Positions 1 to 64,000 of a stretch of 64,000 nt of DNA are shown here, in pieces. The translations under genes and the position numbers were made by a program. Each line of letters starts with the position of its first letter. Position 1 is the first letter of the stretch. The DNA is from Methanohalophilus mahii DSM 5219 (GTDB lineage: Archaea; Halobacteriota; Methanosarcinia; Methanosarcinales; Methanosarcinaceae). The stretch spans positions 1,798,001 through 1,862,000 of the forward strand of contig NC_014002.1 of NCBI RefSeq assembly GCF_000025865.1, in the 5' to 3' direction. Under the pieces are notes generated by a model, which saw only the letters and a program-made list of their open reading frames with translations, was not told the origin of the DNA and made no database searches.

Positions 1-204
1 GTGATCAAAGCTACAGAAGCCACCGGTACCAACATCGGGATCAATAACGGGCTTGTTGCCGGACAGACTGTACCACACGTACATGTGCATATAATACCCC
101 GTTATGAAAACGATGGTGGAGGGTCAATGCATACCATTGTGGATTCCAACCCTGACAGGGAGGAACTCGAACATCTCGCAGCCAGTATATATTCCAGATT
201 CTGA
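1..204 (+). CDS. HIT family hydrolase, C-terminal part
   Basis: Only the last 67 residues are in the window; the frame is open to base 1, so the gene begins upstream. The histidine triad H-V-H-V-H-I-I is at visible residues 26-32, followed by PR, which is the catalytic end of HIT nucleotide hydrolases (Hint/AP4A-hydrolase type). These enzymes cleave nucleoside phosphoramidates or dinucleoside polyphosphates; the exact substrate cannot be read from this fragment. The next gene starts 44 bases downstream on the same strand. Confidence 0.9.
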   Translation: MIKATEATGTNIGINNGLVAGQTVPHVHVHIIPRYENDGGGSMHTIVDSNPDREELEHLAASIYSRF

Positions 205-248
205 AAAACAAAGAGAAAAGGCAATAAACCAGCCCAACAGTATGTCTA

Positions 249-1412
249 ATGATGCAATTTTCAACTTCATTGCTTGAGGAGGAAAGGGGCAGTACATTAC
301 CCCTGATAGCAATATTGTTCCTCCTGATTGGTTTTGTTCTCGGGATCAGCCTGACAACCGTGCTTTATGACGATGGAAGTCTGGAAATCACACAAATTAA
401 TGATCCTGAAAGTGGTGTTACCGGCATAATCAATATCAATGGCACCGCTGGTGAGACCTATGAGGAACTTTACAAACTTGTTTTTGATTCGGTTGTCTCC
501 ATAAGGACTGAAGGTGAAATCGACGGAGACCAATTCAGAAGTGGCGGATCGGGGTTTCTTTATGATGCAGAGGGACATATCATAACGAACCAGCATGTCG
601 TGGAAAGTGCTGATTCCGTAGAAGTATATTTCAGCAACGGGGTTGCAATGGATGCTGAGATCACGGGCACTGATGTATATTCTGATATTGCTGTATTAAA
701 GGTCGATGAAGTTCCCTGCGATGAAAACTGCCAGCCCTATCCCCTGCCAATGGCCAACTCATCCAGGATAAATCCTGCCCAGATGGTGATGGCAATCGGT
801 ACACCTTTCGGACTTGAGGGAAGTGTAACACATGGAATCGTCAGTGCCACGGGCAGGACAATGCCCACAACGAACGGATTTTCCATCCCCAATGTGATAC
901 AGACCGATGCGCCGTTAAACCCAGGGAATTCAGGAGGCCCGCTAATTGATCTTTCGGGTGAGGTGATCGGGGTCAACCGTGCACGTAGCGGGGATAATCT
1001 GGGTTTTGCCATTCCTTCAAACAAAGCCCGGATGGTTGCCGATGCCATAATTGAGAAGGGGGAATATGAGCATTCCTGGATAGGTATACAGATGTTACCT
1101 GTAAGCCCCAAGGCAGCCGATTTCATGGACCTTAATGATGAGGCGGCCAGAGGAGTAATGGTCGTGGCTGTTGTGGAAGACGGACCTGCCGAGGATGCCG
1201 GGCTGAAAAGTGCCGAAGAAGTAAGGATCAATGATAAAATAATATTCATCAACGGGGATATCATTGTAGGAGTAGACGGGGTTGAAGTCTTCAACAGTGA
1301 CCAGATCATAGCACATATAAGTGAAAAACAGCCCGGGGACAAGATCGAACTTGAGTATTACAGGAACGGGGAAAAACTGACAACACAACTTGAACTTGGT
1401 GTGCGCCCTTAA
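249..1412 (+). CDS. membrane-anchored HtrA/DegP-like serine protease with PDZ domain
   Basis: The 387-residue protein has one N-terminal membrane segment (about residues 17-38), so the protease domain is probably outside the cell. The trypsin-like catalytic triad is visible: His116 in NQHVV, Asp146 in SDIAVLKV and Ser228 in GNSGGPL. A PDZ domain occupies about residues 275-380 and would bind exposed C-termini of substrates, as in HtrA quality-control proteases. The start is the first of two adjacent ATG codons; an in-frame stop at 225-227 limits extension. No good ribosome binding site precedes it. The GAGGAGGAAAGG at about 279-290 is internal and encodes an acidic stretch. Confidence 0.88.
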   Translation: MMQFSTSLLEEERGSTLPLIAILFLLIGFVLGISLTTVLYDDGSLEITQINDPESGVTGIININGTAGETYEELYKLVFDSVVSIRTEGEIDGDQFRSGGSGFLYDAEGHIITNQHVVESADSVEVYFSNGVAMDAEITGTDVYSDIAVLKVDEVPCDENCQPYPLPMANSSRINPAQMVMAIGTPFGLEGSVTHGIVSATGRTMPTTNGFSIPNVIQTDAPLNPGNSGGPLIDLSGEVIGVNRARSGDNLGFAIPSNKARMVADAIIEKGEYEHSWIGIQMLPVSPKAADFMDLNDEAARGVMVVAVVEDGPAEDAGLKSAEEVRINDKIIFINGDIIVGVDGVEVFNSDQIIAHISEKQPGDKIELEYYRNGEKLTTQLELGVRP

Positions 1413-1518
1413 TGTATTGTTAAATAATACCTGATGAAACTGGAAAAGAAGAGAGTTGATGGATACGCATTTTCATACGCAGGAAATGCACATCCAAAAA
1501 AAGGAACAAAAGGGCTAC

Positions 1519-2094
1519 TCAGCCATTGATCTTTTTCATAAGCCAGGCCATGTTCTGCCCGAGGTTTTGCATCGTCTGCAATCCTTCTTTATCAGATTCT
1601 ACATCCCCGGGTGCAGCTCCCATTCCTATATTCCAGTAGCTTGAACCCGGTATTATCATCTGGGAGATCAGGAAAAAGTGGTTGATGGAATCAAATGCAT
1701 GGAGTGCGCCTGCTCTCCTGACAGCTACAACCGCTGCTGCGACCTTATGTTTGAAAAGTTCATCGTTTGCTTTGCCCACAAACCCCGCCCTGTCAATCAG
1801 AGCCTTTGTTTCCGTAGTCAGATCGGCAAAGTATGTAGGACTTGCAATAATGATCCCGTCGGCCTCGATCATCTTCCCGATACATTCATTGATCAGGTCA
1901 CTGGATATGACACATCGACGGTCCCTGTTCTCAAAACACTTCATGCAGGCAGTACATCCCATGACAGGGATACCTCCCAGCTGAATCATTTCGGTCTCAA
2001 TTCCTTGCCTTTCAAGTTCTGAAAATACGTTTTTGACGAGCTTTGCAGTGTTCCCGTCTTCCCTGGGACTCCCATTGAATGCTACAACCTTCAT
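1519..2094 (-). CDS. iron-sulfur flavoprotein (Isf family), NADPH-dependent FMN reductase-like
   Basis: The flavodoxin-like protein starts with the FMN phosphate-binding loop [11 protein letters not shown] (residues 6-16). It has the compact cysteine motif C-x2-C-x2-C-x7-C at Cys47, 50, 53 and 61, which fits the C-x2-C-x2-C-x4-7-C signature of archaeal Isf proteins that bind one [4Fe-4S] cluster and FMN. Isf proteins of methanogens are linked to electron transfer from ferredoxin to O2 or peroxide. An ATG 15 bases upstream (2109) is possible, but GGAAGGT lies just before the ATG at 2094, so I chose 2094 (191 residues). It is divergent from the arsR-like gene. Confidence 0.85.
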
Positions 2095-2202
2095 TTTAGT
2101 ACCTTCCATTTATTTTTAGACAACATGTTTCCAATAATTGCATTATTAACTCCCCTATATAACAACTATACTACTATTGACCCGAATCATTTAGATAATT
2201 AC

Positions 2203-2228
2203 TGGAAAAAGGAACTTTACTTTTTCCA
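2203..2228. repeat. perfect 9-bp inverted repeat upstream of arsR-like gene
   Basis: TGGAAAAAG at 2203-2211 and CTTTTTCCA at 2220-2228 are exact inverted copies separated by 8 bases. The repeat lies in the divergent region between the flavoprotein and the arsR-like gene, about 45 bases before the latter. It may be a regulator site or a transcript hairpin; nothing in the sequence decides between them. Confidence 0.5.
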
Positions 2229-2245
2229 TGTAGCAAAGAAACAGA

Positions 2246-2259
2246 TTCATATATATGAA
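2246..2259 (+). promoter_or_regulatory. TATA box within a 14-bp palindrome, candidate ArsR operator
   Basis: TTCATATATATGAA is a perfect palindrome whose core TATATATA is a good archaeal TATA box. It lies about 25 bases before the start codon, so the transcript would be leaderless or nearly so. Palindromes with ATATGAA/TTCATAT arms are typical of ArsR/SmtB operators, so the regulator encoded just downstream probably represses itself here. The operator role is inferred. Confidence 0.5.
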
Positions 2260-2270
2260 AGATTGATCAT

Positions 2271-2624
2271 GTGTTCATGGATGATTTGCCTTGCGAACGT
2301 GTGGATAAGAACCAGATAAAAAAACTCACAATCCCCCCACCTGAAACAATTACCCGCATGTCTGCCATATTTCAGGCATTGCAATCACCTGCACGCCTGA
2401 ATATCCTGTTCTTACTCAAAGAAAGGGATATGTGTGTATGTGAACTCAGTGAAGCACTTGAAGCCTCACAGTCTGCAATATCCCATAATATGCGGACACT
2501 ACGCCAGCTAGATCTTGTGAGGGTCAGGAAAGAGGGGCGTTTTGCGGTCTACTACATTGCAGATGAGCATGTCAGGCTGCTGATCGAAATGTGCAGACAG
2601 CATATTATAGAGGAATACCGATGA
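2271..2624 (+). CDS. ArsR/SmtB family metalloregulator
   Basis: This 117-residue winged-helix repressor has the pair Cys55-x-Cys57 in MCVCEL at the start of the DNA-binding helix region, the position of the arsenite/cadmium (alpha-3) site in ArsR and CadC. A metal or metalloid would bind there and release DNA. Translation starts at GTG 2271 or, more likely on a leaderless transcript, at ATG 2277. The stop overlaps the start of the permease gene in an ATGA, so the two are translationally coupled and the permease is the likely regulated target. An additional Cys8 could be a third ligand. The true inducer is not known. Confidence 0.87.
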   Translation: MFMDDLPCERVDKNQIKKLTIPPPETITRMSAIFQALQSPARLNILFLLKERDMCVCELSEALEASQSAISHNMRTLRQLDLVRVRKEGRFAVYYIADEHVRLLIEMCRQHIIEEYR

Positions 2625-3730
2625 GCATTGCACAAATTTTTATAGAAATTCTGGCAGGAATTATATATGAGACCTGGTACCTTTTCGAAGAGGCAGCACC
2701 CTATCTTTTCCTCGGTTTCGGGATTGCCGGATTGCTGGAACTTGTGGTTTCCAATGAGAAGATCATTGGACATCTCGGCAGCGGTGCAGGCAAATTTAAA
2801 TCTGTGCTTAAGGCCTCTATTGCCGGAATTCCCCTGCCCCTGTGTTCCTGTGGTGTGATACCTGCGGCAATGTCCCTGAAAAAAAGAGGGGCAAATAATG
2901 GTGCCACCCTGTCCTTTTTGATATCGACACCCCAGACCGGAGCTGACTCAATCGCAATCACCTATGCCCTGCTTGATCCCATCATGACAGTATTCAGGCC
3001 CATCGCAACCTTCATAACCGCAGTTGGAGCAGGAATTACAAGCAATATAATGGAAAAGGACGTGACAGATACACCCCTTTCAAATCCCATTATGCTCTCA
3101 AAAAGGGAAGACACAACAAATCAGGGCTGTGATTGTGGCGGTGATGATTGCGAGCAAAAAGGCCTGAAAAAACGCGCCATTGATGCCATAAAATATGCTT
3201 ACGTGGAACTGCTGGGAGATATTGCAAAGTGGCTTATTGTGGGATTGCTGATAGCAGGAGTTATTTCCTATATCGTACCGGAGGAAATTGTGGGAGGCTA
3301 CCTTGGAGGCGGGATCGGTTCAATGATCTTAATGCTCTTTGTCGGGATTCCGCTATACATATGTGCCACCGCCTCCACACCTCTTGCAGCCGCCCTTATC
3401 GCCAAGGGCATGAGCCCGGGTACTGCCTTTGTGTTCCTGCTTGCAGGGCCGGCCACCAATGCTGCAACCATTACAATGGTCACGAAATTTATGGGCAGAA
3501 AGGCTGTTACCATTTATCTTGCAATCATAGCCCTCTTTGCGCTGATATTCGGGATATTGCTCGATCTAATATACATTCGAATGGGAATTGAGGCAACGGC
3601 CATTGTGGGAAGTGCAAGTGATCTGCTTCCCGCAGAAGTGAAAACTTTCTTTGCTTTGCTTCTGGCAGTAATGATAGCCTATTCCTTCATACAGAAAAGA
3701 AAAAGTGACGAGTGCCAGGATTGCTCCTGA
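2621..3730 (+). CDS. permease of the ArsP/UPF0718 (YraQ) family
   Basis: This 369-residue polytopic membrane protein has two related halves with the family motif PLCSCGVIP and the downstream STPQTGADS in the first half, and ATASTP and LLAGPATN in the second. A cytosolic linker between the halves carries CDCGGDDC, and the tail has CQDC, both possible metal-binding sites. Members such as ArsP export trivalent organoarsenicals; others are uncharacterised. The start at ATG 2621 overlaps the arsR-like stop and is preceded by AGAGGAA; an upstream GTG at 2591 is less likely. Coupling to an ArsR regulator supports a metalloid-efflux role, but the substrate is inferred. Confidence 0.85.
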   Translation: MSIAQIFIEILAGIIYETWYLFEEAAPYLFLGFGIAGLLELVVSNEKIIGHLGSGAGKFKSVLKASIAGIPLPLCSCGVIPAAMSLKKRGANNGATLSFLISTPQTGADSIAITYALLDPIMTVFRPIATFITAVGAGITSNIMEKDVTDTPLSNPIMLSKREDTTNQGCDCGGDDCEQKGLKKRAIDAIKYAYVELLGDIAKWLIVGLLIAGVISYIVPEEIVGGYLGGGIGSMILMLFVGIPLYICATASTPLAAALIAKGMSPGTAFVFLLAGPATNAATITMVTKFMGRKAVTIYLAIIALFALIFGILLDLIYIRMGIEATAIVGSASDLLPAEVKTFFALLLAVMIAYSFIQKRKSDECQDCS

Positions 3731-3782
3731 AAAGGAGGTAACTATAAAACATCTTAACCCAATTTCCAGAATGGGGTTTTGT

Positions 3783-5561
3783 ATGGATAAAGGCAATAGC
3801 ACGATCGAATCCAGATTGTCCGCCAACGGGAAAACGTTGCTGGAAAAACGCTATCTTTTAAGGGATGCAGAAGGGAAAGTCGCAGAAGAGCCCGGTGAGT
3901 TATTCGCCAGAGTTGCAAAGACTATTGCCAGAGTTGACAGCAGATACGGATACGATGTAGAAAAAACTGAAGATGATTTTTACCAGGTAATGGCAGACCT
4001 GGAATTTCTTCCCAATTCCCCCACCCTCATGAATGCGGGCACCGAGCTGGGGCAATTGAGTGCGTGTTTTGTTTTGCCTGTGGAAGATTCCCTGAAAAGT
4101 ATTTTCAAATCCCTGCAGGATATGAGCCTCATCCACCAATCCGGCGGTGGCACAGGATTCTCCTTTTCAAACCTGCGCCCCAAAGGAGATATCGTGGGCT
4201 CCACAAATGGCGTAGCTTCAGGACCCCTTTCCTTTATGACCATCTTTGATAAGGCAACGGATGTGATCAAGCAGGGTGGCAGACGCAGGGGAGCCAATAT
4301 GGGTGTGCTCAGGGTGGACCATCCGGATATCATTGAGTTTATCAGGGCCAAGGAAGATGAGGAACTGCTGCGCAATTTCAATCTCTCGGTGGGTGTTACA
4401 GATGAATTTATGGAGGCTGTCAGCCAGGACAGGGATTATGCACTCATAAATCCCCGAACCGGTAAAATTGAGAAGAGATTAAAAGCAAAGGATGTTTTTG
4501 ATCGGATAGTGACCTGTGCCTGCCGGACAGGAGATCCCGGCCTGCTTTTTCTGGATGAGATAAACCGCAGGCATCCCCTGAGTACAATCGGCACTATCGA
4601 GAGTACAAATCCCTGCGGAGAGGTACCACTTTTACCCTATGAATCATGCAACCTGGGCTCGATCAACCTTGCGCAAATGGTAAAGGAGGGGGCTATCGAC
4701 TGGGAGAAGTTGAAACAAACTGTCCATACAGGAGTGCATTTCCTGGATAATGTGATCGATGCCAACAAATACCCTCTCCCGCAGATCGGGCAGAGGACAA
4801 AACAAAACCGCAAGATCGGCCTGGGTGTTATGGGATTTGCCGCTATGCTGGCACGCCTGGGGATTCCTTACGATTGCCGGGAAGGAATCGCGACAGCGGA
4901 AAAAGTAATGAAGTTCACCCAGGACGAATCTGTGCAAAAATCTGTGGAACTCGGTGAGCAGCGGGGCAGTTTCCCGAACTTCCACAGGAGTGCTCTTGCA
5001 AGGGATTATCCGGCAATGCGCAATGCAACGGTGAATACCGTGGCCCCCACAGGCAGCCTGAGCATAATTGCAAATACCACTTCAGGAATTGAACCGATGT
5101 TCGCCCTGACCTACAGGCGCAATGTGATGGGAACACGGCTGACAGAGATCGATCCTGTTTTTGAGGAGATCGCAAGGAAACACGGATTCTACAGCAGCCA
5201 GCTGATGGAGGAAATCGCAGGTACTGGTTCCCTGCAAACCAGCCCGAACATACCGGAACAGACCAGACGAATCTTTGCCACCGCACTGGAAATCCAGCCC
5301 CGATGGCATGTGAGGATGCAGGCGGCTTTCCAGAAGCATGTGGATAATGCCGTTGCCAAGACCGTGAACCTGCCCCATGAGGCTACCGTAGAGGATTTCC
5401 GGGAGGTGTATATGCTGGCCTACCGGTTGAAGTGCAAGGGAATCGCTGCTTACCGTTATGGAAGCAAAGCTGAACAGGTGCTGGAGATCGGCAATGCCGG
5501 TGACAAAAAGGCTGGCAGCACCGGCACAGTAAAAGCCTGCACGAAAAACGGGTGTGAGTGA
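3783..5561 (+). CDS. nrdJ: class II (adenosylcobalamin-dependent) ribonucleoside-diphosphate reductase
   Basis: It reduces ribonucleotides to deoxyribonucleotides with a B12-generated thiyl radical. The active-site triad Asn276-x-Cys278-x-Glu280 (NPCGE) is present, as are the substrate-loop STNPCGE context, SGGGTGFSFS and a C-terminal CxxxxC tail (CTKNGC) that would re-reduce the active-site disulfide. There is no N-terminal ATP-cone of usual length, and at about 592 residues it is shorter than many relatives. The frame is open upstream to 3705 inside the permease gene; I chose ATG 3783, although a GGAGGT at 3735 leaves doubt. It follows the arsR-permease pair by about 50 bases. Confidence 0.9.
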   Translation: MDKGNSTIESRLSANGKTLLEKRYLLRDAEGKVAEEPGELFARVAKTIARVDSRYGYDVEKTEDDFYQVMADLEFLPNSPTLMNAGTELGQLSACFVLPVEDSLKSIFKSLQDMSLIHQSGGGTGFSFSNLRPKGDIVGSTNGVASGPLSFMTIFDKATDVIKQGGRRRGANMGVLRVDHPDIIEFIRAKEDEELLRNFNLSVGVTDEFMEAVSQDRDYALINPRTGKIEKRLKAKDVFDRIVTCACRTGDPGLLFLDEINRRHPLSTIGTIESTNPCGEVPLLPYESCNLGSINLAQMVKEGAIDWEKLKQTVHTGVHFLDNVIDANKYPLPQIGQRTKQNRKIGLGVMGFAAMLARLGIPYDCREGIATAEKVMKFTQDESVQKSVELGEQRGSFPNFHRSALARDYPAMRNATVNTVAPTGSLSIIANTTSGIEPMFALTYRRNVMGTRLTEIDPVFEEIARKHGFYSSQLMEEIAGTGSLQTSPNIPEQTRRIFATALEIQPRWHVRMQAAFQKHVDNAVAKTVNLPHEATVEDFREVYMLAYRLKCKGIAAYRYGSKAEQVLEIGNAGDKKAGSTGTVKACTKNGCE

Positions 5562-5635
5562 GGCAAATCGTGGTTAGCCGGTTTTGAGAAGTCGAATACT
5601 TCGTATATACAGATTTAATATCTGGTTTACAGAAA

Positions 5636-5668
5636 AATAAAAAAAGAGTGCAGCAAAGATTTGCTGCA
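5636..5668 (-). terminator. intrinsic terminator behind the orphan anchor ORF
   Basis: TGCAGCAAA (5649-5657) and TTTGCTGCA (5660-5668) form a perfect 9-bp stem with a 2-base gap. On the minus strand it is followed by CTCTTTTTTTATTTTT. It lies directly after the stop of the minus-strand anchor fragment. A shorter T-rich stretch on the plus side could let it also stop nrdJ transcription. Confidence 0.65.
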
Positions 5669-5669
5669 T

Positions 5670-5846
5670 TCAGGAATTCTTTTTCTTCATTGAATAAACC
5701 ACACCGATACCCACGAGTGCAATCAGGCCGATTATGCAAATGGTTGACAGTGATGGCACACCAGTGGAATCATCCTCTGCACCAGTGGATGCTTCCTGCC
5801 GGGTGTCTGTGGACTCACCGGTATCTTCAGCAAGGAGTGAATAATA
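5670..5846 (-). pseudogene. orphan C-terminal anchor of a surface protein (probable gene remnant)
   Basis: This 58-codon open frame has no ATG, GTG or TTG at its head and is bounded upstream by a stop at 5847-5849. It encodes a Thr/Ser/Asp/Glu-rich stretch (about residues 6-30), then VPSLS, a single hydrophobic span (about residues 34-51) and the basic tail SMKKKNS. This layout is that of archaeal C-terminal membrane-anchoring or sorting segments of exported proteins. A perfect terminator follows the stop at once, as at a true gene end, while the terminator of the large lipoprotein gene stands upstream. I read it as the surviving 3' end of a lost surface-protein gene; a very short functional protein is the alternative. 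Confidence 0.5.
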
Positions 5847-5874
5847 TCAAACCTGGATTTTAAATAAGAATTCT

Positions 5875-5902
5875 AAAAAATGTAGGGAGATTTATCCCTA
5901 CA
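5875..5902 (-). terminator. intrinsic terminator of the large surface lipoprotein gene
   Basis: TGTAGGGA (5881-5888) and TCCCTACA (5895-5902) form a perfect 8-bp stem with a 6-base loop. On the minus strand it is followed by TTTTTT (5875-5880). It lies 35 bases past the stop codon of the lipoprotein gene. Confidence 0.7.
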
Positions 5903-5937
5903 AACATTGACTTTTTATCTTACATTCATTCACTCAC

Positions 5938-8900
5938 TTAAGGGTATTCAATCAGGCTTTCAAACACTTCCTTATCTCCCGTATCGAACTCTACCTCCTT
6001 ATCGAGATCCCATGCTTGCTCTCCATGTCCACCGGTCAGGTTCAGCACTATATGAGTTGGTGCTCCTTGCCATTCACTGAAACTGGCATTGAATGCATTT
6101 CCAACTTCAGTTAGGTTTTGGTAAGTTATGTTTCCGTCACCTTCGAATTCACCAATATCTTGAAGAGAGATTTTATCTGTTTCATCTGAACCATTCGTAT
6201 CGTTGTAAAGCATTACAGTCGAAGCCGTAGTGTTGAGATCATATGGCGATCCAGTTGCATCAGAATATGAGATTGGTTCTCCAGATTCATTGAAGAACGT
6301 ATAGTTAAATACAATACTGCCTTCTTCAATGCTTACGTTGGCATCTGAGATGTTTTGATCTTCTACAGTAGTCAAGAGGCTTTCAAACACTTCCTTATCT
6401 CCCGTATCGAACTCTACCTCAATGTTGGAAGAGTATGAATACTCATCATCCCCGCCGGCCAGATTCAGCACTATATGAGTTGGTGCTCCTTCCCATTCAC
6501 TGAAACTGACATTGAATGCATTTCCAACTTCGGTTAGGTTTTGGTAAGTTACTTTTCCGTCATCTCCGAATTCACCAATATCTTGGAGAGAGATGTTATC
6601 TGTTTTAGCTGAATCATTAGTGTCGTTGTAAAGCATTACAGTCGAATCCGTAATGTTGAGATCATACGGCGATCCAGTTGCAGCAGAATACGAGATTGGT
6701 TCTCCAGACTCATTGAAGAACGTATAGTTAAATACAATACTGCCTTCTTCAATCTTTACATCGGCATCTGATATGCTTGCAGTCTCTTTTTCGAAGAGCT
6801 CCAGAATGCTTTCCCAGTCATCCTCATCACTGGACTCCAGGTTAACAGTTAGTTCTTCACCATCTATAGTGAAATTATATGGACTAAACTCAAAGTCACT
6901 ATAATCTCCGTCAGCACCAATAATTTCAGATTCAGCATCCTCTACAGCTGCACTTACAAGAGTGCTAAGATCCCCGGTTTCTTCAAAATGACCCTTACTC
7001 TCATTCCATGTATAATCAGTCTCATTGTACTGGATGGTACTTACACCTGCTGCATTATTCAATGACTTGAAGTATCTGGCAAAGTCATCCCTGACTCCTC
7101 CAAGAATATCGAGGTCTGCGCCGGTTTCATTGTTTATAGAATCGCGGTAGTCCTTTAAATTCGACTGATTATAGGTGGCTGTAAGAGTATTGCTATCAAA
7201 AGAATATGCCAATGGTTCAGCTACTGGAGATTCTTCACCTACCATCCCAACAACGGCATAGTGAGCTTTAAGGTCCAAAGGATCATGAATTCTAACCGTA
7301 AGATTTTCTGTCGTTAGATTTTGTGTACCTTTTGATACATTAAAGACTACATCTGAAGAGCCTGTATCATTAGCAAATCCATTTAGGGCTATTACAGATG
7401 GATTACTGGTAGAAGCGATAGAGATGTTTACACTCAAATTTCCTTCAGCAGAGAACATACCTTCCAATTTCTCAGTTATAGTATCACCTTTTGCAAAGAG
7501 TATAACTTCTTCCCCAGGTATTTCCTCTTCATCAGTATCAATATGCGTTTCAGTGACAAATTTACCAATACCCACATCTACAGACGTATTAATTGCTTCC
7601 ATATTGGTGAATTCCATATGATCAGATGGTTCAATAGAGAACTCAAGTCCATCATATGTTCCAGAAAGTTGGCCAGTAAAATTCTTATCAATTTTATCTT
7701 TCAAAAATCCATCAATGAAAGCTTCATACGCTGTACCACCATCTACTGCCCTATCTTCCAATATCATATCTTCCACAGTGAAATTCCTTGGTTGTTTAGG
7801 TTCATCGATACCTAACATGCTAAAATTGAATGTTGTCAATTCATCGTCTGAAGTATTCAAGAAAGTAATTTTTGAATTGTCTCCATCAATCTCTAACTTA
7901 CTGAGATCAACAGGTTCATTTGCACTATTATTGATTTCACTTAGTTCAAACTGGATGGAACCTTGGCGAATATCAAATTCAAATGATTCAGGAGTATCAA
8001 CAACCATTAATACTGAAGTTGCATCAATACTAGTTCCTTCTTCAGCTTTTGTGGCGTTTGCACTGAAACTGAATACATGGTTGCCTGTAACTTCGGTTAA
8101 GTTAGATAAACTCAACTCGATGGTTTCGGTTCCATTAGCAACGTTACTTATATTAAACACACCACTACCAAATGAAACATTGCCATCATCCACGTTTATT
8201 GAATAATTCTCAGCGCTGTGCACATATATATCGCCTGGAATAGAAATGTTTACATTACCGTTGCTTAAATTCTCACCCAAAGTATAAGTGATCTTCAAAC
8301 TACTCAGTTCATCATTGCTAACTAATGTTTCATTCAATTCAAGATTGCCACGTGCAGTTCTAGAATCTACTGTTCCTTCACCGTCCACGTCACTTGCATT
8401 AATGGATCCAGCCACACTTATATTTACAGAAGTGCTTACAGTTACATTTGGTCTATCACTTTCTATATGTGCCCCATCAGCACCGTCAGTTACAGAAACG
8501 GAAGTCCCTGTTGAACCAGAAGATACCAAGTTAGATCTTACATTAATTGTAACACTTGGTACATTAGTATTGTTCAAATTGACAGTTGCACCTTCTGCAT
8601 TCACATTGATATTGTTTGCACTTCCACCATTCTGATTCCATGTGTTCGTTGAAACAGCATCAATATCAATATCCCCGTCTACTGTTGCCTCATTATTTAC
8701 AGTAGCATTTGGAGTATTTACAGTAAGATCACCTTCAATGGTAACATCATCATTAATATCCACGGTTGTAATATTTTTCATGTCTATATCGAGGTTACCT
8801 TCAAAAATTACATCTTCTATGGTGAGTGTACCATCAGATTCACCTGTAATACTACCATCAGCATATGTTCCTGATGCAATCGTTTCATCCCCTGATTCAA

Positions 8901-9993
8901 CTTTGATGTTTAAATCGTCGGGAGTGTCATCTGGAGTTGAACTGTCACTACTACCACCACTACTACCAAGTCCTGGTTTTGCTTTTATTGTTTCTAAAGC
9001 TTCACTGGCCTTACCCTTGTCACTGGCATTCACCAGGCCTTCTACAGTGATTTCTACACCGTCATTATTTACATCGACTTCAACTTCACTGCTTACATGA
9101 GAGCCTTCAGCACCAGCTGTTATCGTAATTGACGGGATGCTGGCATTCTCTGAAGCTACTACAGTAGCCCTTTGTGTAACAGTAACTTCCTGGTTAATAG
9201 TTCCAGATATCAGATTGACAGTTGCATTTTCTGCATTGGCATTGATCTGGTTTGCATCACCATACTGGTTCCATGTATTAGGTGCAACTGCATCGATGTT
9301 TATTGTACCATCAACCTGTGCATGATTATCCACGGTTGCATGTGGTGTATTGACAGTAAGGTCTCCCTCAATGACAACATCAGAACCTAATGTAATGAGA
9401 CCGTCAGTATCCCCGTTAATGTTCAAATCGCCGCCATAAGTACCACCTATATGAGAGCCTTCAGCACCAGCTGTTATCGTAATTGACGGGATGCTAGCAT
9501 TCTCTGAAGCTACTATAGTAGCCCTTTGTGTAACAGTAACCTCCTGGTTAATAGTTCCAGATATCAGATTGACAGTTGCATTTTCTGCATTGACATTGAT
9601 CTGGTTTGCATCACCATACTGGTTCCATGTATTAGGTGCAACTGCATCGATGTTTATTGTACCATCAACCTGTGCATGATTATCCACGGTTGCATGTGGT
9701 GTATTGACAGTAAGGTCTCCCTCAATGACAACATCAGAACCTAATGTAATGAGACCGTCAGTATCCCCATCAATGGTCACATCACCATATGTACCACCCG
9801 GCACTGTAAAATCACCTGAATCAACTGTCTCTGTCATGTCAGTTGCGGACTCAGGTTCAGTCTCCGGAATTATATCTTCATCATCTGTACCATTATCTAA
9901 ACAACCTGTTGGCATCACTACGATTGCTGAGATTAGGAAAATCAAAACAACCAATAAAAATGGCCTAATATTCGTATCACGATTTGTTTGCAT
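5938..9993 (-). CDS. giant acidic surface lipoprotein with internal tandem repeats
   Basis: The 1351-residue protein begins with a membrane segment (about residues 12-27) and a lipobox-like PTGC (Cys near residue 31) followed by an acidic linker, so it is probably exported and lipid-anchored. Residues about 65-300 hold two nearly identical 118-residue repeats rich in T/V/I/N/D with motifs such as DGLITLGSDVVIEGDLTVN, and a diverged third copy lies at about 365-490. Such short periodic beta-strand patterns suggest a right-handed beta-helix. The C-terminal 430 residues carry two 141-residue repeats (FNYTFFNESGEPISYS) and a weaker third. Many N-x-S/T sites suggest N-glycosylation. GGGGG precedes the ATG. 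No function is known; adhesion or cell-envelope structure is plausible. Confidence 0.85.
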   Translation of the reverse strand: MQTNRDTNIRPFLLVVLIFLISAIVVMPTGCLDNGTDDEDIIPETEPESATDMTETVDSGDFTVPGGTYGDVTIDGDTDGLITLGSDVVIEGDLTVNTPHATVDNHAQVDGTINIDAVAPNTWNQYGDANQINVNAENATVNLISGTINQEVTVTQRATIVASENASIPSITITAGAEGSHIGGTYGGDLNINGDTDGLITLGSDVVIEGDLTVNTPHATVDNHAQVDGTINIDAVAPNTWNQYGDANQINANAENATVNLISGTINQEVTVTQRATVVASENASIPSITITAGAEGSHVSSEVEVDVNNDGVEITVEGLVNASDKGKASEALETIKAKPGLGSSGGSSDSSTPDDTPDDLNIKVESGDETIASGTYADGSITGESDGTLTIEDVIFEGNLDIDMKNITTVDINDDVTIEGDLTVNTPNATVNNEATVDGDIDIDAVSTNTWNQNGGSANNINVNAEGATVNLNNTNVPSVTINVRSNLVSSGSTGTSVSVTDGADGAHIESDRPNVTVSTSVNISVAGSINASDVDGEGTVDSRTARGNLELNETLVSNDELSSLKITYTLGENLSNGNVNISIPGDIYVHSAENYSINVDDGNVSFGSGVFNISNVANGTETIELSLSNLTEVTGNHVFSFSANATKAEEGTSIDATSVLMVVDTPESFEFDIRQGSIQFELSEINNSANEPVDLSKLEIDGDNSKITFLNTSDDELTTFNFSMLGIDEPKQPRNFTVEDMILEDRAVDGGTAYEAFIDGFLKDKIDKNFTGQLSGTYDGLEFSIEPSDHMEFTNMEAINTSVDVGIGKFVTETHIDTDEEEIPGEEVILFAKGDTITEKLEGMFSAEGNLSVNISIASTSNPSVIALNGFANDTGSSDVVFNVSKGTQNLTTENLTVRIHDPLDLKAHYAVVGMVGEESPVAEPLAYSFDSNTLTATYNQSNLKDYRDSINNETGADLDILGGVRDDFARYFKSLNNAAGVSTIQYNETDYTWNESKGHFEETGDLSTLVSAAVEDAESEIIGADGDYSDFEFSPYNFTIDGEELTVNLESSDEDDWESILELFEKETASISDADVKIEEGSIVFNYTFFNESGEPISYSAATGSPYDLNITDSTVMLYNDTNDSAKTDNISLQDIGEFGDDGKVTYQNLTEVGNAFNVSFSEWEGAPTHIVLNLAGGDDEYSYSSNIEVEFDTGDKEVFESLLTTVEDQNISDANVSIEEGSIVFNYTFFNESGEPISYSDATGSPYDLNTTASTVMLYNDTNGSDETDKISLQDIGEFEGDGNITYQNLTEVGNAFNASFSEWQGAPTHIVLNLTGGHGEQAWDLDKEVEFDTGDKEVFESLIEYP
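5954..6778 (-). repeat. tandem repeat of 423 bp encoding the lipoprotein C-terminus
   Basis: The segment beginning at 5954 recurs at 6377 with an offset of 423 bases (141 codons), keeping the frame. Both copies share long identical stretches, for example the first 40 or so bases, and code for the FNESGEPISYS unit. A more diverged protein-level copy precedes them. The two DNA copies are similar enough to recombine. Confidence 0.75.
9097..9804 (-). repeat. near-identical tandem repeat of 354 bp encoding the N-terminal domain
   Basis: The unit starting at 9097 is repeated at 9451 with an exact 354-base offset (118 codons). Over about the first 315 bases only a handful of substitutions separate the copies, and they then drift apart. 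This shows a recent in-frame duplication within the lipoprotein gene, and copy number may vary between strains. Confidence 0.85.
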
Positions 9994-10343
9994 GAGTATC
10001 CCCCATTGAAATTCAAATTTGGATTAGAGAATGAACGTGTTGCAATTTATGGAACTCCATTTATATAAATTTAAGGGATTGGAAACAAGTGGTAGTATAC
10101 ACAAAAGAGCCGTTGTGCATAGCATGTCAACGATTAATTAAAAATCTAATTTAGTAAAAATGATACGTGACCTGAAATTAGCTAGCAAGCAAAGGATTGG
10201 TTGACCCAAAAACTCAAAAGGTAATTGAGTGGTAATTCATGTATATACCTCTGGTTTGAATCCATTATTGTATTTATATTATAATATTTGCAAAAAAACG
10301 TATTTTTATTATTGAATGTATACTATTTTTAAAATATTTTAGT
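9994..10343. other. 350-base AT-rich gap with the lipoprotein promoter
   Basis: No gene is visible here. On the minus strand ATTTATATAA at 10061-10070 is a good TATA box; transcription would start near 10040, leaving a leader of about 45 bases that contains GGGGG six bases before the lipoprotein ATG. T-rich sequence just below 10343 would end the minus-strand tRNA transcript. A weak hairpin (ACTCAA/TTGAGT) lies near 10213-10231. Nothing else is recognised. Confidence 0.5.
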
Positions 10344-10415
10344 AGTCCCGCCCGGATTCGAACCAGGGTCTTCGGCTCCAAAGGCCGAAAGGATTGACCA
10401 CTACCCTACGGGACT
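10344..10415 (-). tRNA. tRNA-Gln (anticodon TTG)
   Basis: The 72-base minus-strand gene folds as a cloverleaf. The acceptor stem is AGTCCCG paired with CGGGACT, the anticodon stem TCGGC/GCCGA encloses loop CTTTGGA with anticodon TTG, and the T arm holds GGTTCGAATCC. No CCA is encoded. In methanogens this tRNA is charged through the glutamyl-tRNA amidotransferase route (established knowledge, not visible here). Confidence 0.95.
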
Positions 10416-10548
10416 GCTCACTGTGATAATCGCATAATCCTACTTAATTTTTATGTAAGAGGACCTGCTTATTTCCTGACACAAGGTTATAATTTCCGGC
10501 TATTCTGCCCGGCCGGTTGACAACAGATCATTGTGTGGGAGGGAATAC

Positions 10549-10980
10549 ATGACAGGAAGATTGCCCGACTCGGATAACCCGGTGTTTGCCCGCTGGATGA
10601 AAGGGGAAATGAGCAGGATCAACAGGGCGATAGTGGCACAGAGAAAGACACTGGCCCAGTTGCTTGAAGAAGAGGTGCCACAATCCAGAACCCGGGTGGA
10701 GAGAAGGTACGTATTCGACAAGCAGGTTATCAGGATGCTGGGAGATAAACTGCCTGCAGAATTGCGTGACAGACTGAAACTTCCCATCCTCTTTTTCTTT
10801 GATTTCCGTGTGGAAGACAGTTGTTTCCTTAATGACAGACATGCTCTTGAGGCACTGCAAATGCTCTCAGAATTGGGACATATGTACCGTATGCGTCAGG
10901 GCAAGGTATGGGTTGGCAAAAGTATGGCCTACTCGATCATGCGCAAATACCCGACTGCCATACAGATCACAATGGGCTGA
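10549..10980 (+). CDS. UPF0216 (DUF61) family protein
   Basis: This 143-residue soluble protein matches the archaeal UPF0216 family, recognised by NPVFARWMKGEMSRINRAIV near the start and a middle FFFDFR segment. The family has no known function; it is small, basic and conserved in euryarchaea. An upstream TTG (10531) is in frame, but GGGAGGGAA lies five bases before ATG 10549, which decides the start. It is divergent from tRNA-Gln and convergent with the DRG GTPase gene, whose stop is only 10 bases away. Confidence 0.8.
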   Translation: MTGRLPDSDNPVFARWMKGEMSRINRAIVAQRKTLAQLLEEEVPQSRTRVERRYVFDKQVIRMLGDKLPAELRDRLKLPILFFFDFRVEDSCFLNDRHALEALQMLSELGHMYRMRQGKVWVGKSMAYSIMRKYPTAIQITMG

Positions 10981-10990
10981 AAAAATAAGT

Positions 10991-12088
10991 TCACGTCTGT
11001 ATAATTACAGTCAAGATATCCTCATCCTCAAGCACATGGTCCAGCCCTGCACGCTGGCCCGGGTGTTTGGCCGATTCACCCCATACCTGGGCATACCTGA
11101 ACTTATCCCGGAAATCGCGATGCAGGTGATCACATACATCTCCCACCGTGCTTCTTTTACGGATAATAAGCGGCTCCTCCATATCCGCAGCCTCGCCCTG
11201 GGGTTTGAGGTATATCCGTATGAAATCCAGGGAATTGAAGATCATGTCCTTTACCTCTTCCAGATGAGTGCCCTTATTGGCAGAGATCAGCAGGGAATCC
11301 GGGAACTTCTCCCTTACTTTAGGCAGGATGCTTTCGTCCGCCAGGTCCACCTTATTGATGACAGTCACATCGGGAATATAGACACGGTTGCCCATTACCA
11401 CATCGATCAGCTGGTCCACATCTATATCATCCCTGATAAGCACATGGGCATTGTTTATCTTATAATCATCCAGGATTGCTTTGATAAGGTCCTCCGAAAG
11501 ATCAAGGTCAAGGGTGCTGCTCACAGTGATCCCACCGCGATCTTTCCTCTTGATCACGACATCAGGCGGACGCTGGCCCAGCCGGATACCGGCATCATAA
11601 AGCTCCTTTTTCAGAACCTCGAAGTGTTCTGTCTGGAAAACGTCAAGCATGAAAACTACCAGGTCACTGTTACGCACAACTGCGATAACTTCCTTACCCC
11701 GGCCACGTCCGCTGGCCGCACCCCTGACAAGACCCGGTACATCCAGAATCTGTATGGCTGCACCTTTGTGTTCCATTACACCGGGAATAACATCCAGGGT
11801 TGTGAATTCATAAGCACCGATTTCGGAATTTGCCCCGGTAAGCCGGTTCAGAAGAGTGGATTTACCAACTGAAGGAAAACCTACCAGTGTAACCGTAGCA
11901 TTTCCTGATTTACGTACTCCATAACCTTCACCGCCGGATTTGGCAGAAGCTTTCTTCTGGAGTTCCTCACGCAACCGGGCAATCTTGGCCTTCAGTTTAC
12001 CTACATGATGAGATGTTGCTTTGTTATAAGGAGTGTCTCGAATCTCTTTTTCAATATTGGCAATATCGTCCTCGACGCTCATCGCCAC
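10991..12088 (-). CDS. drg: DRG-family GTP-binding protein (Obg/TGS type)
   Basis: This 365-residue GTPase has an N-terminal helical region with KATSHHVGKLKAKIARLREEL, then the G domain: G1 GFPSVGKS (about residue 70), G3 DVPGL, G4 NKVD and G5 SANKG. A C-terminal TGS domain ends the protein. DRG proteins are conserved in archaea and eukaryotes and bind translating ribosomes, with a proposed role in rescuing stalled elongation. The gene appears to stand alone on the minus strand. Identification is firm; the cellular role is from the family. Confidence 0.93.
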   Translation of the reverse strand: MAMSVEDDIANIEKEIRDTPYNKATSHHVGKLKAKIARLREELQKKASAKSGGEGYGVRKSGNATVTLVGFPSVGKSTLLNRLTGANSEIGAYEFTTLDVIPGVMEHKGAAIQILDVPGLVRGAASGRGRGKEVIAVVRNSDLVVFMLDVFQTEHFEVLKKELYDAGIRLGQRPPDVVIKRKDRGGITVSSTLDLDLSEDLIKAILDDYKINNAHVLIRDDIDVDQLIDVVMGNRVYIPDVTVINKVDLADESILPKVREKFPDSLLISANKGTHLEEVKDMIFNSLDFIRIYLKPQGEAADMEEPLIIRKRSTVGDVCDHLHRDFRDKFRYAQVWGESAKHPGQRAGLDHVLEDEDILTVIIQT

Positions 12089-12180
12089 CTAACACCACTT
12101 CAACGTTAAAAAGACTTTCCCGTTGCTGCAATCCCATAAATTTTTATTGATTTTACCAGTTGTATTCAACCGACAGGCTC

Positions 12181-13278
12181 CTACCGGGCAAAAACAAGTA
12201 CATCCCGGGGATCGATTTCTACCAGGCATTGCGAACCTAGTCCGATATCCAGTTTCCCGAAGGTGCGGTTATCCATTTCCGACAGCAGCACTGATCCGCC
12301 ACCCGGAATATCCACAGCCACAACCCTGCTTGCCCCCCTGTTGACAACACTGCGCACAATCGTGGAAAAAACATTGCAGCCGCTAATATCTTCCCCGCCA
12401 GGATGAAGATGGACATTCTCCGGCCTGACACCCCAGGAATACCTGCTACCCTCTTCAACATCCATTGTGGTGGTAATTGTGATAGAACCAGCATCCAGAA
12501 CAAAGCCATTCTCAGCCTTACCTGCAGTATCGGCATCGAAAATATTCGATACACCCACAAGTTCTGCCACATGCCTGTTGCAAGGATTGTAGAAAACGTC
12601 CTCTGGCCTGCCCTCCTGCTGCACCGAGCCCTCATGCAATACCACTACTTTGTCGGCCAGCGTGAAGGCTTCAACCGGATTGTGAGTGATGAACAACACA
12701 GGGATATCCAGTGTCTCCTGGATACTGTGTATCCTCTCCCTCAGGCGCATCCGGACCACCATATCAAGTGCTGAAAAAGGTTCATCCAGAAGTAGTATGT
12801 CAGGATTGGGAGCCAGGGCACGGGCCAGGGCAACTCGCTGTTTCTGGCCTCCCGAAAGCCGGGAAGGATACTGGTCCTGCAGGCCCGTTATGTGCAGAAG
12901 ATCCAGCATCTCATGCAACCTTTGCTTTTTTGCAGCATCCGATTTGCCTTTTAACCCGTAAGTGATGTTTTTGGCCACGCTCATATGCGGAAAAAGGGCA
13001 TAATTCTGGAAAACATAACCTGGCCTGCGGTCCTGGGGAGATAGGTTCTTTTTTGACTCACTGTCAAAGTATACCTTCCCGTTAACTTCAATAAAACCCT
13101 CATCAGGTTTCCCCAGCCCTGCAATACATCTCAGGGTTGTGGTTTTCCCTGACCCCGAACGCCCAAAAAGGACAACCAGTTCGTTTGAAGCAGTAAAATT
13201 AACATCCAGATTAAAATCCGGTGCATCCTCCTGGCCTGAATATCGCTTTTTTATATCAACCCGAATATTACCAGTCAT
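12181..13278 (-). CDS. modC: molybdate/tungstate ABC transporter ATP-binding protein
   Basis: This 365-residue ATPase has Walker A GRSGSGKTT (about residues 39-47), signature LSGGQKQRVALARAL and Walker B ILLLDEPFSALD, followed by a C-terminal oxyanion-binding TOBE/Mop-like region (about residues 230-365). It powers oxyanion import through the adjacent permease. It is the last gene of the modA-modB-modC unit, three bases after modB. Molybdate and tungstate importers (ModABC, WtpABC) cannot be told apart from the ATPase alone; both metals feed formylmethanofuran dehydrogenases. Confidence 0.9.
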   Translation of the reverse strand: MTGNIRVDIKKRYSGQEDAPDFNLDVNFTASNELVVLFGRSGSGKTTTLRCIAGLGKPDEGFIEVNGKVYFDSESKKNLSPQDRRPGYVFQNYALFPHMSVAKNITYGLKGKSDAAKKQRLHEMLDLLHITGLQDQYPSRLSGGQKQRVALARALAPNPDILLLDEPFSALDMVVRMRLRERIHSIQETLDIPVLFITHNPVEAFTLADKVVVLHEGSVQQEGRPEDVFYNPCNRHVAELVGVSNIFDADTAGKAENGFVLDAGSITITTTMDVEEGSRYSWGVRPENVHLHPGGEDISGCNVFSTIVRSVVNRGASRVVAVDIPGGGSVLLSEMDNRTFGKLDIGLGSQCLVEIDPRDVLVFAR

Positions 13279-13281
13279 GTC

Positions 13282-13959
13282 TCACACCTTCCACCGGTTA
13301 ACAAGTTTTGCCGTTGCAGCCATGGAAACAAGCGACATTATTACAAGGATTACAACAAGAATATTGGCAAGACTGTCATTGCCTGACTGGAAGGCAGTGT
13401 AAATAGAAAGTGACATGGTATTTGTTTTTCCCGGAATGTTACCCGCCACCATAAGGGTTGCACCGAATTCCCCCACAGCCCTTGCAAAACTCAACACCAG
13501 CCCTGCTATAATTCCTTTCTTTGCAAGGGGCAGGGTCACAAAAAGGGCAGTTTCCAGCTCGCTGTGACCCAGCGTATAAGCCACATATTCCAGTTCCCGA
13601 TCCACACTTCCTATCGCGGCGGATGTAGTTTTAACCATCAATGGCAGGGATACCACAAAAGCAGCGATAACGGCTGCCTGCCATGTGAAAAGAATACCAA
13701 TCCCCGTCATTTCAAAAAGCGGTTGACCCAGCACACCATTCTTCCCGAGTAATATGACAAGCAAGTAACCGGTTACCGTTGGGGGCAACACAAGGGGCAG
13801 GGTTACCAGAATATCCACAAGGTTTTTGCCCGTAAAATCGCGGCGTGCCAGCAGGTATGAAATGAGCAGGCCCACCAGGACCACAAGTATCGTTGAGATA
13901 GTGGCTATCTTCAGGGTTATATACAGAGGATAAATGGCCTGCTCAAGCACAAAACTCAC
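13282..13959 (-). CDS. modB: molybdate/tungstate ABC transporter permease
   Basis: This 225-residue membrane protein with five or six membrane spans has the EAA-like loop ELEYVAYTLGHSELETALFVTLP that contacts the ATPase, and the downstream ARAVGEFGATLMVAGNIPGKT block that is typical of ModB. It forms the channel for oxyanion uptake. It overlaps the modA stop by four bases (ATGA type) and precedes modC, so the three are co-translated. Confidence 0.92.
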   Translation of the reverse strand: MSFVLEQAIYPLYITLKIATISTILVVLVGLLISYLLARRDFTGKNLVDILVTLPLVLPPTVTGYLLVILLGKNGVLGQPLFEMTGIGILFTWQAAVIAAFVVSLPLMVKTTSAAIGSVDRELEYVAYTLGHSELETALFVTLPLAKKGIIAGLVLSFARAVGEFGATLMVAGNIPGKTNTMSLSIYTAFQSGNDSLANILVVILVIMSLVSMAATAKLVNRWKV

Positions 13960-14753
13960 TCTACCTTAAATCCATATTCTTCCAGAGTACGCTTACCCTC
14001 TGGCCCTGTTACAAAATCAATGAATTTCCGGGATGCTTTCTTGTCCTCAGAATCTGTCAGGATTGCCACCGGATAACTTATATCGGCATTTACCGGCACC
14101 TCTCCTACAATCCTTATTTTGTTGCTCTCAGAAGTTTGTGCATCGGTCATGTATACAAATCCTGCATCCACTTCCCCGCGTTCCACATAAACAAGGACCT
14201 GTTTCACATTTTCCGCAAATATCGTCTTGCCTTCAATCGCCTTCCAGAGCCCTGCCTCTTCAAGCCCCTGTTTTGCATAAAGTCCTACGGGCGCAGTTTC
14301 GGGATTACCCAGGGCGATCTTTGTGATTCCCTCAGAGTCCAGATCCTCAATATTCTCGATCTGGTTTATACCTGCGGGCACTATCATAACAAGACAATTA
14401 CGGGCAAAATCCCGTCTTGAATCGGTATCTATCATACCCTTCGTATCCAGAATATCCATGTGTTTCCGGGAGGCTGAAGCAAAAACATCAATAGGTGCAC
14501 CCCCCTCAATCTGCATCCTCAGGGAACCTGAACTTGCAAGATTGAGATTGACATCAATATCAGGATTAGCAGCCTCGAACTGTTTTACGATCTCACGGTA
14601 GCTTTGCGTCAAACTGGCAGCAGCAGATACCGTGATTTCGTCACGGTCAGCCTCCTGTACAGATGATGCAGTGGAATTGGCCAGATAGGCACCGACCACA
14701 GCTAAGAATGCTATTGTTGCTACCAGAAGAATAATTTGATTATTTCTTTTCAT
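13956..14753 (-). CDS. modA: molybdate/tungstate-binding lipoprotein-like receptor
   Basis: The 265-residue extracellular binding protein has an N-terminal membrane segment (residues 7-25). The ModA fold signatures are AAASLTQSYREI (oxyanion-binding Ser/Ala loop, about residue 44) and SGSLRMQIEGGAPIDVFASA. The C-terminal part has the VDAGFVYMTDA motif. It delivers molybdate or tungstate to ModB. It resembles bacterial-type ModA more than the longer archaeal WtpA. The gene has its own TATA box and a palindrome over the expected start of transcription (see 14775-14816). Confidence 0.9.
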   Translation of the reverse strand: MKRNNQIILLVATIAFLAVVGAYLANSTASSVQEADRDEITVSAAASLTQSYREIVKQFEAANPDIDVNLNLASSGSLRMQIEGGAPIDVFASASRKHMDILDTKGMIDTDSRRDFARNCLVMIVPAGINQIENIEDLDSEGITKIALGNPETAPVGLYAKQGLEEAGLWKAIEGKTIFAENVKQVLVYVERGEVDAGFVYMTDAQTSESNKIRIVGEVPVNADISYPVAILTDSEDKKASRKFIDFVTGPEGKRTLEEYGFKVE

Positions 14754-14774
14754 TCAACAACCTTCTGCTTCAAA

Positions 14775-14816
14775 CGATATGTTCAGACGAGCATAACGGT
14801 GAAATGGTATATATTT
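14775..14816 (-). promoter_or_regulatory. modABC promoter with candidate ModE-like operator
   Basis: On the minus strand the TATA box AAATATATA lies at 14808-14816, placing the start of transcription near 14786. Exactly there sits an imperfect inverted repeat, CGTTAT and ATATCG separated by 12 bases (14775-14798), similar in arms and spacing to ModE sites in front of bacterial mod operons. A repressor bound here would block transcription. The TATA call is fair; the ModE link is an inference. Confidence 0.4.
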
Positions 14817-14856
14817 ACCTAAATAGGTTTCTAAAAAAGGCTAATAAAGAAGGAGA

Positions 14857-16053
14857 TCAATTCTCAAAAAAAGTGACTTCAACCTCATTTCCTGCTTTAA
14901 CAAAAGTAATTTCCGGTTCTATTACAATGAAACCATCGGCCTTTGCCAGTGTGGTTATTGAGGCAGAGGTTTTATCCACCGAATAAGCACACTCATCAAT
15001 TACTTCCACACAGTGATATTCCAGCCTGTTATCTGAATAAACATCATCCATAAGGGTTGCTTTCATCCTTTGCCTGGCAGGAGCAGTGATTCCCAGCCCC
15101 TTTCTTACAAGAGAGGATACAATCTCACTGAATACCATCAGGGATGCTGTAGGATTACCGGGCAATCCGATTACAGGAATATTGCTTATAGATGCGATAA
15201 TTACCGGTTTGCCGGGTTTGAACTTTAAGCCATGCATCCGGATTTGGCCTTCTTCTTCCATTAGCCGATACATGAAATCATCCGAACCTGCCGATGTGCT
15301 GCCGGTTGTCAATACGATATCACATTCAGAAACTGCCTCTAAAAGAAGAGAACGGGCTTTTTCAGGCTCATCCCTGACTATACCGTAGGCTACAGGAATT
15401 GCCGAAAGACGCCTGATAGCAGCTGAGAGGGTATAGGAATTGGCATCATATATCCTGCCCGGACCGAGAGGATTGCCAGGTTCGGTCAATTCATTCCCGG
15501 TAGATATAATTCCCACTTTAAGATTTTTGACAATTGTATCATTGATGCCCAGCGCTGCAAGGATACCAATCTTTGCAGGAGATACCATTTGCCCTGCTTC
15601 AAGAACAGTCTCACCTCTGGAAATATCAGTGCCGGCGGGAAGGATGTGCTGGCCTTGCCGGACATTACTGTGAATACACACGTTGTCGTCTGCAAGAGTG
15701 GTGTCTTCCACCATGACAACAGAATCACTTTCCTGTGGAATAGGGGCGCCGGTGGAAATTTCCACAGCTTCACCTTTTCCAAGGGATAAAGTATCCTCTC
15801 TACCCGCAGGGACATAACTTTTCAGCAAAAGACATGTACCCGGCGTAGGTGCATCTCTGGCACGGATAGCATAACCATCCTTGAGTGCCTTGGAAAAGGG
15901 TGGAACATTGATGGCAGATACTATTTTTTCTGCAAGTATACGACCATCGGCATGATCAAGTGAAACATGTTCCACTCCGCAACTTACGAGCAGAGAGTCC
16001 AGAATTTGCCTGGCCTCATCCAGCGAGGTTAGATCTTTGAGTATTTTGCGCAT
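14857..16053 (-). CDS. moeA: molybdopterin molybdenumtransferase MoeA
   Basis: This 398-residue enzyme inserts molybdenum or tungsten into adenylated molybdopterin. Visible marks are the substrate loop KALKDGYAIRA (about residue 60), the MoeA central block GIISTGNEL (about residue 185) and TTGSTSAGSDDFM, and the LPGNPTASLMVF motif near residue 310. The C-terminal domain IV is complete. A TTG at 16074 would add seven residues; I chose ATG 16053 because the family starts at this point, though GAAGGT is rather far upstream. It lies between ilvE and modABC, fitting Mo/W cofactor supply. Confidence 0.92.
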   Translation of the reverse strand: MRKILKDLTSLDEARQILDSLLVSCGVEHVSLDHADGRILAEKIVSAINVPPFSKALKDGYAIRARDAPTPGTCLLLKSYVPAGREDTLSLGKGEAVEISTGAPIPQESDSVVMVEDTTLADDNVCIHSNVRQGQHILPAGTDISRGETVLEAGQMVSPAKIGILAALGINDTIVKNLKVGIISTGNELTEPGNPLGPGRIYDANSYTLSAAIRRLSAIPVAYGIVRDEPEKARSLLLEAVSECDIVLTTGSTSAGSDDFMYRLMEEEGQIRMHGLKFKPGKPVIIASISNIPVIGLPGNPTASLMVFSEIVSSLVRKGLGITAPARQRMKATLMDDVYSDNRLEYHCVEVIDECAYSVDKTSASITTLAKADGFIVIEPEITFVKAGNEVEVTFFEN

Positions 16054-16077
16054 CTTAATTTCTGCAACCTTCAATAC

Positions 16078-16956
16078 TTATTCATATATCGGAGTACCGG
16101 TAGTACCTGTTATATCCTCGAAAGCCTTTACCATTTCCCCGGTAATGGGCCCGGGTTTTCCGTCTCCGATAAGCCTTCCATCAACCTTTGTAATGGGGGC
16201 GGCTTCTGCAGCAGTGCCGGTTACAAAAACCTCGTCTGCTGTGAATAAGTCAAAAAGGCCCACATTTTCCTCAAATAACTCATAACCCCTTTCCACAAGT
16301 AACTCAATAGCTGTTGCACGGGTAATACCTTTCAGATTGGAAATTGTTGGCGGAGTATAAACTTTGCCATTCTTTATTATGAATATATTATCCCCTGAAC
16401 CTTCGCAGATATAGCCATTGCTGTCCAGGAATATCGCTTCGTCGCCACCCTTGGCATTGGCTTCGATCTTGGCCAGAATATTATTCAGATAGTTCAGGGA
16501 TTTGATATTCGGGGAGAGGGCATCGGGAGCATTGCGCCGGGTTGCGACCATGACCGCTTTTAAACCAACCTCATAGAGGTCCCCATACATTGCCCCCCAT
16601 TCCTGGGTAATGATGAATATATTGGGAGTTTTGCATTTGCGAGGATCAAGACCGAGGTCCCCTACACCACGGGATACGATTGGTCTTATGTATGCATCAC
16701 TGAGATCGTTTTTCCTCAGGGTTTCCAGGATTGCCTGACTCATCTCTTCCCTGCTGATGGGAATTTCCATTGCGATGGCCTTTGCAGAATCAAATAAACG
16801 ATCGACGTGCTCTTTTAACTTGAATACCCTGCCATTGTATGCCCGGATTCCTTCAAAGACACCGTCTCCATAGAGGAAACCATGGTCATAGACAGAAGTG
16901 GTTGCTTCGGATTTTGGGACATAGTCGCCGTTGTAATAAACCAGAATTTCACTCAT
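16078..16956 (-). CDS. ilvE: branched-chain amino acid aminotransferase
   Basis: This 292-residue fold-type IV PLP enzyme transfers the amino group in the last step of leucine, isoleucine and valine synthesis. The N-terminus [13 protein letters not shown], the [16 protein letters not shown] block (residues 31-46), the PLP lysine in SLNYLNN-x-K context and [16 protein letters not shown] are typical of IlvE. The start ATG follows GAGGG by seven bases. It may be read together with moeA, whose start is about 25 bases downstream. Confidence 0.93.
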
Positions 16957-17098
16957 TTTCAGCCCTCTTAATATGACTTATCGGTATTAAGGTGGACAAA
17001 TGTAATCATAATATATATGAATATTTGCAAACTCATATTCAGCAGTTGACAAAAGGCTTTTATGCACCAAATCCTATTTCATGTCGCTTCACTGTCCT

Positions 17099-17173
17099 GG
17101 GCCCGTGGCTTAGCCAGGATATAGCACCGGGCTTCTAACCCGGTGGTCGTGGGTTCAAATCCCACCGGGTCCG
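17099..17173 (+). tRNA. tRNA-Arg (anticodon TCT)
   Basis: The 75-base gene has acceptor stem GGGCCCG/CGGGTCC (one G-T pair), anticodon stem CCGGG/CCCGG around CTTCTAA with anticodon TCT, and T arm GTGGGTTCAAATCCCAC. The discriminator base is G and CCA is not encoded. A TATA-like TTTTATGCA lies about 40 bases upstream, and a T6 run at 17180-17185 would end the transcript. Confidence 0.95.
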
Positions 17174-17385
17174 CATCAACTTTTTTATATTACTGTCACC
17201 GATTGAGATATTAATCCCCCAGTTATAGTCTATAATTGCTGACACCGTAAAATGGCTACAAAAAGAAGCTTCTGGGTTACATACATTTATTGCTGACATG
17301 GAATTTACAAATGCCAGGGAATATATCATCGAAGAGGGAACACTGAAAGTCTGGACCCAGTTAAAATTCAAGGGTAGTGTGAAAT

Positions 17386-17790
17386 ATGAAAGAAGCAGAA
17401 GAATTGCTAAAAAAGGACCTGTTTGCCCGGTATATCGGAATAGAGTTGCTGGAAATTTCAGAAGGATATGCAAAAGCTTCCATGAAAATAGAAGACTGGC
17501 ACAAAAACGGCCTTGGTACAGTACAGGGAGGTGCCATATTCACCCTTGCAGATTTCACATTTGCCGCAGCAGCAAACTCTCATGGACAAGTGGCTGTTGC
17601 CATCAATGCCAACATAAGCTATCCAAAAGCGGCAACTGAAGGTACTCTAAAGGCAGAAGCTTTCGAAACATCCCTGAATCCCAAAATCGCAACCTATACA
17701 GTAACGGTCACAGATGATACGGCAGGCACTGTTGCCCGCTTCGAAGGTCTTGCATACCGGAAAAGAAACAGAATTGAAGATATTACCTGA
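17386..17790 (+). CDS. PaaI-type hotdog thioesterase
   Basis: This 134-residue single hotdog domain has the family motif GLGTVQGGAIFTLADFTFAAA (about residues 43-63), in which the Gly-Gly-x-x-x-x-x-x-Asp segment forms the thioesterase active site. It would hydrolyse an acyl- or aryl-CoA; the substrate cannot be told. It stands alone on the plus strand between tRNA-Arg and a convergent HAD gene, only two bases from the latter's stop. Confidence 0.85.
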   Translation: MKEAEELLKKDLFARYIGIELLEISEGYAKASMKIEDWHKNGLGTVQGGAIFTLADFTFAAAANSHGQVAVAINANISYPKAATEGTLKAEAFETSLNPKIATYTVTVTDDTAGTVARFEGLAYRKRNRIEDIT

Positions 17791-17792
17791 AC

Positions 17793-18434
17793 TTATTCCA
17801 GGGATAAAAGGTACTGTGCAAGTTCGCCGTGGTTTTCAAATATCCTATCCGCACTCTCCAGTTTATCAGGGGACACATAAGTAGGAACAGCCACACAGTA
17901 CATCCCTGCCCTTTTGGCCGCTTCTACACCTTTTGTTGCATTCTCCACCACAACACAATCCGCAGGATTTACTTCAAGCATACGGGCAGCTTTTAAGAAT
18001 GGCTCCGGTTCGGGTTTGCCTTTGCTGACATCCTCCCCACTGACGACAGCATCGAAGATGCCGGGGAAAAAATCATCCACTATAGTTTTAACAATTGATC
18101 TGTCGGCACCTGAAACCATGGATAACAGAAAATGACCCTTTAGCTGTGGCAAAATCGAGCTTATTTGGTCAAAGGGCCTGAAACTGGCCGTCCGTTTGAA
18201 TTCCTCTTGGTATTGCGCAAGGAGCCCTTCAATGTCCAGAGATGCGATATCGATATTTTTGCTTTTTAATATGTGAGTTACAATGTCAACAGTTCTGGAA
18301 CCTTCCATTTCATAGATGGTTTGCTCATCGAGATGTATTCCCACAGAGCCGAATACCCGGTTAATTGTTTTGACATGATGGGGCATTGAGTCTATGAGAA
18401 TGCCATCCATATCGAAAATCAAAGCCCTGACCAT
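17793..18434 (-). CDS. HAD-superfamily phosphatase (beta-phosphoglucomutase-like)
   Basis: This 213-residue protein has all HAD motifs: DMDGILIDS near residue 8 with both catalytic aspartates, the SGADRS Thr/Ser motif, Lys in SKGKPEPEPFLKAA, and VVENATKGVEAAKRAGM. The cap domain between motifs I and II is the alpha-helical type of beta-phosphoglucomutases and phosphoglycolate phosphatases. Motif III has VVENA rather than the usual VGDS or VEDS, so one acidic ligand is displaced. It follows the response regulator gene by 20 bases and is probably co-transcribed with it. Substrate unknown. Confidence 0.82.
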   Translation of the reverse strand: MVRALIFDMDGILIDSMPHHVKTINRVFGSVGIHLDEQTIYEMEGSRTVDIVTHILKSKNIDIASLDIEGLLAQYQEEFKRTASFRPFDQISSILPQLKGHFLLSMVSGADRSIVKTIVDDFFPGIFDAVVSGEDVSKGKPEPEPFLKAARMLEVNPADCVVVENATKGVEAAKRAGMYCVAVPTYVSPDKLESADRIFENHGELAQYLLSLE

Positions 18435-18454
18435 GTATAAAATACTCCCTGATA

Positions 18455-18844
18455 TCAGGAATCATCAGATATCTCGTGTTTGTGCAGAGCAATCTCAATA
18501 TTGGTATGTAGGTCCTCGATTTTGAAAGGTTTGGAGATATAACCGGCAGGGTGTGTTAATTTTGCCCTTTCAAGGGTTTCTTCATCAGTATAAGCGGTCA
18601 GATATATTACAGGAATGTTGAAATTTTTCCTTATATAATCTCCTGCCCCTATCCCGTCACCTTCTCCTTTCAGCAAGATATCCATCAAAACCAGATCAGG
18701 ATAAAAAAGATCGGCTTTGCGTATAGCATCCTCTGCAGAAGATGCCGTACAGGGGATGGAATAGCCTAAAGATTCAAGTTTGTTTTTAATTGCCATAGCA
18801 ACTATATTTTCATCTTCGACTATCATTATTTGTGCTTTTTTCAT
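18455..18844 (-). CDS. stand-alone response regulator receiver protein
   Basis: This 129-residue CheY-like receiver domain has the acidic pair in VEDE, phospho-acceptor Asp in [16 protein letters not shown], the conserved Thr in YLTAYTDEE and Lys in YISKPF. There is no output domain, so signals are passed by protein contact. GAAGGT six bases before ATG 18844 decides the start over the ATG 36 bases further upstream. No histidine kinase lies nearby. The GEGDGI insertion after the Asp is common in methanogen receivers paired with PAS-domain kinases. Confidence 0.88.
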
Positions 18845-19053
18845 CAACGGACCTTCATAAATTTCAGCATCAATATACAATAAATCCTTACCGATAACAC
18901 TTGCACATAAGAATTATAGGTGTTGTTATGAGGGAATAATTATTCATCAAATACCACTTAATATAAATTTATTGTTGTCATTCATATCAAGCTTGATGGT
19001 TCATATATTACAAATAAATAATACATTCCTGATCCCTTATATAGCATAAAAGC

Positions 19054-20610
19054 GTGAGTAAAAGCATGAAACTGGCCCGAAAACCTCTCTTGTTGATGAT
19101 ACTGGACGGATGGGGATACTCACCCATCAGGAAAGGAAATGCTGTGGCACAGGCCAACACCCCTGTTCTTGACAGGCTCGAAAAAGAGAATCCAACCTGT
19201 CTTCTGCAGGCTGCCGGGGAATCAGTGGGCCTTCCAAAGGGACAGATGGGAAACTCCGAAGTAGGCCATCTCAATATCGGCGCAGGCAGAATTGTCTACC
19301 AGGATCTGACCCGCATAAACCTGGCAATCAAAAATGGGGAGGTCTACAAAAACCGGGTCCTGCTTGATGCCATCAGGAATGTGAAGGAAAAGGATTCAAA
19401 ACTGCACATCATGGGACTTTTTTCCCGCGGAGGAGTCCACAGTCATATAGACCATATGCGTGCCCTGATAGAGATGGCTAAAAGGGAAGCCTTAAGTGAA
19501 GTATTCATTCATGCTTTTTTGGATGGCAGGGATGTACCCCCCAGGACTGCCCTTGAGGATATGAAACAGCATGAATTATTCTGCAGGGAAACCGGTATCG
19601 CAAAGACTGCCAGTGTATCCGGCAGATACTATGCGATGGACCGTGACAAACGGTGGGAACGTACCCGGCTTGCCTATGATGCCCTGACACTGGGAGAAGG
19701 AATAAATGCTGAAGATCCTGTGGAAGCGGTACAGCTTGCCTACGACAGAGGAGAAAATGACGAATTTGTCAAGCCCACTGTTATCCAGGAGAAGGGCAAA
19801 CCTGTAGCCACAATTGAAGATAACGATTCTGTGATCATGTTCAATTTCCGCCCGGACAGGGCAAGGCAGCTTACCTATGCATTGGTGGAAGATGGATTCG
19901 AAGGATTCGAGAGGAAAAAGTATCCACAGGTACACTATGTCTGCATGACACAATATGATGAAAAACTGGATGTGCCTGTTGCTTATCCGCCCAAAGAGAT
20001 AAAAAATACACTTGGTGAAGTGTTGAGCAGGGAAAATATACCCCAGTTACGTATCGCTGAAACTGAAAAATATGCCCATGTTACCTTTTTCTTCAACGGT
20101 GGAGTGGAAAAGAAATTCAAAGGAGAAGAAAGATGCCTCATACCCTCACCCAGGATTGCGACCTATGACCTCAAACCCGAAATGAGTGCCTATGAAGTTG
20201 CTGAAGAACTCACCAACAGGATTGAATCAGCAAATTATGATGTGATCATACTCAATTTTGCCAACATGGATATGGTGGGACATACCGGTTTCTTTGAGCC
20301 GACTATCAAAGCCGTAGAGGCTGTGGATGAATGTGTGGGAAAAGTTATCGCAAAGATACGCCAAAAGGATGGTGAAGCATTGATAATCGCTGACCACGGG
20401 AATGCAGAACAAATGGAAGAAATTCATGGAGACCAGCCCCATACCGCCCACACAAGCAATCCGGTTAAATGCATATGTATCTCAGAGAGACAAAATATCA
20501 AAATGAGAAATGGGATACTTGCCGATGTTGCACCGACTGTCCTGCAAATGCTTGCAATAAAACAACCAGAAGAAATGACAGGTAAATCCCTGATTGTTCA
20601 AAACCATTGA
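19054..20610 (+). CDS. gpmI: 2,3-bisphosphoglycerate-independent phosphoglycerate mutase
   Basis: The 518-residue enzyme interconverts 3- and 2-phosphoglycerate in glycolysis and gluconeogenesis. It is the two-domain bacterial-type GpmI: the metal site DGWGYSP near residue 20, the phosphoserine in [12 protein letters not shown] (about residue 70), the phosphatase-like insert [11 protein letters not shown] and the closing ADHGNAEQM motif. The start is GTG 19054 or ATG 19066; neither has a clear ribosome binding site. The gene ends 13 bases inside the convergent FEN-1 gene. Confidence 0.93.
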
Positions 20611-21617
20611 TCCAGGGTTTGCTGGCTTTGCTGTTTGCCGGCTTTTTCAAGCCGATCTACAGCTTTGAGAACTCGCTCCTCAGAGAAATCGTGCTGTTTG
20701 CAGAGGAAATCCACTATCTTTTCCTTTTGCGGAGATTTCCATTTCAGTTCATAAGCATCCGTCACAGGTGGATTCAGGAAAAAATCGATCTTTGCATCAA
20801 GCTCGTCAATGACTTCACCCCTGTGTTCCAGAATCTTATGGATGCTGCCATACTGTTTAATTAATTTAAGGGCTGTTTTGGGGCCGACTTTTTCCAGCCC
20901 TTTATTGTAATCAGTACCCACACACAGGGCAATACCGATCAGTTGCCGACGATCTATATCCAGTAACTTTATATTTTGCATAAGGTCAATAGATTCGGGT
21001 TCTACATCAATGTAAACATTCTTACCCGGCAGTTTGCGTTTACCCGTAATTGTAAGATTGCGTATTACCCTTGGAGCTCCGAAAAGCAGGGAATCGTAGT
21101 CCTGGGAGGCACTATAATCTGCATCGCCTTTGTTCACCATATAGGCTGCCTGTGCTTCACCCTCAGAAGGAGCCTGTACACAGGGAATTCCCATGTAATC
21201 CAGAAGTTGCATGGAATCTTCCACTATCAGGGCATCTACCTTTGAAGAGGCCTGTGCATATTTGTAAACATCTTCTGACAGGCCTTTTTCTTTTGCTTCA
21301 TCCCATTTTGTAAGGGCCTCTTCCCTGGACTTTTTACGCTGGCTAATTGTATCTGCCTTGAAATCAGGGGGTTTGCCATCAAAAACAAAAACCGGTTTTA
21401 TACCAGCTTCAAAGAGGTTGGTCATCCTGTACAGGATACCGGAGAGATGGGATGTGATATTGCCTCTGGAATCCTTCAGGGGAGTACCGTCACGTTGTCT
21501 GATGATACTCAAAAACTGGTAAAGGGTATTATATCCGTCAATCGCCACTGTCCTGTGAGCAAGATCACCAAACCCCACCTGTCTTTTTTCCAGTATGTCA
21601 CCTATATCTACACCCAT
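20598..21617 (-). CDS. fen: flap endonuclease FEN-1
   Basis: This 339-residue structure-specific nuclease removes 5' flaps in Okazaki-fragment processing and repair. The XPG N domain ([17 protein letters not shown], residues 1-105) and XPG I domain ([13 protein letters not shown], about residue 155) give the metal-binding acidic residues, followed by the helix-hairpin-helix [21 protein letters not shown]-like region. The C-terminus QQTLDQWF is a PCNA-binding PIP box. An unknown small gene ends 22 bases upstream and may share the transcript. Confidence 0.95.
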
Positions 21618-21639
21618 TGCAGTGTCCTCTTAAATTGGT

Positions 21640-21942
21640 TTAATGAAGTTGGATATCAGTATCAAGGCGTATATCCAGTACCGAGTCATAATCGACCTTC
21701 ATCCGCCCTACCTTCAATATATTACCTGCCCTCTCAAAGAGAGTAGTTCTGGAAACCTGTAACTGATGCCCGTCCTTTTTCTCACCTTTATGGACCACCA
21801 GCACATTATTTCCTTCAAACTCAGTCTTACCGGTCCTGGAGAGCATATTCCTGATTACCTGCTCAAATTCCGAATATATCAGAATTTCTGAATTCTTCCC
21901 GGATTTTTTTATGACACCAATTGGTTTAAGATTAATTTGCAT
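21640..21942 (-). CDS. conserved hypothetical protein, weakly like short TrmO/TsaA
   Basis: This 100-residue soluble protein is not confidently recognised. Its first 25 residues (NLKPIGVIKK, then SEILIYSEFE) and its end (VLDIRLDTD) look like the first and last strands of the UPF0066/TrmO barrel (PIGVV..., VLDIKPY), but the central RSPxRPNPIG methyltransferase motif is absent. It may be a trimmed relative or a chance likeness. It lies just upstream of the FEN-1 gene on the same strand. Confidence 0.55.
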   Translation of the reverse strand: MQINLKPIGVIKKSGKNSEILIYSEFEQVIRNMLSRTGKTEFEGNNVLVVHKGEKKDGHQLQVSRTTLFERAGNILKVGRMKVDYDSVLDIRLDTDIQLH

Positions 21943-22054
21943 TGAGCCAGCCCCACCATTCTGAAATATGTTGATAAATGCCCATACAGCCCATCACATT
22001 AATATTGTTTTCGGCAGATGTCGATAATGAAAAATAATGGGGAATTAAAAAAGA

Positions 22055-22378
22055 TTAACGATAATTTCTTCTGTTGAAGGTTTCCATAGCATCATCCACC
22101 ACATTTGTGACGGTATCTATTTTTTTACCCATATTATCCTCAACACTCTGAATATTAATCCGAAGAGAGCGTTCCCTTAGATCGAGCTGCTCCTCAATTT
22201 TACGCATCCGCATATCCAGGGAAAGGAGCATCGCCGCAAGAGCTCCTACCATTACAATGGCAGCAAGAACGATCAATGAGTTAGCAGGACTGTATTTGAA
22301 CCTTCCCAGCCATACGTATGTCAACACAAAAGCTGATACGACCATAACGATAGAAAAAACAATGTCCCTTGTTTCCAT
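22055..22378 (-). CDS. small membrane protein with C-terminal coiled coil
   Basis: This 107-residue protein has two membrane segments (about residues 6-24 and 33-53) followed by a charged helical tail (residues 55-107) with heptad character, ending NRRNYR. No family was recognised. The layout suggests a small membrane-tethered scaffold or partner protein. It is divergent from the presenilin-like protease gene across about 107 bases. Confidence 0.6.
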   Translation of the reverse strand: METRDIVFSIVMVVSAFVLTYVWLGRFKYSPANSLIVLAAIVMVGALAAMLLSLDMRMRKIEEQLDLRERSLRINIQSVEDNMGKKIDTVTNVVDDAMETFNRRNYR

Positions 22379-22485
22379 GGTAAGACCTCCAGTATACTTA
22401 ATTCATGTTACTACTTAAGTATTACATAAACTTAATTAATGGATATTGCATTAGGTCCTGTAACATACAAACAGGATGAGAAATT

Positions 22486-23385
22486 TTGAGCGAGAATGAA
22501 AACGGAATCAAGGAATACTTCCCGATGATTGTAATGGCCGGTTTTATACTGGTCATCCAGATCATTGCACTTACCCTTGCACAACCAATGAACGATCTGG
22601 GAATGCAGGCAGTAGATAACCCTCAATCCGCGAGCAATTCCATATACTACATAATCGCAATCCTCATATTCACCCTGTTTTTACTTTTCGCTATCAAGAA
22701 AGAAATACAATGGGTAATCCAGATAATCATCCTTGTTGCTGTTGCCTCTACCATGTATTACGGATTCTATCCCCTTCTCCACCTTACAGGATTGGGAGGA
22801 GAAGGACCGGTTATCGGGGGTTTATTAATGGCAACTGTTTTCACAATCCTGCTTTATGTCCATCCTGAATGGTACATAATAGACTTTGTGGGTATCATTG
22901 TAGGAGCAGCTGCAAGTTCTATTTTTGGAATATCATTTGGCATCTTACCTGCAATCGTGCTGCTGGGCCTGCTTGCAGCATACGATGCAATCTCAGTGTA
23001 TAAGACAAAACATATGATTGCCCTTGCAGAGGGCGTGATGGACCTGAAGCTGCCAATCCTGTTTGTTATACCCAAAAAAAGGAATTACTCATTTATTGAG
23101 GACACACCCTCAACAGAAGGAGAAAAAGAAGCCTTCTACATGGGATTGGGTGATGCCATAATGCCAACAATAATAGTCGTTTCTGCAAATGTATTCCTTC
23201 CCCATGAAGGTTTCATAGGAATCCCCGCCATCGGAGCAATGGTCGGTACCCTTATCGGATTTTTTGCCCTGACAATCCTGGTCATGAAGGGAAAACCCCA
23301 GGCAGGCCTCCCATTTTTAAACAGCGGGGCAATTCTTGGCTACGCGGCTGGTGCCTTAATAACCGGGATGCCCCTTCTGGGATAA
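22486..23385 (+). CDS. presenilin/signal-peptide-peptidase-like intramembrane aspartyl protease
   Basis: This 299-residue protein has about nine membrane spans. The two catalytic aspartates of family A22 are visible: Tyr-Asp167 in AAYDAISV and Asp223 in MGLGDAIMP. The third family motif, QAGLPFLN, stands near residue 276 where presenilins have PAL. Such archaeal PSH proteases cut other proteins inside the membrane, possibly remnant signal peptides. Translation appears to start at TTG 22486. The loop between the two catalytic motifs carries a soluble KKRNYSFIEDTPSTEGEKEA segment, as in presenilins. Confidence 0.87.
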   Translation: MSENENGIKEYFPMIVMAGFILVIQIIALTLAQPMNDLGMQAVDNPQSASNSIYYIIAILIFTLFLLFAIKKEIQWVIQIIILVAVASTMYYGFYPLLHLTGLGGEGPVIGGLLMATVFTILLYVHPEWYIIDFVGIIVGAAASSIFGISFGILPAIVLLGLLAAYDAISVYKTKHMIALAEGVMDLKLPILFVIPKKRNYSFIEDTPSTEGEKEAFYMGLGDAIMPTIIVVSANVFLPHEGFIGIPAIGAMVGTLIGFFALTILVMKGKPQAGLPFLNSGAILGYAAGALITGMPLLG

Positions 23386-23387
23386 AA

Positions 23388-23840
23388 TTACCTATCCGAA
23401 CCTGTGATGTTGCATGAATCACAGTCACTGTCACAGGAAGGGGAACTACCATTTACCTCGTCATCAAGGGCACGTGTGCCTTCTGCAAGCACCGAGGCAT
23501 TGGAGATAGCCCCACCTATAAGAATAGCATCGAATATCTGTTCCCTTGTCAAACCAAGCCTGCGGGCAACCCTGATATGCATCTTGAGACAATGATCACA
23601 TCTCAGTGCAGAAGCAACACCCACGCAGATAAGTTCGATTGTTTCGGGATCAAGTCTTTCAAACTCCCGCATTATAGAATTATCATACATTACTTTAGGG
23701 ATTAGCAGCTCCGGCATATCTTTCATGAAATTGAGAATATAGGGCACTTCCCCATATCGTTCCTCAACTGTTGAAAGCACATCGGAAACCGCTTCGTCTT
23801 CATCCTTTTCAAGAATTTTCCTGATATTGTCCAGATCCAT
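23388..23840 (-). CDS. AhpD/carboxymuconolactone decarboxylase-like protein with Cys-rich tail
   Basis: This 150-residue all-helical protein has the AhpD redox motif Cys-Asp-His-Cys followed by LKMH, the pattern that supports disulfide chemistry or peroxide reduction in AhpD. The last 20 residues add CDSDCDSCN, which is not part of the usual fold and could bind metal or act as a redox tail. It lies 15 bases after mmp7 on the same strand, at the end of the MCR-activation cluster. A role with that system is suggested by position only. Confidence 0.82.
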   Translation of the reverse strand: MDLDNIRKILEKDEDEAVSDVLSTVEERYGEVPYILNFMKDMPELLIPKVMYDNSIMREFERLDPETIELICVGVASALRCDHCLKMHIRVARRLGLTREQIFDAILIGGAISNASVLAEGTRALDDEVNGSSPSCDSDCDSCNITGSDR

Positions 23841-23855
23841 TACACACCCTCTTAA

Positions 23856-24800
23856 TCATATAGTAAATCCAGTTTCTGAGCGGCGGCGAATTTTTATGAG
23901 AATATAGTCCTTCATTTTTGAAGGAGTGATATTTGCCACATCCGAGAGGGAGATATTTTCATCCAATTCCAGCTGTTCCAGTTTTTCATGGAATTGTCCA
24001 AAGGGAAGTTTCACTCTCATGCCATCCAGTTGAAGGGTTATGGGGGCAGGGGTTAGCACATCATTAATTTCAGGCACCTGCTCTTTAATCTCCTTCATCA
24101 CTCTTGCAGGCAATACTGCAAGAGGATCCCGGGATATTTCTTCACGCAGTTTATCCACAACTTCCCCGACAGTTTTATTCAATACATCAAGGCTGTCCAT
24201 TTCACCTTCATTACGCAGCCTGTGAGATACACGTCCAATGCCTCCAACATAAACATCGGCACCCTCTACATCCTCAGTCTTAAGCTCGGGGCCTCCTGTA
24301 GCCACAATGGGAACATTAACACCCGAGAAAAGTTTGGGTTTCTTATTCATTATACAGTCACTGAAATTCCCAAAACTGTAAACTGCAATGTCATGTTCGT
24401 TGATTAGCCGTCTTTCATAATCCTGAGAGAGAGCCACTCTTCGGCCCATACCACGTGCAAGGCCCAGCATATTGGTGTTAGCACCATCCCTGCGCAGATG
24501 TTCGGCAACATCACATGCCGAATGAGGAAGATGATGGTAGGCAAGGGTTGGGGATACTACAGCTATTTCAGTACCTGTTAAAGGAGCTCGCGTGAGTTTG
24601 CCCAGTATTTTCTTTGCAAGTTCTTCCATCAGGGGGACATCTTTACGGGGAATCAACATCACAAGATTAATTTCCGTTGCAGCCGGTGTACTCTGTACAA
24701 GATAACCCCCAAGGTCTTCCAGGAGTTCAATAATCAGGCCGTGTTTGTGCACACCGCCTTCGTAGACATAGGGTTCAAGCACTGCTGCCACTGGCATCAT
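23856..24800 (-). CDS. mmp7: methanogenesis marker protein 7
   Basis: This 314-residue protein fits the methanogen-only marker 7 family (N-terminus AAVLEPYVYEGGVHKHGLI, then AYHHLPHSACDVAEHLRRDG). Marker proteins of this group copurify with methyl-coenzyme M reductase in its ATP-dependent activating component in Methanothermobacter. No classical enzyme motif is seen; conserved Cys residues occur in HSACDV and SDCIMNKKPK. The start ATG lies 26 bases inside mmp17, and a GTG at 24788 is also possible. It is the last marker gene of the cluster. Confidence 0.88.
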   Translation of the reverse strand: MMPVAAVLEPYVYEGGVHKHGLIIELLEDLGGYLVQSTPAATEINLVMLIPRKDVPLMEELAKKILGKLTRAPLTGTEIAVVSPTLAYHHLPHSACDVAEHLRRDGANTNMLGLARGMGRRVALSQDYERRLINEHDIAVYSFGNFSDCIMNKKPKLFSGVNVPIVATGGPELKTEDVEGADVYVGGIGRVSHRLRNEGEMDSLDVLNKTVGEVVDKLREEISRDPLAVLPARVMKEIKEQVPEINDVLTPAPITLQLDGMRVKLPFGQFHEKLEQLELDENISLSDVANITPSKMKDYILIKIRRRSETGFTI

Positions 24801-25386
24801 CTCCCTTTAGTTCTTCCAGCATCGTGTGTGCTTCATCAATCCATTCTTTTTGCATCGTATCCTCGGATGCCACAAATATGAAATCATTACCGTTCAATGA
24901 ATGATAACGTACCCTGAATCCTTCAGGAGCAACCCTGATAGCCATATCCGCCAGATTGGACTTGAGTGTGCGCCGCGGGTCATCCACAACAAGATTTTCG
25001 AGAGACACCATCTCCTCCTCCGGATTATCCACAAACAGGGAAATAGTCCACCTGTCCGGTTGCTCAAGGCTGTCACGCCCATACCGATCCCAGAGAATCT
25101 GCAACAGGCGCGGAAGATGTTTTTCTACAGAGATAGTGATCAAAATTTCTCCTTCACTGCCCCCTTTTTGTATTTCAGCAAAATCTTTCAAGATCAACTG
25201 TGGAAGAACACCACGTACAACTGCTGCCAGCTGGAAAAGAGAATCTTCGGGCCTTATTTTTACTTTGATTTTTGCAATTCTGCCCGCCATCCCCAGATCG
25301 GAGATTACATCTGATACAACCTTTCGATAGGGAGCAGCTTCCTCTTCAACGGTGGTTTCAACCACGAACTTTTCAAGGGTTGCCAA
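24775..25386 (-). CDS. mmp17: methanogenesis marker protein 17
   Basis: This 203-residue protein belongs to the marker 17 family by sequence pattern and by its fixed place between markers 15 and 7. It starts at TTG 25386 with AAGGAGTGA six bases upstream, and its end overlaps mmp7. No metal or nucleotide motif is obvious; the protein looks like a mixed alpha/beta scaffold. It is known as part of the group of proteins that associate with methyl-coenzyme M reductase during reductive activation. Confidence 0.85.
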   Translation of the reverse strand: MATLEKFVVETTVEEEAAPYRKVVSDVISDLGMAGRIAKIKVKIRPEDSLFQLAAVVRGVLPQLILKDFAEIQKGGSEGEILITISVEKHLPRLLQILWDRYGRDSLEQPDRWTISLFVDNPEEEMVSLENLVVDDPRRTLKSNLADMAIRVAPEGFRVRYHSLNGNDFIFVASEDTMQKEWIDEAHTMLEELKGDDASGSSA

Positions 25387-25392
25387 TTTTAA

Positions 25393-26637
25393 TCACTCCT
25401 TATCAACAAAACCGGAAACAAGCAACGCAGCACCCACTGCACCGATATCCTGGGCATGTGGAGGAACAACAACATCGATCTTGAGCAGTTCTTCCAGAGC
25501 TTTTGGTACACCTGCGATCAGGGATGAACCACCCACCAGGACAAGGGGTTCTTTAACTTCAATTTCCTGGAGCTGCTGTTCAAATATTTGTTCCACAACA
25601 CTGTGGCAGGCAGCAGCAGCCACGTCTTCGGGTGTAGCTCCCTTGGCAAGGGAATTTACAAGGGACTGGATTCCGAAAACAATACAATAACTGTTCATTT
25701 CTACATTTTTCTGCATTCCCTTGATTGCAAGATCCCCGAGTTCCGTTATATCCACATTCAGTCTTTTGGCTGTCATTTCGAGGAATCGACCCGAAGCACC
25801 GGCACAAACGCCTCCCATGGTGAACATCCCGGGAATGCCGTCCTGTACGGAAATGGCTTTGTTATCCATACCCCCAATATCAATTACAGTGGCATTACCC
25901 TGCTGTGTCTTTGCAAGGTAGACTGCACCCTTGGAGTTTACCGTAATTTCTTCCTGCATAAGGTCGGCGTTGAAGTGATCACCTATAAGGAAACGTCCAT
26001 ATCCTGTTGTACCGATTGCCTGCAGGTCCTCTCTCTTGACATCGGCCTGGTCCAGTGCCTGCTGAAGGGCTTTTTTGGCACTTTCAAGCACTTTGATGGT
26101 GGGCACCCAGCCTTCACCGATTATCTCATTATCCCTCATAACTACAGCTTTGGTAGTTGTTGAACCTGAGTCAATACCTGCTGTCAATCCTTCCTGATAT
26201 TCCCTTGCAAGTAAATGTTTGCTCTTTGCAATGGTTGTCAGGGCTTCCATGCGTGTCAGCAGGGTAGCCGCGGTCGTTCGTTCGGTAAAGGAATAACTTA
26301 TAACCGGCAGACCTGAATCTTCAAAAATATAACGGCGCACTTCATTACGAACTAGTGCAGCTTCAGCACATCGGAAACAGGTAGCAACAAACACAGCGTC
26401 CACCTGAGCCGCACCTTCTACTACAGCTTTTGCCCTGGCCATCATAAGACGCAGATCAGGACTTGCGACTTCCAGCCCGAATTCCTGACCTATGGTGTCC
26501 AGTGATGCCACATCCATCTCCGGATAGACAAGTTCCGCATTCAAGGAAGATGCTGCCGATTCCAGTTCCTTCTGGATACCGGCATATTCAGAACCGCATG
26601 AAACCAGTGCTATCGTTACCTTATCAGAATTACTCAT
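25393..26637 (-). CDS. mmp15: methanogenesis marker protein 15, BcrA/BadF-type activator ATPase
   Basis: This 414-residue protein has the ASKHA ATPase fold of 2-hydroxyacyl-CoA dehydratase and benzoyl-CoA reductase activators: phosphate-1 loop [13 protein letters not shown] (about residue 153), and [14 protein letters not shown], where activators hold a [4Fe-4S] cluster between two subunits. An extra N-terminal domain of about 140 residues carries CGSEYAG and CFRCAEA. By analogy it would couple ATP hydrolysis to low-potential electron transfer for nickel reduction in coenzyme F430. The start overlaps the mmp5 stop (ATGA). Confidence 0.9.
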
Positions 26638-27089
26638 TCTCCATCCTCCTCTTTGGGCAGGGATTTCAGGAATTCAGCAATCTGGTATACAAAATCTTTA
26701 CCTTCTTCATCGGTGCGGGGATATTTGACTTCAAGACGGGGAATGTCCCTTTGGCGTGCAAGGAACTTTGTAAGTTCATTGGTACGTGCACAACCCATGC
26801 AACCAAAAGCAGATGCCGAATCCAGCACGATGATCGCAGCGTCGGCTTCATCAACCAGGGGACCCACTATGGACATGCGGCCCCTCACACCGGCAGGAAC
26901 TTCTACTGAAGCATATTTCAAGCCAAGTTTGGGATCTTCGGGAGTAATATTGAGCGGCGGGGAATCCACACCTACTGTAGTGATTTTTTCCCGGATCTTC
27001 TCCATCATTGCAAGGGGTTTATGGCCAAACCTTTCCACAAGATCAGAAAGGATAAGGCTGTTAGTGGGGTAGATGAAAATTTTTGCCAA
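26634..27089 (-). CDS. mmp5: methanogenesis marker protein 5
   Basis: This 151-residue protein matches the marker 5 family, with [20 protein letters not shown] at the start and a central [14 protein letters not shown] that holds a Cys-x-x-Cys. The start is TTG 27089, set by GAGGTG five bases upstream. It overlaps mmp15 by four bases. The Cys pair suggests a cluster or thiol role, not proven. Cluster position ties it to methyl-coenzyme M reductase activation. Confidence 0.86.
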
Positions 27090-27098
27090 GGTGTCACC

Positions 27099-27533
27099 TC
27101 ATAATTCGGATTCAATAATATCTTTAAGTTTGGATGGTGAAATTTTGTCAGGAGATTCTTTCTTTTCAGCCGGATTATATGTCTCATACTCATCAAGAGC
27201 TCTGCTGATGATGGGCAATGTTGCTACTTCGTTTCTCAGGTAATGAAACCCCGGCCTTGGTCCTCCGCCTCTGGAAGCCCTGCAGCGACGTTTATCACCT
27301 GGTGGAAAACCCCTCTGTTTCACAAAAACATGATTCGGATCAAGCGCCCTTACTTCGGCTACTACCTTTTCCACCGACTCACGCGGACCTGTCACCATTG
27401 TCCCGAAACAGGTTTCCTTAATGGTAATATCTACATCGGACTCATAGATTTTCATCGCAGCATCAGAAGGGAGCACACTTTCTGAGTCGATCACCACAAT
27501 CTTTGTAATCTCATCAACATCCTCCCCGCTCAT
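27099..27533 (-). CDS. mmp6: methanogenesis marker protein 6
   Basis: This 144-residue protein belongs to marker 6: ITKIVVIDSESVLPSDAAM, then ETCFGTMVTGP and the basic stretch PPGDKRRCRASRGGGPRPG. The last 25 residues (KKESPDKISPSKLKDIIESEL region) look like a flexible helical extension. Its start overlaps the mmp3 stop by four bases. No catalytic motif was recognised. Confidence 0.86.
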   Translation of the reverse strand: MSGEDVDEITKIVVIDSESVLPSDAAMKIYESDVDITIKETCFGTMVTGPRESVEKVVAEVRALDPNHVFVKQRGFPPGDKRRCRASRGGGPRPGFHYLRNEVATLPIISRALDEYETYNPAEKKESPDKISPSKLKDIIESEL

Positions 27534-29092
27534 TCAACCTCCTCCTTCTTACTTTCCAGCACGTACATGGTATCCTTTTCGGTCAATGCCCTGAATTTCT
27601 CGGGCTCAAGGATTTTTCCTATTATATTGGTACTTGAAAATTTCTCTCCGGTGGGACCAAACAAATCGTCATCCTCTGTTTTAACTCCCACAATGCCCAT
27701 TCTTTTGGCGGCCTGGTTAGTAATTCCGATCTCAAAAGCTTTGGTTTTGTCCACAAGCACGTTTTCGGGCAATATTTCCTTATATTTTTCAGCGGACTTT
27801 GCGGCTTTAAATAAGTATGTATTCTCATATATCATCATAACAGGCAGTGTACCTATCGGCCTGAAAGTAAGACCCACTGCATGCCTGAAGAAATCCAGGG
27901 TTTTCGGAGCGAGTTCATCATACAGTTCAACACGGATAACCAGGGAATCCGGTGCACCGGTTGCAATTACTTTTTTTGCCAGCAGGATATCGATAGTACT
28001 TGAGGGGTTTAGTTTCACAATATTGGCATCATCCTCTTTATACCCTTCACGTACCAGTTCAACCCCCAGTCCTTCAAGATGTTTTGCAGCTTCATTAAAG
28101 CCCATACCAAGTATATTGATGGGAGCAGGATCCGTCTTTACAAATATAGAGTGACCCTTACCTGCCATGTGGATGAGTTCAATACCCTGTTCTACATGGC
28201 CAATTACAGAATGGACAACGCTGGCAGTTCTTTCATCACGGGAAATGAAAACTTTACCGGTGCCATAACCTGCAGTTCGTACCCATACCGCTCCATCCTT
28301 TCGTGTTTCAAAGTTTTCAAAGGAGCAAATTTCACCTTTCAAACTGCTGTCACTTATAAAAGAACTGGATTCATAGTCAACTTCAAAGAGGCCATCCTTG
28401 GTCAGACCAAAGAAAAATTCAGCTCCTTCAGGGGATTCAAGAGCAAGTTTTACCTTTATAAAGGTGAAGAGACCATCGCCATCCTCTAGGGTTGTATTTG
28501 TATCATATGTGACATGATGATCTGCAGATTCCTGCCATTCTATTACGGGTTCAATTTCAAGAATGCGATCAGAGCGCTCAAAACTGGTCAGAAGTTTCTT
28601 GCCACCCACAACCCTGGCAAAGGGACCATCTGCAGGTGCACCGTAATCTGCAGAATGTTCTGCAAGGGAAAAAAGAAGATGGAAATTAGAAGGGTTATAC
28701 CCCCCGGCTGAAAATAATACATCATATTTATCCAGCTTTGTGGGATTTCTTTCCGGTTTCAGAGATTCCGGGAAGGGGCCAAATACTGTGGCATCCTTGC
28801 TATCCCAGCGCAGGGAAATTCCTTCATATTGCTTGAAACCTTCCATCCATCTGCGGGCAGAAGCCGAAGAAGAATCAATTATTTCAAGACGTAATTCTCC
28901 TTTTGTGGTCTTGACACGATACTCTTTTACACTTTCAGAACGGACACTTTCCGACTTTTTAAGAATGCCCACGGATGCACCTTTTTTGTATGGCGCATCT
29001 GCTGCATCGATGGCTTTCTGTACGGTAGCACCATCCGGGAGAGAGAACTTCTCACCGTTGACAAGTACTTGAATCGTCCCTAATTCCTCCAA
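27530..29092 (-). CDS. mmp3: methanogenesis marker protein 3 (UPF0288)
   Basis: This 520-residue protein fits marker 3/UPF0288. It opens with a beta-grasp-like segment (VLVNGEKFSLPDGATVQKAI) and has a C-terminal part resembling cyclophilin-type folds; both are inferences. The only canonical start, TTG 29092, overlaps the ribosome binding site GGAGG (29086-29090) itself. Relatives begin close to the VxVNG strand, so ACG 29077 or ATT 29074 could be the real initiation codon. It lies between atwA and mmp6, and is known to belong to the MCR-activating set. Confidence 0.88.
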   Translation of the reverse strand: MEELGTIQVLVNGEKFSLPDGATVQKAIDAADAPYKKGASVGILKKSESVRSESVKEYRVKTTKGELRLEIIDSSSASARRWMEGFKQYEGISLRWDSKDATVFGPFPESLKPERNPTKLDKYDVLFSAGGYNPSNFHLLFSLAEHSADYGAPADGPFARVVGGKKLLTSFERSDRILEIEPVIEWQESADHHVTYDTNTTLEDGDGLFTFIKVKLALESPEGAEFFFGLTKDGLFEVDYESSSFISDSSLKGEICSFENFETRKDGAVWVRTAGYGTGKVFISRDERTASVVHSVIGHVEQGIELIHMAGKGHSIFVKTDPAPINILGMGFNEAAKHLEGLGVELVREGYKEDDANIVKLNPSSTIDILLAKKVIATGAPDSLVIRVELYDELAPKTLDFFRHAVGLTFRPIGTLPVMMIYENTYLFKAAKSAEKYKEILPENVLVDKTKAFEIGITNQAAKRMGIVGVKTEDDDLFGPTGEKFSSTNIIGKILEPEKFRALTEKDTMYVLESKKEEVE

Positions 29093-29128
29093 TCACTACA
29101 TAGAGAGCACTTAGCAATAAAGTTACTG

Positions 29129-30736
29129 TTAAGGAACTTCTTCAAGTTCCTTTTCAGTAAGCTGGGAAAGAACGGTTTCCGGTTCTCCGATATCAACTAT
29201 CTTTGAGTCCCTCATTAGTGCTACACGGTCACAGATATCAGTCAGGAAATCCATATCATGAGACACGATCACAAATGTATTACCCATCTCTTCCCTTGCC
29301 TTCAGGATAGATTTGGTTACCTCGGTCCTTGTGATCGGATCCATTGTACCGGTAGGCTCATCCATTAAAATGATATTTGGTTCTTTCATTAAAATCTGGG
29401 CCAGAGCAACCCTGTGCCTCTCCCCTTCACTTATCTCATCGGCCATCTTAGGAAGAATGGATTTGGCCTTATTTTCAGTAAAGCCGGTTGTCACAAGAGT
29501 GTTGATAGCCTTCCTGGTAGCAAGTTCGTAGGGAAGATCAATCCCGATGGATTCGGTCAGGTTATCGATGATTGTCCTGTGTGTGTACAGACCATATTCC
29601 TGATGCAGTATACCCATGTAGCGAACTGCACGACCTCTGTTGTCAGCTCCGGGTTCCCTCATATTCACCCACTCATCACCAACGCGAACATGCACTGCCC
29701 CGCTTGTTGGTTGCACATTGCCCATGAGCATTTCAGAAGTAGTTGTCTTCCCTGCACCACTGGTACCTGCAAGCCCGAATATCTCACCTTCCTTCACATT
29801 AAAACTCACACCGCCTACAGCATAGACCACACCCCTTGAAACGGAGATGTATTTTTTCACAAGGTCCTCCACTCTGATGATATCCTCGCCTACATTGCCT
29901 TTTTCCCATTCACCAATGTCAGTGACCATTTTCATAAAGTCGCGGGAGACATCACATGCATCACCCTCACATACAATTTCCCCTTCCTCAAGGATAATTG
30001 CCCTGTCAGCGAGGTCTTCAATGACATCTGACCAGTGGGAGGTGATTATCATTGTCATGTTGTGGGAGGAAACCGTATCCTCTACAACATCATGTACCAC
30101 TTTTGCTGTCCTGGGGTCCAGGGTTCCTGTCGGTTCGTCGGCAAGCAGCAGCATGGGATTTCTCACAAGCTGGCGCGCAAGAACTACCCTCTGTTTCTCC
30201 CCACCGCTTAAATCACGGGCCACATGCATCATCCTGTGGGAGAGACGAACCTCCTCCAGCAGTTCTACGGCACGTTCCATTGCATCGGGGCCACTATAAC
30301 CAATTTCTGTCAGGGAATTTACTACATTGGCAATTACCCTGTCATCTCCATAAAGGGCAAAGGTCCTCTGGAGCATAATCGCAACCCTTCGGGATACTGC
30401 TCTGCGTTCGTTATTATGAATGCCAAGTTTTGCAAAATCCGCTTCGAACGCTTCAAAGTTACTGTTTTCGCAGTGTGAACAGGCCTTCCCCACCATACTG
30501 GGCGGCTCTATATAACCACATTTTGCACAGCGTGCAACGTGATAAATTATTGAACCTGTGATTTCATTTAATTCCTCGGCACCACGAAGCGCATGCATCA
30601 ATACCGTTTTACCGGAACCGCTTTTTCCCAGGATTCCGACAACTTCACCTTCATTTATGTTGAGATTGATATTCTTTAAGACCGCTGCACCATTGAAAGA
30701 GATGGTAAGGTCTTTGATCTCGATGAATAATGACAT
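29129..30736 (-). CDS. atwA: methyl-coenzyme M reductase activation component A2 (double ABC ATPase)
   Basis: The 535-residue protein has two ABC domains. The first has Walker A GKSGSGKT, signature LSGGEKQR and LLLADEPTGTLD; the second has GTSGAGKT, ISEGERHR and IILMDEPTGTMD. Between Walker A and the signature of the first domain sits a zinc-finger-like insert, CAKC and CSHC, about 16 residues apart, typical of A2. No membrane partner is present. A2 supplies ATP-driven work for reducing nickel in factor F430. GGAGGT seven bases upstream supports ATG 30736. The first gene of the activation cluster. Confidence 0.95.
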   Translation of the reverse strand: MSLFIEIKDLTISFNGAAVLKNINLNINEGEVVGILGKSGSGKTVLMHALRGAEELNEITGSIIYHVARCAKCGYIEPPSMVGKACSHCENSNFEAFEADFAKLGIHNNERRAVSRRVAIMLQRTFALYGDDRVIANVVNSLTEIGYSGPDAMERAVELLEEVRLSHRMMHVARDLSGGEKQRVVLARQLVRNPMLLLADEPTGTLDPRTAKVVHDVVEDTVSSHNMTMIITSHWSDVIEDLADRAIILEEGEIVCEGDACDVSRDFMKMVTDIGEWEKGNVGEDIIRVEDLVKKYISVSRGVVYAVGGVSFNVKEGEIFGLAGTSGAGKTTTSEMLMGNVQPTSGAVHVRVGDEWVNMREPGADNRGRAVRYMGILHQEYGLYTHRTIIDNLTESIGIDLPYELATRKAINTLVTTGFTENKAKSILPKMADEISEGERHRVALAQILMKEPNIILMDEPTGTMDPITRTEVTKSILKAREEMGNTFVIVSHDMDFLTDICDRVALMRDSKIVDIGEPETVLSQLTEKELEEVP

Positions 30737-30800
30737 TTGAGTACCTCCAAAATGGATAATATCAGACCTGTTTAGAGGTTATACAGTAAATGTACTTAAC

Positions 30801-30823
30801 GTTTTGCACGGTATGCACAAAAC
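30801..30823 (-). promoter_or_regulatory. imperfect palindrome in the atwA upstream region
   Basis: The 23-base element has arms GTTTTG and CAAAAC with a further matching inner C-G pair, 65 bases before the atwA start. A TATA-like TTTAAATTTT lies at about 30855-30865 on the minus strand, so the palindrome would fall just after the start of transcription. It could be an operator for the whole MCR-activation operon. Function is inferred. Confidence 0.35.
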
Positions 30824-30958
30824 CATAAACCTGAGAGCAGGCCCAACATAACCAAAAATTTAAATCTGGTATTTTATATCTGGATTACATTGAACACTAC
30901 ATAAACGTAACGCATAATTATTTCGCTGTTAACTTTTTAAAACCGGCTTACGCTAGTG

Positions 30959-31768
30959 TTAAGATGAAATTATCTCATCTGCAAACCTGACAACCTCGGC
31001 AATATTACCTACCACAACATCGGCAGATTCCTGCAATCTGGAAGGTCGGGAGTCACCCTGTTGAACTGTAAGAATTCCTAAATCGGCCGATCTTAATGCC
31101 AGCATATCGTTCATTCCATCCCCTACCATAATGACTTTATTGTACTTCTTTTTTAGATCCTGAACTATTCTTTCCTTGTCAAATGTAGAGGCGATATCAA
31201 AAACCCCATCAATAGGAACACCAATGCAGTGAGAGAGCCTGCTGAGGTTTTTCATGCTATCTCCTGAGGCAATATAGAGCCCCGCTCCCCTTTGATGAAG
31301 AGTTTGCAAAGTGTCCCTGCTTTCAGGATAAAGGCGGCCCCCAGTACTAACCACATAGGTTACTGACTGCTCAACAATATCTACTATCAAGCCACACGCC
31401 AGGTAAAATATATTGGGACAACGGGTCTTTACCCTGCAAAATACTTCCTGAACATCCCCGAGCACCACATCGCTTTGCTTTACTATTTTAGAAATATCGG
31501 ACGGGGAAACCTCCCCGTTGGAACAACTCACATCCAGCTCTACGTGTTCTTTTTCCATGAAATCCGAAAGTAACCGGCGGGGTTGTGACTCCAGTATCCT
31601 CTCCATATCGGCATGGATCACTACAAGTGCCCTGCCTTTGCGACCTGCCACAAGCATCGTGCTTTCTACATCTTCCAGCATCATCCCGTTGGACATATCC
31701 CTGGCAACACGATACATATGTAACAATGTTCCCGCACTGTCAAAGACCACTGCCAGTTTGTTTTCCAT
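30959..31768 (-). CDS. HAD-type soluble P-type-ATPase-like phosphatase
   Basis: This 269-residue protein has HAD motif I as DSAGTLL (first Asp kept, the usual second Asp replaced by Ala-Gly spacing), motif II STGGR, Lys in TFDKERIV and motif III VGDGMNDMLALR, the last being typical of P-type ATPases and their soluble relatives. The first 150 residues form an inserted alpha/beta region of unknown role. It could hydrolyse a small phosphate ester. It lies 220 bases upstream of atwA but appears to be a separate unit. Confidence 0.78.
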   Translation of the reverse strand: MENKLAVVFDSAGTLLHMYRVARDMSNGMMLEDVESTMLVAGRKGRALVVIHADMERILESQPRRLLSDFMEKEHVELDVSCSNGEVSPSDISKIVKQSDVVLGDVQEVFCRVKTRCPNIFYLACGLIVDIVEQSVTYVVSTGGRLYPESRDTLQTLHQRGAGLYIASGDSMKNLSRLSHCIGVPIDGVFDIASTFDKERIVQDLKKKYNKVIMVGDGMNDMLALRSADLGILTVQQGDSRPSRLQESADVVVGNIAEVVRFADEIISS

Positions 31769-31912
31769 ACTGGATAAAGCGAGAGAAGCCGATTAATATT
31801 TTTCGTCCGAAATTGCAGTCTGGCTATGTTAATAGCATGAAGGATAATTATGATGCTACATTCTCAACGATAAATCAATCCTAATTCCAACGACAAACAG
31901 CAATCTTAGAAT

Positions 31913-32680
31913 TCATCCCACAATTTCAATCTGTGAACCATCACTCACCTCAATCTCTGGTGTACCCTTGTAATCTATGATCTTGCCTGTCACAAGCACA
32001 TTTTTACCGTCATAGTAAGCATCAGGAGATTGGGGAAAGTTTGACCAGCTGTCCTGCCATATAATTACAGTGAAGTAGCCTTTATAAGGGTCATGGAAAT
32101 TTAGATAGATTATACCATCCTCTTCATTTTTGGCCGTTGATAACACTGTACCCTCGACAGTTCTCACCTGGCCTACATAGTTATCTGCTTCCAGGTAAAA
32201 GATTACTGCTGTGTCACTATTTGCCAGATAGGACCAGATTCCCACCTGCTCATTTCTTGCCCGTTGTTGTGCATCGTTGAAAATATGCTGATATTTTATA
32301 TCGGGCTCATAGGTTTTGGACAGAGCCAGACCTTCTTCCACAAGCTCCCTGTTTACCAGTTCACCGTCAAGCCAAACATATCTCAATAAACGGTCATAAG
32401 TATCCCGGTTACTGCTATCCCCTTCCAGCAAAACCTGCTTACCTTCCACCCGGGTGGACAAATAATCTTTTGCCTCGGCATAATAGGATTCATCTATCTC
32501 CGGTGAATCTATCCCGATAAGTCTCACTTTCTCCCCGGAATCCGTCACGAAAGTATCCCCATCTATCACTTTGACAACCGTTGTAGTCGAGTTCACAATC
32601 CGGTTCTCATCCGAAGAAAGACACCCACACGAAATGAGTATAAGAAGGGTAACGATCAAGATCAATGACTTTTTAAACAT
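31913..32680 (-). CDS. exported thermonuclease-family lipoprotein with OB-fold tail
   Basis: This 255-residue protein has a signal segment (residues 4-18) ending in a lipobox-like SCGC, so it is likely anchored outside the cell. The staphylococcal-nuclease domain (about residues 33-150) holds VIDGDTF, RLIGIDSPEI (metal-binding Asp), an Arg in DRLLRYVW and the final ALSKTY region, keeping the catalytic Arg/Glu framework. The remaining 100 residues resemble an OB-fold nucleic-acid-binding domain. It would digest extracellular DNA or RNA. It is divergent from the matrixin-type protease. Confidence 0.88.
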   Translation of the reverse strand: MFKKSLILIVTLLILISCGCLSSDENRIVNSTTTVVKVIDGDTFVTDSGEKVRLIGIDSPEIDESYYAEAKDYLSTRVEGKQVLLEGDSSNRDTYDRLLRYVWLDGELVNRELVEEGLALSKTYEPDIKYQHIFNDAQQRARNEQVGIWSYLANSDTAVIFYLEADNYVGQVRTVEGTVLSTAKNEEDGIIYLNFHDPYKGYFTVIIWQDSWSNFPQSPDAYYDGKNVLVTGKIIDYKGTPEIEVSDGSQIEIVG

Positions 32681-32753
32681 AGGAAGAAAATAATTCTGCT
32701 CCTATTAAAATATAATTGTACCCCGGGCAATCTTTATTTTTGATGGAGGATTA

Positions 32754-33458
32754 TTGATTGGCATGAAAAAGCCGGCTAAAAAAATCCTTTTTGTACTACT
32801 TGCCATTATGATATTATTCACCGGTACCTCCCTTGCAAATATTGAAAAAATATCAGACGACCCCTGGGAACACAGCCCCATAACAGTATATATAGATGAT
32901 AAGGATACGCCTGAACACTACAGCCCCACCTACAGAGAACAGGTAGAAATTGCCCTGGATTACTGGGAAAAGGGTGGCAACGGAGCCCTCAGTTACCAGC
33001 CTGTGTTCAGAATCATCGACAATCCTGACGCTGACATAAATGTTCGGTGGGTGGAAAATCTTGAAAAGGTCGAAGGAGCCGATGAAGGAGTGGCCGGATA
33101 CTGTAGACCCACCATTACCGGGAACAAATACCTGCATGCTGAAATCGTGCTGGAGGTCGGAAATTACCAGGGGTTTTCATGGGTACAATATGGCGATGCA
33201 AACATGCAGGAGGTATCCAAGCATGAGGTAGGACATGCCCTGGGACTGGGCCACAGTACTGACCGCTCGGATATCATGTATCCCAGTTATGAACAACGTG
33301 ACAACATCAATCCCCTTCTCCTGAAATCAACTTTACCCTACCTGATAGGTGCACTCATAGTAATCGTAACCATAATCGGATACCACGGCATCGGCTGGAG
33401 AAAAATGCGCAAGCAGCGCAAACAAATCGAGAAGGATGTTTTTGAAAGCAAAAAATGA
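32754..33458 (+). CDS. matrixin-type zinc metalloprotease, membrane anchored
   Basis: This 234-residue exported protein has a signal peptide (about residues 4-28), a metzincin zinc site HEVGHALGLGH at residues 157-167 with Glu158 as catalytic base, and the downstream Met-turn-like DIMYPSY. A C-terminal membrane span (about residues 200-217) with a basic tail holds it at the cell surface. Start: TTG 32754 with GGAGG four bases upstream, or ATG 32763, 13 bases from it. It overlaps the ogt start by four bases. Substrate unknown; envelope or peptide processing is plausible. Confidence 0.87.
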   Translation: MIGMKKPAKKILFVLLAIMILFTGTSLANIEKISDDPWEHSPITVYIDDKDTPEHYSPTYREQVEIALDYWEKGGNGALSYQPVFRIIDNPDADINVRWVENLEKVEGADEGVAGYCRPTITGNKYLHAEIVLEVGNYQGFSWVQYGDANMQEVSKHEVGHALGLGHSTDRSDIMYPSYEQRDNINPLLLKSTLPYLIGALIVIVTIIGYHGIGWRKMRKQRKQIEKDVFESKK

Positions 33459-33817
33459 ATATGCAAAACCTTTGCTATGATATAATGAGATATCTCGCAG
33501 GCGAGTATGTGGATTTCATGAAATACGATCTGGACCTTACGCATCTTACAAAGTTCCAGAGGGAAGTCCTGGAAGCCACCCGTAAAATCCCTTACGGACA
33601 AACACGCACCTATGGGCAACTGGCAGAAGACATTGGTAAAAGCAAAGCAAGCCGGGCAGTCGGCCGTGTGCTTAATAAAAATCCCTATCCACTGGTAATT
33701 CCCTGCCACAGAGTAGTTGCTAAAAATAGCATAGGTGGCTATGCCGGTGGCAAAGAATTAAAGAAAAAATTACTGGAAATGGAAAAAGCCATTGATTACG
33801 ATGAATCAGTTCGTTAA
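33455..33817 (+). CDS. ogt: methylated-DNA--protein-cysteine methyltransferase
   Basis: This 120-residue protein is the catalytic domain of O6-alkylguanine-DNA alkyltransferases. The acceptor Cys84 lies in IPCHRVV, preceded by the helix-turn-helix with RAVGRVLNKNP (arginine finger) and PYGQTRTYGQLA. Only about 35 residues stand before that domain, so the usual N-terminal domain is short. It repairs alkylated guanine by suicide transfer of the alkyl group. Its ATG overlaps the metalloprotease stop, indicating translational coupling. Confidence 0.93.
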   Translation: MNMQNLCYDIMRYLAGEYVDFMKYDLDLTHLTKFQREVLEATRKIPYGQTRTYGQLAEDIGKSKASRAVGRVLNKNPYPLVIPCHRVVAKNSIGGYAGGKELKKKLLEMEKAIDYDESVR

Positions 33818-33890
33818 GTTGATATAAGGGAACCGAAAATTATACCCCTGACTATCAAATGTTCATAATTTATCAAAGGAGTATAATCAC

Positions 33891-34274
33891 ATGAAACAAC
33901 AGGTTGAAGTAAAGGAACTCAAGGAAGGTAAATACGTAATTATCGATGACGAACCATGCATTATCAAGGGCCTGTCAAAATCCAAACCCGGAAAACACGG
34001 TTCTGCTAAAGCAAGAATTGATGCAGTTGGTATTTTTGATGGACAAAAACGTTCAATCGTAAGCTCTGTTTCCTCAAAAACCTTTGTGCCTATTGTCGAA
34101 AGGAAAAGTGCACAGGTTCTTTCCGTTTCAGGAGACATCGCCCAGCTCATGGACATGGAAGACTACTCCACCTTCGAAATGCAGATCCCTGATGAATACA
34201 AGGATAGGGTGAACGAAGGAGGAGATATTTCATACATAACCGCAATGGGCAAAATGAAGATTGACCTTCGTTAA
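33891..34274 (+). CDS. eif5A: translation initiation factor 5A
   Basis: This 127-residue protein has an N-terminal KOW-like domain with the hypusine loop KSKPGKHGSAK, where Lys35 is the modified residue, and a C-terminal OB fold. It helps ribosomes pass difficult peptide bonds. The modifying enzyme, deoxyhypusine synthase, is encoded at 55356 in this window. A BRE-TATA-like CGAAAATTATA lies at about 33836-33846, and GGAG precedes the ATG. The agmatinase gene follows eight bases downstream. Confidence 0.96.
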   Translation: MKQQVEVKELKEGKYVIIDDEPCIIKGLSKSKPGKHGSAKARIDAVGIFDGQKRSIVSSVSSKTFVPIVERKSAQVLSVSGDIAQLMDMEDYSTFEMQIPDEYKDRVNEGGDISYITAMGKMKIDLR

Positions 34275-34282
34275 ATAATAAA

Positions 34283-35152
34283 ATGTTCTACCAGCCCCTT
34301 ATGATGGATGCCCTGCGGGATTACGGGGCTGCAAAATATGTTATATTCGGAGTCCCTTTTGACGGGACTTCCTCTTACAGGCCGGGAAGCCGCAGGGCTC
34401 CGGACGCTATGAGACAGGCATCTGAAAATTTTGAAAGTTACAATTCTTTTTTTGATATTGACCTTGCATCCATCCCGATTCATGATGCAGGCAATCTTGA
34501 AGTTTATTCTTCCGTTGATGAAACTCTCAGGGACCTTTACTATGATACCAGAGACATAGTAAAAAATAAAAAGATTCCTATAATGATGGGCGGGGAACAC
34601 TCCCTTACCCTTTCCACTGTTAAAGCCTGTGCAAAAGACACTGATAACATTGGTGTGATCGTATTGGATGCACATTTTGACCTGCGGGAAGAGTTTGGTG
34701 GAGTGAAAAACAACCATGCGTGCGTCAGCCGGCATATCTTAGAAGAGGCCACCGACAGGTATGCATGCATTGGAACAAGAAGCGGACCCCGGGAAGAATG
34801 GGATTTTGCAAAAGATAATAACATATCCTATTACACTCCGGAAAATGTAAAAGAATACTCTGCCAAAAAACTTGCTACAAAGGTTATGAAAGAAATAGGA
34901 ACCTCACAGTTCTACCTTTCCCTGGACATGGACTGTCTGGACCCTGCTTATGCCCCGGCAACAGGTACTCCTGAACCCTTTGGTCTTGATCCCTGGCAGG
35001 TCAGGGACCTGATACATGCTTTTGCCCCACACACAGTTGGTTTTGATATTATGGAAATTGCTCCGGACTATGACAGGGGACAGACATCCCTACTCGGTGC
35101 AAAACTACTGAGGGAATTCATAGCCGCCCATGCAGCCGGCAATATCCAATAA
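34283..35152 (+). CDS. speB: agmatinase
   Basis: This 289-residue ureohydrolase converts agmatine to putrescine and urea. All binuclear manganese ligands are present: His106 (GGEHS), Asp129, His131 and Asp133 (DAHFD), and Asp215 and Asp217 (DMDCLDP). It lies eight bases after the eIF5A gene and is probably co-transcribed, which links polyamine supply to hypusine formation. Agmatine would come from the pyruvoyl arginine decarboxylase at 57365. Some archaeal members act on other guanidino amines, so substrate identity is probable, not proven. Confidence 0.9.
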   Translation: MFYQPLMMDALRDYGAAKYVIFGVPFDGTSSYRPGSRRAPDAMRQASENFESYNSFFDIDLASIPIHDAGNLEVYSSVDETLRDLYYDTRDIVKNKKIPIMMGGEHSLTLSTVKACAKDTDNIGVIVLDAHFDLREEFGGVKNNHACVSRHILEEATDRYACIGTRSGPREEWDFAKDNNISYYTPENVKEYSAKKLATKVMKEIGTSQFYLSLDMDCLDPAYAPATGTPEPFGLDPWQVRDLIHAFAPHTVGFDIMEIAPDYDRGQTSLLGAKLLREFIAAHAAGNIQ

Positions 35153-35192
35153 GCATCAATTAGATATATACCCTCAAACCTAACTGGCGATT

Positions 35193-35846
35193 ATGAGTGA
35201 AGAGATCGAGACCACATGCCCTGCATGCTCACCACAGGAATTCGTGTGGCACGACATACTGAAGGATGGACAGAATATGCTTGTCCGGTGCCAGATTTGC
35301 GGTGATGTACATCCCACAGAGATAGAGACAGAGAAGACCATCCCGGTAAGAATAATTATCAGTAGAGGGGATGAATCTTTCAAGACAAATGCACTTTTTG
35401 AAGAGACACAGGTTGTCACAACAAACGAAGAATTGGTTGTGGAAGACCAAAACGGTGAAGACGTATATCCCATACAGATCACTTCCATCGAAACACCCAC
35501 AAAACGTGAAGAATACGCAAAGATTGCAGATGTTGAAACCATCTGGGCACGTGCAATTGATGAAGTCGATGTAAAAATATCCGTACAATCCATAGGAAAT
35601 ACCAACCCCTACACAAAAAGAGTATCAGGAGAAGAACTATTTGAAGTCGGCCTGGAATACGAAGCGGGAGGAGAACGCTTCAGGATCACAAGAATAAAGA
35701 TACGTGGGGGAAAATTCAGGTTTAAAAGGGGAGACAAAGTTGAGGCCAAATATATAAAAAGAATCTTCGGCAGGGTGGCCTATAAGAAAGGATGGGGAGG
35801 GGGCAGGACCGCTTGGAGTATGAAGAGAAACGTAAGGAACTGGTAA
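35193..35846 (+). CDS. HVO_0476-family zinc finger protein
   Basis: This 217-residue protein has an N-terminal zinc ribbon with CPAC near residue 9 and CQIC near residue 33, followed by beta-rich segments and a basic C-terminus ([21 protein letters not shown]). The family is widespread in euryarchaea, mostly next to pcm, and has no established function; the basic tail suggests nucleic-acid binding. Its last 55 bases overlap the proposed start of pcm in another frame. Confidence 0.8.
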
Positions 35847-36466
35847 AACAGATCAGAGAAGAAGGAATCGGAAATCAGGTGCTTGAAGCTATGGGGAAAG
35901 TTCCCAGGCACCTTTTTGTTTCCGAAGATCTTAAGAATTCTGCATATATTGACTCCCCCTTACCCATAGGGAACAGGCAAACGATTTCAGCACCACATAT
36001 GGTAGCCATAATGTGTGATGTCCTGAATATAGAGAAAGGCATGAAGATACTTGAAATCGGGGCCGGTTCCGGATACAATGCTGCTGTGATGGCCGAAATG
36101 GTAGGCAAAGAGGGGCATATATACAGCATTGAAAGAATCTCTTTTTTAAAGCAGTTTGCCGAAATTAACCTTAAAAACGCGGGTTACGCAAATGTTACGG
36201 TCATCGAAGGCGACGGCACCCTCGGTTATCCCCCACAGGCCCCATATGAACGTATATGCGTAACCTCTGCAGCTCCATCAATTCCTCAACCTCTCAAAGA
36301 GCAACTTTCAGCTGGCGGAATCATGGTTATTCCTGTTGGCAAATACATGCAAAACCTGATTCTTGTCCACAAACTTGATGGCGGGACTTTCACAGAGGGA
36401 AACCTTGGCAGCGTCATTTTTGTACCTCTTATTGGAAAATACGGGTACAGAGAATCTATTGAATGA
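35792..36466 (+). CDS. pcm: protein-L-isoaspartate O-methyltransferase
   Basis: This 224-residue SAM enzyme starts repair of isoaspartyl residues in aged proteins. It has the family block [26 protein letters not shown] motif [18 protein letters not shown] (about residues 88-104), and the closing [14 protein letters not shown]. The chosen ATG lies inside the zinc finger gene; a TTG at 35813 behind GGGGAGGGGG would shorten it by seven residues. Family homology is clear from LVKQI onward. Confidence 0.9.
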
Positions 36467-36470
36467 AAAA

Positions 36471-36521
36471 TATATACGATGGACATATATACAATGAATC
36501 CATCTATATACGCATATATAG
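36471..36521 (+). promoter_or_regulatory. promoter of the PhoU-like gene with a long inverted repeat
   Basis: TATATACGATGGA (36471-36483) and TCCATCTATATA (36499-36510) are inverted copies apart from one inserted base. A TATA box, GCATATATAG, follows at 36512-36521, placing the transcript start almost at ATG 36543, so the mRNA would be leaderless. The inverted repeat sits where a regulator could act on the promoter, perhaps the AbrB-type DNA-binding domain of the gene product itself. That link is inferred. Confidence 0.4.
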
Positions 36522-36542
36522 TGATGACGAATAAATAGAGGG

Positions 36543-37556
36543 ATGGATATAGAAACAAGAAAAGTACAGCAAACCGGAGGTTCTACATACATTATCTCCC
36601 TCCCAAAACCCTGGGCACAGAGAATGGGAGTTGAAGCCGGCTCCAGAGTATCCGTCAGAAACCAACCTGATGGGTCCCTTAATATAGCCACTCTGGATAC
36701 CACAACAAAACCCAAAAAACGTAAGATGGAAATCACCAATTACAAGGGAGAAGGCCTGATACGTAACATAATTGCCGCCTATGTTGCCGGTTATGATCTT
36801 ATCGAACTTGTTTCCCCAAGAATACTTGCCGAACAGAAAAAAATAATACGTGAAGTTTGCCACAAATTGATCGGCCCTGAAATCATCGAGGAAACTTCCA
36901 AAAGTGTCCTCATACAGGATTTACTCAACCCTGAAGAAGTTTCCATCAAAAAAAGTATCCGCAGGATGTACCTTATTTCCACTTCTATGCACAAGGACGC
37001 CATCCAGTCCCTCAGGACCGGTGAAAAAGACCTTGCACTTGATGTAATGCTCAGGGATGATGAAGTGGACAGATTGTTTTTGCTTATCTCAAAGCAGTTC
37101 CGCTCCCTGTTCAGAGGTACACGTCTTGCCGATACCACAGAGACATCCATTGATGAATATCATGATTTCCGACTTGTTGCAAGTTCCCTGGAAAGGATTG
37201 CAGACCATGCCCACAGAATCGCAGGAGTTACCAGAAAACTGCAAGGGCCTGTTCCCGAAGAAATAATGGAACCTATAGAAAAGGCGAGCGAGGATGCACG
37301 CAGCACTGTGGAAGCGGCAATTGATGCCCTTTATGGTTGTGATGTGAAACTGGCGAATAAAACCATTGATAACATACAGCACATAAAAACCGATATTGAC
37401 AAACTCAATGCATCCTTTATGAAACTAAAAGATGTAGGGACTGTGGTCGGGCTGGGAACCGTGGCCGATAGTATAGAGAGGACAGCAGAATATGGGACAA
37501 ATATTGCTGAGACTGCTATAAATATGTCCATCGCCACTACAGAGGAAAGTGCCTGA
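36543..37556 (+). CDS. PhoU-domain regulator with N-terminal AbrB/SpoVT DNA-binding domain
   Basis: The 337-residue protein fuses a SpoVT/AbrB-type swapped-hairpin domain (residues 4-50, GGSTYIISLPKPWAQRMGV) to a two-repeat PhoU-like helical bundle (about residues 110-330). The E/DxxxD metal clusters of PhoU occur in LRDDEVDRLFLLI and LERIADHAHRI. PhoU proteins restrain phosphate uptake and phosphate sensing; the archaeal fusion suggests direct DNA binding. No pst transporter is nearby. AGAGGG touches the ATG, and the promoter geometry points to a leaderless transcript. Confidence 0.87.
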   Translation: MDIETRKVQQTGGSTYIISLPKPWAQRMGVEAGSRVSVRNQPDGSLNIATLDTTTKPKKRKMEITNYKGEGLIRNIIAAYVAGYDLIELVSPRILAEQKKIIREVCHKLIGPEIIEETSKSVLIQDLLNPEEVSIKKSIRRMYLISTSMHKDAIQSLRTGEKDLALDVMLRDDEVDRLFLLISKQFRSLFRGTRLADTTETSIDEYHDFRLVASSLERIADHAHRIAGVTRKLQGPVPEEIMEPIEKASEDARSTVEAAIDALYGCDVKLANKTIDNIQHIKTDIDKLNASFMKLKDVGTVVGLGTVADSIERTAEYGTNIAETAINMSIATTEESA

Positions 37557-37638
37557 ATTGAAAAACAGACGCTTATTTATATAATGATAATATCAGAAAC
37601 CAAGAGGACAATTCCCACATTATAAATGGAGGAAATAG

Positions 37639-38274
37639 ATGGGAGTAATAAGATCATTGAAAAGAAACTTCACAGGTTTCCTGAAGAAAATGCTCAATAA
37701 AAAAAGTGCAAGGATTGGCATTTATGGACCCCCAAATGCAGGCAAGACCACCCTTGCAAACCGCATACTTCGTGACTGGACAGGAGATGCTATGGGATCA
37801 GTATCCAATGTCGCACACGAAACACGTCGTGCCAGGAGGAGAGAAGGAGTAACTATCAAAGGCAATGGTAATTCACTGTCACTTGATATTATAGATACTC
37901 CCGGTCTTGCCACAAAGATAGATTTCCATGAATTCATGGAGCAGGGGATGAGTGAAGCAGAATCTAAACGCAGAGCAAAAGAAGCCACCGAAGGAGTTAT
38001 TGAAGCGGTCAAATGGCTGGAAAACCTTGACGGTATAATCCTTGTAATGGATGCAACCGAGGACCCGTTTACACAGGTAAATGTCACTGTCATAGGAAAT
38101 ATGGAAGCTCGTGGTCTTCCGCTCTTAATCGCTGCCAACAAGATCGATCGTGAAGATTCATCGCCTTCAACAATAAGGGAAGCGTTCCCCCAGCATCCAC
38201 TCGTTGCCATATCTGCCCTTGAAGGAAAGAACATTGATACTCTTTATGAGGAAATTGCAAAGAGATTTGGGTGA
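37639..38274 (+). CDS. Era-like small GTPase
   Basis: This 211-residue protein is one G domain with a 22-residue basic N-terminus: G1 GPPNAGKTTL (about residues 30-39), G3 DTPGL, G4 NKID, G5 SALEG. An insertion after G3 (KIDFHEFMEQGMSEAESKRRAKEAT) is unlike Era or Der. GGAGG precedes the ATG. It heads a close series with a DUF2073 gene six bases downstream, a pairing found throughout euryarchaea (known in haloarchaea near replication origins). Cellular role unknown. Confidence 0.86.
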   Translation: MGVIRSLKRNFTGFLKKMLNKKSARIGIYGPPNAGKTTLANRILRDWTGDAMGSVSNVAHETRRARRREGVTIKGNGNSLSLDIIDTPGLATKIDFHEFMEQGMSEAESKRRAKEATEGVIEAVKWLENLDGIILVMDATEDPFTQVNVTVIGNMEARGLPLLIAANKIDREDSSPSTIREAFPQHPLVAISALEGKNIDTLYEEIAKRFG

Positions 38275-38280
38275 TTTGAA

Positions 38281-38640
38281 ATGCAGGGTATTCAAATGGA
38301 TTTACTTTCAGAGGATCGTCTTGCAAGGATGAGCCCTGTGGAAAAGGTTCGTTTCATCATTGATGAAGTCAAAAACGGCAAAATCCTTGTACTTGAAAGA
38401 GGACTCAGTCCTGAAGAGGAAGCCAACCTTATCGAGATGACAATGACACAAATAGCACCTGATGAATTCTCAGGTATCGAAATGGAGACATATCCAGCCC
38501 ATGAAACAAAGTCTTTTTTGGGAAAACTTTTCAACAAAGGTCCAAAAGGCAGACTGACCCTTATTGGTCCGGCCGATCAGCTCAAGACCCTTAAGAAAGA
38601 CAGGGATATGATTACAGCATTGGTTTCCTCAAACAGATAA
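38281..38640 (+). CDS. DUF2073 family protein
   Basis: This 119-residue soluble protein matches DUF2073, with LARMSPVEKVRFIIDEVKNGKILVLERGL and ending in LIGPADQLKTLKKDRDMI. The family occurs only in archaea, next to the Era-like GTPase, so a physical pairing is likely. In haloarchaea a zinc-ribbon protein often makes a third partner; here the next gene has no such ribbon. It lies six bases after the GTPase gene. Confidence 0.82.
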   Translation: MQGIQMDLLSEDRLARMSPVEKVRFIIDEVKNGKILVLERGLSPEEEANLIEMTMTQIAPDEFSGIEMETYPAHETKSFLGKLFNKGPKGRLTLIGPADQLKTLKKDRDMITALVSSNR

Positions 38641-38654
38641 GCGTTGTTTAAACT

Positions 38655-39164
38655 ATGGAATCCATAGAAAGAGACATAAAGGGAAATACCATCAACCAAT
38701 CCATTTCATCTTATGAAATGGGAAGAGATGACGTCAATGTCATTTGTACCTATGGAAAAATATCGGTGTGGTTTGGCAGGCAGACTCCTGAAGTAGTGGT
38801 TGGGAGAATCCTTATTTCTATTTCCCGGATTGATAAATCCGCTGTCCATGAAGTGGAGATCGTTTGTCCTTTTGAGAAAATAACAGAATATGAAAGTCAC
38901 GGCTATATATTGGTATCCTATGCTAAATGTGAAGGTGGTTACAGAGCTACATTCCACATCCCCTTCTATAACAAAAAAGCCCTTTTCTTTTTTGCAGAAC
39001 ATATCGTCAGAAAATTGCAGCAGAGAGATGTAAAAATAGATATATACTGGAACGGGGACGATTCCGACATCACCCGATTAACAGAGAATCTCAAAGAAAT
39101 TGATGACTGGAAAGTAAAAAACATAAATTACAAGGATAACAGTAAAGAAAAACAGGAGAAATAA
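38655..39164 (+). CDS. conserved hypothetical protein of the GTPase/DUF2073 series
   Basis: This 169-residue protein was not recognised. It is a soluble alpha/beta protein with scattered Cys (CTYG, CPFEK, KCEGG), an aromatic middle (NKKALFFFAEHI) and a lysine-rich tail. It lies 14 bases after the DUF2073 gene and five bases before the hexuloisomerase gene, so it is almost certainly part of the same transcript and may work with the GTPase. Confidence 0.65.
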   Translation: MESIERDIKGNTINQSISSYEMGRDDVNVICTYGKISVWFGRQTPEVVVGRILISISRIDKSAVHEVEIVCPFEKITEYESHGYILVSYAKCEGGYRATFHIPFYNKKALFFFAEHIVRKLQQRDVKIDIYWNGDDSDITRLTENLKEIDDWKVKNINYKDNSKEKQEK

Positions 39165-39169
39165 GGAAT

Positions 39170-39772
39170 ATGAATACCTGTAATGAATGTGAACACCTCA
39201 CATTATCCATGGAATTGATGGCCGACCACATAAAGAACATAGCACAGAGGCTTGACAAGGAAAGTATCAAAAAAACCATTGAGTATATAATGGATGCAGA
39301 TTCCATTTTTATAATGGGAGCGGGGAGATCCGGCCTTGTTGGGAAAGCTTTTGCCATGCGCCTTATGCACCTGGGATTTAAAAGTTATGTCGTAGGAGAA
39401 TCCACAACCCCTGCGGTACACAAAAACGATGTAGTAATTGCCATATCCGGATCAGGTGAAACACGTTCAGTATCCGACCTGGGAAGAATTGCAAAGGATA
39501 TAGGAGCAACCCTGATAACAGTAACCTCCAACAGGGATTCCACACTTGGCCATATATCAGATGCAACCCTGGAAATACATGGACGCAGCAAGGAAGATGC
39601 CGGTGGCTACCTTGAAAGACATATGAGAGGAGAATATTCCCACCTCACACCCCTGGGCACCTCTTTTGAAATTTCTTCCCTTGTATTCCTTGATGCCCTT
39701 GTTGCAGAATTGATCTTTATCACAGGTGCATCAGAAGCTGACCTTAAATCGCGCCACACCAAACTGGAGTGA
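39170..39772 (+). CDS. hxlB: 6-phospho-3-hexuloisomerase (SIS domain)
   Basis: This 200-residue SIS-domain enzyme has the sugar-phosphate loops MGAGRSGLVGKAFAMRL (about residues 49-65) and ISGSGETRSV, and the terminal SHLTPLGTSFEISSLVFLDALVAEL block typical of HxlB. It interconverts hexulose-6-phosphate and fructose-6-phosphate in the ribulose monophosphate pathway, which archaea use backwards for ribose-phosphate supply with release of formaldehyde. The partner synthase (Hps/Fae) is not in this window. The first ten residues add two Cys (CNEC). Confidence 0.9.
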   Translation: MNTCNECEHLTLSMELMADHIKNIAQRLDKESIKKTIEYIMDADSIFIMGAGRSGLVGKAFAMRLMHLGFKSYVVGESTTPAVHKNDVVIAISGSGETRSVSDLGRIAKDIGATLITVTSNRDSTLGHISDATLEIHGRSKEDAGGYLERHMRGEYSHLTPLGTSFEISSLVFLDALVAELIFITGASEADLKSRHTKLE

Positions 39773-39775
39773 AAC

Positions 39776-40882
39776 ATGTTTGCCGGGAAATTCTCGCAGA
39801 GAGTACATGAAATTGATATATCCGGCATCCGCAAGATATTCGAAGCGGCCGGATCGGATGCCATCAATCTGGGATTGGGCCAGCCGGATTTCGACACACC
39901 CGAACATGTCAAAAAGGGTGCAATCGATGCCATAAACGAAGGATTTACAGGCTATACCCTTGGACCCGGCACCATAGAACTCAGGGAGGCACTGAGCAAA
40001 AAGTTCCGGGAAGAAAATTCAATTGCAACCACACCAGATGATATAATCGTAACATCCGGTGCCTCAGAGGGCCTGGAAATCGCACTTGCATCATTGGTAA
40101 ACCAGGGTGATGAAGTTCTTCTTGCAGATCCTGGTTTCGTATCATATTCATCCCTTACAGGAATCATGGGAGGGAAAAGTATCGGTGTGCCCCTGTCCGA
40201 TGACCTGAGAATGCAACCTGAAGATGTGATGGAAAAGATCACATCAAAAACCAAAGCTTTTATCGTGAATTCCCCCTCCAACCCCACAGGAGCGGTCCAG
40301 ACGGAAAAGGACATGAAAGGTTTTGCCGAGATTGCAGATGATTACAACCTGGCACTGATTTCTGATGAGGTCTATGAACATTTCATCTATGAAGGAGAAC
40401 ATGTCAGTCCTGCCCGGTATTCTGATAATGTAATTACCGTGAATGCAACTTCAAAGACCTATGCGATGACCGGCTGGAGACTGGGATACGTAACCGCTTC
40501 TTCAGAATATATCCAGCAAATGTTAAAAGTTCATCAATATGTACAGGCATGTGCATGTTCCATATCCCAGAGGGCTGCCCTTGAGGCCATTCAGGGACCA
40601 CTTGACCCGGTTGTACATATGCGCGAAGAATTCAAAAAGCGCAGGGATGTTCTCCTAGAAGGGCTCAATGATATGGGTATCAAATGCCACAAGCCCGCGG
40701 GTGCATTTTATGCATTCCCCGAAGTCGAACCTGAATACGCCCAGCAACTTATCTCAAAAGGAGTGGTGGTTGTGCCGGGTGAAGCATTCGGCGAAGGTGG
40801 TACAGGGCATATGCGAATATCATATGCCACCTCCATGCAAAACATAAAAAAAGCAATGGAAATTATGAAAGAGACACTTTAA
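39776..40882 (+). CDS. class I/II aminotransferase (aspartate aminotransferase-like)
   Basis: This 368-residue fold-type I PLP enzyme has the N-terminal INLGLGQPDFDTPEHV block, the cofactor contacts SNPTGAV and SDEVYEHF, the Schiff-base lysine in ATSKTYAMTGWRLGY (about residue 228) and the carboxylate-binding Arg in GHMRISYA. It transfers amino groups between an amino acid and 2-oxoglutarate, probably aspartate or aromatic acids. It follows hxlB by three bases, so it appears translationally linked, and converges with the NOG1-like gene. Confidence 0.9.
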   Translation: MFAGKFSQRVHEIDISGIRKIFEAAGSDAINLGLGQPDFDTPEHVKKGAIDAINEGFTGYTLGPGTIELREALSKKFREENSIATTPDDIIVTSGASEGLEIALASLVNQGDEVLLADPGFVSYSSLTGIMGGKSIGVPLSDDLRMQPEDVMEKITSKTKAFIVNSPSNPTGAVQTEKDMKGFAEIADDYNLALISDEVYEHFIYEGEHVSPARYSDNVITVNATSKTYAMTGWRLGYVTASSEYIQQMLKVHQYVQACACSISQRAALEAIQGPLDPVVHMREEFKKRRDVLLEGLNDMGIKCHKPAGAFYAFPEVEPEYAQQLISKGVVVVPGEAFGEGGTGHMRISYATSMQNIKKAMEIMKETL

Positions 40883-40883
40883 A

Positions 40884-41834
40884 TTATTCTTCCAGGCGCT
40901 CGAGTAACAATGAAAGCGCCTCATCTATTCCTTCACCGGAGAGTGTGGACATTTCAATATCCACTTTAACCGTATTGTTTTCAAAAAGATCCAATTTATT
41001 TGCAGCTACCAGCACAGGCAATCCAAAATTATTCCGTACATCATCAAGCAATTTTACCTGCTGGGATATTTCATAGCCACAGGTTTCACTGGGATCAAGG
41101 ATGAAAATTACCACTGCATCAAGATATTTCAGAGCAGTAATAGCCTGCATTTCCACTTCGTTGCGATCCGACATCGGGCGATCGAGCAGACCGGGAGTGT
41201 CAATTACCTGATAGCGGTTATACCCTCGCATAAAGTGACCAATCGTAACACCCTTGGTTGTAAAGGGATACGAAGCAACCTCCGGTCTTGCATCGGTGAC
41301 AGCAGCCACAAAACTCGACTTACCCACATTGGGATACCCGGCCACAACTATTGTGGGTTCTTCCCTCACATCCGGCAACTTGCGAAGCTTGTTTCGGGCT
41401 TCATTCAGATATAAAAGGTCCTTCTTTATGGATGAAATGACAGAAGCCATCCTGCCAAAAGCTTCTTTTCTCACCTGTGGTGATGAAGAGGCACCCCTCA
41501 TTTTCTGGACATATTCCCTGGAGAGATCATGGATCTTATAGGATGCCCAGTCAAGCCGCGATAAGGATTGCCTCATCCTGTCGACATCCACAAGAATCTG
41601 GGCCAGTTCATAATAAAAAGGAGGGATGGTTTCAAAACTGGGAAACCTCCTCACAATGTTGGAGAGATTATCAGTCAGGATGTTACCTGCAGTAAGTACC
41701 ATTGATTCATCTGCTTTCAGAGCAGCCTCCCTACCTTTTCTCTCCTTACCTGCATTTGCACGACTGGCCCGCCTGAAAGCCTTGTCCACAAGTTCATCTT
41801 CTGTAGGTACTGTACTAATCTTCTCAAATATCAT
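40884..41834 (-). CDS. NOG1-type GTPase
   Basis: The 316-residue protein has an N-terminal helical NOG1 domain (about residues 1-140, with FPSFETIPPFYYELAQILV) and a G domain: G1 GYPNVGKSS, G2 TTKGVT, G3 DTPGLLDRP, G4 NKLD, G5 STLSGEG. Eukaryotic Nog1 works in 60S ribosome assembly, and the archaeal form probably has a similar role. ATG 41834 was chosen because GGAAGGT lies nine bases before it; the open frame continues 66 bases further. Confidence 0.9.
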   Translation of the reverse strand: MIFEKISTVPTEDELVDKAFRRASRANAGKERKGREAALKADESMVLTAGNILTDNLSNIVRRFPSFETIPPFYYELAQILVDVDRMRQSLSRLDWASYKIHDLSREYVQKMRGASSSPQVRKEAFGRMASVISSIKKDLLYLNEARNKLRKLPDVREEPTIVVAGYPNVGKSSFVAAVTDARPEVASYPFTTKGVTIGHFMRGYNRYQVIDTPGLLDRPMSDRNEVEMQAITALKYLDAVVIFILDPSETCGYEISQQVKLLDDVRNNFGLPVLVAANKLDLFENNTVKVDIEMSTLSGEGIDEALSLLLERLEE

Positions 41835-41951
41835 GATGTGATTACCTTCCGATTGCGACAAACACAAGTAAGATATATAGTCTTTATTCTGCAAAAACAC
41901 TATTTATAAATACAGCTTTTGATTATTTCTTATTATAAAACGGTGGTCATC

Positions 41952-42827
41952 ATGGAACTTACTCCAATTCAGAAAGAAATACTAATTGCATTGATAAACT
42001 TACAACGTCAGAAAGATTCGGCTGTTAAAGGGGAAGAGATCGCCGATCTGATTGACCGTAATCCAGGAACTGTCCGCAACCAGATGCAGTCTCTGAAAAT
42101 GCTCGGACTCGTAGAAGGAGTACCTGGTCCAAAAGGAGGGTACCGTGCCACAGGTACCGCCTATGAAGCTCTTTGTGTCACATCCATGGAACATGAAGCA
42201 ATTGTGCCCATCTATCGTAACGGGGAACTTGTACAGGGAGCTACAGCTGCTGAGATTATATTCACAACTGTCAGGCATCCCGAACTTTGCAATGGCAGAA
42301 TCAAAGTAATAGGCAATGTACGCAATTTCCTCGAAGGAGATCAGGTACAGGTAGGCCCGACACCTGTAAACAGGCTGACAGTCCGCGGGGAAATTGTAGG
42401 CAGGGATGATACTGAAAATTCCCTTCTTTTCTCAATAAACGAAATGGTTTCACTACCCAAAAAATCCGTCAAACATTACATAACTCACCAGCCAATTTAT
42501 GTGAGTGTTAATTCAACCATCCAGGAGGCTGCTCGTATACTGGTAAGCAACAATATACATGGTGCACCTGTGGAAGATAACGGTAAGATGGTCGGGATTG
42601 TGACGTTCACAGACATCGGAGAAGCTCTTGCGAGCGGAAAAATGACCCTTAAAGTCAAAGACATTATGACAAAGGAACTGATCACCATTAACGGAAATTC
42701 TTCTCTCAGTGATGCAGTCCAGATTTTCAATAAGTACGATATCGGAAGACTTGTGGTAACACTCAACGACGAGCCAGCAGGCCTGTTATCAAAAACCGAT
42801 GTACTCCACGAACTTGCCGTTTACTGA
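41952..42827 (+). CDS. transcriptional regulator with HTH and CBS-pair domain
   Basis: The 291-residue protein starts with a winged helix (residues 3-65, LIDRNPGTVRNQMQSLKMLGLV), then a middle beta domain of about 100 residues, and two CBS repeats (about residues 175-290, MVGIVTFTDIGEAL and PAGLLSKTDVLHEL). Such archaeal regulators (COG2524 type) likely sense adenine nucleotides or SAM through the CBS pair. GGTGGTC precedes ATG 41952, and TATTTATAAATA near 41901-41912 is a suitable TATA box. It is divergent from the NOG1-type gene. Confidence 0.87.
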   Translation: MELTPIQKEILIALINLQRQKDSAVKGEEIADLIDRNPGTVRNQMQSLKMLGLVEGVPGPKGGYRATGTAYEALCVTSMEHEAIVPIYRNGELVQGATAAEIIFTTVRHPELCNGRIKVIGNVRNFLEGDQVQVGPTPVNRLTVRGEIVGRDDTENSLLFSINEMVSLPKKSVKHYITHQPIYVSVNSTIQEAARILVSNNIHGAPVEDNGKMVGIVTFTDIGEALASGKMTLKVKDIMTKELITINGNSSLSDAVQIFNKYDIGRLVVTLNDEPAGLLSKTDVLHELAVY

Positions 42828-42831
42828 GATG

Positions 42832-43125
42832 TCAGTGCCGTCTGCCTTTCATCTCAGCAGATATCTCATCCAGGGTAATATTGTTGGCTGAAAGCATGAC
42901 CAGCATGTGGAAAAACAAATCGCAGGATTCCTCAATAATCCTGTCCTTCTGTCCATTTTTTGCTGCAAGGATTACTTCGGTGGACTCTTCGCCTATTTTT
43001 TCCAGAATCTTATCCATTCCCTTGTTGTGTTTCAGGAGAGAACATACATAAGAACCCTCAACTGCGTTTTCTTTGCGATCTTCTATAACATCATATACAT
43101 CTTCTAGAACTGAAATTGAACTCAT
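42832..43125 (-). CDS. hisE: phosphoribosyl-ATP pyrophosphohydrolase
   Basis: This 97-residue MazG-like protein catalyses the second step of histidine synthesis. It has GSYVCSLLKHNKGMDKILEKIGEESTEVILAAK with the EExxE metal site and the matching ExxD in IIEESCDLFFHMLV. No hisI is fused or adjacent, as is usual in archaea. The only other his gene seen is the hisF fragment at the far end of the window. Confidence 0.94.
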   Translation of the reverse strand: MSSISVLEDVYDVIEDRKENAVEGSYVCSLLKHNKGMDKILEKIGEESTEVILAAKNGQKDRIIEESCDLFFHMLVMLSANNITLDEISAEMKGRRH

Positions 43126-43254
43126 TGATAATCACTCCCTGAAGAAAGGAATACAAGTTTTCCAAAGGATATATGGTATTATATGATTTTCCCTCCTTAA
43201 ACAGCCAATGCCTATATATGCTTGCAAAAAATAAATTAAATGAGGAAGAGGTAA

Positions 43255-43686
43255 ATGATACCTTTCCAAGGAGTCAGAAAAATGATAGGGGAAAATATGC
43301 AGGTAAAAGATGCAATGAGCAGAGGAGTGGTTACAGTGCCAATGGATGCAACCGCAGCAGAGGTTGCAGAAACAATGGCAAATCGTGATGTTTCTGCTGT
43401 TGTAGCAGTTGACGAAAATGGTGAAACCTTTGGATTTGTTTCCGAAATGGATATTCTCTCCAGACTCGGAGACAAAAACTGGGAGATTGCTTCAATAGAG
43501 GACCTTATGGCATCATCTGTTGAAACCGTGAATCCGGGTATGAAACTAAAGGATGCGGCAAAACAGATGGCTGAAAAACACATACATCGCCTGATAGTAA
43601 TGTCAGAGGATAAAGTCGGTGCGTCCTACAGGCCAATTGGGATACTGAGCCCGATAGACGTCATAAAATATCTTTTCAGAAAATAA
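43255..43686 (+). CDS. CBS-pair domain protein
   Basis: The 143-residue protein consists of two CBS repeats (VKDAMSRGVVTVPMDATAAEVAE and IEDLMASSVETVNPGMKLKDAAK), which typically bind adenosyl groups. Three starts are possible: ATG 43255, ATG 43282 behind GGAG, and ATG 43297 behind AGGGG; the domain needs only the last. CCTATATATGC at about 43209-43219 is a good TATA box. Partner enzyme unknown. Confidence 0.82.
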   Translation: MIPFQGVRKMIGENMQVKDAMSRGVVTVPMDATAAEVAETMANRDVSAVVAVDENGETFGFVSEMDILSRLGDKNWEIASIEDLMASSVETVNPGMKLKDAAKQMAEKHIHRLIVMSEDKVGASYRPIGILSPIDVIKYLFRK

Positions 43687-43689
43687 ATA

Positions 43690-43759
43690 GGATGACGTTG
43701 GAAGAAAAACCAATATGACGGGATACCTTTTTAGCTTTTCAGCCAACGTCTTATCATCC
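43690..43759. repeat. long inverted repeat between convergent genes
   Basis: GGATGACGTTGG at 43690-43701 pairs with CCAACG plus TCATCC at 43743-43759, interrupted by a five-base bulge. The loop is 41 bases and includes CCTTTTTAGCTTTTC. It lies between the convergent CBS-protein and aconitase-family genes, so it may be a shared terminator or the fold of a small RNA. Confidence 0.45.
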
Positions 43760-43808
43760 AATTAACATTGGCAAATATATTTTTTGTGGTCTCCCGTCTA
43801 CTGCTTAC

Positions 43809-45095
43809 TTATATTTTTCTTGGATCGGTTATTTCACCTGTCAATGCAGCAGCTGCGGCTGTAGCAGGGGAACCCAGATATACAAAGGATTCAGCACTTC
43901 CTTCCCTGCCACGGAAATTCCTGTTGGAAGTTGCCAGTCCAACTTCACCGTCACCCAGAAGACCAAACGAGCCACCCATGCACGGTCCACAACATGCAGA
44001 CTCCACAATTGCACCGGCTTCCATGAACTGTTCTATATAGCCGGCCCTGAGGGCTTTCATGTATTCAGTCCTTGAAGCAGGGATGATCAGAAGCCTTACA
44101 CCCTCTGCAACAGGTTCATCACCCATCATATTGGCAACAATTTCAAGGTCTTCGAACCTGCCGTTGGTACAGGAGCCCACAAATACCTGATCCACTTTTG
44201 TTCCTTCTACTTCGGAAACGGGCTTTACATTATCAACATTGTGAGGACAGGCAAGCTGTGGCTCCAGGTTCGATACATCGTAGTGACGGACATCCAGATA
44301 GTCTGCACCGCCATCGGAAGCCCAATATGGATCAAGCTTATATCCGGGAATCCTTTCCTGAAGATATTTTTCGGTAACAACATCCGGTTCGATTATACCT
44401 GCCTTTCCTCCCATCTCTATAGCCATATTGGACATGGTCATCCTTTCGGAGATAGAAAGGGAACGTACTGTCGAGCCTGCATATTCGGCAGCCATGTATC
44501 TTGCACCCTCAACACCCACATCGCCTATCAGGTGTAGGATGAGGTCCTTGGAATAAACCCTCTCGGGTAGTTTTCCTTCAACCTCAAAACGAATGGTCTG
44601 GGGAACGCGGAACCAGAGTTTGCCTGAAGCAAGCACAGCAGCCATATCAGTCGAGCCAACACCGGTGGAAAAAGCACCCAGAGAACCATAGGCACATGTA
44701 TGTGAATCCGAACCTACTACTAAATCGCCGGGTTTCACATGTCCCTTTTCCGGCACCACCTGATGACAGACCCCTTCATAAACGTCATAATTGAGAATAT
44801 TCTGTTCCTTTGCAAACTCACGCAGCATAATGTGATTCTTTGCTGCATGGAGAGAATCGGCCGGAACCTGATGGTCAAACAGGATTACAATCTTGCTGGG
44901 ATCCCACACTTTTTTCTCTTCCCTGCCTTTCATGATTTCATAGAAACCATCTACAGCCAGTGGACCGGTGATGTCATGGGTCATTGCAAGGTCAATATTA
45001 GCAAGGACAAAGTCCCCGGCTTTGACTTCCTTGCCCGATGCCCGGGAAAATATCTTTTCTGAAATTGTCATTGGATGAGAGTCATTGGCAGACAT
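43809..45095 (-). CDS. aconitase-family large subunit (3-isopropylmalate dehydratase or homoaconitase)
   Basis: The 428-residue protein has the [4Fe-4S] ligands Cys in GSCTNGR and the Cys-x-x-Cys of CCGPCMGG, and the substrate-binding [23 protein letters not shown]. In methanogens two paralogues exist: LeuC for leucine and HacA for the 2-oxosuberate part of coenzyme B. The large subunit alone does not decide; the small subunit is not in this window. Start ATG 45095 is preferred over a TTG 12 bases upstream. Confidence 0.88.
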
Positions 45096-45146
45096 GATAA
45101 TCAGCAAAAATAATGTGTGATATAATTAATAAACCAATCGATAGAA

Positions 45147-45782
45147 TCATATTTCATCGGGTTTCCATTTACCCCTGCTATCATGTACAATCATTTTATA
45201 ATCAGCAGCAGGCCGGGATACCAGAAATAATAATCCCTCATTAAAGTGCCTATAGGTCATCAGAGTATCCCGAAGTTCAATAATATAGCGTTGTAACACT
45301 TCATTTGCAAGCCTGCGCGCATGATAAAAGGGTAAAAAACCACCCTTACCACCACATTCAGAAATTTCCATCTTGCCTTCTGCGATATAGAAAGGGTAGG
45401 TCCTGCAGAGAAGGGGCCTGAAGGGATATATGGTACATCCGGCATCACCCAGAAAGACACACTCTCCATTTGTTTTCCTTTTAAGCCTCCAACCAAATGT
45501 ATGTACATTACCTTCAGTATCTGCCAGAAACATATTTTCTTCTGCTACCGTCGGTTCAATAGTATCTATATTGCCACTTTTTTTCAAGTTGCCAATATCA
45601 AAATAGGTTAGCAGTACGCTGTTATCTCCTGTGGAAAACGTGCAGCACCTGCCACACCCACTGCATCTGAAACCGGTACAGGCTATTTCCACGACCAGAT
45701 CATGAATAGATATAGAACTAGAGTCCAGGACCTGCTTTTCCAGATCCTTCAAAATAAGTGAGCGATATTCTTTTTCTTTCAT
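45147..45782 (-). CDS. YkgJ-type cysteine cluster protein
   Basis: The 211-residue protein has the cluster CTGFRCSGCGRCC (about residues 31-43), then CVFLGDAGCTIYPFRPLLCRTYPFY, the YkgJ/UPF0153 pattern that likely binds zinc or an iron-sulfur cluster. Total Cys count is high. It starts seven bases after the DHH-domain gene ends, suggesting one transcript. Function is unknown; some relatives act in metal or flagellar assembly. Confidence 0.83.
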   Translation of the reverse strand: MKEKEYRSLILKDLEKQVLDSSSISIHDLVVEIACTGFRCSGCGRCCTFSTGDNSVLLTYFDIGNLKKSGNIDTIEPTVAEENMFLADTEGNVHTFGWRLKRKTNGECVFLGDAGCTIYPFRPLLCRTYPFYIAEGKMEISECGGKGGFLPFYHARRLANEVLQRYIIELRDTLMTYRHFNEGLLFLVSRPAADYKMIVHDSRGKWKPDEI

Positions 45783-45789
45783 TCAGATC

Positions 45790-47256
45790 TTATTCATCCA
45801 CTTCCTCTACCCCAACAGCCTTGAGGAATTTCTTAACGACTGCTTCATCCACAAGTTTCAGTAAAGTCTGACGGTCCTTTATATCACTGAAAACCCCCAG
45901 AGCGATCTGTGCACCTGCAGCTGTGGAATGACCACCGGCAGAACCCTCACCAAAGGCCTTTTTCAGGATGGTACCCAAATTGACACGGATATCATTGCTG
46001 CGTCCTGAAATATAGATAACATCATCACTTACACCAAATACTATTGAGGTAAATATACCCTCAAGATTGAGTAAGTAATCGGCTGCCTGAGGAAGGGCAT
46101 CCCTGTCCCGGATGTTTCCCACATTGGAGAGCAGGTAACTACCAACTACCTGCCGGTTCTTGATAGCCTGGCCGAGCACATCAAGGGTTTCGATGGACAT
46201 AGACGGCCTTTCAAGCTGATCCAGAACTTCATGGTCGGCCATCGGGTAAAGGAAAGAAGCAGCTGAAAGATCATTGGGATCGGTGTTGCGTTTAAAATCC
46301 AGCGTATCGGTACGAATGCCGTACAGCAGAGCTGTGGCAATTTCACTGCTGATATCTATATTCAATTCCTGCAGGTACTTGGTCATAATAGTAGCAGAAG
46401 CCCCCACATTGGGGCGAATATCAATAAAATCAGCATCTATTTCAGCATCACCGACAGGATGGTGGTCTATTACCACACCAATGTGTGTTCCTTCTGAAAG
46501 CATATTGTTTGATCCGGCCACCGCACAATCGACAAGAGCAATCTCATCGAATTCAGATATATCCCGACCTTCCATATGCTCTAGATTGATACCCAGCAGG
46601 TTTACAAATGCCTTGTTCTCCTGATGACCTATTTCACCATTATAGAGAATCGTGGGACTTAAGCCATAATTTTCAGCCATGAGTTTAAGTGCCAGAGCAC
46701 CTGATATAGCATCGGGATCAGGGTTGTCATGAACCACTACAGCAAGGGTTTTGCCAGTATTTTTGGTGAACCACTGGGAAAGCTGGTTACCGATTCGTAC
46801 AGATTCTGCACGCTCAAGGGATCTTGTAAGGGATTTTGATACTATACGGGATGGCATGAACACAAAATCCGCACCAATTTCTTCCATTTCCTGCAGATTA
46901 ATTACATCTGATGCCCTTGCAACACAGTAGAGAGAAGGACGGAAATGTTTTTTCACATTCCTGAGAGCCTGTTTATTGGCCTCATTGTCTGAACTGACAA
47001 TCAATACACCGGATAGTTTTTTGGTCTTAAGGCCACGCAGAGTTTCAATCTCAGAAATATCACCCACTATCGCCTCATAGGCTTCCTCACGCAGAGTTTC
47101 AACTTTTTGCGGGTCCTTATCCACTATGATAAGGTCTTTTCCTAATTCCCTCAATGCCTTTGCTGTGGCAAAACCAATACTTCCACTTCCGAGTATCAGA
47201 TAGGTAGGCTTAAAACGTGTCCTTTCAGGTTCATTTTCTTTTGGTGTGGCGGGAAT
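45790..47256 (-). CDS. Rossmann (TrkA-N)-DHH/DHHA1 phosphoesterase, apparent AUU start
   Basis: An N-terminal nucleotide-binding fold (YLILGSGSIGFATAKAL, then IIVDKDP) is joined to a DHH phosphoesterase domain (VVVHDNPDPDAISGALAL, VIDHHPVGDAEID) and a DHHA1 tail (GRSNDIRVNLG, GEGSAGGHSTAAG). It likely cleaves cyclic di-AMP or short oligonucleotides, with ligand sensing by the first domain. The first canonical start codon, TTG 47154, would remove the GSGSIG loop. The frame is open to a stop at 47314-47316, but has no ATG, GTG or TTG before it. ATT at 47256 stands eight bases after GGGAGGT, so I place the start there (488 residues). Confidence 0.8.
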   Translation of the reverse strand: MPATPKENEPERTRFKPTYLILGSGSIGFATAKALRELGKDLIIVDKDPQKVETLREEAYEAIVGDISEIETLRGLKTKKLSGVLIVSSDNEANKQALRNVKKHFRPSLYCVARASDVINLQEMEEIGADFVFMPSRIVSKSLTRSLERAESVRIGNQLSQWFTKNTGKTLAVVVHDNPDPDAISGALALKLMAENYGLSPTILYNGEIGHQENKAFVNLLGINLEHMEGRDISEFDEIALVDCAVAGSNNMLSEGTHIGVVIDHHPVGDAEIDADFIDIRPNVGASATIMTKYLQELNIDISSEIATALLYGIRTDTLDFKRNTDPNDLSAASFLYPMADHEVLDQLERPSMSIETLDVLGQAIKNRQVVGSYLLSNVGNIRDRDALPQAADYLLNLEGIFTSIVFGVSDDVIYISGRSNDIRVNLGTILKKAFGEGSAGGHSTAAGAQIALGVFSDIKDRQTLLKLVDEAVVKKFLKAVGVEEVDE

Positions 47257-47387
47257 GAGAATATACCTCCCTGTAAAAGATGAAATATCCCTAACTATTA
47301 AGACGTTTTCGTCTCAAATCGGTGAATAATGGGTAAAACAGCAGAAATTTCATTTACTCAGAAGAACAATAAAGAACAGGGGAAATA

Positions 47388-48854
47388 ATGCAATCAATTA
47401 CACCTGACAGAATGAAAGCCATAGACACAAACTGCACACATCTGGGATTGAAAGGGATACAGCTTATGGAAAATGCAGGAGCTGCAATTGCACGTAAAGT
47501 GTTATCCCTGGATGCTCACAACAATGTATTGATCGTGGCAGGAAGGGGAAATAATGGCGGCGATGCATTTGTTGCCGCCCGCCATCTAAGTTATTATGAT
47601 AATATCAGTGTTAGTGTGGTCCTGGCGGGAAAAGCAACCGGCATAAGAACAAATGACGCATTGGAAAATTTCAATTTATTGAAACATTGTGGTATTGATG
47701 ACCTGGCTGAAATTACGGATTCCACACAATCCGATGTTTTCCAATGGTTCAAAGAAGCGGATGTCATTGTAGATGGGCTGCTTGGCACGGGAATCCGGGG
47801 ACCTGTCAGGGAACCTGAAGCTACATTGATAGATGCCATAAATACCGGCAACTCCTATGTGGTTGCAGTAGACACTCCCTCAGGCCTTGATCCTGCTACC
47901 GGAAAGAGTGAGAATACGGTTATGGCAGATACAACCCTGACATTTCACAGAATGAAAACAGGACTCGAAAACCAGGGCGAATTTACCGGAGATGTCGAAG
48001 TTGTCAACATCGGCGTTTGCGGGGATGCAGAAGATGCTGTAAACAGAGGGGATCTGGAACCTCTGCTCAAACGCCATGTTGATTCACATAAAGGACAGTC
48101 CGGCAGGGTACTTATAATCGGAGGAGGCAGATACTCCGGAGCGCCGGCCCTTTCAGCAATGGCTGCCCTGCGCACCGGTGCAGACATCGTGACCATTGCC
48201 ACCCCGGAAAATGTGTCGGATACAATTGCCTCATTTTCCCCAAATCTCATTGTCAGGAAATTATCCTCTGACATTCTGCATACAAACGATATTGAAATCC
48301 TAAAAGACCTTATTCATACACATGATGTAGTGGTTATCGGGATGGGGCTGGGTAACGAAGAAGCAATAAGCCAGGCAGTACACCAGATCCTGCCCCTATG
48401 CAAAAAGATTGTTGTGGACGCAGATGCCCTCAATAAATTACAACTGCCCCCTCCTGAAAATTGTGAAATGATACTTACGCCCCATTCCGGGGAATTAGCC
48501 AGGCTCACAGGAAAGGAAGTTGAAAAAGAACTACCTGCAAGAGCCAAAATGTTACAGGATTTTTCCCGGGAAAATAAAATTATAACTGTCCTTAAGGGAA
48601 AAACCGATATAATTTCTGATGGCAGATACATAAGAAAAAATGATAGCGGAAATGCCGGTATGTCTGTTGGGGGCACAGGAGATGTGCTCGCGGGAATCGT
48701 TGGTGCCCTGTTCTGTCGCACGGATGCGTTTAATGCCGCTTGCTGCGGGGCATTTGTAAATGGAGAGGCAGGAGATGTTGCTTTTGCAAAAAAGGGGTAT
48801 GGATTACTGGCAACCGATGTGATCGAACATATTACAGACATTATGAAACAATGA
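47388..48854 (+). CDS. nnr: bifunctional NAD(P)H-hydrate epimerase and ADP-dependent dehydratase
   Basis: The 488-residue protein repairs hydrated NAD(P)H. The N-terminal epimerase domain (residues 1-215) has VIVAGRGNNGGDAFVAARHL and DGLLGTGIRG; the C-terminal ribokinase-like dehydratase (about residues 220-488) has GGGRYSGAPALSAMAAL, LTPHSGELARL and NAGMSVGGTGDVLAGI. The full-length fusion is common in archaea and bacteria. AGGGGAAATA precedes the ATG. It is divergent from the DHH gene and followed by a 61-residue ORF. Confidence 0.94.
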   Translation: MQSITPDRMKAIDTNCTHLGLKGIQLMENAGAAIARKVLSLDAHNNVLIVAGRGNNGGDAFVAARHLSYYDNISVSVVLAGKATGIRTNDALENFNLLKHCGIDDLAEITDSTQSDVFQWFKEADVIVDGLLGTGIRGPVREPEATLIDAINTGNSYVVAVDTPSGLDPATGKSENTVMADTTLTFHRMKTGLENQGEFTGDVEVVNIGVCGDAEDAVNRGDLEPLLKRHVDSHKGQSGRVLIIGGGRYSGAPALSAMAALRTGADIVTIATPENVSDTIASFSPNLIVRKLSSDILHTNDIEILKDLIHTHDVVVIGMGLGNEEAISQAVHQILPLCKKIVVDADALNKLQLPPPENCEMILTPHSGELARLTGKEVEKELPARAKMLQDFSRENKIITVLKGKTDIISDGRYIRKNDSGNAGMSVGGTGDVLAGIVGALFCRTDAFNAACCGAFVNGEAGDVAFAKKGYGLLATDVIEHITDIMKQ

Positions 48855-48866
48855 AAGGTGAATTAA

Positions 48867-49052
48867 ATGACGCACACAAAAGACAGGAATATTGTAGTGG
48901 ATATTGAAAGGAACAGGCTGCGAGTTATAATCAGCCACGGAGAAGATGAAGAAATCATCAAATTAAGTGTTGGTGAAGCCCGGACACTACACAAAGCTCT
49001 AGGGGAAAAACTTGAGGATTATGAGCAGCGCCAGAATCTCAGAATAGATTAA
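48867..49052 (+). CDS. small conserved hypothetical protein
   Basis: The 61-residue acidic protein has a beta-rich first half (IVVDIERNRLRVIISHGEDEEIIKL) and a helical second half (VGEARTLHKALGEKLEDYE). No family was recognised. GAAAGGTG stands seven bases before ATG 48867. It is set between nnr and moaC with gaps of 12 and 13 bases, so it is probably a real, co-transcribed gene. Confidence 0.65.
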   Translation: MTHTKDRNIVVDIERNRLRVIISHGEDEEIIKLSVGEARTLHKALGEKLEDYEQRQNLRID

Positions 49053-49065
49053 ATGAGGCGAATCC

Positions 49066-49533
49066 GTGGGAGAATTCACTCACATCAAAGATGGCCATGT
49101 CCATATGGTCGACGTTTCCGAAAAAAGTCAAGTGAAACGCACTGCTCTTGCCCGGGGCAGTATATTCCTTTGTAAAGAAACTATTGAAGAAATACAAAAG
49201 GGAGATATCGAAAAGGGCAATGTACTGGCCACCGCCCGCATTGCAGCCATAATGGCTGTCAAAAAGACACCGGAGCTCATTCCTATGTGCCACCAGATCC
49301 CGATAACCGGTATCGACATGGATTTTGAGATATGTACAGACAGAATTACTGTTGATCTATCGGTCAAATCCAGAGGACAGACCGGCGTGGAAATGGAAGC
49401 AATTACAGGCGTAAGCTGTGCCCTCCTTGCAATATGGGACATGGTCAAGGCACTTGAGAAGGATGAAACCGGAAACTATCCCCATACCCGGATTACTGAT
49501 ATTGAGGTAATCCATAAAGCAAAAGAAAGCTGA
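49066..49533 (+). CDS. moaC: cyclic pyranopterin monophosphate synthase
   Basis: The 155-residue enzyme makes cyclic pyranopterin phosphate, the first stable intermediate of molybdopterin. It contains MVDVSEKSQVKRTALARG, PMCHQIPITG and the EMEAITGVSCALLAIWDMVKA block with the catalytic Lys and Asp. The start is GTG 49066 behind GAGGCG. Together with moeA and modABC elsewhere in the window it forms part of the Mo/W cofactor route. Confidence 0.95.
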   Translation: MGEFTHIKDGHVHMVDVSEKSQVKRTALARGSIFLCKETIEEIQKGDIEKGNVLATARIAAIMAVKKTPELIPMCHQIPITGIDMDFEICTDRITVDLSVKSRGQTGVEMEAITGVSCALLAIWDMVKALEKDETGNYPHTRITDIEVIHKAKES

Positions 49534-49595
49534 TACCCAATTCTTATAAGTCACCAGTACATTCATAGCCATTATCAAAAAAGCGAGGGAATGAT

Positions 49596-50444
49596 GTGAA
49601 AATAATAGCCGGACCAGCTTCCCAATTGCTTGCCTCTAAAGTGGCACAGCAACTCAATACGCCTCCCACAATATGCGATTATAAAAGATTCCCTGACGGG
49701 GAACTATATACCCGCATCAAGGACGACAGCATCGATGATGTTACTATCATACAGAGTACACCTACAGATAGCGATTATGTAGCCCTGTTGCAATTAATAG
49801 ATGCTTGCGAGGAAGCACCAACAATCAACGTTGTGATACCCTATATGGGATATTCCAGACAGGACAAAGTCTTCAATCGTGGAGAACCCGTAAGTGCGCG
49901 CGCAATCGCCAGAACAATTAATGCTGACAGGGTTTTCACGGTAAACATACATGAGAGAAGCATACTTGAGCATTTCAATGCTGATTCCTTTGACCTGGAC
50001 GCTTCACACTTGATTGGAAATCATATACGTTCCCTGAACCTGACCGATCCACTCATAATCTCCCCGGATTCCGGTGCCCTCGAACTTGCAAAAAGTGCAT
50101 CTGCAGACATAGGCATTCCCTACGAGCAACTGGAAAAAACAAGACACAGCGGAGAAAGTGTAACGATTGCTGAAAAGGAGATCGATGTGAGCGGAAGGGA
50201 CCTGATACTGCTGGACGATATGATTGCAACAGGTGGTACCATGGCAGAATCCATCCGTATGCTTAAAGAGCAGGGTGCAGCAGACATATATGTTGCCTGT
50301 ATACACCCGGTACTTGCACGCAATGCTGTGGTGCGTCTTTACAATGCTGGTGTCAAGGAGATAATATCCACTGATACCCTTGAAAAACCACAGAGCATTA
50401 TATCGATAGCTCCTCTGATAGCCGATACCCTTAAAAGCCTCTAA
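49596..50444 (+). CDS. prs: ribose-phosphate diphosphokinase
   Basis: The 282-residue enzyme makes PRPP from ribose-5-phosphate and ATP for nucleotide, histidine and tetrahydromethanopterin synthesis. It shows FPDGELYTRI, the flexible-loop region PYMGYSRQDKVFNRGEPVSARAI and the PRPP-binding motif DLILLDDMIATGGTMAE. It has the shorter archaeal length. GAGGGAATGATGTG precedes the GTG/AAA start region; the start used here is GTG 49596. Confidence 0.95.
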   Translation: MKIIAGPASQLLASKVAQQLNTPPTICDYKRFPDGELYTRIKDDSIDDVTIIQSTPTDSDYVALLQLIDACEEAPTINVVIPYMGYSRQDKVFNRGEPVSARAIARTINADRVFTVNIHERSILEHFNADSFDLDASHLIGNHIRSLNLTDPLIISPDSGALELAKSASADIGIPYEQLEKTRHSGESVTIAEKEIDVSGRDLILLDDMIATGGTMAESIRMLKEQGAADIYVACIHPVLARNAVVRLYNAGVKEIISTDTLEKPQSIISIAPLIADTLKSL

Positions 50445-50471
50445 TATTCACCTATATGAGGAGTGTAATGT

Positions 50472-50852
50472 ATGTCTTTACCGGAAATCTGTCCCCTTGA
50501 TGGGACCCAGGTGTGCAAGAAAAGAAAGTGTCACCTCTACCATGTGGATTGGCGTACCGGTGATGAAAACTGTTCCGTTGGGTATAATCAGACCACAAAA
50601 ATGAGAAAGAGTTCCGAATCTGTAGTGGATGAATATGCACAACGTGTGAAGCAAAAACTAAAGAACAGGACAGAACCACCGGTAGATTCCAGAGAACCCA
50701 CAGAGGAAATACCACAACCAGAAAGAGATAAGGCTGCCGGGGAAGAAAAAACCAGAGAAATGTTCACAGAAGGAAAAAAGAAAAGTATAGACAAAGCAAT
50801 GGAACTTGATCTTCCAGATGATTATGAAGAAGAGTTCTGGTCAGACAGATAA
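50472..50852 (+). CDS. hypothetical protein with N-terminal cysteine motif
   Basis: The 126-residue protein is not recognised. The first 37 residues carry five cysteines (CPLDGTQVCKKRKCHLYHVDW then C) with His residues, which could bind a metal. The remainder is a charged, low-complexity, Pro/Glu/Lys-rich segment ending in DDYEEEFWSDR. GAGGAGTG is upstream of the ATG. Its end overlaps an alternative start of the endonuclease III-like gene. Confidence 0.65.
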   Translation: MSLPEICPLDGTQVCKKRKCHLYHVDWRTGDENCSVGYNQTTKMRKSSESVVDEYAQRVKQKLKNRTEPPVDSREPTEEIPQPERDKAAGEEKTREMFTEGKKKSIDKAMELDLPDDYEEEFWSDR

Positions 50853-50862
50853 AGCAGATAAC

Positions 50863-51495
50863 ATGTACGCAGATATGCTGCAATCTGTATATGACACACT
50901 CATCCGGGAATTTGGCCCCCAGCAGTGGTGGCCTGCTGAAACCCCTTTTGAGGTTATAGTCGGAGCAATACTTACCCAGCAGACAAAATGGACCAATGTG
51001 GAAAAAGCTATCGATAACCTCAAACAGAAGAATATGATTGAGGCCGGCAAACTGGCAGAGATAGATCTGCAGGAACTTGAAGAGGATGTCAGATGTACCG
51101 GATTTTACAGACAAAAGGCCAGCAGATTACAGGAGATATCAAGCTATTTTGATCATCATGGAGAAGAAGCACTTTTTTCACTTCCAACAGAAAAACTACG
51201 CAGGCGTTTACTTGAATTAAAGGGCATCGGACCTGAAACCGCAGATAGTATCCTCTTATATGCTGCCGGAAAACCCTGTTTTGTAATTGATGCGTATACG
51301 ACCAGAATAATGCGATGTATCGGAATTGAGGGCAATTACCACCAGCTGCAGGAAATATTTGAGAAAAATATTCCAAAAGATGTGGAAATGTACAAGGAAT
51401 ATCACGCCCTGATAGTGGAGTACGCTAAAAGGTACTGTGCAACCAAACAATGCGACAAATGTCTCCTGAAGGAGAACAAGGATGGACAAAACTGA
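50863..51495 (+). CDS. endonuclease III-like HhH-GPD DNA glycosylase
   Basis: The 210-residue protein has the HhH-GPD fold with AETPFEVIVGAILTQQTKW, helix-hairpin-helix LKGIGPETADSILLYA and the catalytic Asp in FVIDAYTTRI. A lysine of classical bifunctional EndoIII is not at the usual HhH position, so it looks like the monofunctional COG2231 type. The tail has CATKQCDKC, a short form of the iron-sulfur loop. The ATG at 50863 is favoured; the frame is open to 50806 within the previous gene. It overlaps the TPD nuclease gene by 14 bases. Confidence 0.85.
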   Translation: MYADMLQSVYDTLIREFGPQQWWPAETPFEVIVGAILTQQTKWTNVEKAIDNLKQKNMIEAGKLAEIDLQELEEDVRCTGFYRQKASRLQEISSYFDHHGEEALFSLPTEKLRRRLLELKGIGPETADSILLYAAGKPCFVIDAYTTRIMRCIGIEGNYHQLQEIFEKNIPKDVEMYKEYHALIVEYAKRYCATKQCDKCLLKENKDGQN

Positions 51496-52273
51496 ATATA
51501 ATGAGATACACCGAAACGTCAGGGATGCTTCAGACTTCGAAAAACTGGCCCTGGATTACTGTCAGCCTGTAGGTGTAGTAGCTTCCATCCTGCACCAGAA
51601 AATTATTGATCATGTCAAGAAAAATTATTATTTCATCCAGAATAAAAGTGCTTTGCTGCTCAAAAAATGGAAGATGGGTAGCAGCATAATTCAACTTTCT
51701 GAAGAATACAAGTTCCCACCTACCCTTATAGCCACAACACTGCTAAAAGAAATGGAGATGTCCAAGAAATACGTATTCAAGCACCTCAATGAAATAGAAG
51801 ACAACCGGCTTGCAGCTGAAATAAAGGAAGCTCTTGAAGCAGACCTCTATTTTTCACCTGAAGCCCACTCTTTTCAGGCCAGAAAGGGAATATTCGGGGA
51901 AATGATTGTAGCCAGATGGCTTGAATACAGAAATATCGAATATCTAACAGAAGAAGAATTGAGAAAACAAGGTGCAGAAAAAACACCTGATTTTCTCCTC
52001 CCATATCCTGTTGAGATACGAGGCCAGCAGGTAAACTGGGTAGAAAGCAAAGCGGTATTTGGTAACGAGACCGAACATCAGACCTATCTCGAAAAACAAT
52101 TCTCCCGTTATGAAGAATTGTACGGTAGCGGAATGGTTATCTACTGGTACGGTTACGTGGATGGGATTAGCCTGGAAGGCCACTTACTAAGTGACTACAG
52201 GATAGATGATGAGTTTGATCCAGACATCCTGCGGGATGTAGTAGAACTACTCAATCTCACGCCCGATTGGTAA
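51482..52273 (+). CDS. TPD-domain nuclease, homologue of CDIN1 (C15orf41)
   Basis: The 263-residue protein has two N-terminal helix-turn-helix-like segments (about residues 20-105) and a C-terminal PD-(D/E)xK-like nuclease domain with the family motif TPDFLLPYPVEI and, further on, WVESKAVFG with the Glu-x-Lys pair. This is the family of human CDIN1, the partner of codanin-1 mutated in dyserythropoietic anaemia. Its substrate is unknown. It overlaps the glycosylase gene by 14 bases, which suggests a joint role in DNA repair. Confidence 0.82.
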   Translation: MDKTEYNEIHRNVRDASDFEKLALDYCQPVGVVASILHQKIIDHVKKNYYFIQNKSALLLKKWKMGSSIIQLSEEYKFPPTLIATTLLKEMEMSKKYVFKHLNEIEDNRLAAEIKEALEADLYFSPEAHSFQARKGIFGEMIVARWLEYRNIEYLTEEELRKQGAEKTPDFLLPYPVEIRGQQVNWVESKAVFGNETEHQTYLEKQFSRYEELYGSGMVIYWYGYVDGISLEGHLLSDYRIDDEFDPDILRDVVELLNLTPDW

Positions 52274-52275
52274 AA

Positions 52276-52494
52276 TTACATTCCTTCGTTGACTCTCAGT
52301 GGCAAATCGGGGTTTGTATCATTAAAAGCTTCTTTTAATAAAACACCGTCCTCTACAAGACTGGCATGTGTGCCCATGGTTTCGAGCAATGAATCCACCT
52401 CTTCACCCACAGGTTCCCTCATATTGTTCATTTCAAAAATGTCTTGCAAAACAGACATTGTATTTCTTTTCCGGGGGTCAGTGATGCGTGTCAT
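52276..52494 (-). CDS. small hypothetical protein
   Basis: The 72-residue protein, rich in Glu and Asp, is not recognised: it starts TRITDPRKRNTMSVLQDIFEM and has no Cys or membrane span. Its stop lies two bases from the TPD nuclease stop, and its start is about 50 bases from the feoB stop on the same strand direction. The start could be the second ATG (residue 13). Confidence 0.5.
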   Translation of the reverse strand: MTRITDPRKRNTMSVLQDIFEMNNMREPVGEEVDSLLETMGTHASLVEDGVLLKEAFNDTNPDLPLRVNEGM

Positions 52495-52545
52495 TAAGGT
52501 TAACTCCGTTGATTGTTTTTAAAAACCTGTCGATTTTTACCTGTT

Positions 52546-54519
52546 TTACAAGAGCATTCCGAGCTGGTAGACTAATGCGCCCACGGTAAATGCAAGGACT
52601 ATCGTAAATGTTGAAATCATAACAGTATCCTTTGTGCCCAGCTCATGTTTTAGTATTGCAATGGTTGCAACACATGGGATGTATATTGTTGTGATTATAG
52701 CAAACACGTACATCTGCAGAGGTGTCAATACCAGCGCAAAGTTGGCAGTACCCGCAAGCACCGCCAGAATCTCCAGCGCCATTTCCTTGCGCAGGATACC
52801 GAATACAAGTGCTGTGGCAGCAAAAGCAGGCAGACCCAGAAGTCCTACAGATATAGGAGATACGGCATTCTCGAAAATATCCAGAATACCCAGAGTATCC
52901 AGTCCACCCAGTAATGCACTCCCCACTATCAGAAGAGGGAAAGCGATGTAAACAAACTCACGTATCCTGAGCCAGGTTTTCTTAAGAGTGGAAACAACAT
53001 CAGGATGCCTCAGCGGACCCATTTCCATTATAAATCCGGTCCGTTCCCCGGGAAGACCCCTGCCCAGTATCCAGCCGGTAATGAAAATTATGAAGATCTC
53101 CAACACATAGATTGATACCGCAGCCCAATAACCCACAAAGGTACCTACCAGTCCCAGAATAATAACAGTCCTTGCAGAACAGGGGATAAGGGCTATGAGA
53201 GTTGAAGCAATCCGCCTCTCTCTCAATGTATTCAATGCACGTGTAGCCATGATTGCCGGTACATTACACCCTAGTCCCAGGACCAGGGGAATTACTGCCC
53301 TGCCATGCAACCCCATCCTATGAGTAAGGTTATCCAGCAGGAAGGCTGCTCGGGTCAGGTAACCCGAATCCTCGAAAACAGAGAGAATGATATAAAAAAC
53401 CCCTATGTAGGGAATTGCAATGGCAAATCCGGCCTCTATGCCCAGCAGGGAATAGATTATTACATTGCGCACAATAGGGTTGCTTGTTGCAAGCTCCGCT
53501 TCAACCGGAGCTATCAGGTAGGTTTCAAAAAGATGGACGATTCCCTCCTCCAAAAATCCCCCAACCCTGAAAACCAGAAGGAAAGTCAGTAAAAGAGCCG
53601 CTGCAAGACCCACGATACCTACATATTCAGATGTGAGCATGTCATCAATACGATGCTTTAGAGAAGTGTCCTTTTCCACAATTGACAGGACAGAGTCTGC
53701 AATCTGTCCGGCTTCCCCGTAGAGGTCTCTTGCCATGGTATCTGAAATCGCCATGTCGTGGGCATCTTCGATTTCTGAAGCCATTTCTGAAGCCTTTGAT
53801 AGAAGCAGGTCTGCTTCATGGGGCCTGCAGCACATGCGTACAAAATCAGCATCATTTTCAAGAGCACGCAATTTTATTACAGAGGCCGTATCAGGAAAAT
53901 CCACATCAAGATCATTGATAGCATTAGTTATATGATTATCATAGTGAACACGGATTCGACCTTCTGGAGAAAGGGACGGGTCAACTGCTTCTTTCAGGAC
54001 TTCATCAAGCCCGATTCCCTTGGTGGCAACAGTAGGTACAACAGGTACGCCCAGTATCTGGGAGAGCTTTGGAGCATCAATATCAATACCCATTTCCCTT
54101 GCAGCGTCCAGCTGATTGAGGGCAATTACCACGGGCACCCCGAGTTCCAGTATCTGAAGGGTAAGATACAGGTTACGTTCCAGTCGTGTGGCATCCACCA
54201 CATTTACAATTACATCAGGATATTCACGCACCAGGTATTCCTTTGAGACCCGTTCATCTTCTGTGGAAGTACCCAGCGAATAAATACCCGGCAAATCCAC
54301 AATATCTATCTTCTTCTGGCCAACCTTTACAGTCCCACGTGTCATTTCCACTGTGGTTCCCGGATAATTGGAAACCATGACACCCACACCGGTGACCCTG
54401 GAAAAAAAAGCACTTTTACCTACGCTGGGATTGCCAACAAAGGCAATTGTCATGTCATGATCACCATCATGCATGCGTTTTTCAGCTGCCCCGCAGCAAG
54501 AATCAGGAATGATTACCAC
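52546..54519 (-). CDS. feoB: ferrous iron transporter FeoB
   Basis: The 657-residue protein has a cytosolic G domain (G1 GNPSVGKSAFF about residue 28, G3 DLPGIYSLG, G4 NQLD), a helical spacer and a membrane part with about nine spans including the two gate regions (LGLGCNVPAIMATRAL, PCSARTVIILG). It imports Fe2+, needed in bulk for ferredoxins and hydrogenase-like enzymes. The N-terminus adds SCCGAAEKRMHDGDHD. The start overlaps the end of the DtxR-FeoA gene by 17 bases. Confidence 0.95.
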   Translation of the reverse strand: MVIIPDSCCGAAEKRMHDGDHDMTIAFVGNPSVGKSAFFSRVTGVGVMVSNYPGTTVEMTRGTVKVGQKKIDIVDLPGIYSLGTSTEDERVSKEYLVREYPDVIVNVVDATRLERNLYLTLQILELGVPVVIALNQLDAAREMGIDIDAPKLSQILGVPVVPTVATKGIGLDEVLKEAVDPSLSPEGRIRVHYDNHITNAINDLDVDFPDTASVIKLRALENDADFVRMCCRPHEADLLLSKASEMASEIEDAHDMAISDTMARDLYGEAGQIADSVLSIVEKDTSLKHRIDDMLTSEYVGIVGLAAALLLTFLLVFRVGGFLEEGIVHLFETYLIAPVEAELATSNPIVRNVIIYSLLGIEAGFAIAIPYIGVFYIILSVFEDSGYLTRAAFLLDNLTHRMGLHGRAVIPLVLGLGCNVPAIMATRALNTLRERRIASTLIALIPCSARTVIILGLVGTFVGYWAAVSIYVLEIFIIFITGWILGRGLPGERTGFIMEMGPLRHPDVVSTLKKTWLRIREFVYIAFPLLIVGSALLGGLDTLGILDIFENAVSPISVGLLGLPAFAATALVFGILRKEMALEILAVLAGTANFALVLTPLQMYVFAIITTIYIPCVATIAILKHELGTKDTVMISTFTIVLAFTVGALVYQLGMLL

Positions 54520-55192
54520 GTCTCCGCTGTATGTGGCCGTTTTCTGCAGGTTTCACAAATATTTTTTCCGCCACTTCATTCCCCAGGGCTATTTCCGTAC
54601 CCTTGGTAATTATAGAAATACATCCCTGTTTCTGTTTTCTTTTGATTTCAATATCCTCACCAGCAATCATACCCAGTGAAGTAAGCCGGTCCTTGGTCTC
54701 TTTTGGCAGGGCAACCATTACCACTTTTCCTTTGGTCTTTTCATTCATTTCTACAAGAGAAATATAATGTTCCCTGCTCAAACTACACTTAGAAGGTAGA
54801 GAGGTCTCAGAAATATCGCAAAGACCTTTTTCTGCCAGATAAGAGCACATTCTTTCAAGTACAACATCTGACATAACATGTTCGAGCGCACAGGCTTCTT
54901 GGTCCGCTACTTCTTCAGTAATATCAAGTACCCTGGTAAAAAAGTTCTTGAGCACCAGATGTTTTCGCTGGAGATTGTTAGCCTGTATCATTCCGGATTC
55001 GGTTAATTCAACCCCGCGATAAGGAGCATGAGTCACAAGACCTTCATCGGAGAGGCGCTGTATCATTTCGGTAACTGTTGCCGGAGCGAGGTCAAGTTCT
55101 TTTGCTATATCCTTGTTCTTGGCCGGGGAACTGGTGCGGTTGATTAAGCCCTGTATGGTTTCCAGATATTCTTCGGTTCTCTCGGTATGCAT
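54503..55192 (-). CDS. DtxR-family metal-dependent repressor fused to a FeoA domain
   Basis: The 229-residue protein has a DtxR winged helix (residues 1-65, LAPATVTEMIQRLSDEGLV), a dimerisation domain with metal ligands in ACALEHVMSD (about residues 100-110), and a C-terminal SH3-like FeoA domain (about residues 150-220, LTSLGMIAGEDIEI). No separate feoA is next to feoB, so this domain may supply FeoA function. It overlaps feoB. TTAGGTTA in the upstream region is a possible self-binding half-site. Confidence 0.88.
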   Translation of the reverse strand: MHTERTEEYLETIQGLINRTSSPAKNKDIAKELDLAPATVTEMIQRLSDEGLVTHAPYRGVELTESGMIQANNLQRKHLVLKNFFTRVLDITEEVADQEACALEHVMSDVVLERMCSYLAEKGLCDISETSLPSKCSLSREHYISLVEMNEKTKGKVVMVALPKETKDRLTSLGMIAGEDIEIKRKQKQGCISIITKGTEIALGNEVAEKIFVKPAENGHIQRRRGNHS

Positions 55193-55233
55193 AAATGACC
55201 CACTGCCAGAGGAAAATTAGAATACATATTATA

Positions 55234-55241
55234 TTAGGTTA
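55234..55241. promoter_or_regulatory. candidate DtxR-type half-site
   Basis: TTAGGTTA equals one half of the consensus bound by DtxR and IdeR. It lies about 40 bases before the dtxR-feoB genes, in the region shared with deoxyhypusine synthase. A matching second half is not present, so this is only a hint. AAATATATATTTAA at about 55267-55280 would be the TATA region. Confidence 0.25.
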
Positions 55242-55355
55242 TGCGAAAGGGAAGTAGAGAATCTATAAATATATATTTAACGCCTGTACACAAATGCCGA
55301 ACAGCTTTTTAAGTGAATAAGAACATGAATAATTTCCCAAAAGTCGTGATATACA

Positions 55356-56306
55356 ATGGTTCAGGTAAAGGATCTCCACTGGAAAAAAGACATGAGAGTG
55401 TCCGAACTCGTTGATTCCTATGAGAACGTGGGATTTCAGAGTGTAGAACTACATCGGGCTTCCGAAGTAATAGTCAAGATGAAAAAGGATTCAGCAAAGG
55501 TTTTCCTTACATTTACCTCTAACATGGTTACTTCCGGGTTGAGAGGATTTTTTGCCCAGCTCATCGAATTGGGAATTGCAGATGTGCTTGTTACAACAGT
55601 CGGAGGTCTTGAAGAGGATATAATGAAGGCTACCGGGGAAGTTTTCTCCATCGGCACCTTCAATACCGATGATGTGGAACTCCATGAGAGAGGAATTAAC
55701 CGGGTTGGTAATCTTCTTATCCAGAATCAAAGTTACATGAATTTCGAAGATATGATAACGGACATCCTCAGGAAACTCCATGCAAAGCAAAAAAGATGGT
55801 CTGTATCAGAGATGCTGCGGGAAATCGGCCTGCTTCTGGATGACACAAACTCAATCCTTTACCAGGCAGCAAAGCATGATGTGCCTCTTTTCTGTCCAGC
55901 CATAACCGATGGTGCCTTCGGATTCCACTTGTATCTTTTCCAGCAGGAAAACCCGGATTTCATAGTGGACGTCGTGCAGGATTTCGGCAATATTCTCCTT
56001 ACCACCAGCTATGATGACAGGAAGGGAGTGATCGCCCTGGGCGGTTCAATATCCAAACACCATGCAATCCTTGCTACATTGCTCAACGGAGGGGCGGAAT
56101 ATGCTGTATACATGACCACGGCCCACCGCACTTCCGGCAGCATGTCCGGTGCCAATACAAGTGAAGCAAAATCCTGGGGTAAGGTAAAGGATGAAAGTGA
56201 TATTGCCACGGTTATCGGTGATGTAAGCATAACCTTCCCTATGGCAATGACACATGCACTGGATGAATTGTACGAAGAAGGATTACTGAATATCGAAAAT
56301 AAATAA
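55356..56306 (+). CDS. dys: deoxyhypusine synthase
   Basis: The 316-residue enzyme transfers the aminobutyl group of spermidine to Lys35 of eIF5A with NAD. It shows TSNMVTSGLRG, the NAD-binding GGxE..MK segment, the FCPAITDGAFG block and the catalytic Lys276 in SEAKSWGKV (canonically EAVSWGK). The substrate eIF5A is encoded at 33891. A fold-III decarboxylase follows 13 bases downstream, suggesting local polyamine production. Some archaeal paralogues act on other substrates, so function is very likely but not proven. Confidence 0.9.
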   Translation: MVQVKDLHWKKDMRVSELVDSYENVGFQSVELHRASEVIVKMKKDSAKVFLTFTSNMVTSGLRGFFAQLIELGIADVLVTTVGGLEEDIMKATGEVFSIGTFNTDDVELHERGINRVGNLLIQNQSYMNFEDMITDILRKLHAKQKRWSVSEMLREIGLLLDDTNSILYQAAKHDVPLFCPAITDGAFGFHLYLFQQENPDFIVDVVQDFGNILLTTSYDDRKGVIALGGSISKHHAILATLLNGGAEYAVYMTTAHRTSGSMSGANTSEAKSWGKVKDESDIATVIGDVSITFPMAMTHALDELYEEGLLNIENK

Positions 56307-56319
56307 AGAGATTTATATA

Positions 56320-57363
56320 ATGACTGTCCCTGAGCCCAAATTCATTCTTTCAAAAAAAGTGATTATGCAGCAGTACGGTCTGGTGGAGGATATAGCTGAC
56401 ATTGTCTCATACAGTTCCAAGACGAACCCCAAAGTCACCTCCGTACTTGAAGAGATGACGAATTGTCTTTTCAGCGTCCATATGGAGAACGAACTGAAAC
56501 ATATAGATGATCTCTCCCGGACGGTCTTTCTGGCACAGGGGTGGAGCAGTGCCCAGGCAAAGGACCTCTATGACAGGGGCATTCGGAATTTCATTCTGGA
56601 CAACGAACATGACCTGGATGTCCTGCTTACAACCCTTAAGGACACCAACCACCGGGTCAACCTTATGCTCAGGCTCAAACTGCGGGAAAATTCCATCCGT
56701 ACAGAACGCTATTTTGTCTTTGGTATGCCTTCTGCGACCATCAACCGGCACATTGGCGAACTGGTGGACAGCCCTAATATCGGTAAACTTGGCATACATT
56801 TCCACAGGAAGACCCAGAATGTGAGCGAATGGAAACTGCAAAGGGACATCGAAGATGTAATCACTCCTGAAACACTGGATGCCATAGACATTCTCAATAT
56901 CGGGGGAGGTTTGCCTTCGGTTTATGCTAACAGTAATGCTGATGTCATCGGAGGCATTTTCAAGAGAATTACAGATTTCAGGAAATGGTTGCATGAAAGG
57001 GACATATCCCTTATGGTTGAACCCGGGAGGTATATCGCTGCACCTGCCGGCAAACTGGTAACCCGTGTGATGGCGGTGTATGAGGACAATGTCATCGTGA
57101 ATGCTTCCGTTTACAACAGTGATATGGATGCAATCCTGGTACCTGTAAAACTGCGTGTGGAAAATGAGGTCAGCAGTCATGAAGGAGAAGCCTATGTGAT
57201 CAAGGGTTGTACACCCTGTTCAATGGATCTGTTCAGGTACCGTGTTTATCTCGAAAATAGGCCGCAAATTGGCGATCCTATTACATTCATAAATGCCGGG
57301 GCCTATAATTTCAGGTCTGACTTCTGCGATCTGGAAGAAATTATCACAGAAATAACTGATTGA
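56320..57363 (+). CDS. fold-type III PLP-dependent amino acid decarboxylase
   Basis: The 347-residue protein belongs to the ornithine/diaminopimelate decarboxylase superfamily: PLP lysine in YSSKTNP (about residue 34), phosphate-binding NIGGGLP, substrate EPGRYI, the Cys-x-x-Cys region KGCTPCSMD (active-site Cys) and NAGAYNF. At about 347 residues it is shorter than ODC (about 400). The neighbour deoxyhypusine synthase suggests a polyamine product, for example from ornithine or a carboxyspermidine. Substrate cannot be set from sequence. Confidence 0.85.
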   Translation: MTVPEPKFILSKKVIMQQYGLVEDIADIVSYSSKTNPKVTSVLEEMTNCLFSVHMENELKHIDDLSRTVFLAQGWSSAQAKDLYDRGIRNFILDNEHDLDVLLTTLKDTNHRVNLMLRLKLRENSIRTERYFVFGMPSATINRHIGELVDSPNIGKLGIHFHRKTQNVSEWKLQRDIEDVITPETLDAIDILNIGGGLPSVYANSNADVIGGIFKRITDFRKWLHERDISLMVEPGRYIAAPAGKLVTRVMAVYEDNVIVNASVYNSDMDAILVPVKLRVENEVSSHEGEAYVIKGCTPCSMDLFRYRVYLENRPQIGDPITFINAGAYNFRSDFCDLEEIITEITD

Positions 57364-57364
57364 C

Positions 57365-57907
57365 TCACTCCACAAATACCATAGCAGCCACAACGGTTGT
57401 CCAGAGGCCGCTCTTGTCGCCTTTGGCGGTCTGGCAGATATGGGAGGTATTGATAATATGACCGCTGGCCCGGTAGAGCTGTTCCCTTTCCTGCCAGGCA
57501 GAATCTGCATCAAACTCAATGCCCAGGGTGGTTGCTAGCATTGTGGCAGCAATATCCTCTGCATACATCCCTGCGGTATCCTCATCCTCTCCGAAGGAAT
57601 GATGTTCTGAAATGTATCCATAATTATCCTCATTCACAGGTACCGCGGTGCCTACTGCCGAGGCTACCAGACGATGAGCTTCATTGGTCTGGTTGCGGGC
57701 AAGTACGGAATAGACGATCTCTCCGGGACGGAGATATTCAAGACCCTCTTCCTTTGGAATTATCCTGCAACCCGGTGGAAGGATACTGGAAACACTCACA
57801 AGATTATATTTTTCAATACCCGCATCCCTTAACGCAAGTTCAAAGGAAGCCAGTTTATCCCGGTGGACACCTGTTCCCTTTGTGAGGAACGCCCTGGAAG
57901 GAATCAT
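57365..57907 (-). CDS. pdaD: pyruvoyl-dependent arginine decarboxylase
   Basis: The 180-residue proenzyme cuts itself between Ser40 and Ser41 in LVSVSSILPPGC; the second serine becomes the pyruvoyl group. The conserved Glu in TNEAHRLVASAVG and the central SEHHSFG are present. It makes agmatine from arginine, feeding the agmatinase at 34283. The frame is open to 57994, but ATG 57907 gives the usual length. It ends one base from the convergent fold-III decarboxylase. Confidence 0.93.
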   Translation of the reverse strand: MIPSRAFLTKGTGVHRDKLASFELALRDAGIEKYNLVSVSSILPPGCRIIPKEEGLEYLRPGEIVYSVLARNQTNEAHRLVASAVGTAVPVNEDNYGYISEHHSFGEDEDTAGMYAEDIAATMLATTLGIEFDADSAWQEREQLYRASGHIINTSHICQTAKGDKSGLWTTVVAAMVFVE

Positions 57908-58024
57908 GGCTTTCCGATAGGGCCTTATTGATAAATAAATTTCGATGCCTACAGATATCCATTTAAAACATGAAACCTTTAGAATGGCACACAATCATAG
58001 ATATTTTGGACAAAATCATTATCG

Positions 58025-59617
58025 GTGAACATAATGACAGAAATTACACACTGGGCAGATGTTGTTGCTGAAGAAACCCTGGAAAGGGGAAACACACACC
58101 TCGTTGCCACCGGTATCACCCCCTCCGGCCACATCCATGTAGGGAACATGCGGGAAGTTGTAACAGCCGATGCTGCATATCGCGCATTACTTGACAGGGA
58201 TGCAAACGCAGAACTGATCTACATTGCAGACACCTACGACCCCTTGAGAAAGGTCTATCCGTTTTTGGATGAAAGTTATGAGGAACATGTGGGTAAGCCT
58301 CTCTCCGAGATCCCCTGCCCCTGCGGTGAATGCAAGAATTATGCTGACCATTTCCTGCAACCTTTCCTGAAGTCCCTGCACCGGCTGGGAATCAAGCCTG
58401 AAGTATACCTGGCAGATGAACTTTACAAATCCGGAAGGTATAACGAGGGCATCAAAACTGCCCTGAAAAAGAGAGATAAGATTGCAGCCATCCTGAAAGA
58501 GGTTTCCGGAAGGCAACCTGGTGATGACTGGAGTCCTTTCAACCCGATCTGCATGCAGTGCGGAAAGATCAATACCACAAGAGTTACGAGTTTTGATGAA
58601 AGGGAAGAAACGGTGGATTATACATGCTCCTGCGGCCACAGTGGTACTGTACCCATGCAGGGCGGCGGGAAACTTACCTGGCGTGTGGACTGGCCTGCCC
58701 GCTGGCAGATCCTCGGTGTGACTGTGGAACCTTTCGGCAAGGACCATGCCTCACGAGGAGGTTCCTATGATACCGGAAAGAGAATCGCCCGGGAAATTTT
58801 CGGCTGCGAACCTCCACACCCTATCGTCTATGAATGGATTATGCTGGGCAAGGAAGGGGCGATGTCCTCATCCACCGGTGTGGTCGTATCCATTGCAGAC
58901 ATGCTCAAGGTCGTACCTCCTGAGGTCCTGAGATACCTGATTATCCGAACCAAGCCCGAAAAACACATCCGTTTCGACCCTGCACAGCCACTGCTCACTC
59001 TTGTAGACCAGTATGAAAAACTCCATCAGACAGGCGGGACATCCGAATATGACAGGCGTGTAAAGGAACTGTCCCATGCAAGCGGCCTGTGTCATACGGA
59101 TATCCCGTTCAAGCACATGACAACCATCCACCAGGTAGCTCACGGGGATTTCGACAGGATCTTGAAAATCGTGGAAAGGGCAGGTTACGATACCAAAAAT
59201 ACGGAATGCATAAAACAGCTCGCCGATAATGTGGGCAACTGGCTTGATATGTATGCGCCTCCCTTCGCAAAATTCAGTGTTCAGGAGAAACTGCCTGAAC
59301 TTGCAGCTACCCTTTCTGACAAACAACGAGCATTCCTGACCACACTTGCCGATGTACTGGAAGAAAGCGCAGAACTTGATGGCTCTGATTATCACAATCT
59401 TGTCTATTCCGCAAAGGAAGAAGGAGGCAGGCTGCACAGGGAGATGGAGAAAGTACTTGGAGAGGAATTTACCATCGGCCCGAAGGATCTGTTCAAAGCC
59501 CTCTACATATCCCTGCTGGGCCAGGCTTCCGGGCCGAAAGCCGGATGGTTCCTTTCCTCCCTGGAAAAAGATTTCCTGATCAAACGCTTCAGGGAAGCTG
59601 CAGCGTACAGGCCCTGA
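58025..59617 (+). CDS. lysS: lysyl-tRNA synthetase, class I
   Basis: The 530-residue enzyme charges tRNA-Lys. It is the class I type of archaea: HIGH motif in PSGHIHVGN (about residues 33-41), KMSKS variant AMSSSTG (about residue 281), two zinc-binding Cys pairs (CPCGEC; CMQC and CSC), and a helix-rich anticodon domain at the end. GTG 58025 or ATG 58034 may start it. Some methanogens also have a class II enzyme. A methyltransferase gene follows one base after the stop. Confidence 0.94.
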
Positions 59618-59618
59618 C

Positions 59619-60269
59619 ATGGCCTTCGAACATTTCAATGCCTGGGAAGAGGAATACCGTCATGTCCGGTGGGCGGGACCTCTGGACATATCCTCCCTGC
59701 AGGAGGAACTTGAGGAAGGCGAACTAATACTTGATGCAGGTTGTGGTCACGGCAGGTATGCCATATCCCTCTCGCATGAATATACAACCATGGGCTGTGA
59801 TGTTTCTCAGCGTGGGCTTTTGAGATTACAGGAAAAAGCAGAATTGCCGTTATGCAGGGCAAGCATTACAGACCTTCCTTTCCCAGAGGATTCTTTTGAT
59901 GTGGTACTGTGCCAGGGGGTACTCCAGCATCTGTTTGAGGCGGAAAGAAAACAGGCTGCAGACCAGATGACGAATGTACTGAAACCCGGAGGAAAACTTA
60001 TCTTCGAGGCTTTTGGCAGGCAGGACATGCGCTATGGAGGGGAAGCCGTGGAACAGCATACATTCCGGCGCAAAAATGGAATTATCTACCACTATTTCAT
60101 CATGGAAGAATTAGAGGATCTTTTTGATAAACTAGATATCACTAAAAAAGAAAACAGACTGAAAAAAAAGATATTCAGGGGCAGGGAATATACCCGCCAT
60201 TCGATTTTTTTTGTAGCCCGCAAACCTTCAGAAGAAGATTCCAAGATGGTTGAGCAGGATAACCAGTAA
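59619..60269 (+). CDS. class I SAM-dependent methyltransferase
   Basis: The 216-residue protein has the SAM motif ILDAGCGHGRYAISL (about residues 38-52), DVVLCQGVLQHLF (motif IV), and the LKPGGKLIFEAFG post-motif of small-molecule methyltransferases. The substrate is unknown. Its ATG is one base after the lysS stop, so the two are translationally coupled. Its last 40 bases overlap the end of the BofA-like gene on the other strand. Confidence 0.84.
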   Translation: MAFEHFNAWEEEYRHVRWAGPLDISSLQEELEEGELILDAGCGHGRYAISLSHEYTTMGCDVSQRGLLRLQEKAELPLCRASITDLPFPEDSFDVVLCQGVLQHLFEAERKQAADQMTNVLKPGGKLIFEAFGRQDMRYGGEAVEQHTFRRKNGIIYHYFIMEELEDLFDKLDITKKENRLKKKIFRGREYTRHSIFFVARKPSEEDSKMVEQDNQ

Positions 60270-60476
60270 GGCACCGATTGGTCCGCCAATAGCACATGTC
60301 AGGATTACCACGGCCGAGTAAGCTATACCCAATCCGAAAACGATGTTCGCTCCCACAATTATGGCAAGGCCAAGAATGGTGTTTACTATGAGCCCCTTAA
60401 CGGTCTTGAGAACCTTATAGATCATAAGGGCTATAATAATAGCTACAAGAACGAGAATTATCTCTGAACCTATCAT
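60228..60476 (-). CDS. BofA-like small membrane protein
   Basis: The 82-residue protein has two or three membrane spans (about residues 5-20, 28-50 and 55-80) and the family end CAIGGPIGALLVILLNHLGI, the pattern of the pro-sigmaK processing inhibitor BofA family. Archaea have no sigmaK, so the function must differ; a partner to a membrane protease or a signalling role are possibilities. Convergent overlap with the methyltransferase gene. Confidence 0.78.
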   Translation of the reverse strand: MIGSEIILVLVAIIIALMIYKVLKTVKGLIVNTILGLAIIVGANIVFGLGIAYSAVVILTCAIGGPIGALLVILLNHLGIFF

Positions 60477-60540
60477 GTACCAAAATATGCAGCATAATTA
60501 TATATTTGTTTCCTATGCAGAGAGTGGCTGCCTTAACAAT

Positions 60541-60978
60541 TCATGGCTGCAAATCTTCACCACTCACAAAATCCAAGAATGAAGATATCAGGCTTTCCAG
60601 CTCCTTTTCATCACGGTATTCGTCTAAAAGGATCAGGTGGTTGGTGTTACCCAGCAGCATTGCAGAGACTGTTGAACCCTCACGGTAAACACATTGTACC
60701 GGAATACCGAGATTCAGGGCAGAACATACCTCATAGCCAACACCTGTGGAGGCAAGAGAGACCTCCGCAACCATGCAGTCACAGCCATCAAGAATGTGCA
60801 TATCCCTTTCATAAATTTCGGAGTCGGACATGCCTGCTTCATTTTCTTCAACATGTGGATCAGCCACATGCAGACTGGCCACATCATGCCCCTGGTTTTC
60901 TACGATCTGTACCATTTGCTGATAAACCGGGAGGTTTTGCCTGCCTCCCCTGATAGAACCTGACAGGAATACTTTCAT
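60541..60978 (-). CDS. nucleoside 2-deoxyribosyltransferase-like / DNPH1-like N-glycosidase
   Basis: The 145-residue protein resembles 2'-deoxynucleoside 5'-phosphate N-hydrolase (DNPH1/RCL): GSIRGGR at residues 7-13, ERDMHILDGCD with the conserved Asp, and VAEVSLASTGVGYE with the catalytic Glu. It would remove the base from (modified) deoxynucleoside monophosphates, a sanitation role. Its start overlaps the U32 gene stop by four bases (ATGA). Confidence 0.82.
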   Translation of the reverse strand: MKVFLSGSIRGGRQNLPVYQQMVQIVENQGHDVASLHVADPHVEENEAGMSDSEIYERDMHILDGCDCMVAEVSLASTGVGYEVCSALNLGIPVQCVYREGSTVSAMLLGNTNHLILLDEYRDEKELESLISSFLDFVSGEDLQP

Positions 60979-63371
60979 AGTACACCCCGATAGAAGTGAC
61001 CAGTGGTATATTTTTTGCCTGCACGCATTTTCTTTGTATCCGCCCTTCCGTCCAGAACCTGCCTGTACAGGCCAACCAGCCTGCCGATATCACCCGGTGA
61101 TTCCCAGCGGGTTTCGATACGTATAGCAGAAACCCCTGTGGCAGTTACATCCTCTAGGAAATCAAGCATGCTTAATCCCCGGGAGTTAAGCAGATGCGTC
61201 CGGCAGTGTTCATCCGTTTTTAAGGGGAAGGAATAACCCTTCCTGTCAACCAGAACACATTCCCCTTCCCGGCAGGAATCCGAACATCCTGAAGTGTGCG
61301 AAAGAGGACAATATTCTGAGACCATTACCTCGAAGTTGCCTTCCACTATGCATTCAAGACCTTCACAACCGTCAGCGACCTGACCGAGTTCATCCAGTGT
61401 CAGTTCCGGAGATGCCGTGACCCTACGGGCCCCGAGGTTTTTCAGGACGGTACAGGAATGGTGGTTGAAAATATTTAGCGGGGTGTCGGTAACAAAAGGA
61501 ATATCCTTTTCCGATGCCATCCCGATCATCCCCGCATTAGCCACAAGCAGTCCACTGCATTCCCGTGCCTCTTCCAGCAGCCAGAAAAGATCTTTCATTT
61601 CCCCGTTTTTAATAATTCGCGGGGTGGAAAGATAAAGAGACGCTCCACCACTCTGGCATTGTTTCTTAACCGTAGCAATTTCATCAACCGAAGGCATGTG
61701 CAGTCCTGTGAAATAGATCACATCTGCACCTGCAGCCACAGCAGTCCCCGCATCTTCAACCGAGGATACAGCCACACAGAGCAAGGGGTTTGTATTAGCC
61801 GCTGCTCTATTATTAATCGGCTCAAGAGAAGGTTTGCTGCATTTCCGATGATACTTTTCAGTTCGTTTTTTTCGCAGAAGGTCCACAGCATCATTACGCA
61901 GGTCATTCAGTACACCAACGGGAACGAAGATCCCGTCATCCATTTTTATAGATATAGAGGAGGGATCAAAAGCCGTATTCCCCAGTTTTGCCAGCTGTTT
62001 ACGCAACTGTTTTTCAGAGGCTGCCTTTCCTTTGGCCGCCTCTACAACATAATCGCAATTTAAGGCTATAGTATTACAATCCTCATCCTCCACTGACAGA
62101 CTTAGAGGATGACCCAGCCGCGCCTCAAGCTGCATAATGACCGGGATTTTACGCTGTGGTGCAGCAGATGTATAGGTCTGTTGCAACTGTTTTATCTGGC
62201 GGCAGTCCAGGGTGCGGTAAAGGATATCCCCCTCGCGCAGGCGTCCGGAGAAAGGGATCTCTATAGTATCCCCAGCTGAGGCACTCTTTTCCTGCCTGCC
62301 TGCCCGATAGATCACGCCTATCTTCTCACCCTCACCTGCTTTTGAAACAATCCCGTCACCTACAGTCAGGTCTTGCTCAAGGAAAACTACAGCACGATCC
62401 ATATACCTGCTCATTCCCACAACTGTCCCAATGGGAATGCCCCGATTACCCGGTGAGACGGTACCCATCATATCCCTGGTACCTCCTTCAAGATAGGCTG
62501 AAGTGAAACCCCGGTTAAAGAGCTGTTCAAGATAACGTATCTCTGATTCGGTTACACGGAAATTTGTGGGATCTGCAAAATAACGATCAATGAGCCTGCG
62601 ATAGACGGAGATCACACCCGCCACGTATTCGGGTTTTTTCATCCTGCCTTCAATCTTGAAAGAATCCACGCCCGCTGCTATCAGCTCCGGAATCAGACGG
62701 GCTGCACACAGGTCTTTGGGACTTAGCAGGTAGTCTGCTGCAACAATCTCATCATCACAACTAAGTGAATACTGCCTGCGGCAGGGCTGGGCGCAGTAGC
62801 CTCTATTGCCGCTCCTTCCCCCAATCATGCTACTCATGAGACACTGGCCGGAATACGAGATACAGAGGGCTCCATGCACGAAGACCTCGATTTCCAGATC
62901 TGTGTTATCATTCAGTGCAGCAATCTCTTCCAGACTCATCTCTCGGGAGAGGACCACACGCTTTACCCCGTATCTTTCCAGCAGTTTCACAGATTCAGTG
63001 TTATGCACCGTCATCTGGGTACTGGCATGAACCGGCAATTGCGGGAGGTGATTACGGCAGGCGACAAGCAACCCAATATCCTGTACGATGACAGCATCCA
63101 CTCCCATATTGCATAATTGAGTCAAAAAATCCATGGCCTGCGAGAATTCACTGTCCTTTATCAGGGTATTTACGGTCACATAGACCCTGACACCGTAAAG
63201 ATGGGCATAATCGATCGCTTCCCCGAGATTGTGATCCGGGAAATTGTCTGCATAGCCCCGTGCACTGAAAGCCGAACCTCCGAAATAGACTGCATCAGCC
63301 CCGTTCTGGACTGCAGCTACCAGGGAATCGTAGTCGCCTGCAGGAGCAAGAAGTTCCGGTTTTTTGTTCAT
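60975..63371 (-). CDS. U32-family protein (RNA hydroxylation type)
   Basis: The 798-residue protein has the U32 signature EIEVFVHGALCISYSGQCL (about residue 164) and GGRSGNRGYCAQPCRRQYSL, giving a Cys cluster that binds [4Fe-4S]. A central insertion (DUF3656-like, residues about 390-530) and a second TIM-barrel half with Cys residues (CPLSHTSGCSDSC) follow. Bacterial relatives RlhA and TrhP hydroxylate 23S rRNA or tRNA U34, so peptidase activity is unlikely. The gene is preceded by its own TATA box and overlaps the DNPH1-like gene. Confidence 0.88.
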   Translation of the reverse strand: MNKKPELLAPAGDYDSLVAAVQNGADAVYFGGSAFSARGYADNFPDHNLGEAIDYAHLYGVRVYVTVNTLIKDSEFSQAMDFLTQLCNMGVDAVIVQDIGLLVACRNHLPQLPVHASTQMTVHNTESVKLLERYGVKRVVLSREMSLEEIAALNDNTDLEIEVFVHGALCISYSGQCLMSSMIGGRSGNRGYCAQPCRRQYSLSCDDEIVAADYLLSPKDLCAARLIPELIAAGVDSFKIEGRMKKPEYVAGVISVYRRLIDRYFADPTNFRVTESEIRYLEQLFNRGFTSAYLEGGTRDMMGTVSPGNRGIPIGTVVGMSRYMDRAVVFLEQDLTVGDGIVSKAGEGEKIGVIYRAGRQEKSASAGDTIEIPFSGRLREGDILYRTLDCRQIKQLQQTYTSAAPQRKIPVIMQLEARLGHPLSLSVEDEDCNTIALNCDYVVEAAKGKAASEKQLRKQLAKLGNTAFDPSSISIKMDDGIFVPVGVLNDLRNDAVDLLRKKRTEKYHRKCSKPSLEPINNRAAANTNPLLCVAVSSVEDAGTAVAAGADVIYFTGLHMPSVDEIATVKKQCQSGGASLYLSTPRIIKNGEMKDLFWLLEEARECSGLLVANAGMIGMASEKDIPFVTDTPLNIFNHHSCTVLKNLGARRVTASPELTLDELGQVADGCEGLECIVEGNFEVMVSEYCPLSHTSGCSDSCREGECVLVDRKGYSFPLKTDEHCRTHLLNSRGLSMLDFLEDVTATGVSAIRIETRWESPGDIGRLVGLYRQVLDGRADTKKMRAGKKYTTGHFYRGVL

Positions 63372-63396
63372 TGTCTGGTGTGCATATGAACGGGCG

Positions 63397-63406
63397 TTAT
63401 ATAAAT
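63397..63406 (-). promoter_or_regulatory. TATA box of the U32 gene
   Basis: On the minus strand ATTTATATAA lies 26-35 bases before ATG 63371, so transcription would begin at or just before the start codon, giving a nearly leaderless mRNA. The same TATA spacing recurs before the arsR-like and PhoU-like genes. Confidence 0.45.
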
Positions 63407-63464
63407 GCTGCCGGGTAAAAGGAATATATGTTATATTACAATTGCTAAAGAATATAGTGTTCTG

Positions 63465-63503
63465 CGGAAAATAAAAAATGAGCCGGTAAATAATAAAGAC
63501 CGG
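63465..63503 (-). terminator. intrinsic terminator behind the MazG-like gene
   Basis: CCGGT (63483-63487) and ACCGG (63499-63503) form a 5-bp stem. On the minus strand it is followed by CTCATTTTTTATTTT. It stands about 20 bases after the MazG-like stop and separates that transcript from the U32 gene. Confidence 0.5.
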
Positions 63504-63524
63504 AAAGCAGAATTACAAATATTA

Positions 63525-63812
63525 TCAATCCGTGCAGATACACGGATTCCTGCCGCAGGTAGGACAACTTTGCGGATATTTCTCTTTGAATGCCTCTTCC
63601 AGGTCAATCCCATAGAGGTTTGCCAGCGCCCCTATCCACGCAAAACAGTCGGCAAGTTCCTCCCGGATGTTCTCCCGGTCGTCCCGGCGAATGGCCTCTG
63701 CAAGTTCACCCACCTCTTCCACCAGCCAGAGAGCAGTAGCTGTATTTCCCCTTCTTTTGTCGTTTTCCAGATAGAGGTCACGCATCAGTTGCTGGAAGGC
63801 TGCTATTTCCAT
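63525..63812 (-). CDS. MazG-like nucleotide pyrophosphohydrolase
   Basis: The 95-residue single MazG domain has the metal site in VEEVGELAEAIRRDDRENIREELADCFAW (ExxE then ExxD). It likely hydrolyses non-standard dNTPs. The tail CPTCGRNPCIC, a small zinc-ribbon-like Cys pattern, is unusual for the family. It starts 11 bases after the hisF stop, so it is probably co-transcribed with hisF. Confidence 0.87.
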   Translation of the reverse strand: MEIAAFQQLMRDLYLENDKRRGNTATALWLVEEVGELAEAIRRDDRENIREELADCFAWIGALANLYGIDLEEAFKEKYPQSCPTCGRNPCICTD

Positions 63813-63823
63813 TAATTGCCACC

Positions 63824-64000
63824 TCAGGGACGTACAGGCACGTTGTTCTCACGAAGGTGTTTTTTCACATCTTCAACCGTATATTCCCCGAAGTGGAAAA
63901 TACTGGCAGCCAGTCCTGCATCGGCTTTGCCTTTTACAAACCCTTCCTGCATGTGTTCAGGCTCCCCCACACCACCGGAAGCAATAATCGGAATTTCCAG
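63824..64000 (-). CDS. hisF: imidazole glycerol phosphate synthase subunit HisF, C-terminal part
   Basis: The last 58 residues of HisF are visible, and the gene runs past the window's end. They contain [10 protein letters not shown] and [18 protein letters not shown], the phosphate-binding end of the TIM barrel. HisF makes imidazole glycerol phosphate in histidine synthesis. It is followed by a MazG-like gene in the same direction. The hisE gene lies far away at 42832. Confidence 0.93.

Follow-up and report, generated by a model that had tools for sequence, protein, structure and literature searches.

Methanogen adhesin-like proteins of the Methanobrevibacter type (PMC11532034) are large surface proteins in which a right-handed beta-helix is combined with repeated Ig-like domains, and many of their repeats have no Pfam match. 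Surface proteins of Methanosarcina (PMC2447325), which belongs to the same archaeal family as the organism considered here, are also built of tandem repeats, with units of 42-54 residues (RIVW, LGxL, LVIVD, LGFP). We examined a window of 64,000 nucleotides from the halophilic, methane-producing archaeon Methanohalophilus mahii DSM 5219 (NC_014002.1, positions 1,798,001 to 1,862,000; coordinates below count from the first nucleotide of the window). It holds a gene for a putative modular surface lipoprotein at 5938..9993 on the minus strand, an open reading frame with an ATG start that encodes 1351 residues and is present in a single copy in the genome.

The closest known kind is that of the methanogen adhesin-like proteins. 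In the present case the beta-helix is recognized by predicted fold, the Pfam beta-helix model giving no match to the protein, and the repeats again lack Pfam matches. The differences are several: adhesin-like proteins use other membrane-anchoring domains, whereas the M. mahii protein carries an N-terminal lipobox; no Big-type Pfam match was found in it (ABD itself is absent from Pfam; PMC11532034); and no sequence relation between the two was detected. In contrast to the Methanosarcina units, the repeats here measure 118 and 141 residues. A search of the protein against NCBIfam returned no match, and the hits to POR_N, LptD_N, T2SSN, SUFBD, bactofilin, BsuPI and Shr-like HID all fell below the Pfam cutoff and were put down to chance or to generic beta-repeat similarity.

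Anchor, repeats and module architecture

The hydrophobic N-terminus reads as a Sec-type signal peptide with a lipobox, encoded at 9901..9993 (minus strand) and ending at Cys31 within ..IVVMPTGC-LDN. The motif MPTGC closes on Gly-Cys, in keeping with the Gly/Ala-Cys ending by which archaeal lipoproteins are recognized; the classic Leu-Ala ahead of Gly-Cys is absent, both upstream positions deviating. The usual haloarchaeal lipobox is LAGC, with Gly at 98.8% and Cys at 100% (PMC2945643). Cys31 is the sole cysteine of the protein, and Methanolobus relatives have an equivalent lipobox, ...PSGC-LD, in which the cysteine is conserved. On these sequence features the protein is probably lipid-anchored, as predicted in a preliminary description of the gene. 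That description had also called the product rich in N-glycosylation sites and in acidic residues, and the counts bear it out on both points: there are 57 N-X-S/T sequons, against 23.2 +/- 4.1 expected (2000 shuffles, maximum 42), and Asp plus Glu make up 18% of the residues while Lys plus Arg make up 3.3%; the pI is computed as 4.05. All relatives looked at likewise have a low pI, which is a generic halophile trait and not special to this protein.

Two separate in-frame tandem duplications, of 354 bp and 423 bp, had been reported for the gene, and both were confirmed. The two copies of the 354-bp repeat, 9448-9786 and 9094-9432, differ at 10 of 339 nt (97.1% identity), and those of the 423-bp repeat, 6377-6778 and 5954-6355, at 46 of 402 nt (88.6%). 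Both periods are divisible by three (118 and 141 codons) and the frame is kept; near-identical in-frame tandem repeats of this sort are expected of a length-variable repeat protein. Because TRF finds just one other tandem repeat in the whole window, and a trivial one, the two duplications lie far beyond chance. A third, diverged copy of the 118-residue unit, additional to the two first noted, occupies residues about 363-545 with 52-55% identity to copies 1 and 2, and is older than the tandem pair.

The 118-residue unit is predicted to form a beta-solenoid. Tandem copies 1 (residues 70-182; 9448..9786, minus strand) and 2 (residues 188-300; 9094..9432, minus strand) are modelled by AF2 with pLDDT about 90, a value seen at model residues 1-240 and 311-390, and the predicted solenoid runs unbroken over the junction between them, which agrees, at the level of prediction, with the earlier reading of the N-terminal repeats as beta-helix rungs. 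The diverged copy 3 (8359..8907, minus strand), also matched by profile, has pLDDT 80-94 across most of its extent, and the acidic, Gly-Ser linker before it is modelled with low confidence. Against known structures the solenoid reaches VIA Z 17-18 at about 9% identity, with phage tailspikes and PL6 alginate lyases as the best matches; at identity this low they are taken to show fold only.

Residues about 546-656 (8026..8358, minus strand) would form a BslA-like Ig domain. The family profile A3 had BslA (4bhu, E 7e-4) as its top match in the PDB, and Foldseek gave target TM 0.57-0.61 to BslA 4bhu and YweA 5mkd, from a model with pLDDT about 55-73. Pfam model PF17735 scores the 1351-residue protein at 17.2 bits, under its cutoff of 38.7; the cutoff is passed by relatives in genomes G034, G040, G041 and G045. 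The likeness to BslA/YuaB and YweA of Bacillus (PF17735) thus consists of an Ig-like fold and of sequence similarity via the family profile, but here a single such domain sits within a large lipoprotein. BslA owes its surface activity to hydrophobic caps, among them cap 1, L77-S78-L79, and cap 3, L153-S154-I155 (PMC5532214). In the profile alignment, L79 of cap 1 is aligned to Asn in all five of the five archaeal rows. Cap 2, an L-A-L motif, is aligned to Ser/Glu/Thr-Asn-hydrophobic; the comparison covers caps 1 and 2, cap 3 lying outside the alignment. Because the alignable cap residues are polar here and not conserved, the domain is unlikely to act as a hydrophobin.

Residues 705-1071 (about 370 residues; 6781..7881, minus strand) make up an orphan middle region with no Pfam match and a low-confidence model. 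No convincing relative was found among 393 genomes of the phylum, the sole match (21% identity, E 0.003) being too weak to be believed, and no similarity to the protein's other modules was found. The 423-bp repeat encodes two Ig/fn3-like domains of 141 residues, copy 1 at 6376..6780 and copy 2 at 5953..6357 (both minus strand), delimited by repeats, profile and model. Models of these domains, with pLDDT about 80, resemble tandem Ig/fn3 domains; the best Foldseek match of the C-terminal half is to domains 4-5 of the B. anthracis S-layer protein Sap (E 6e-5), and VIA Z for the C-terminal fold is at most 6. We are moderately confident of the Ig/fn3-like fold proposed from these models. Matches of module profiles to titin and antibody entries in the PDB were dismissed as chance. 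The 141-residue unit has no Pfam match, and the present analysis defines it as a putative extracellular domain missing from that collection.

Relatives in archaea and bacteria

Within the family, 11 of 112 genomes were matched, all in three genera; the four weak g13 matches involve the N-terminus only. Relatives occur in Methanohalophilus and Methanolobus, and the gene is absent from most congeners. Intact relatives are 772-1925 residues long, and one Methanolobus relative is frameshifted. Lipobox and modules are shared, and the amplified module differs from species to species: G041 has a 300-bp unit in 13.9 copies (99% match), G056 and G049 have two copies each of different 264-bp units, G054 has a 276-bp unit twice, G034 carries a 1179-bp repeat, and G040 has repeats of 1179 and 879 bp. 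Every one of these units is divisible by three, and the intact relatives examined all carry in-frame repeats of some module, so that the label "repeat-expanding" given at the outset holds between species, one genome of each having been compared; within one species, where the preliminary description saw an easy route to length variation by recombination, repeat number may vary as well. Copies of the 141-residue domain cluster by species and not by position, and have therefore been duplicated independently or homogenized within each lineage. Some relatives carry chitobiase-C/Fn3_assoc and carboxypeptidase-regulatory modules, and in two the Ig-like repeats are followed by a C-terminal domain that is absent from the 1351-residue protein.

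When named genomes were searched with the whole protein, none of the 17 pattern matches was confirmed as a relative; the profile of the 141-residue domain succeeded. It found a 915-residue lipoprotein of Halanaerobacter jeridensis (L088; 33% identity, 78 bits) and, in the same bacterial phylum, a 3045-residue protein with three SLH domains (L091, genome G644). The SLH protein has the solenoid module (42% over 95 residues) as well as the Ig-like domain (34%), and shares the C-terminal domain of the G034 and G040 relatives (35% over 325-348 residues). The solenoid profile matches six of 199 genomes of that phylum, including H. jeridensis but through another protein; its match to lipoprotein L088 (E 5e-4, calculated for a database of nominally 1000 sequences, with biased composition) is no more than suggestive. 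What the SLH protein and the Halanaerobacter lipoprotein both have in common with the M. mahii protein is the 141-residue Ig-like domain. They differ from it in being bacterial, in their anchors (SLH in the one, a bacterial lipobox in the other; Pfam finds no SLH domains in the 1351-residue protein), in their other extra domains, and in having no BslA-like domain. Judged by sequence comparison, then, the modules cross the border between archaea and bacteria with differing anchors.

Halanaerobiales produce trimethylamine from glycine betaine, a compound that other Halanaerobacter species degrade, and trimethylamine is consumed by Methanohalophilus (PMC5023251); for this reason contact and gene exchange are plausible, no more. 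The larger proposal would be that the solenoid and 141-residue modules constitute a surface toolkit that halophilic methanogens have exchanged with the fermenting bacteria that are their partners, with anchors swapped and repeat numbers tuned, and that the proteins may mediate contact between the two; we think it quite unlikely to be right in this full form.

The interval between nrdJ and tRNA-Gln

The gene lies between a gene for an nrdJ-type ribonucleotide reductase (3705..5561, plus strand), which has an orthologue in eight of eight genomes of the genus, and tRNA-Gln(TTG) (10342..10415, minus strand), which forms the same border in the congeners compared. The interval between the two ranges from 19 bp in G036 to 15.7 kb in G034; it is 4.8 kb long in the window, and G032 and G035 have 5.7 and 6.6 kb. 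In G034, a related lipoprotein gene adjoins the tRNA in the same orientation and is followed by more surface-type genes; congener genes in the interval include further surface-type proteins, among them the PGF-pre-PGF type. About 107 bp downstream of the M. mahii lipoprotein gene lies a relic of a gene of that type, at 5670..5831 (minus strand), consisting of the 3' end for the C-terminal membrane-anchor tail, with the rest of the gene gone. G035 and G032 have intact PGF-pre-PGF genes, which carry TIGR04213; positions 5560-5831 match the 3' ends of these genes at 83-84% DNA identity, and the similarity breaks off abruptly at 5831. Because interval sizes vary, gene content differs and a relic is present, it follows that surface-protein genes at this locus are gained, lost and replaced. 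On the other side of the lipoprotein gene, a GINS-like identity considered for the neighbour at 10549 was dropped in favour of DUF61.

Proposed role and competing explanations

The preliminary description had left the function unknown; the range is narrowed here to a proposed role. The BslA-like domain, the variable surface-protein locus, the gene relic and the bacterial relatives are additions to that description. It is quite probable that the protein serves as a modular stalk or adhesin on the cell surface, anchored by lipid and N-glycosylated, surface exposure, glycosylation and a part in adhesion or spacing being what we infer from its features. The lipobox cysteine would tether the protein to the membrane at its N-terminus, and an acidic linker would lead into the beta-solenoid generated by in-frame tandem duplication of the 118-residue module. 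A second linker would follow, then the third solenoid module, the BslA-like Ig domain, the orphan region and two outward Ig/fn3-like domains. Because each duplication would add a complete structural unit, length could change without misfolding, and the length of the stalk or adhesin would be set by the count of whole modules. The species differ in which modules of this protein family they have amplified.

The protein could instead be a structural component of the envelope and not an adhesin, whether an accessory protein of the S-layer or sheath or a spacer that keeps the S-layer away from the membrane. The S-layer identity of the top Foldseek match, the three SLH domains of the bacterial relative and the PGF-pre-PGF type neighbours at the congener locus all point that way, but a gene missing in most congeners does not encode an essential envelope part, and no S-layer family Pfam domain was found in the protein (up to E 1), leaving this explanation rather unlikely. 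Unlikely too is a surface protein that binds or cleaves carbohydrate by means of a solenoid resembling that of a polysaccharide lyase or tailspike. The tailspikes and PL6 alginate lyases among the structural matches would suit such a role, as would the chitobiase-C/Fn3_assoc and carboxypeptidase-regulatory modules of relatives; identity so low, however, speaks for fold only, any beta-solenoid yields such matches, enzyme profiles all remained below cutoff, and tandem copies would double any active site.

The truncated relic downstream, the loss of the C-terminal domain seen in two relatives and the frameshift in a Methanolobus relative might together suggest that the gene is a decaying or chimeric, functionless leftover of locus rearrangement. 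Against this, the frame of 1351 codons is intact, the signal peptide is kept, and dN/dS between repeat copies is below 1 (0.47 and 0.63, with few changes), so we consider decay very unlikely. That the repeats are an assembly artefact is scarcely credible: assembly errors often arise at repeats, but the copies here are not identical, the genome is finished as a single replicon (PMC3017947), and comparable repeats are found in relatives.

The surface stalk or adhesin proposed here is of an ordinary, repeat-built and widespread kind of surface protein; the pool of modules on which it draws, reaching across domains of life, is unusually wide. Each time, the duplicated unit is a complete predicted structural module, and the same modules are found in differently anchored bacterial proteins. 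One of the parts would be a BslA-type Ig domain that has, in archaea, lost its hydrophobin caps. For Methanohalophilus, the interval between nrdJ and tRNA-Gln provides a variable surface-protein locus that is comparable across isolates.

Gene relic and other probable surface or exported proteins

Between nrdJ and the lipoprotein gene, a PGF-pre-PGF surface-protein gene has left a relic of its 3' end (window 5560-5831). In the congener G034, the same variable locus encodes a surface-type protein carrying Ca2+-stabilised adhesin repeats (L045:8013-11249). Elsewhere in the window, 31913-32680 encodes a probable lipoprotein with a staphylococcal-nuclease-type domain, its C-terminus giving an OB-fold match below the cutoff, and 32754-33458 encodes a small matrixin-type (M10) metalloprotease, odd-looking for an archaeon, with a signal peptide and a C-terminal membrane segment.

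A terminal domain shared with a bacterial protein

In the relatives of the lipoprotein in G034 and G040 (L024:7682-12463 and L025:7624-12138), the last domain spans about 330 residues and shows 35% identity to a bacterial SLH-anchored surface protein (L091). This domain is missing from the window lipoprotein.

Repeat array and split frame in Methanolobus relatives

The terminal part of the Methanolobus relative in G041 (L026:6840-11022) is encoded by a tandem array, 13.9 copies of a 300-bp unit with 99% match. The relative in G045 (L027:5586-7438) occupies two frames, split by a one-base difference within the solenoid module; this split may represent a pseudogene, a sequencing error, or an off state.
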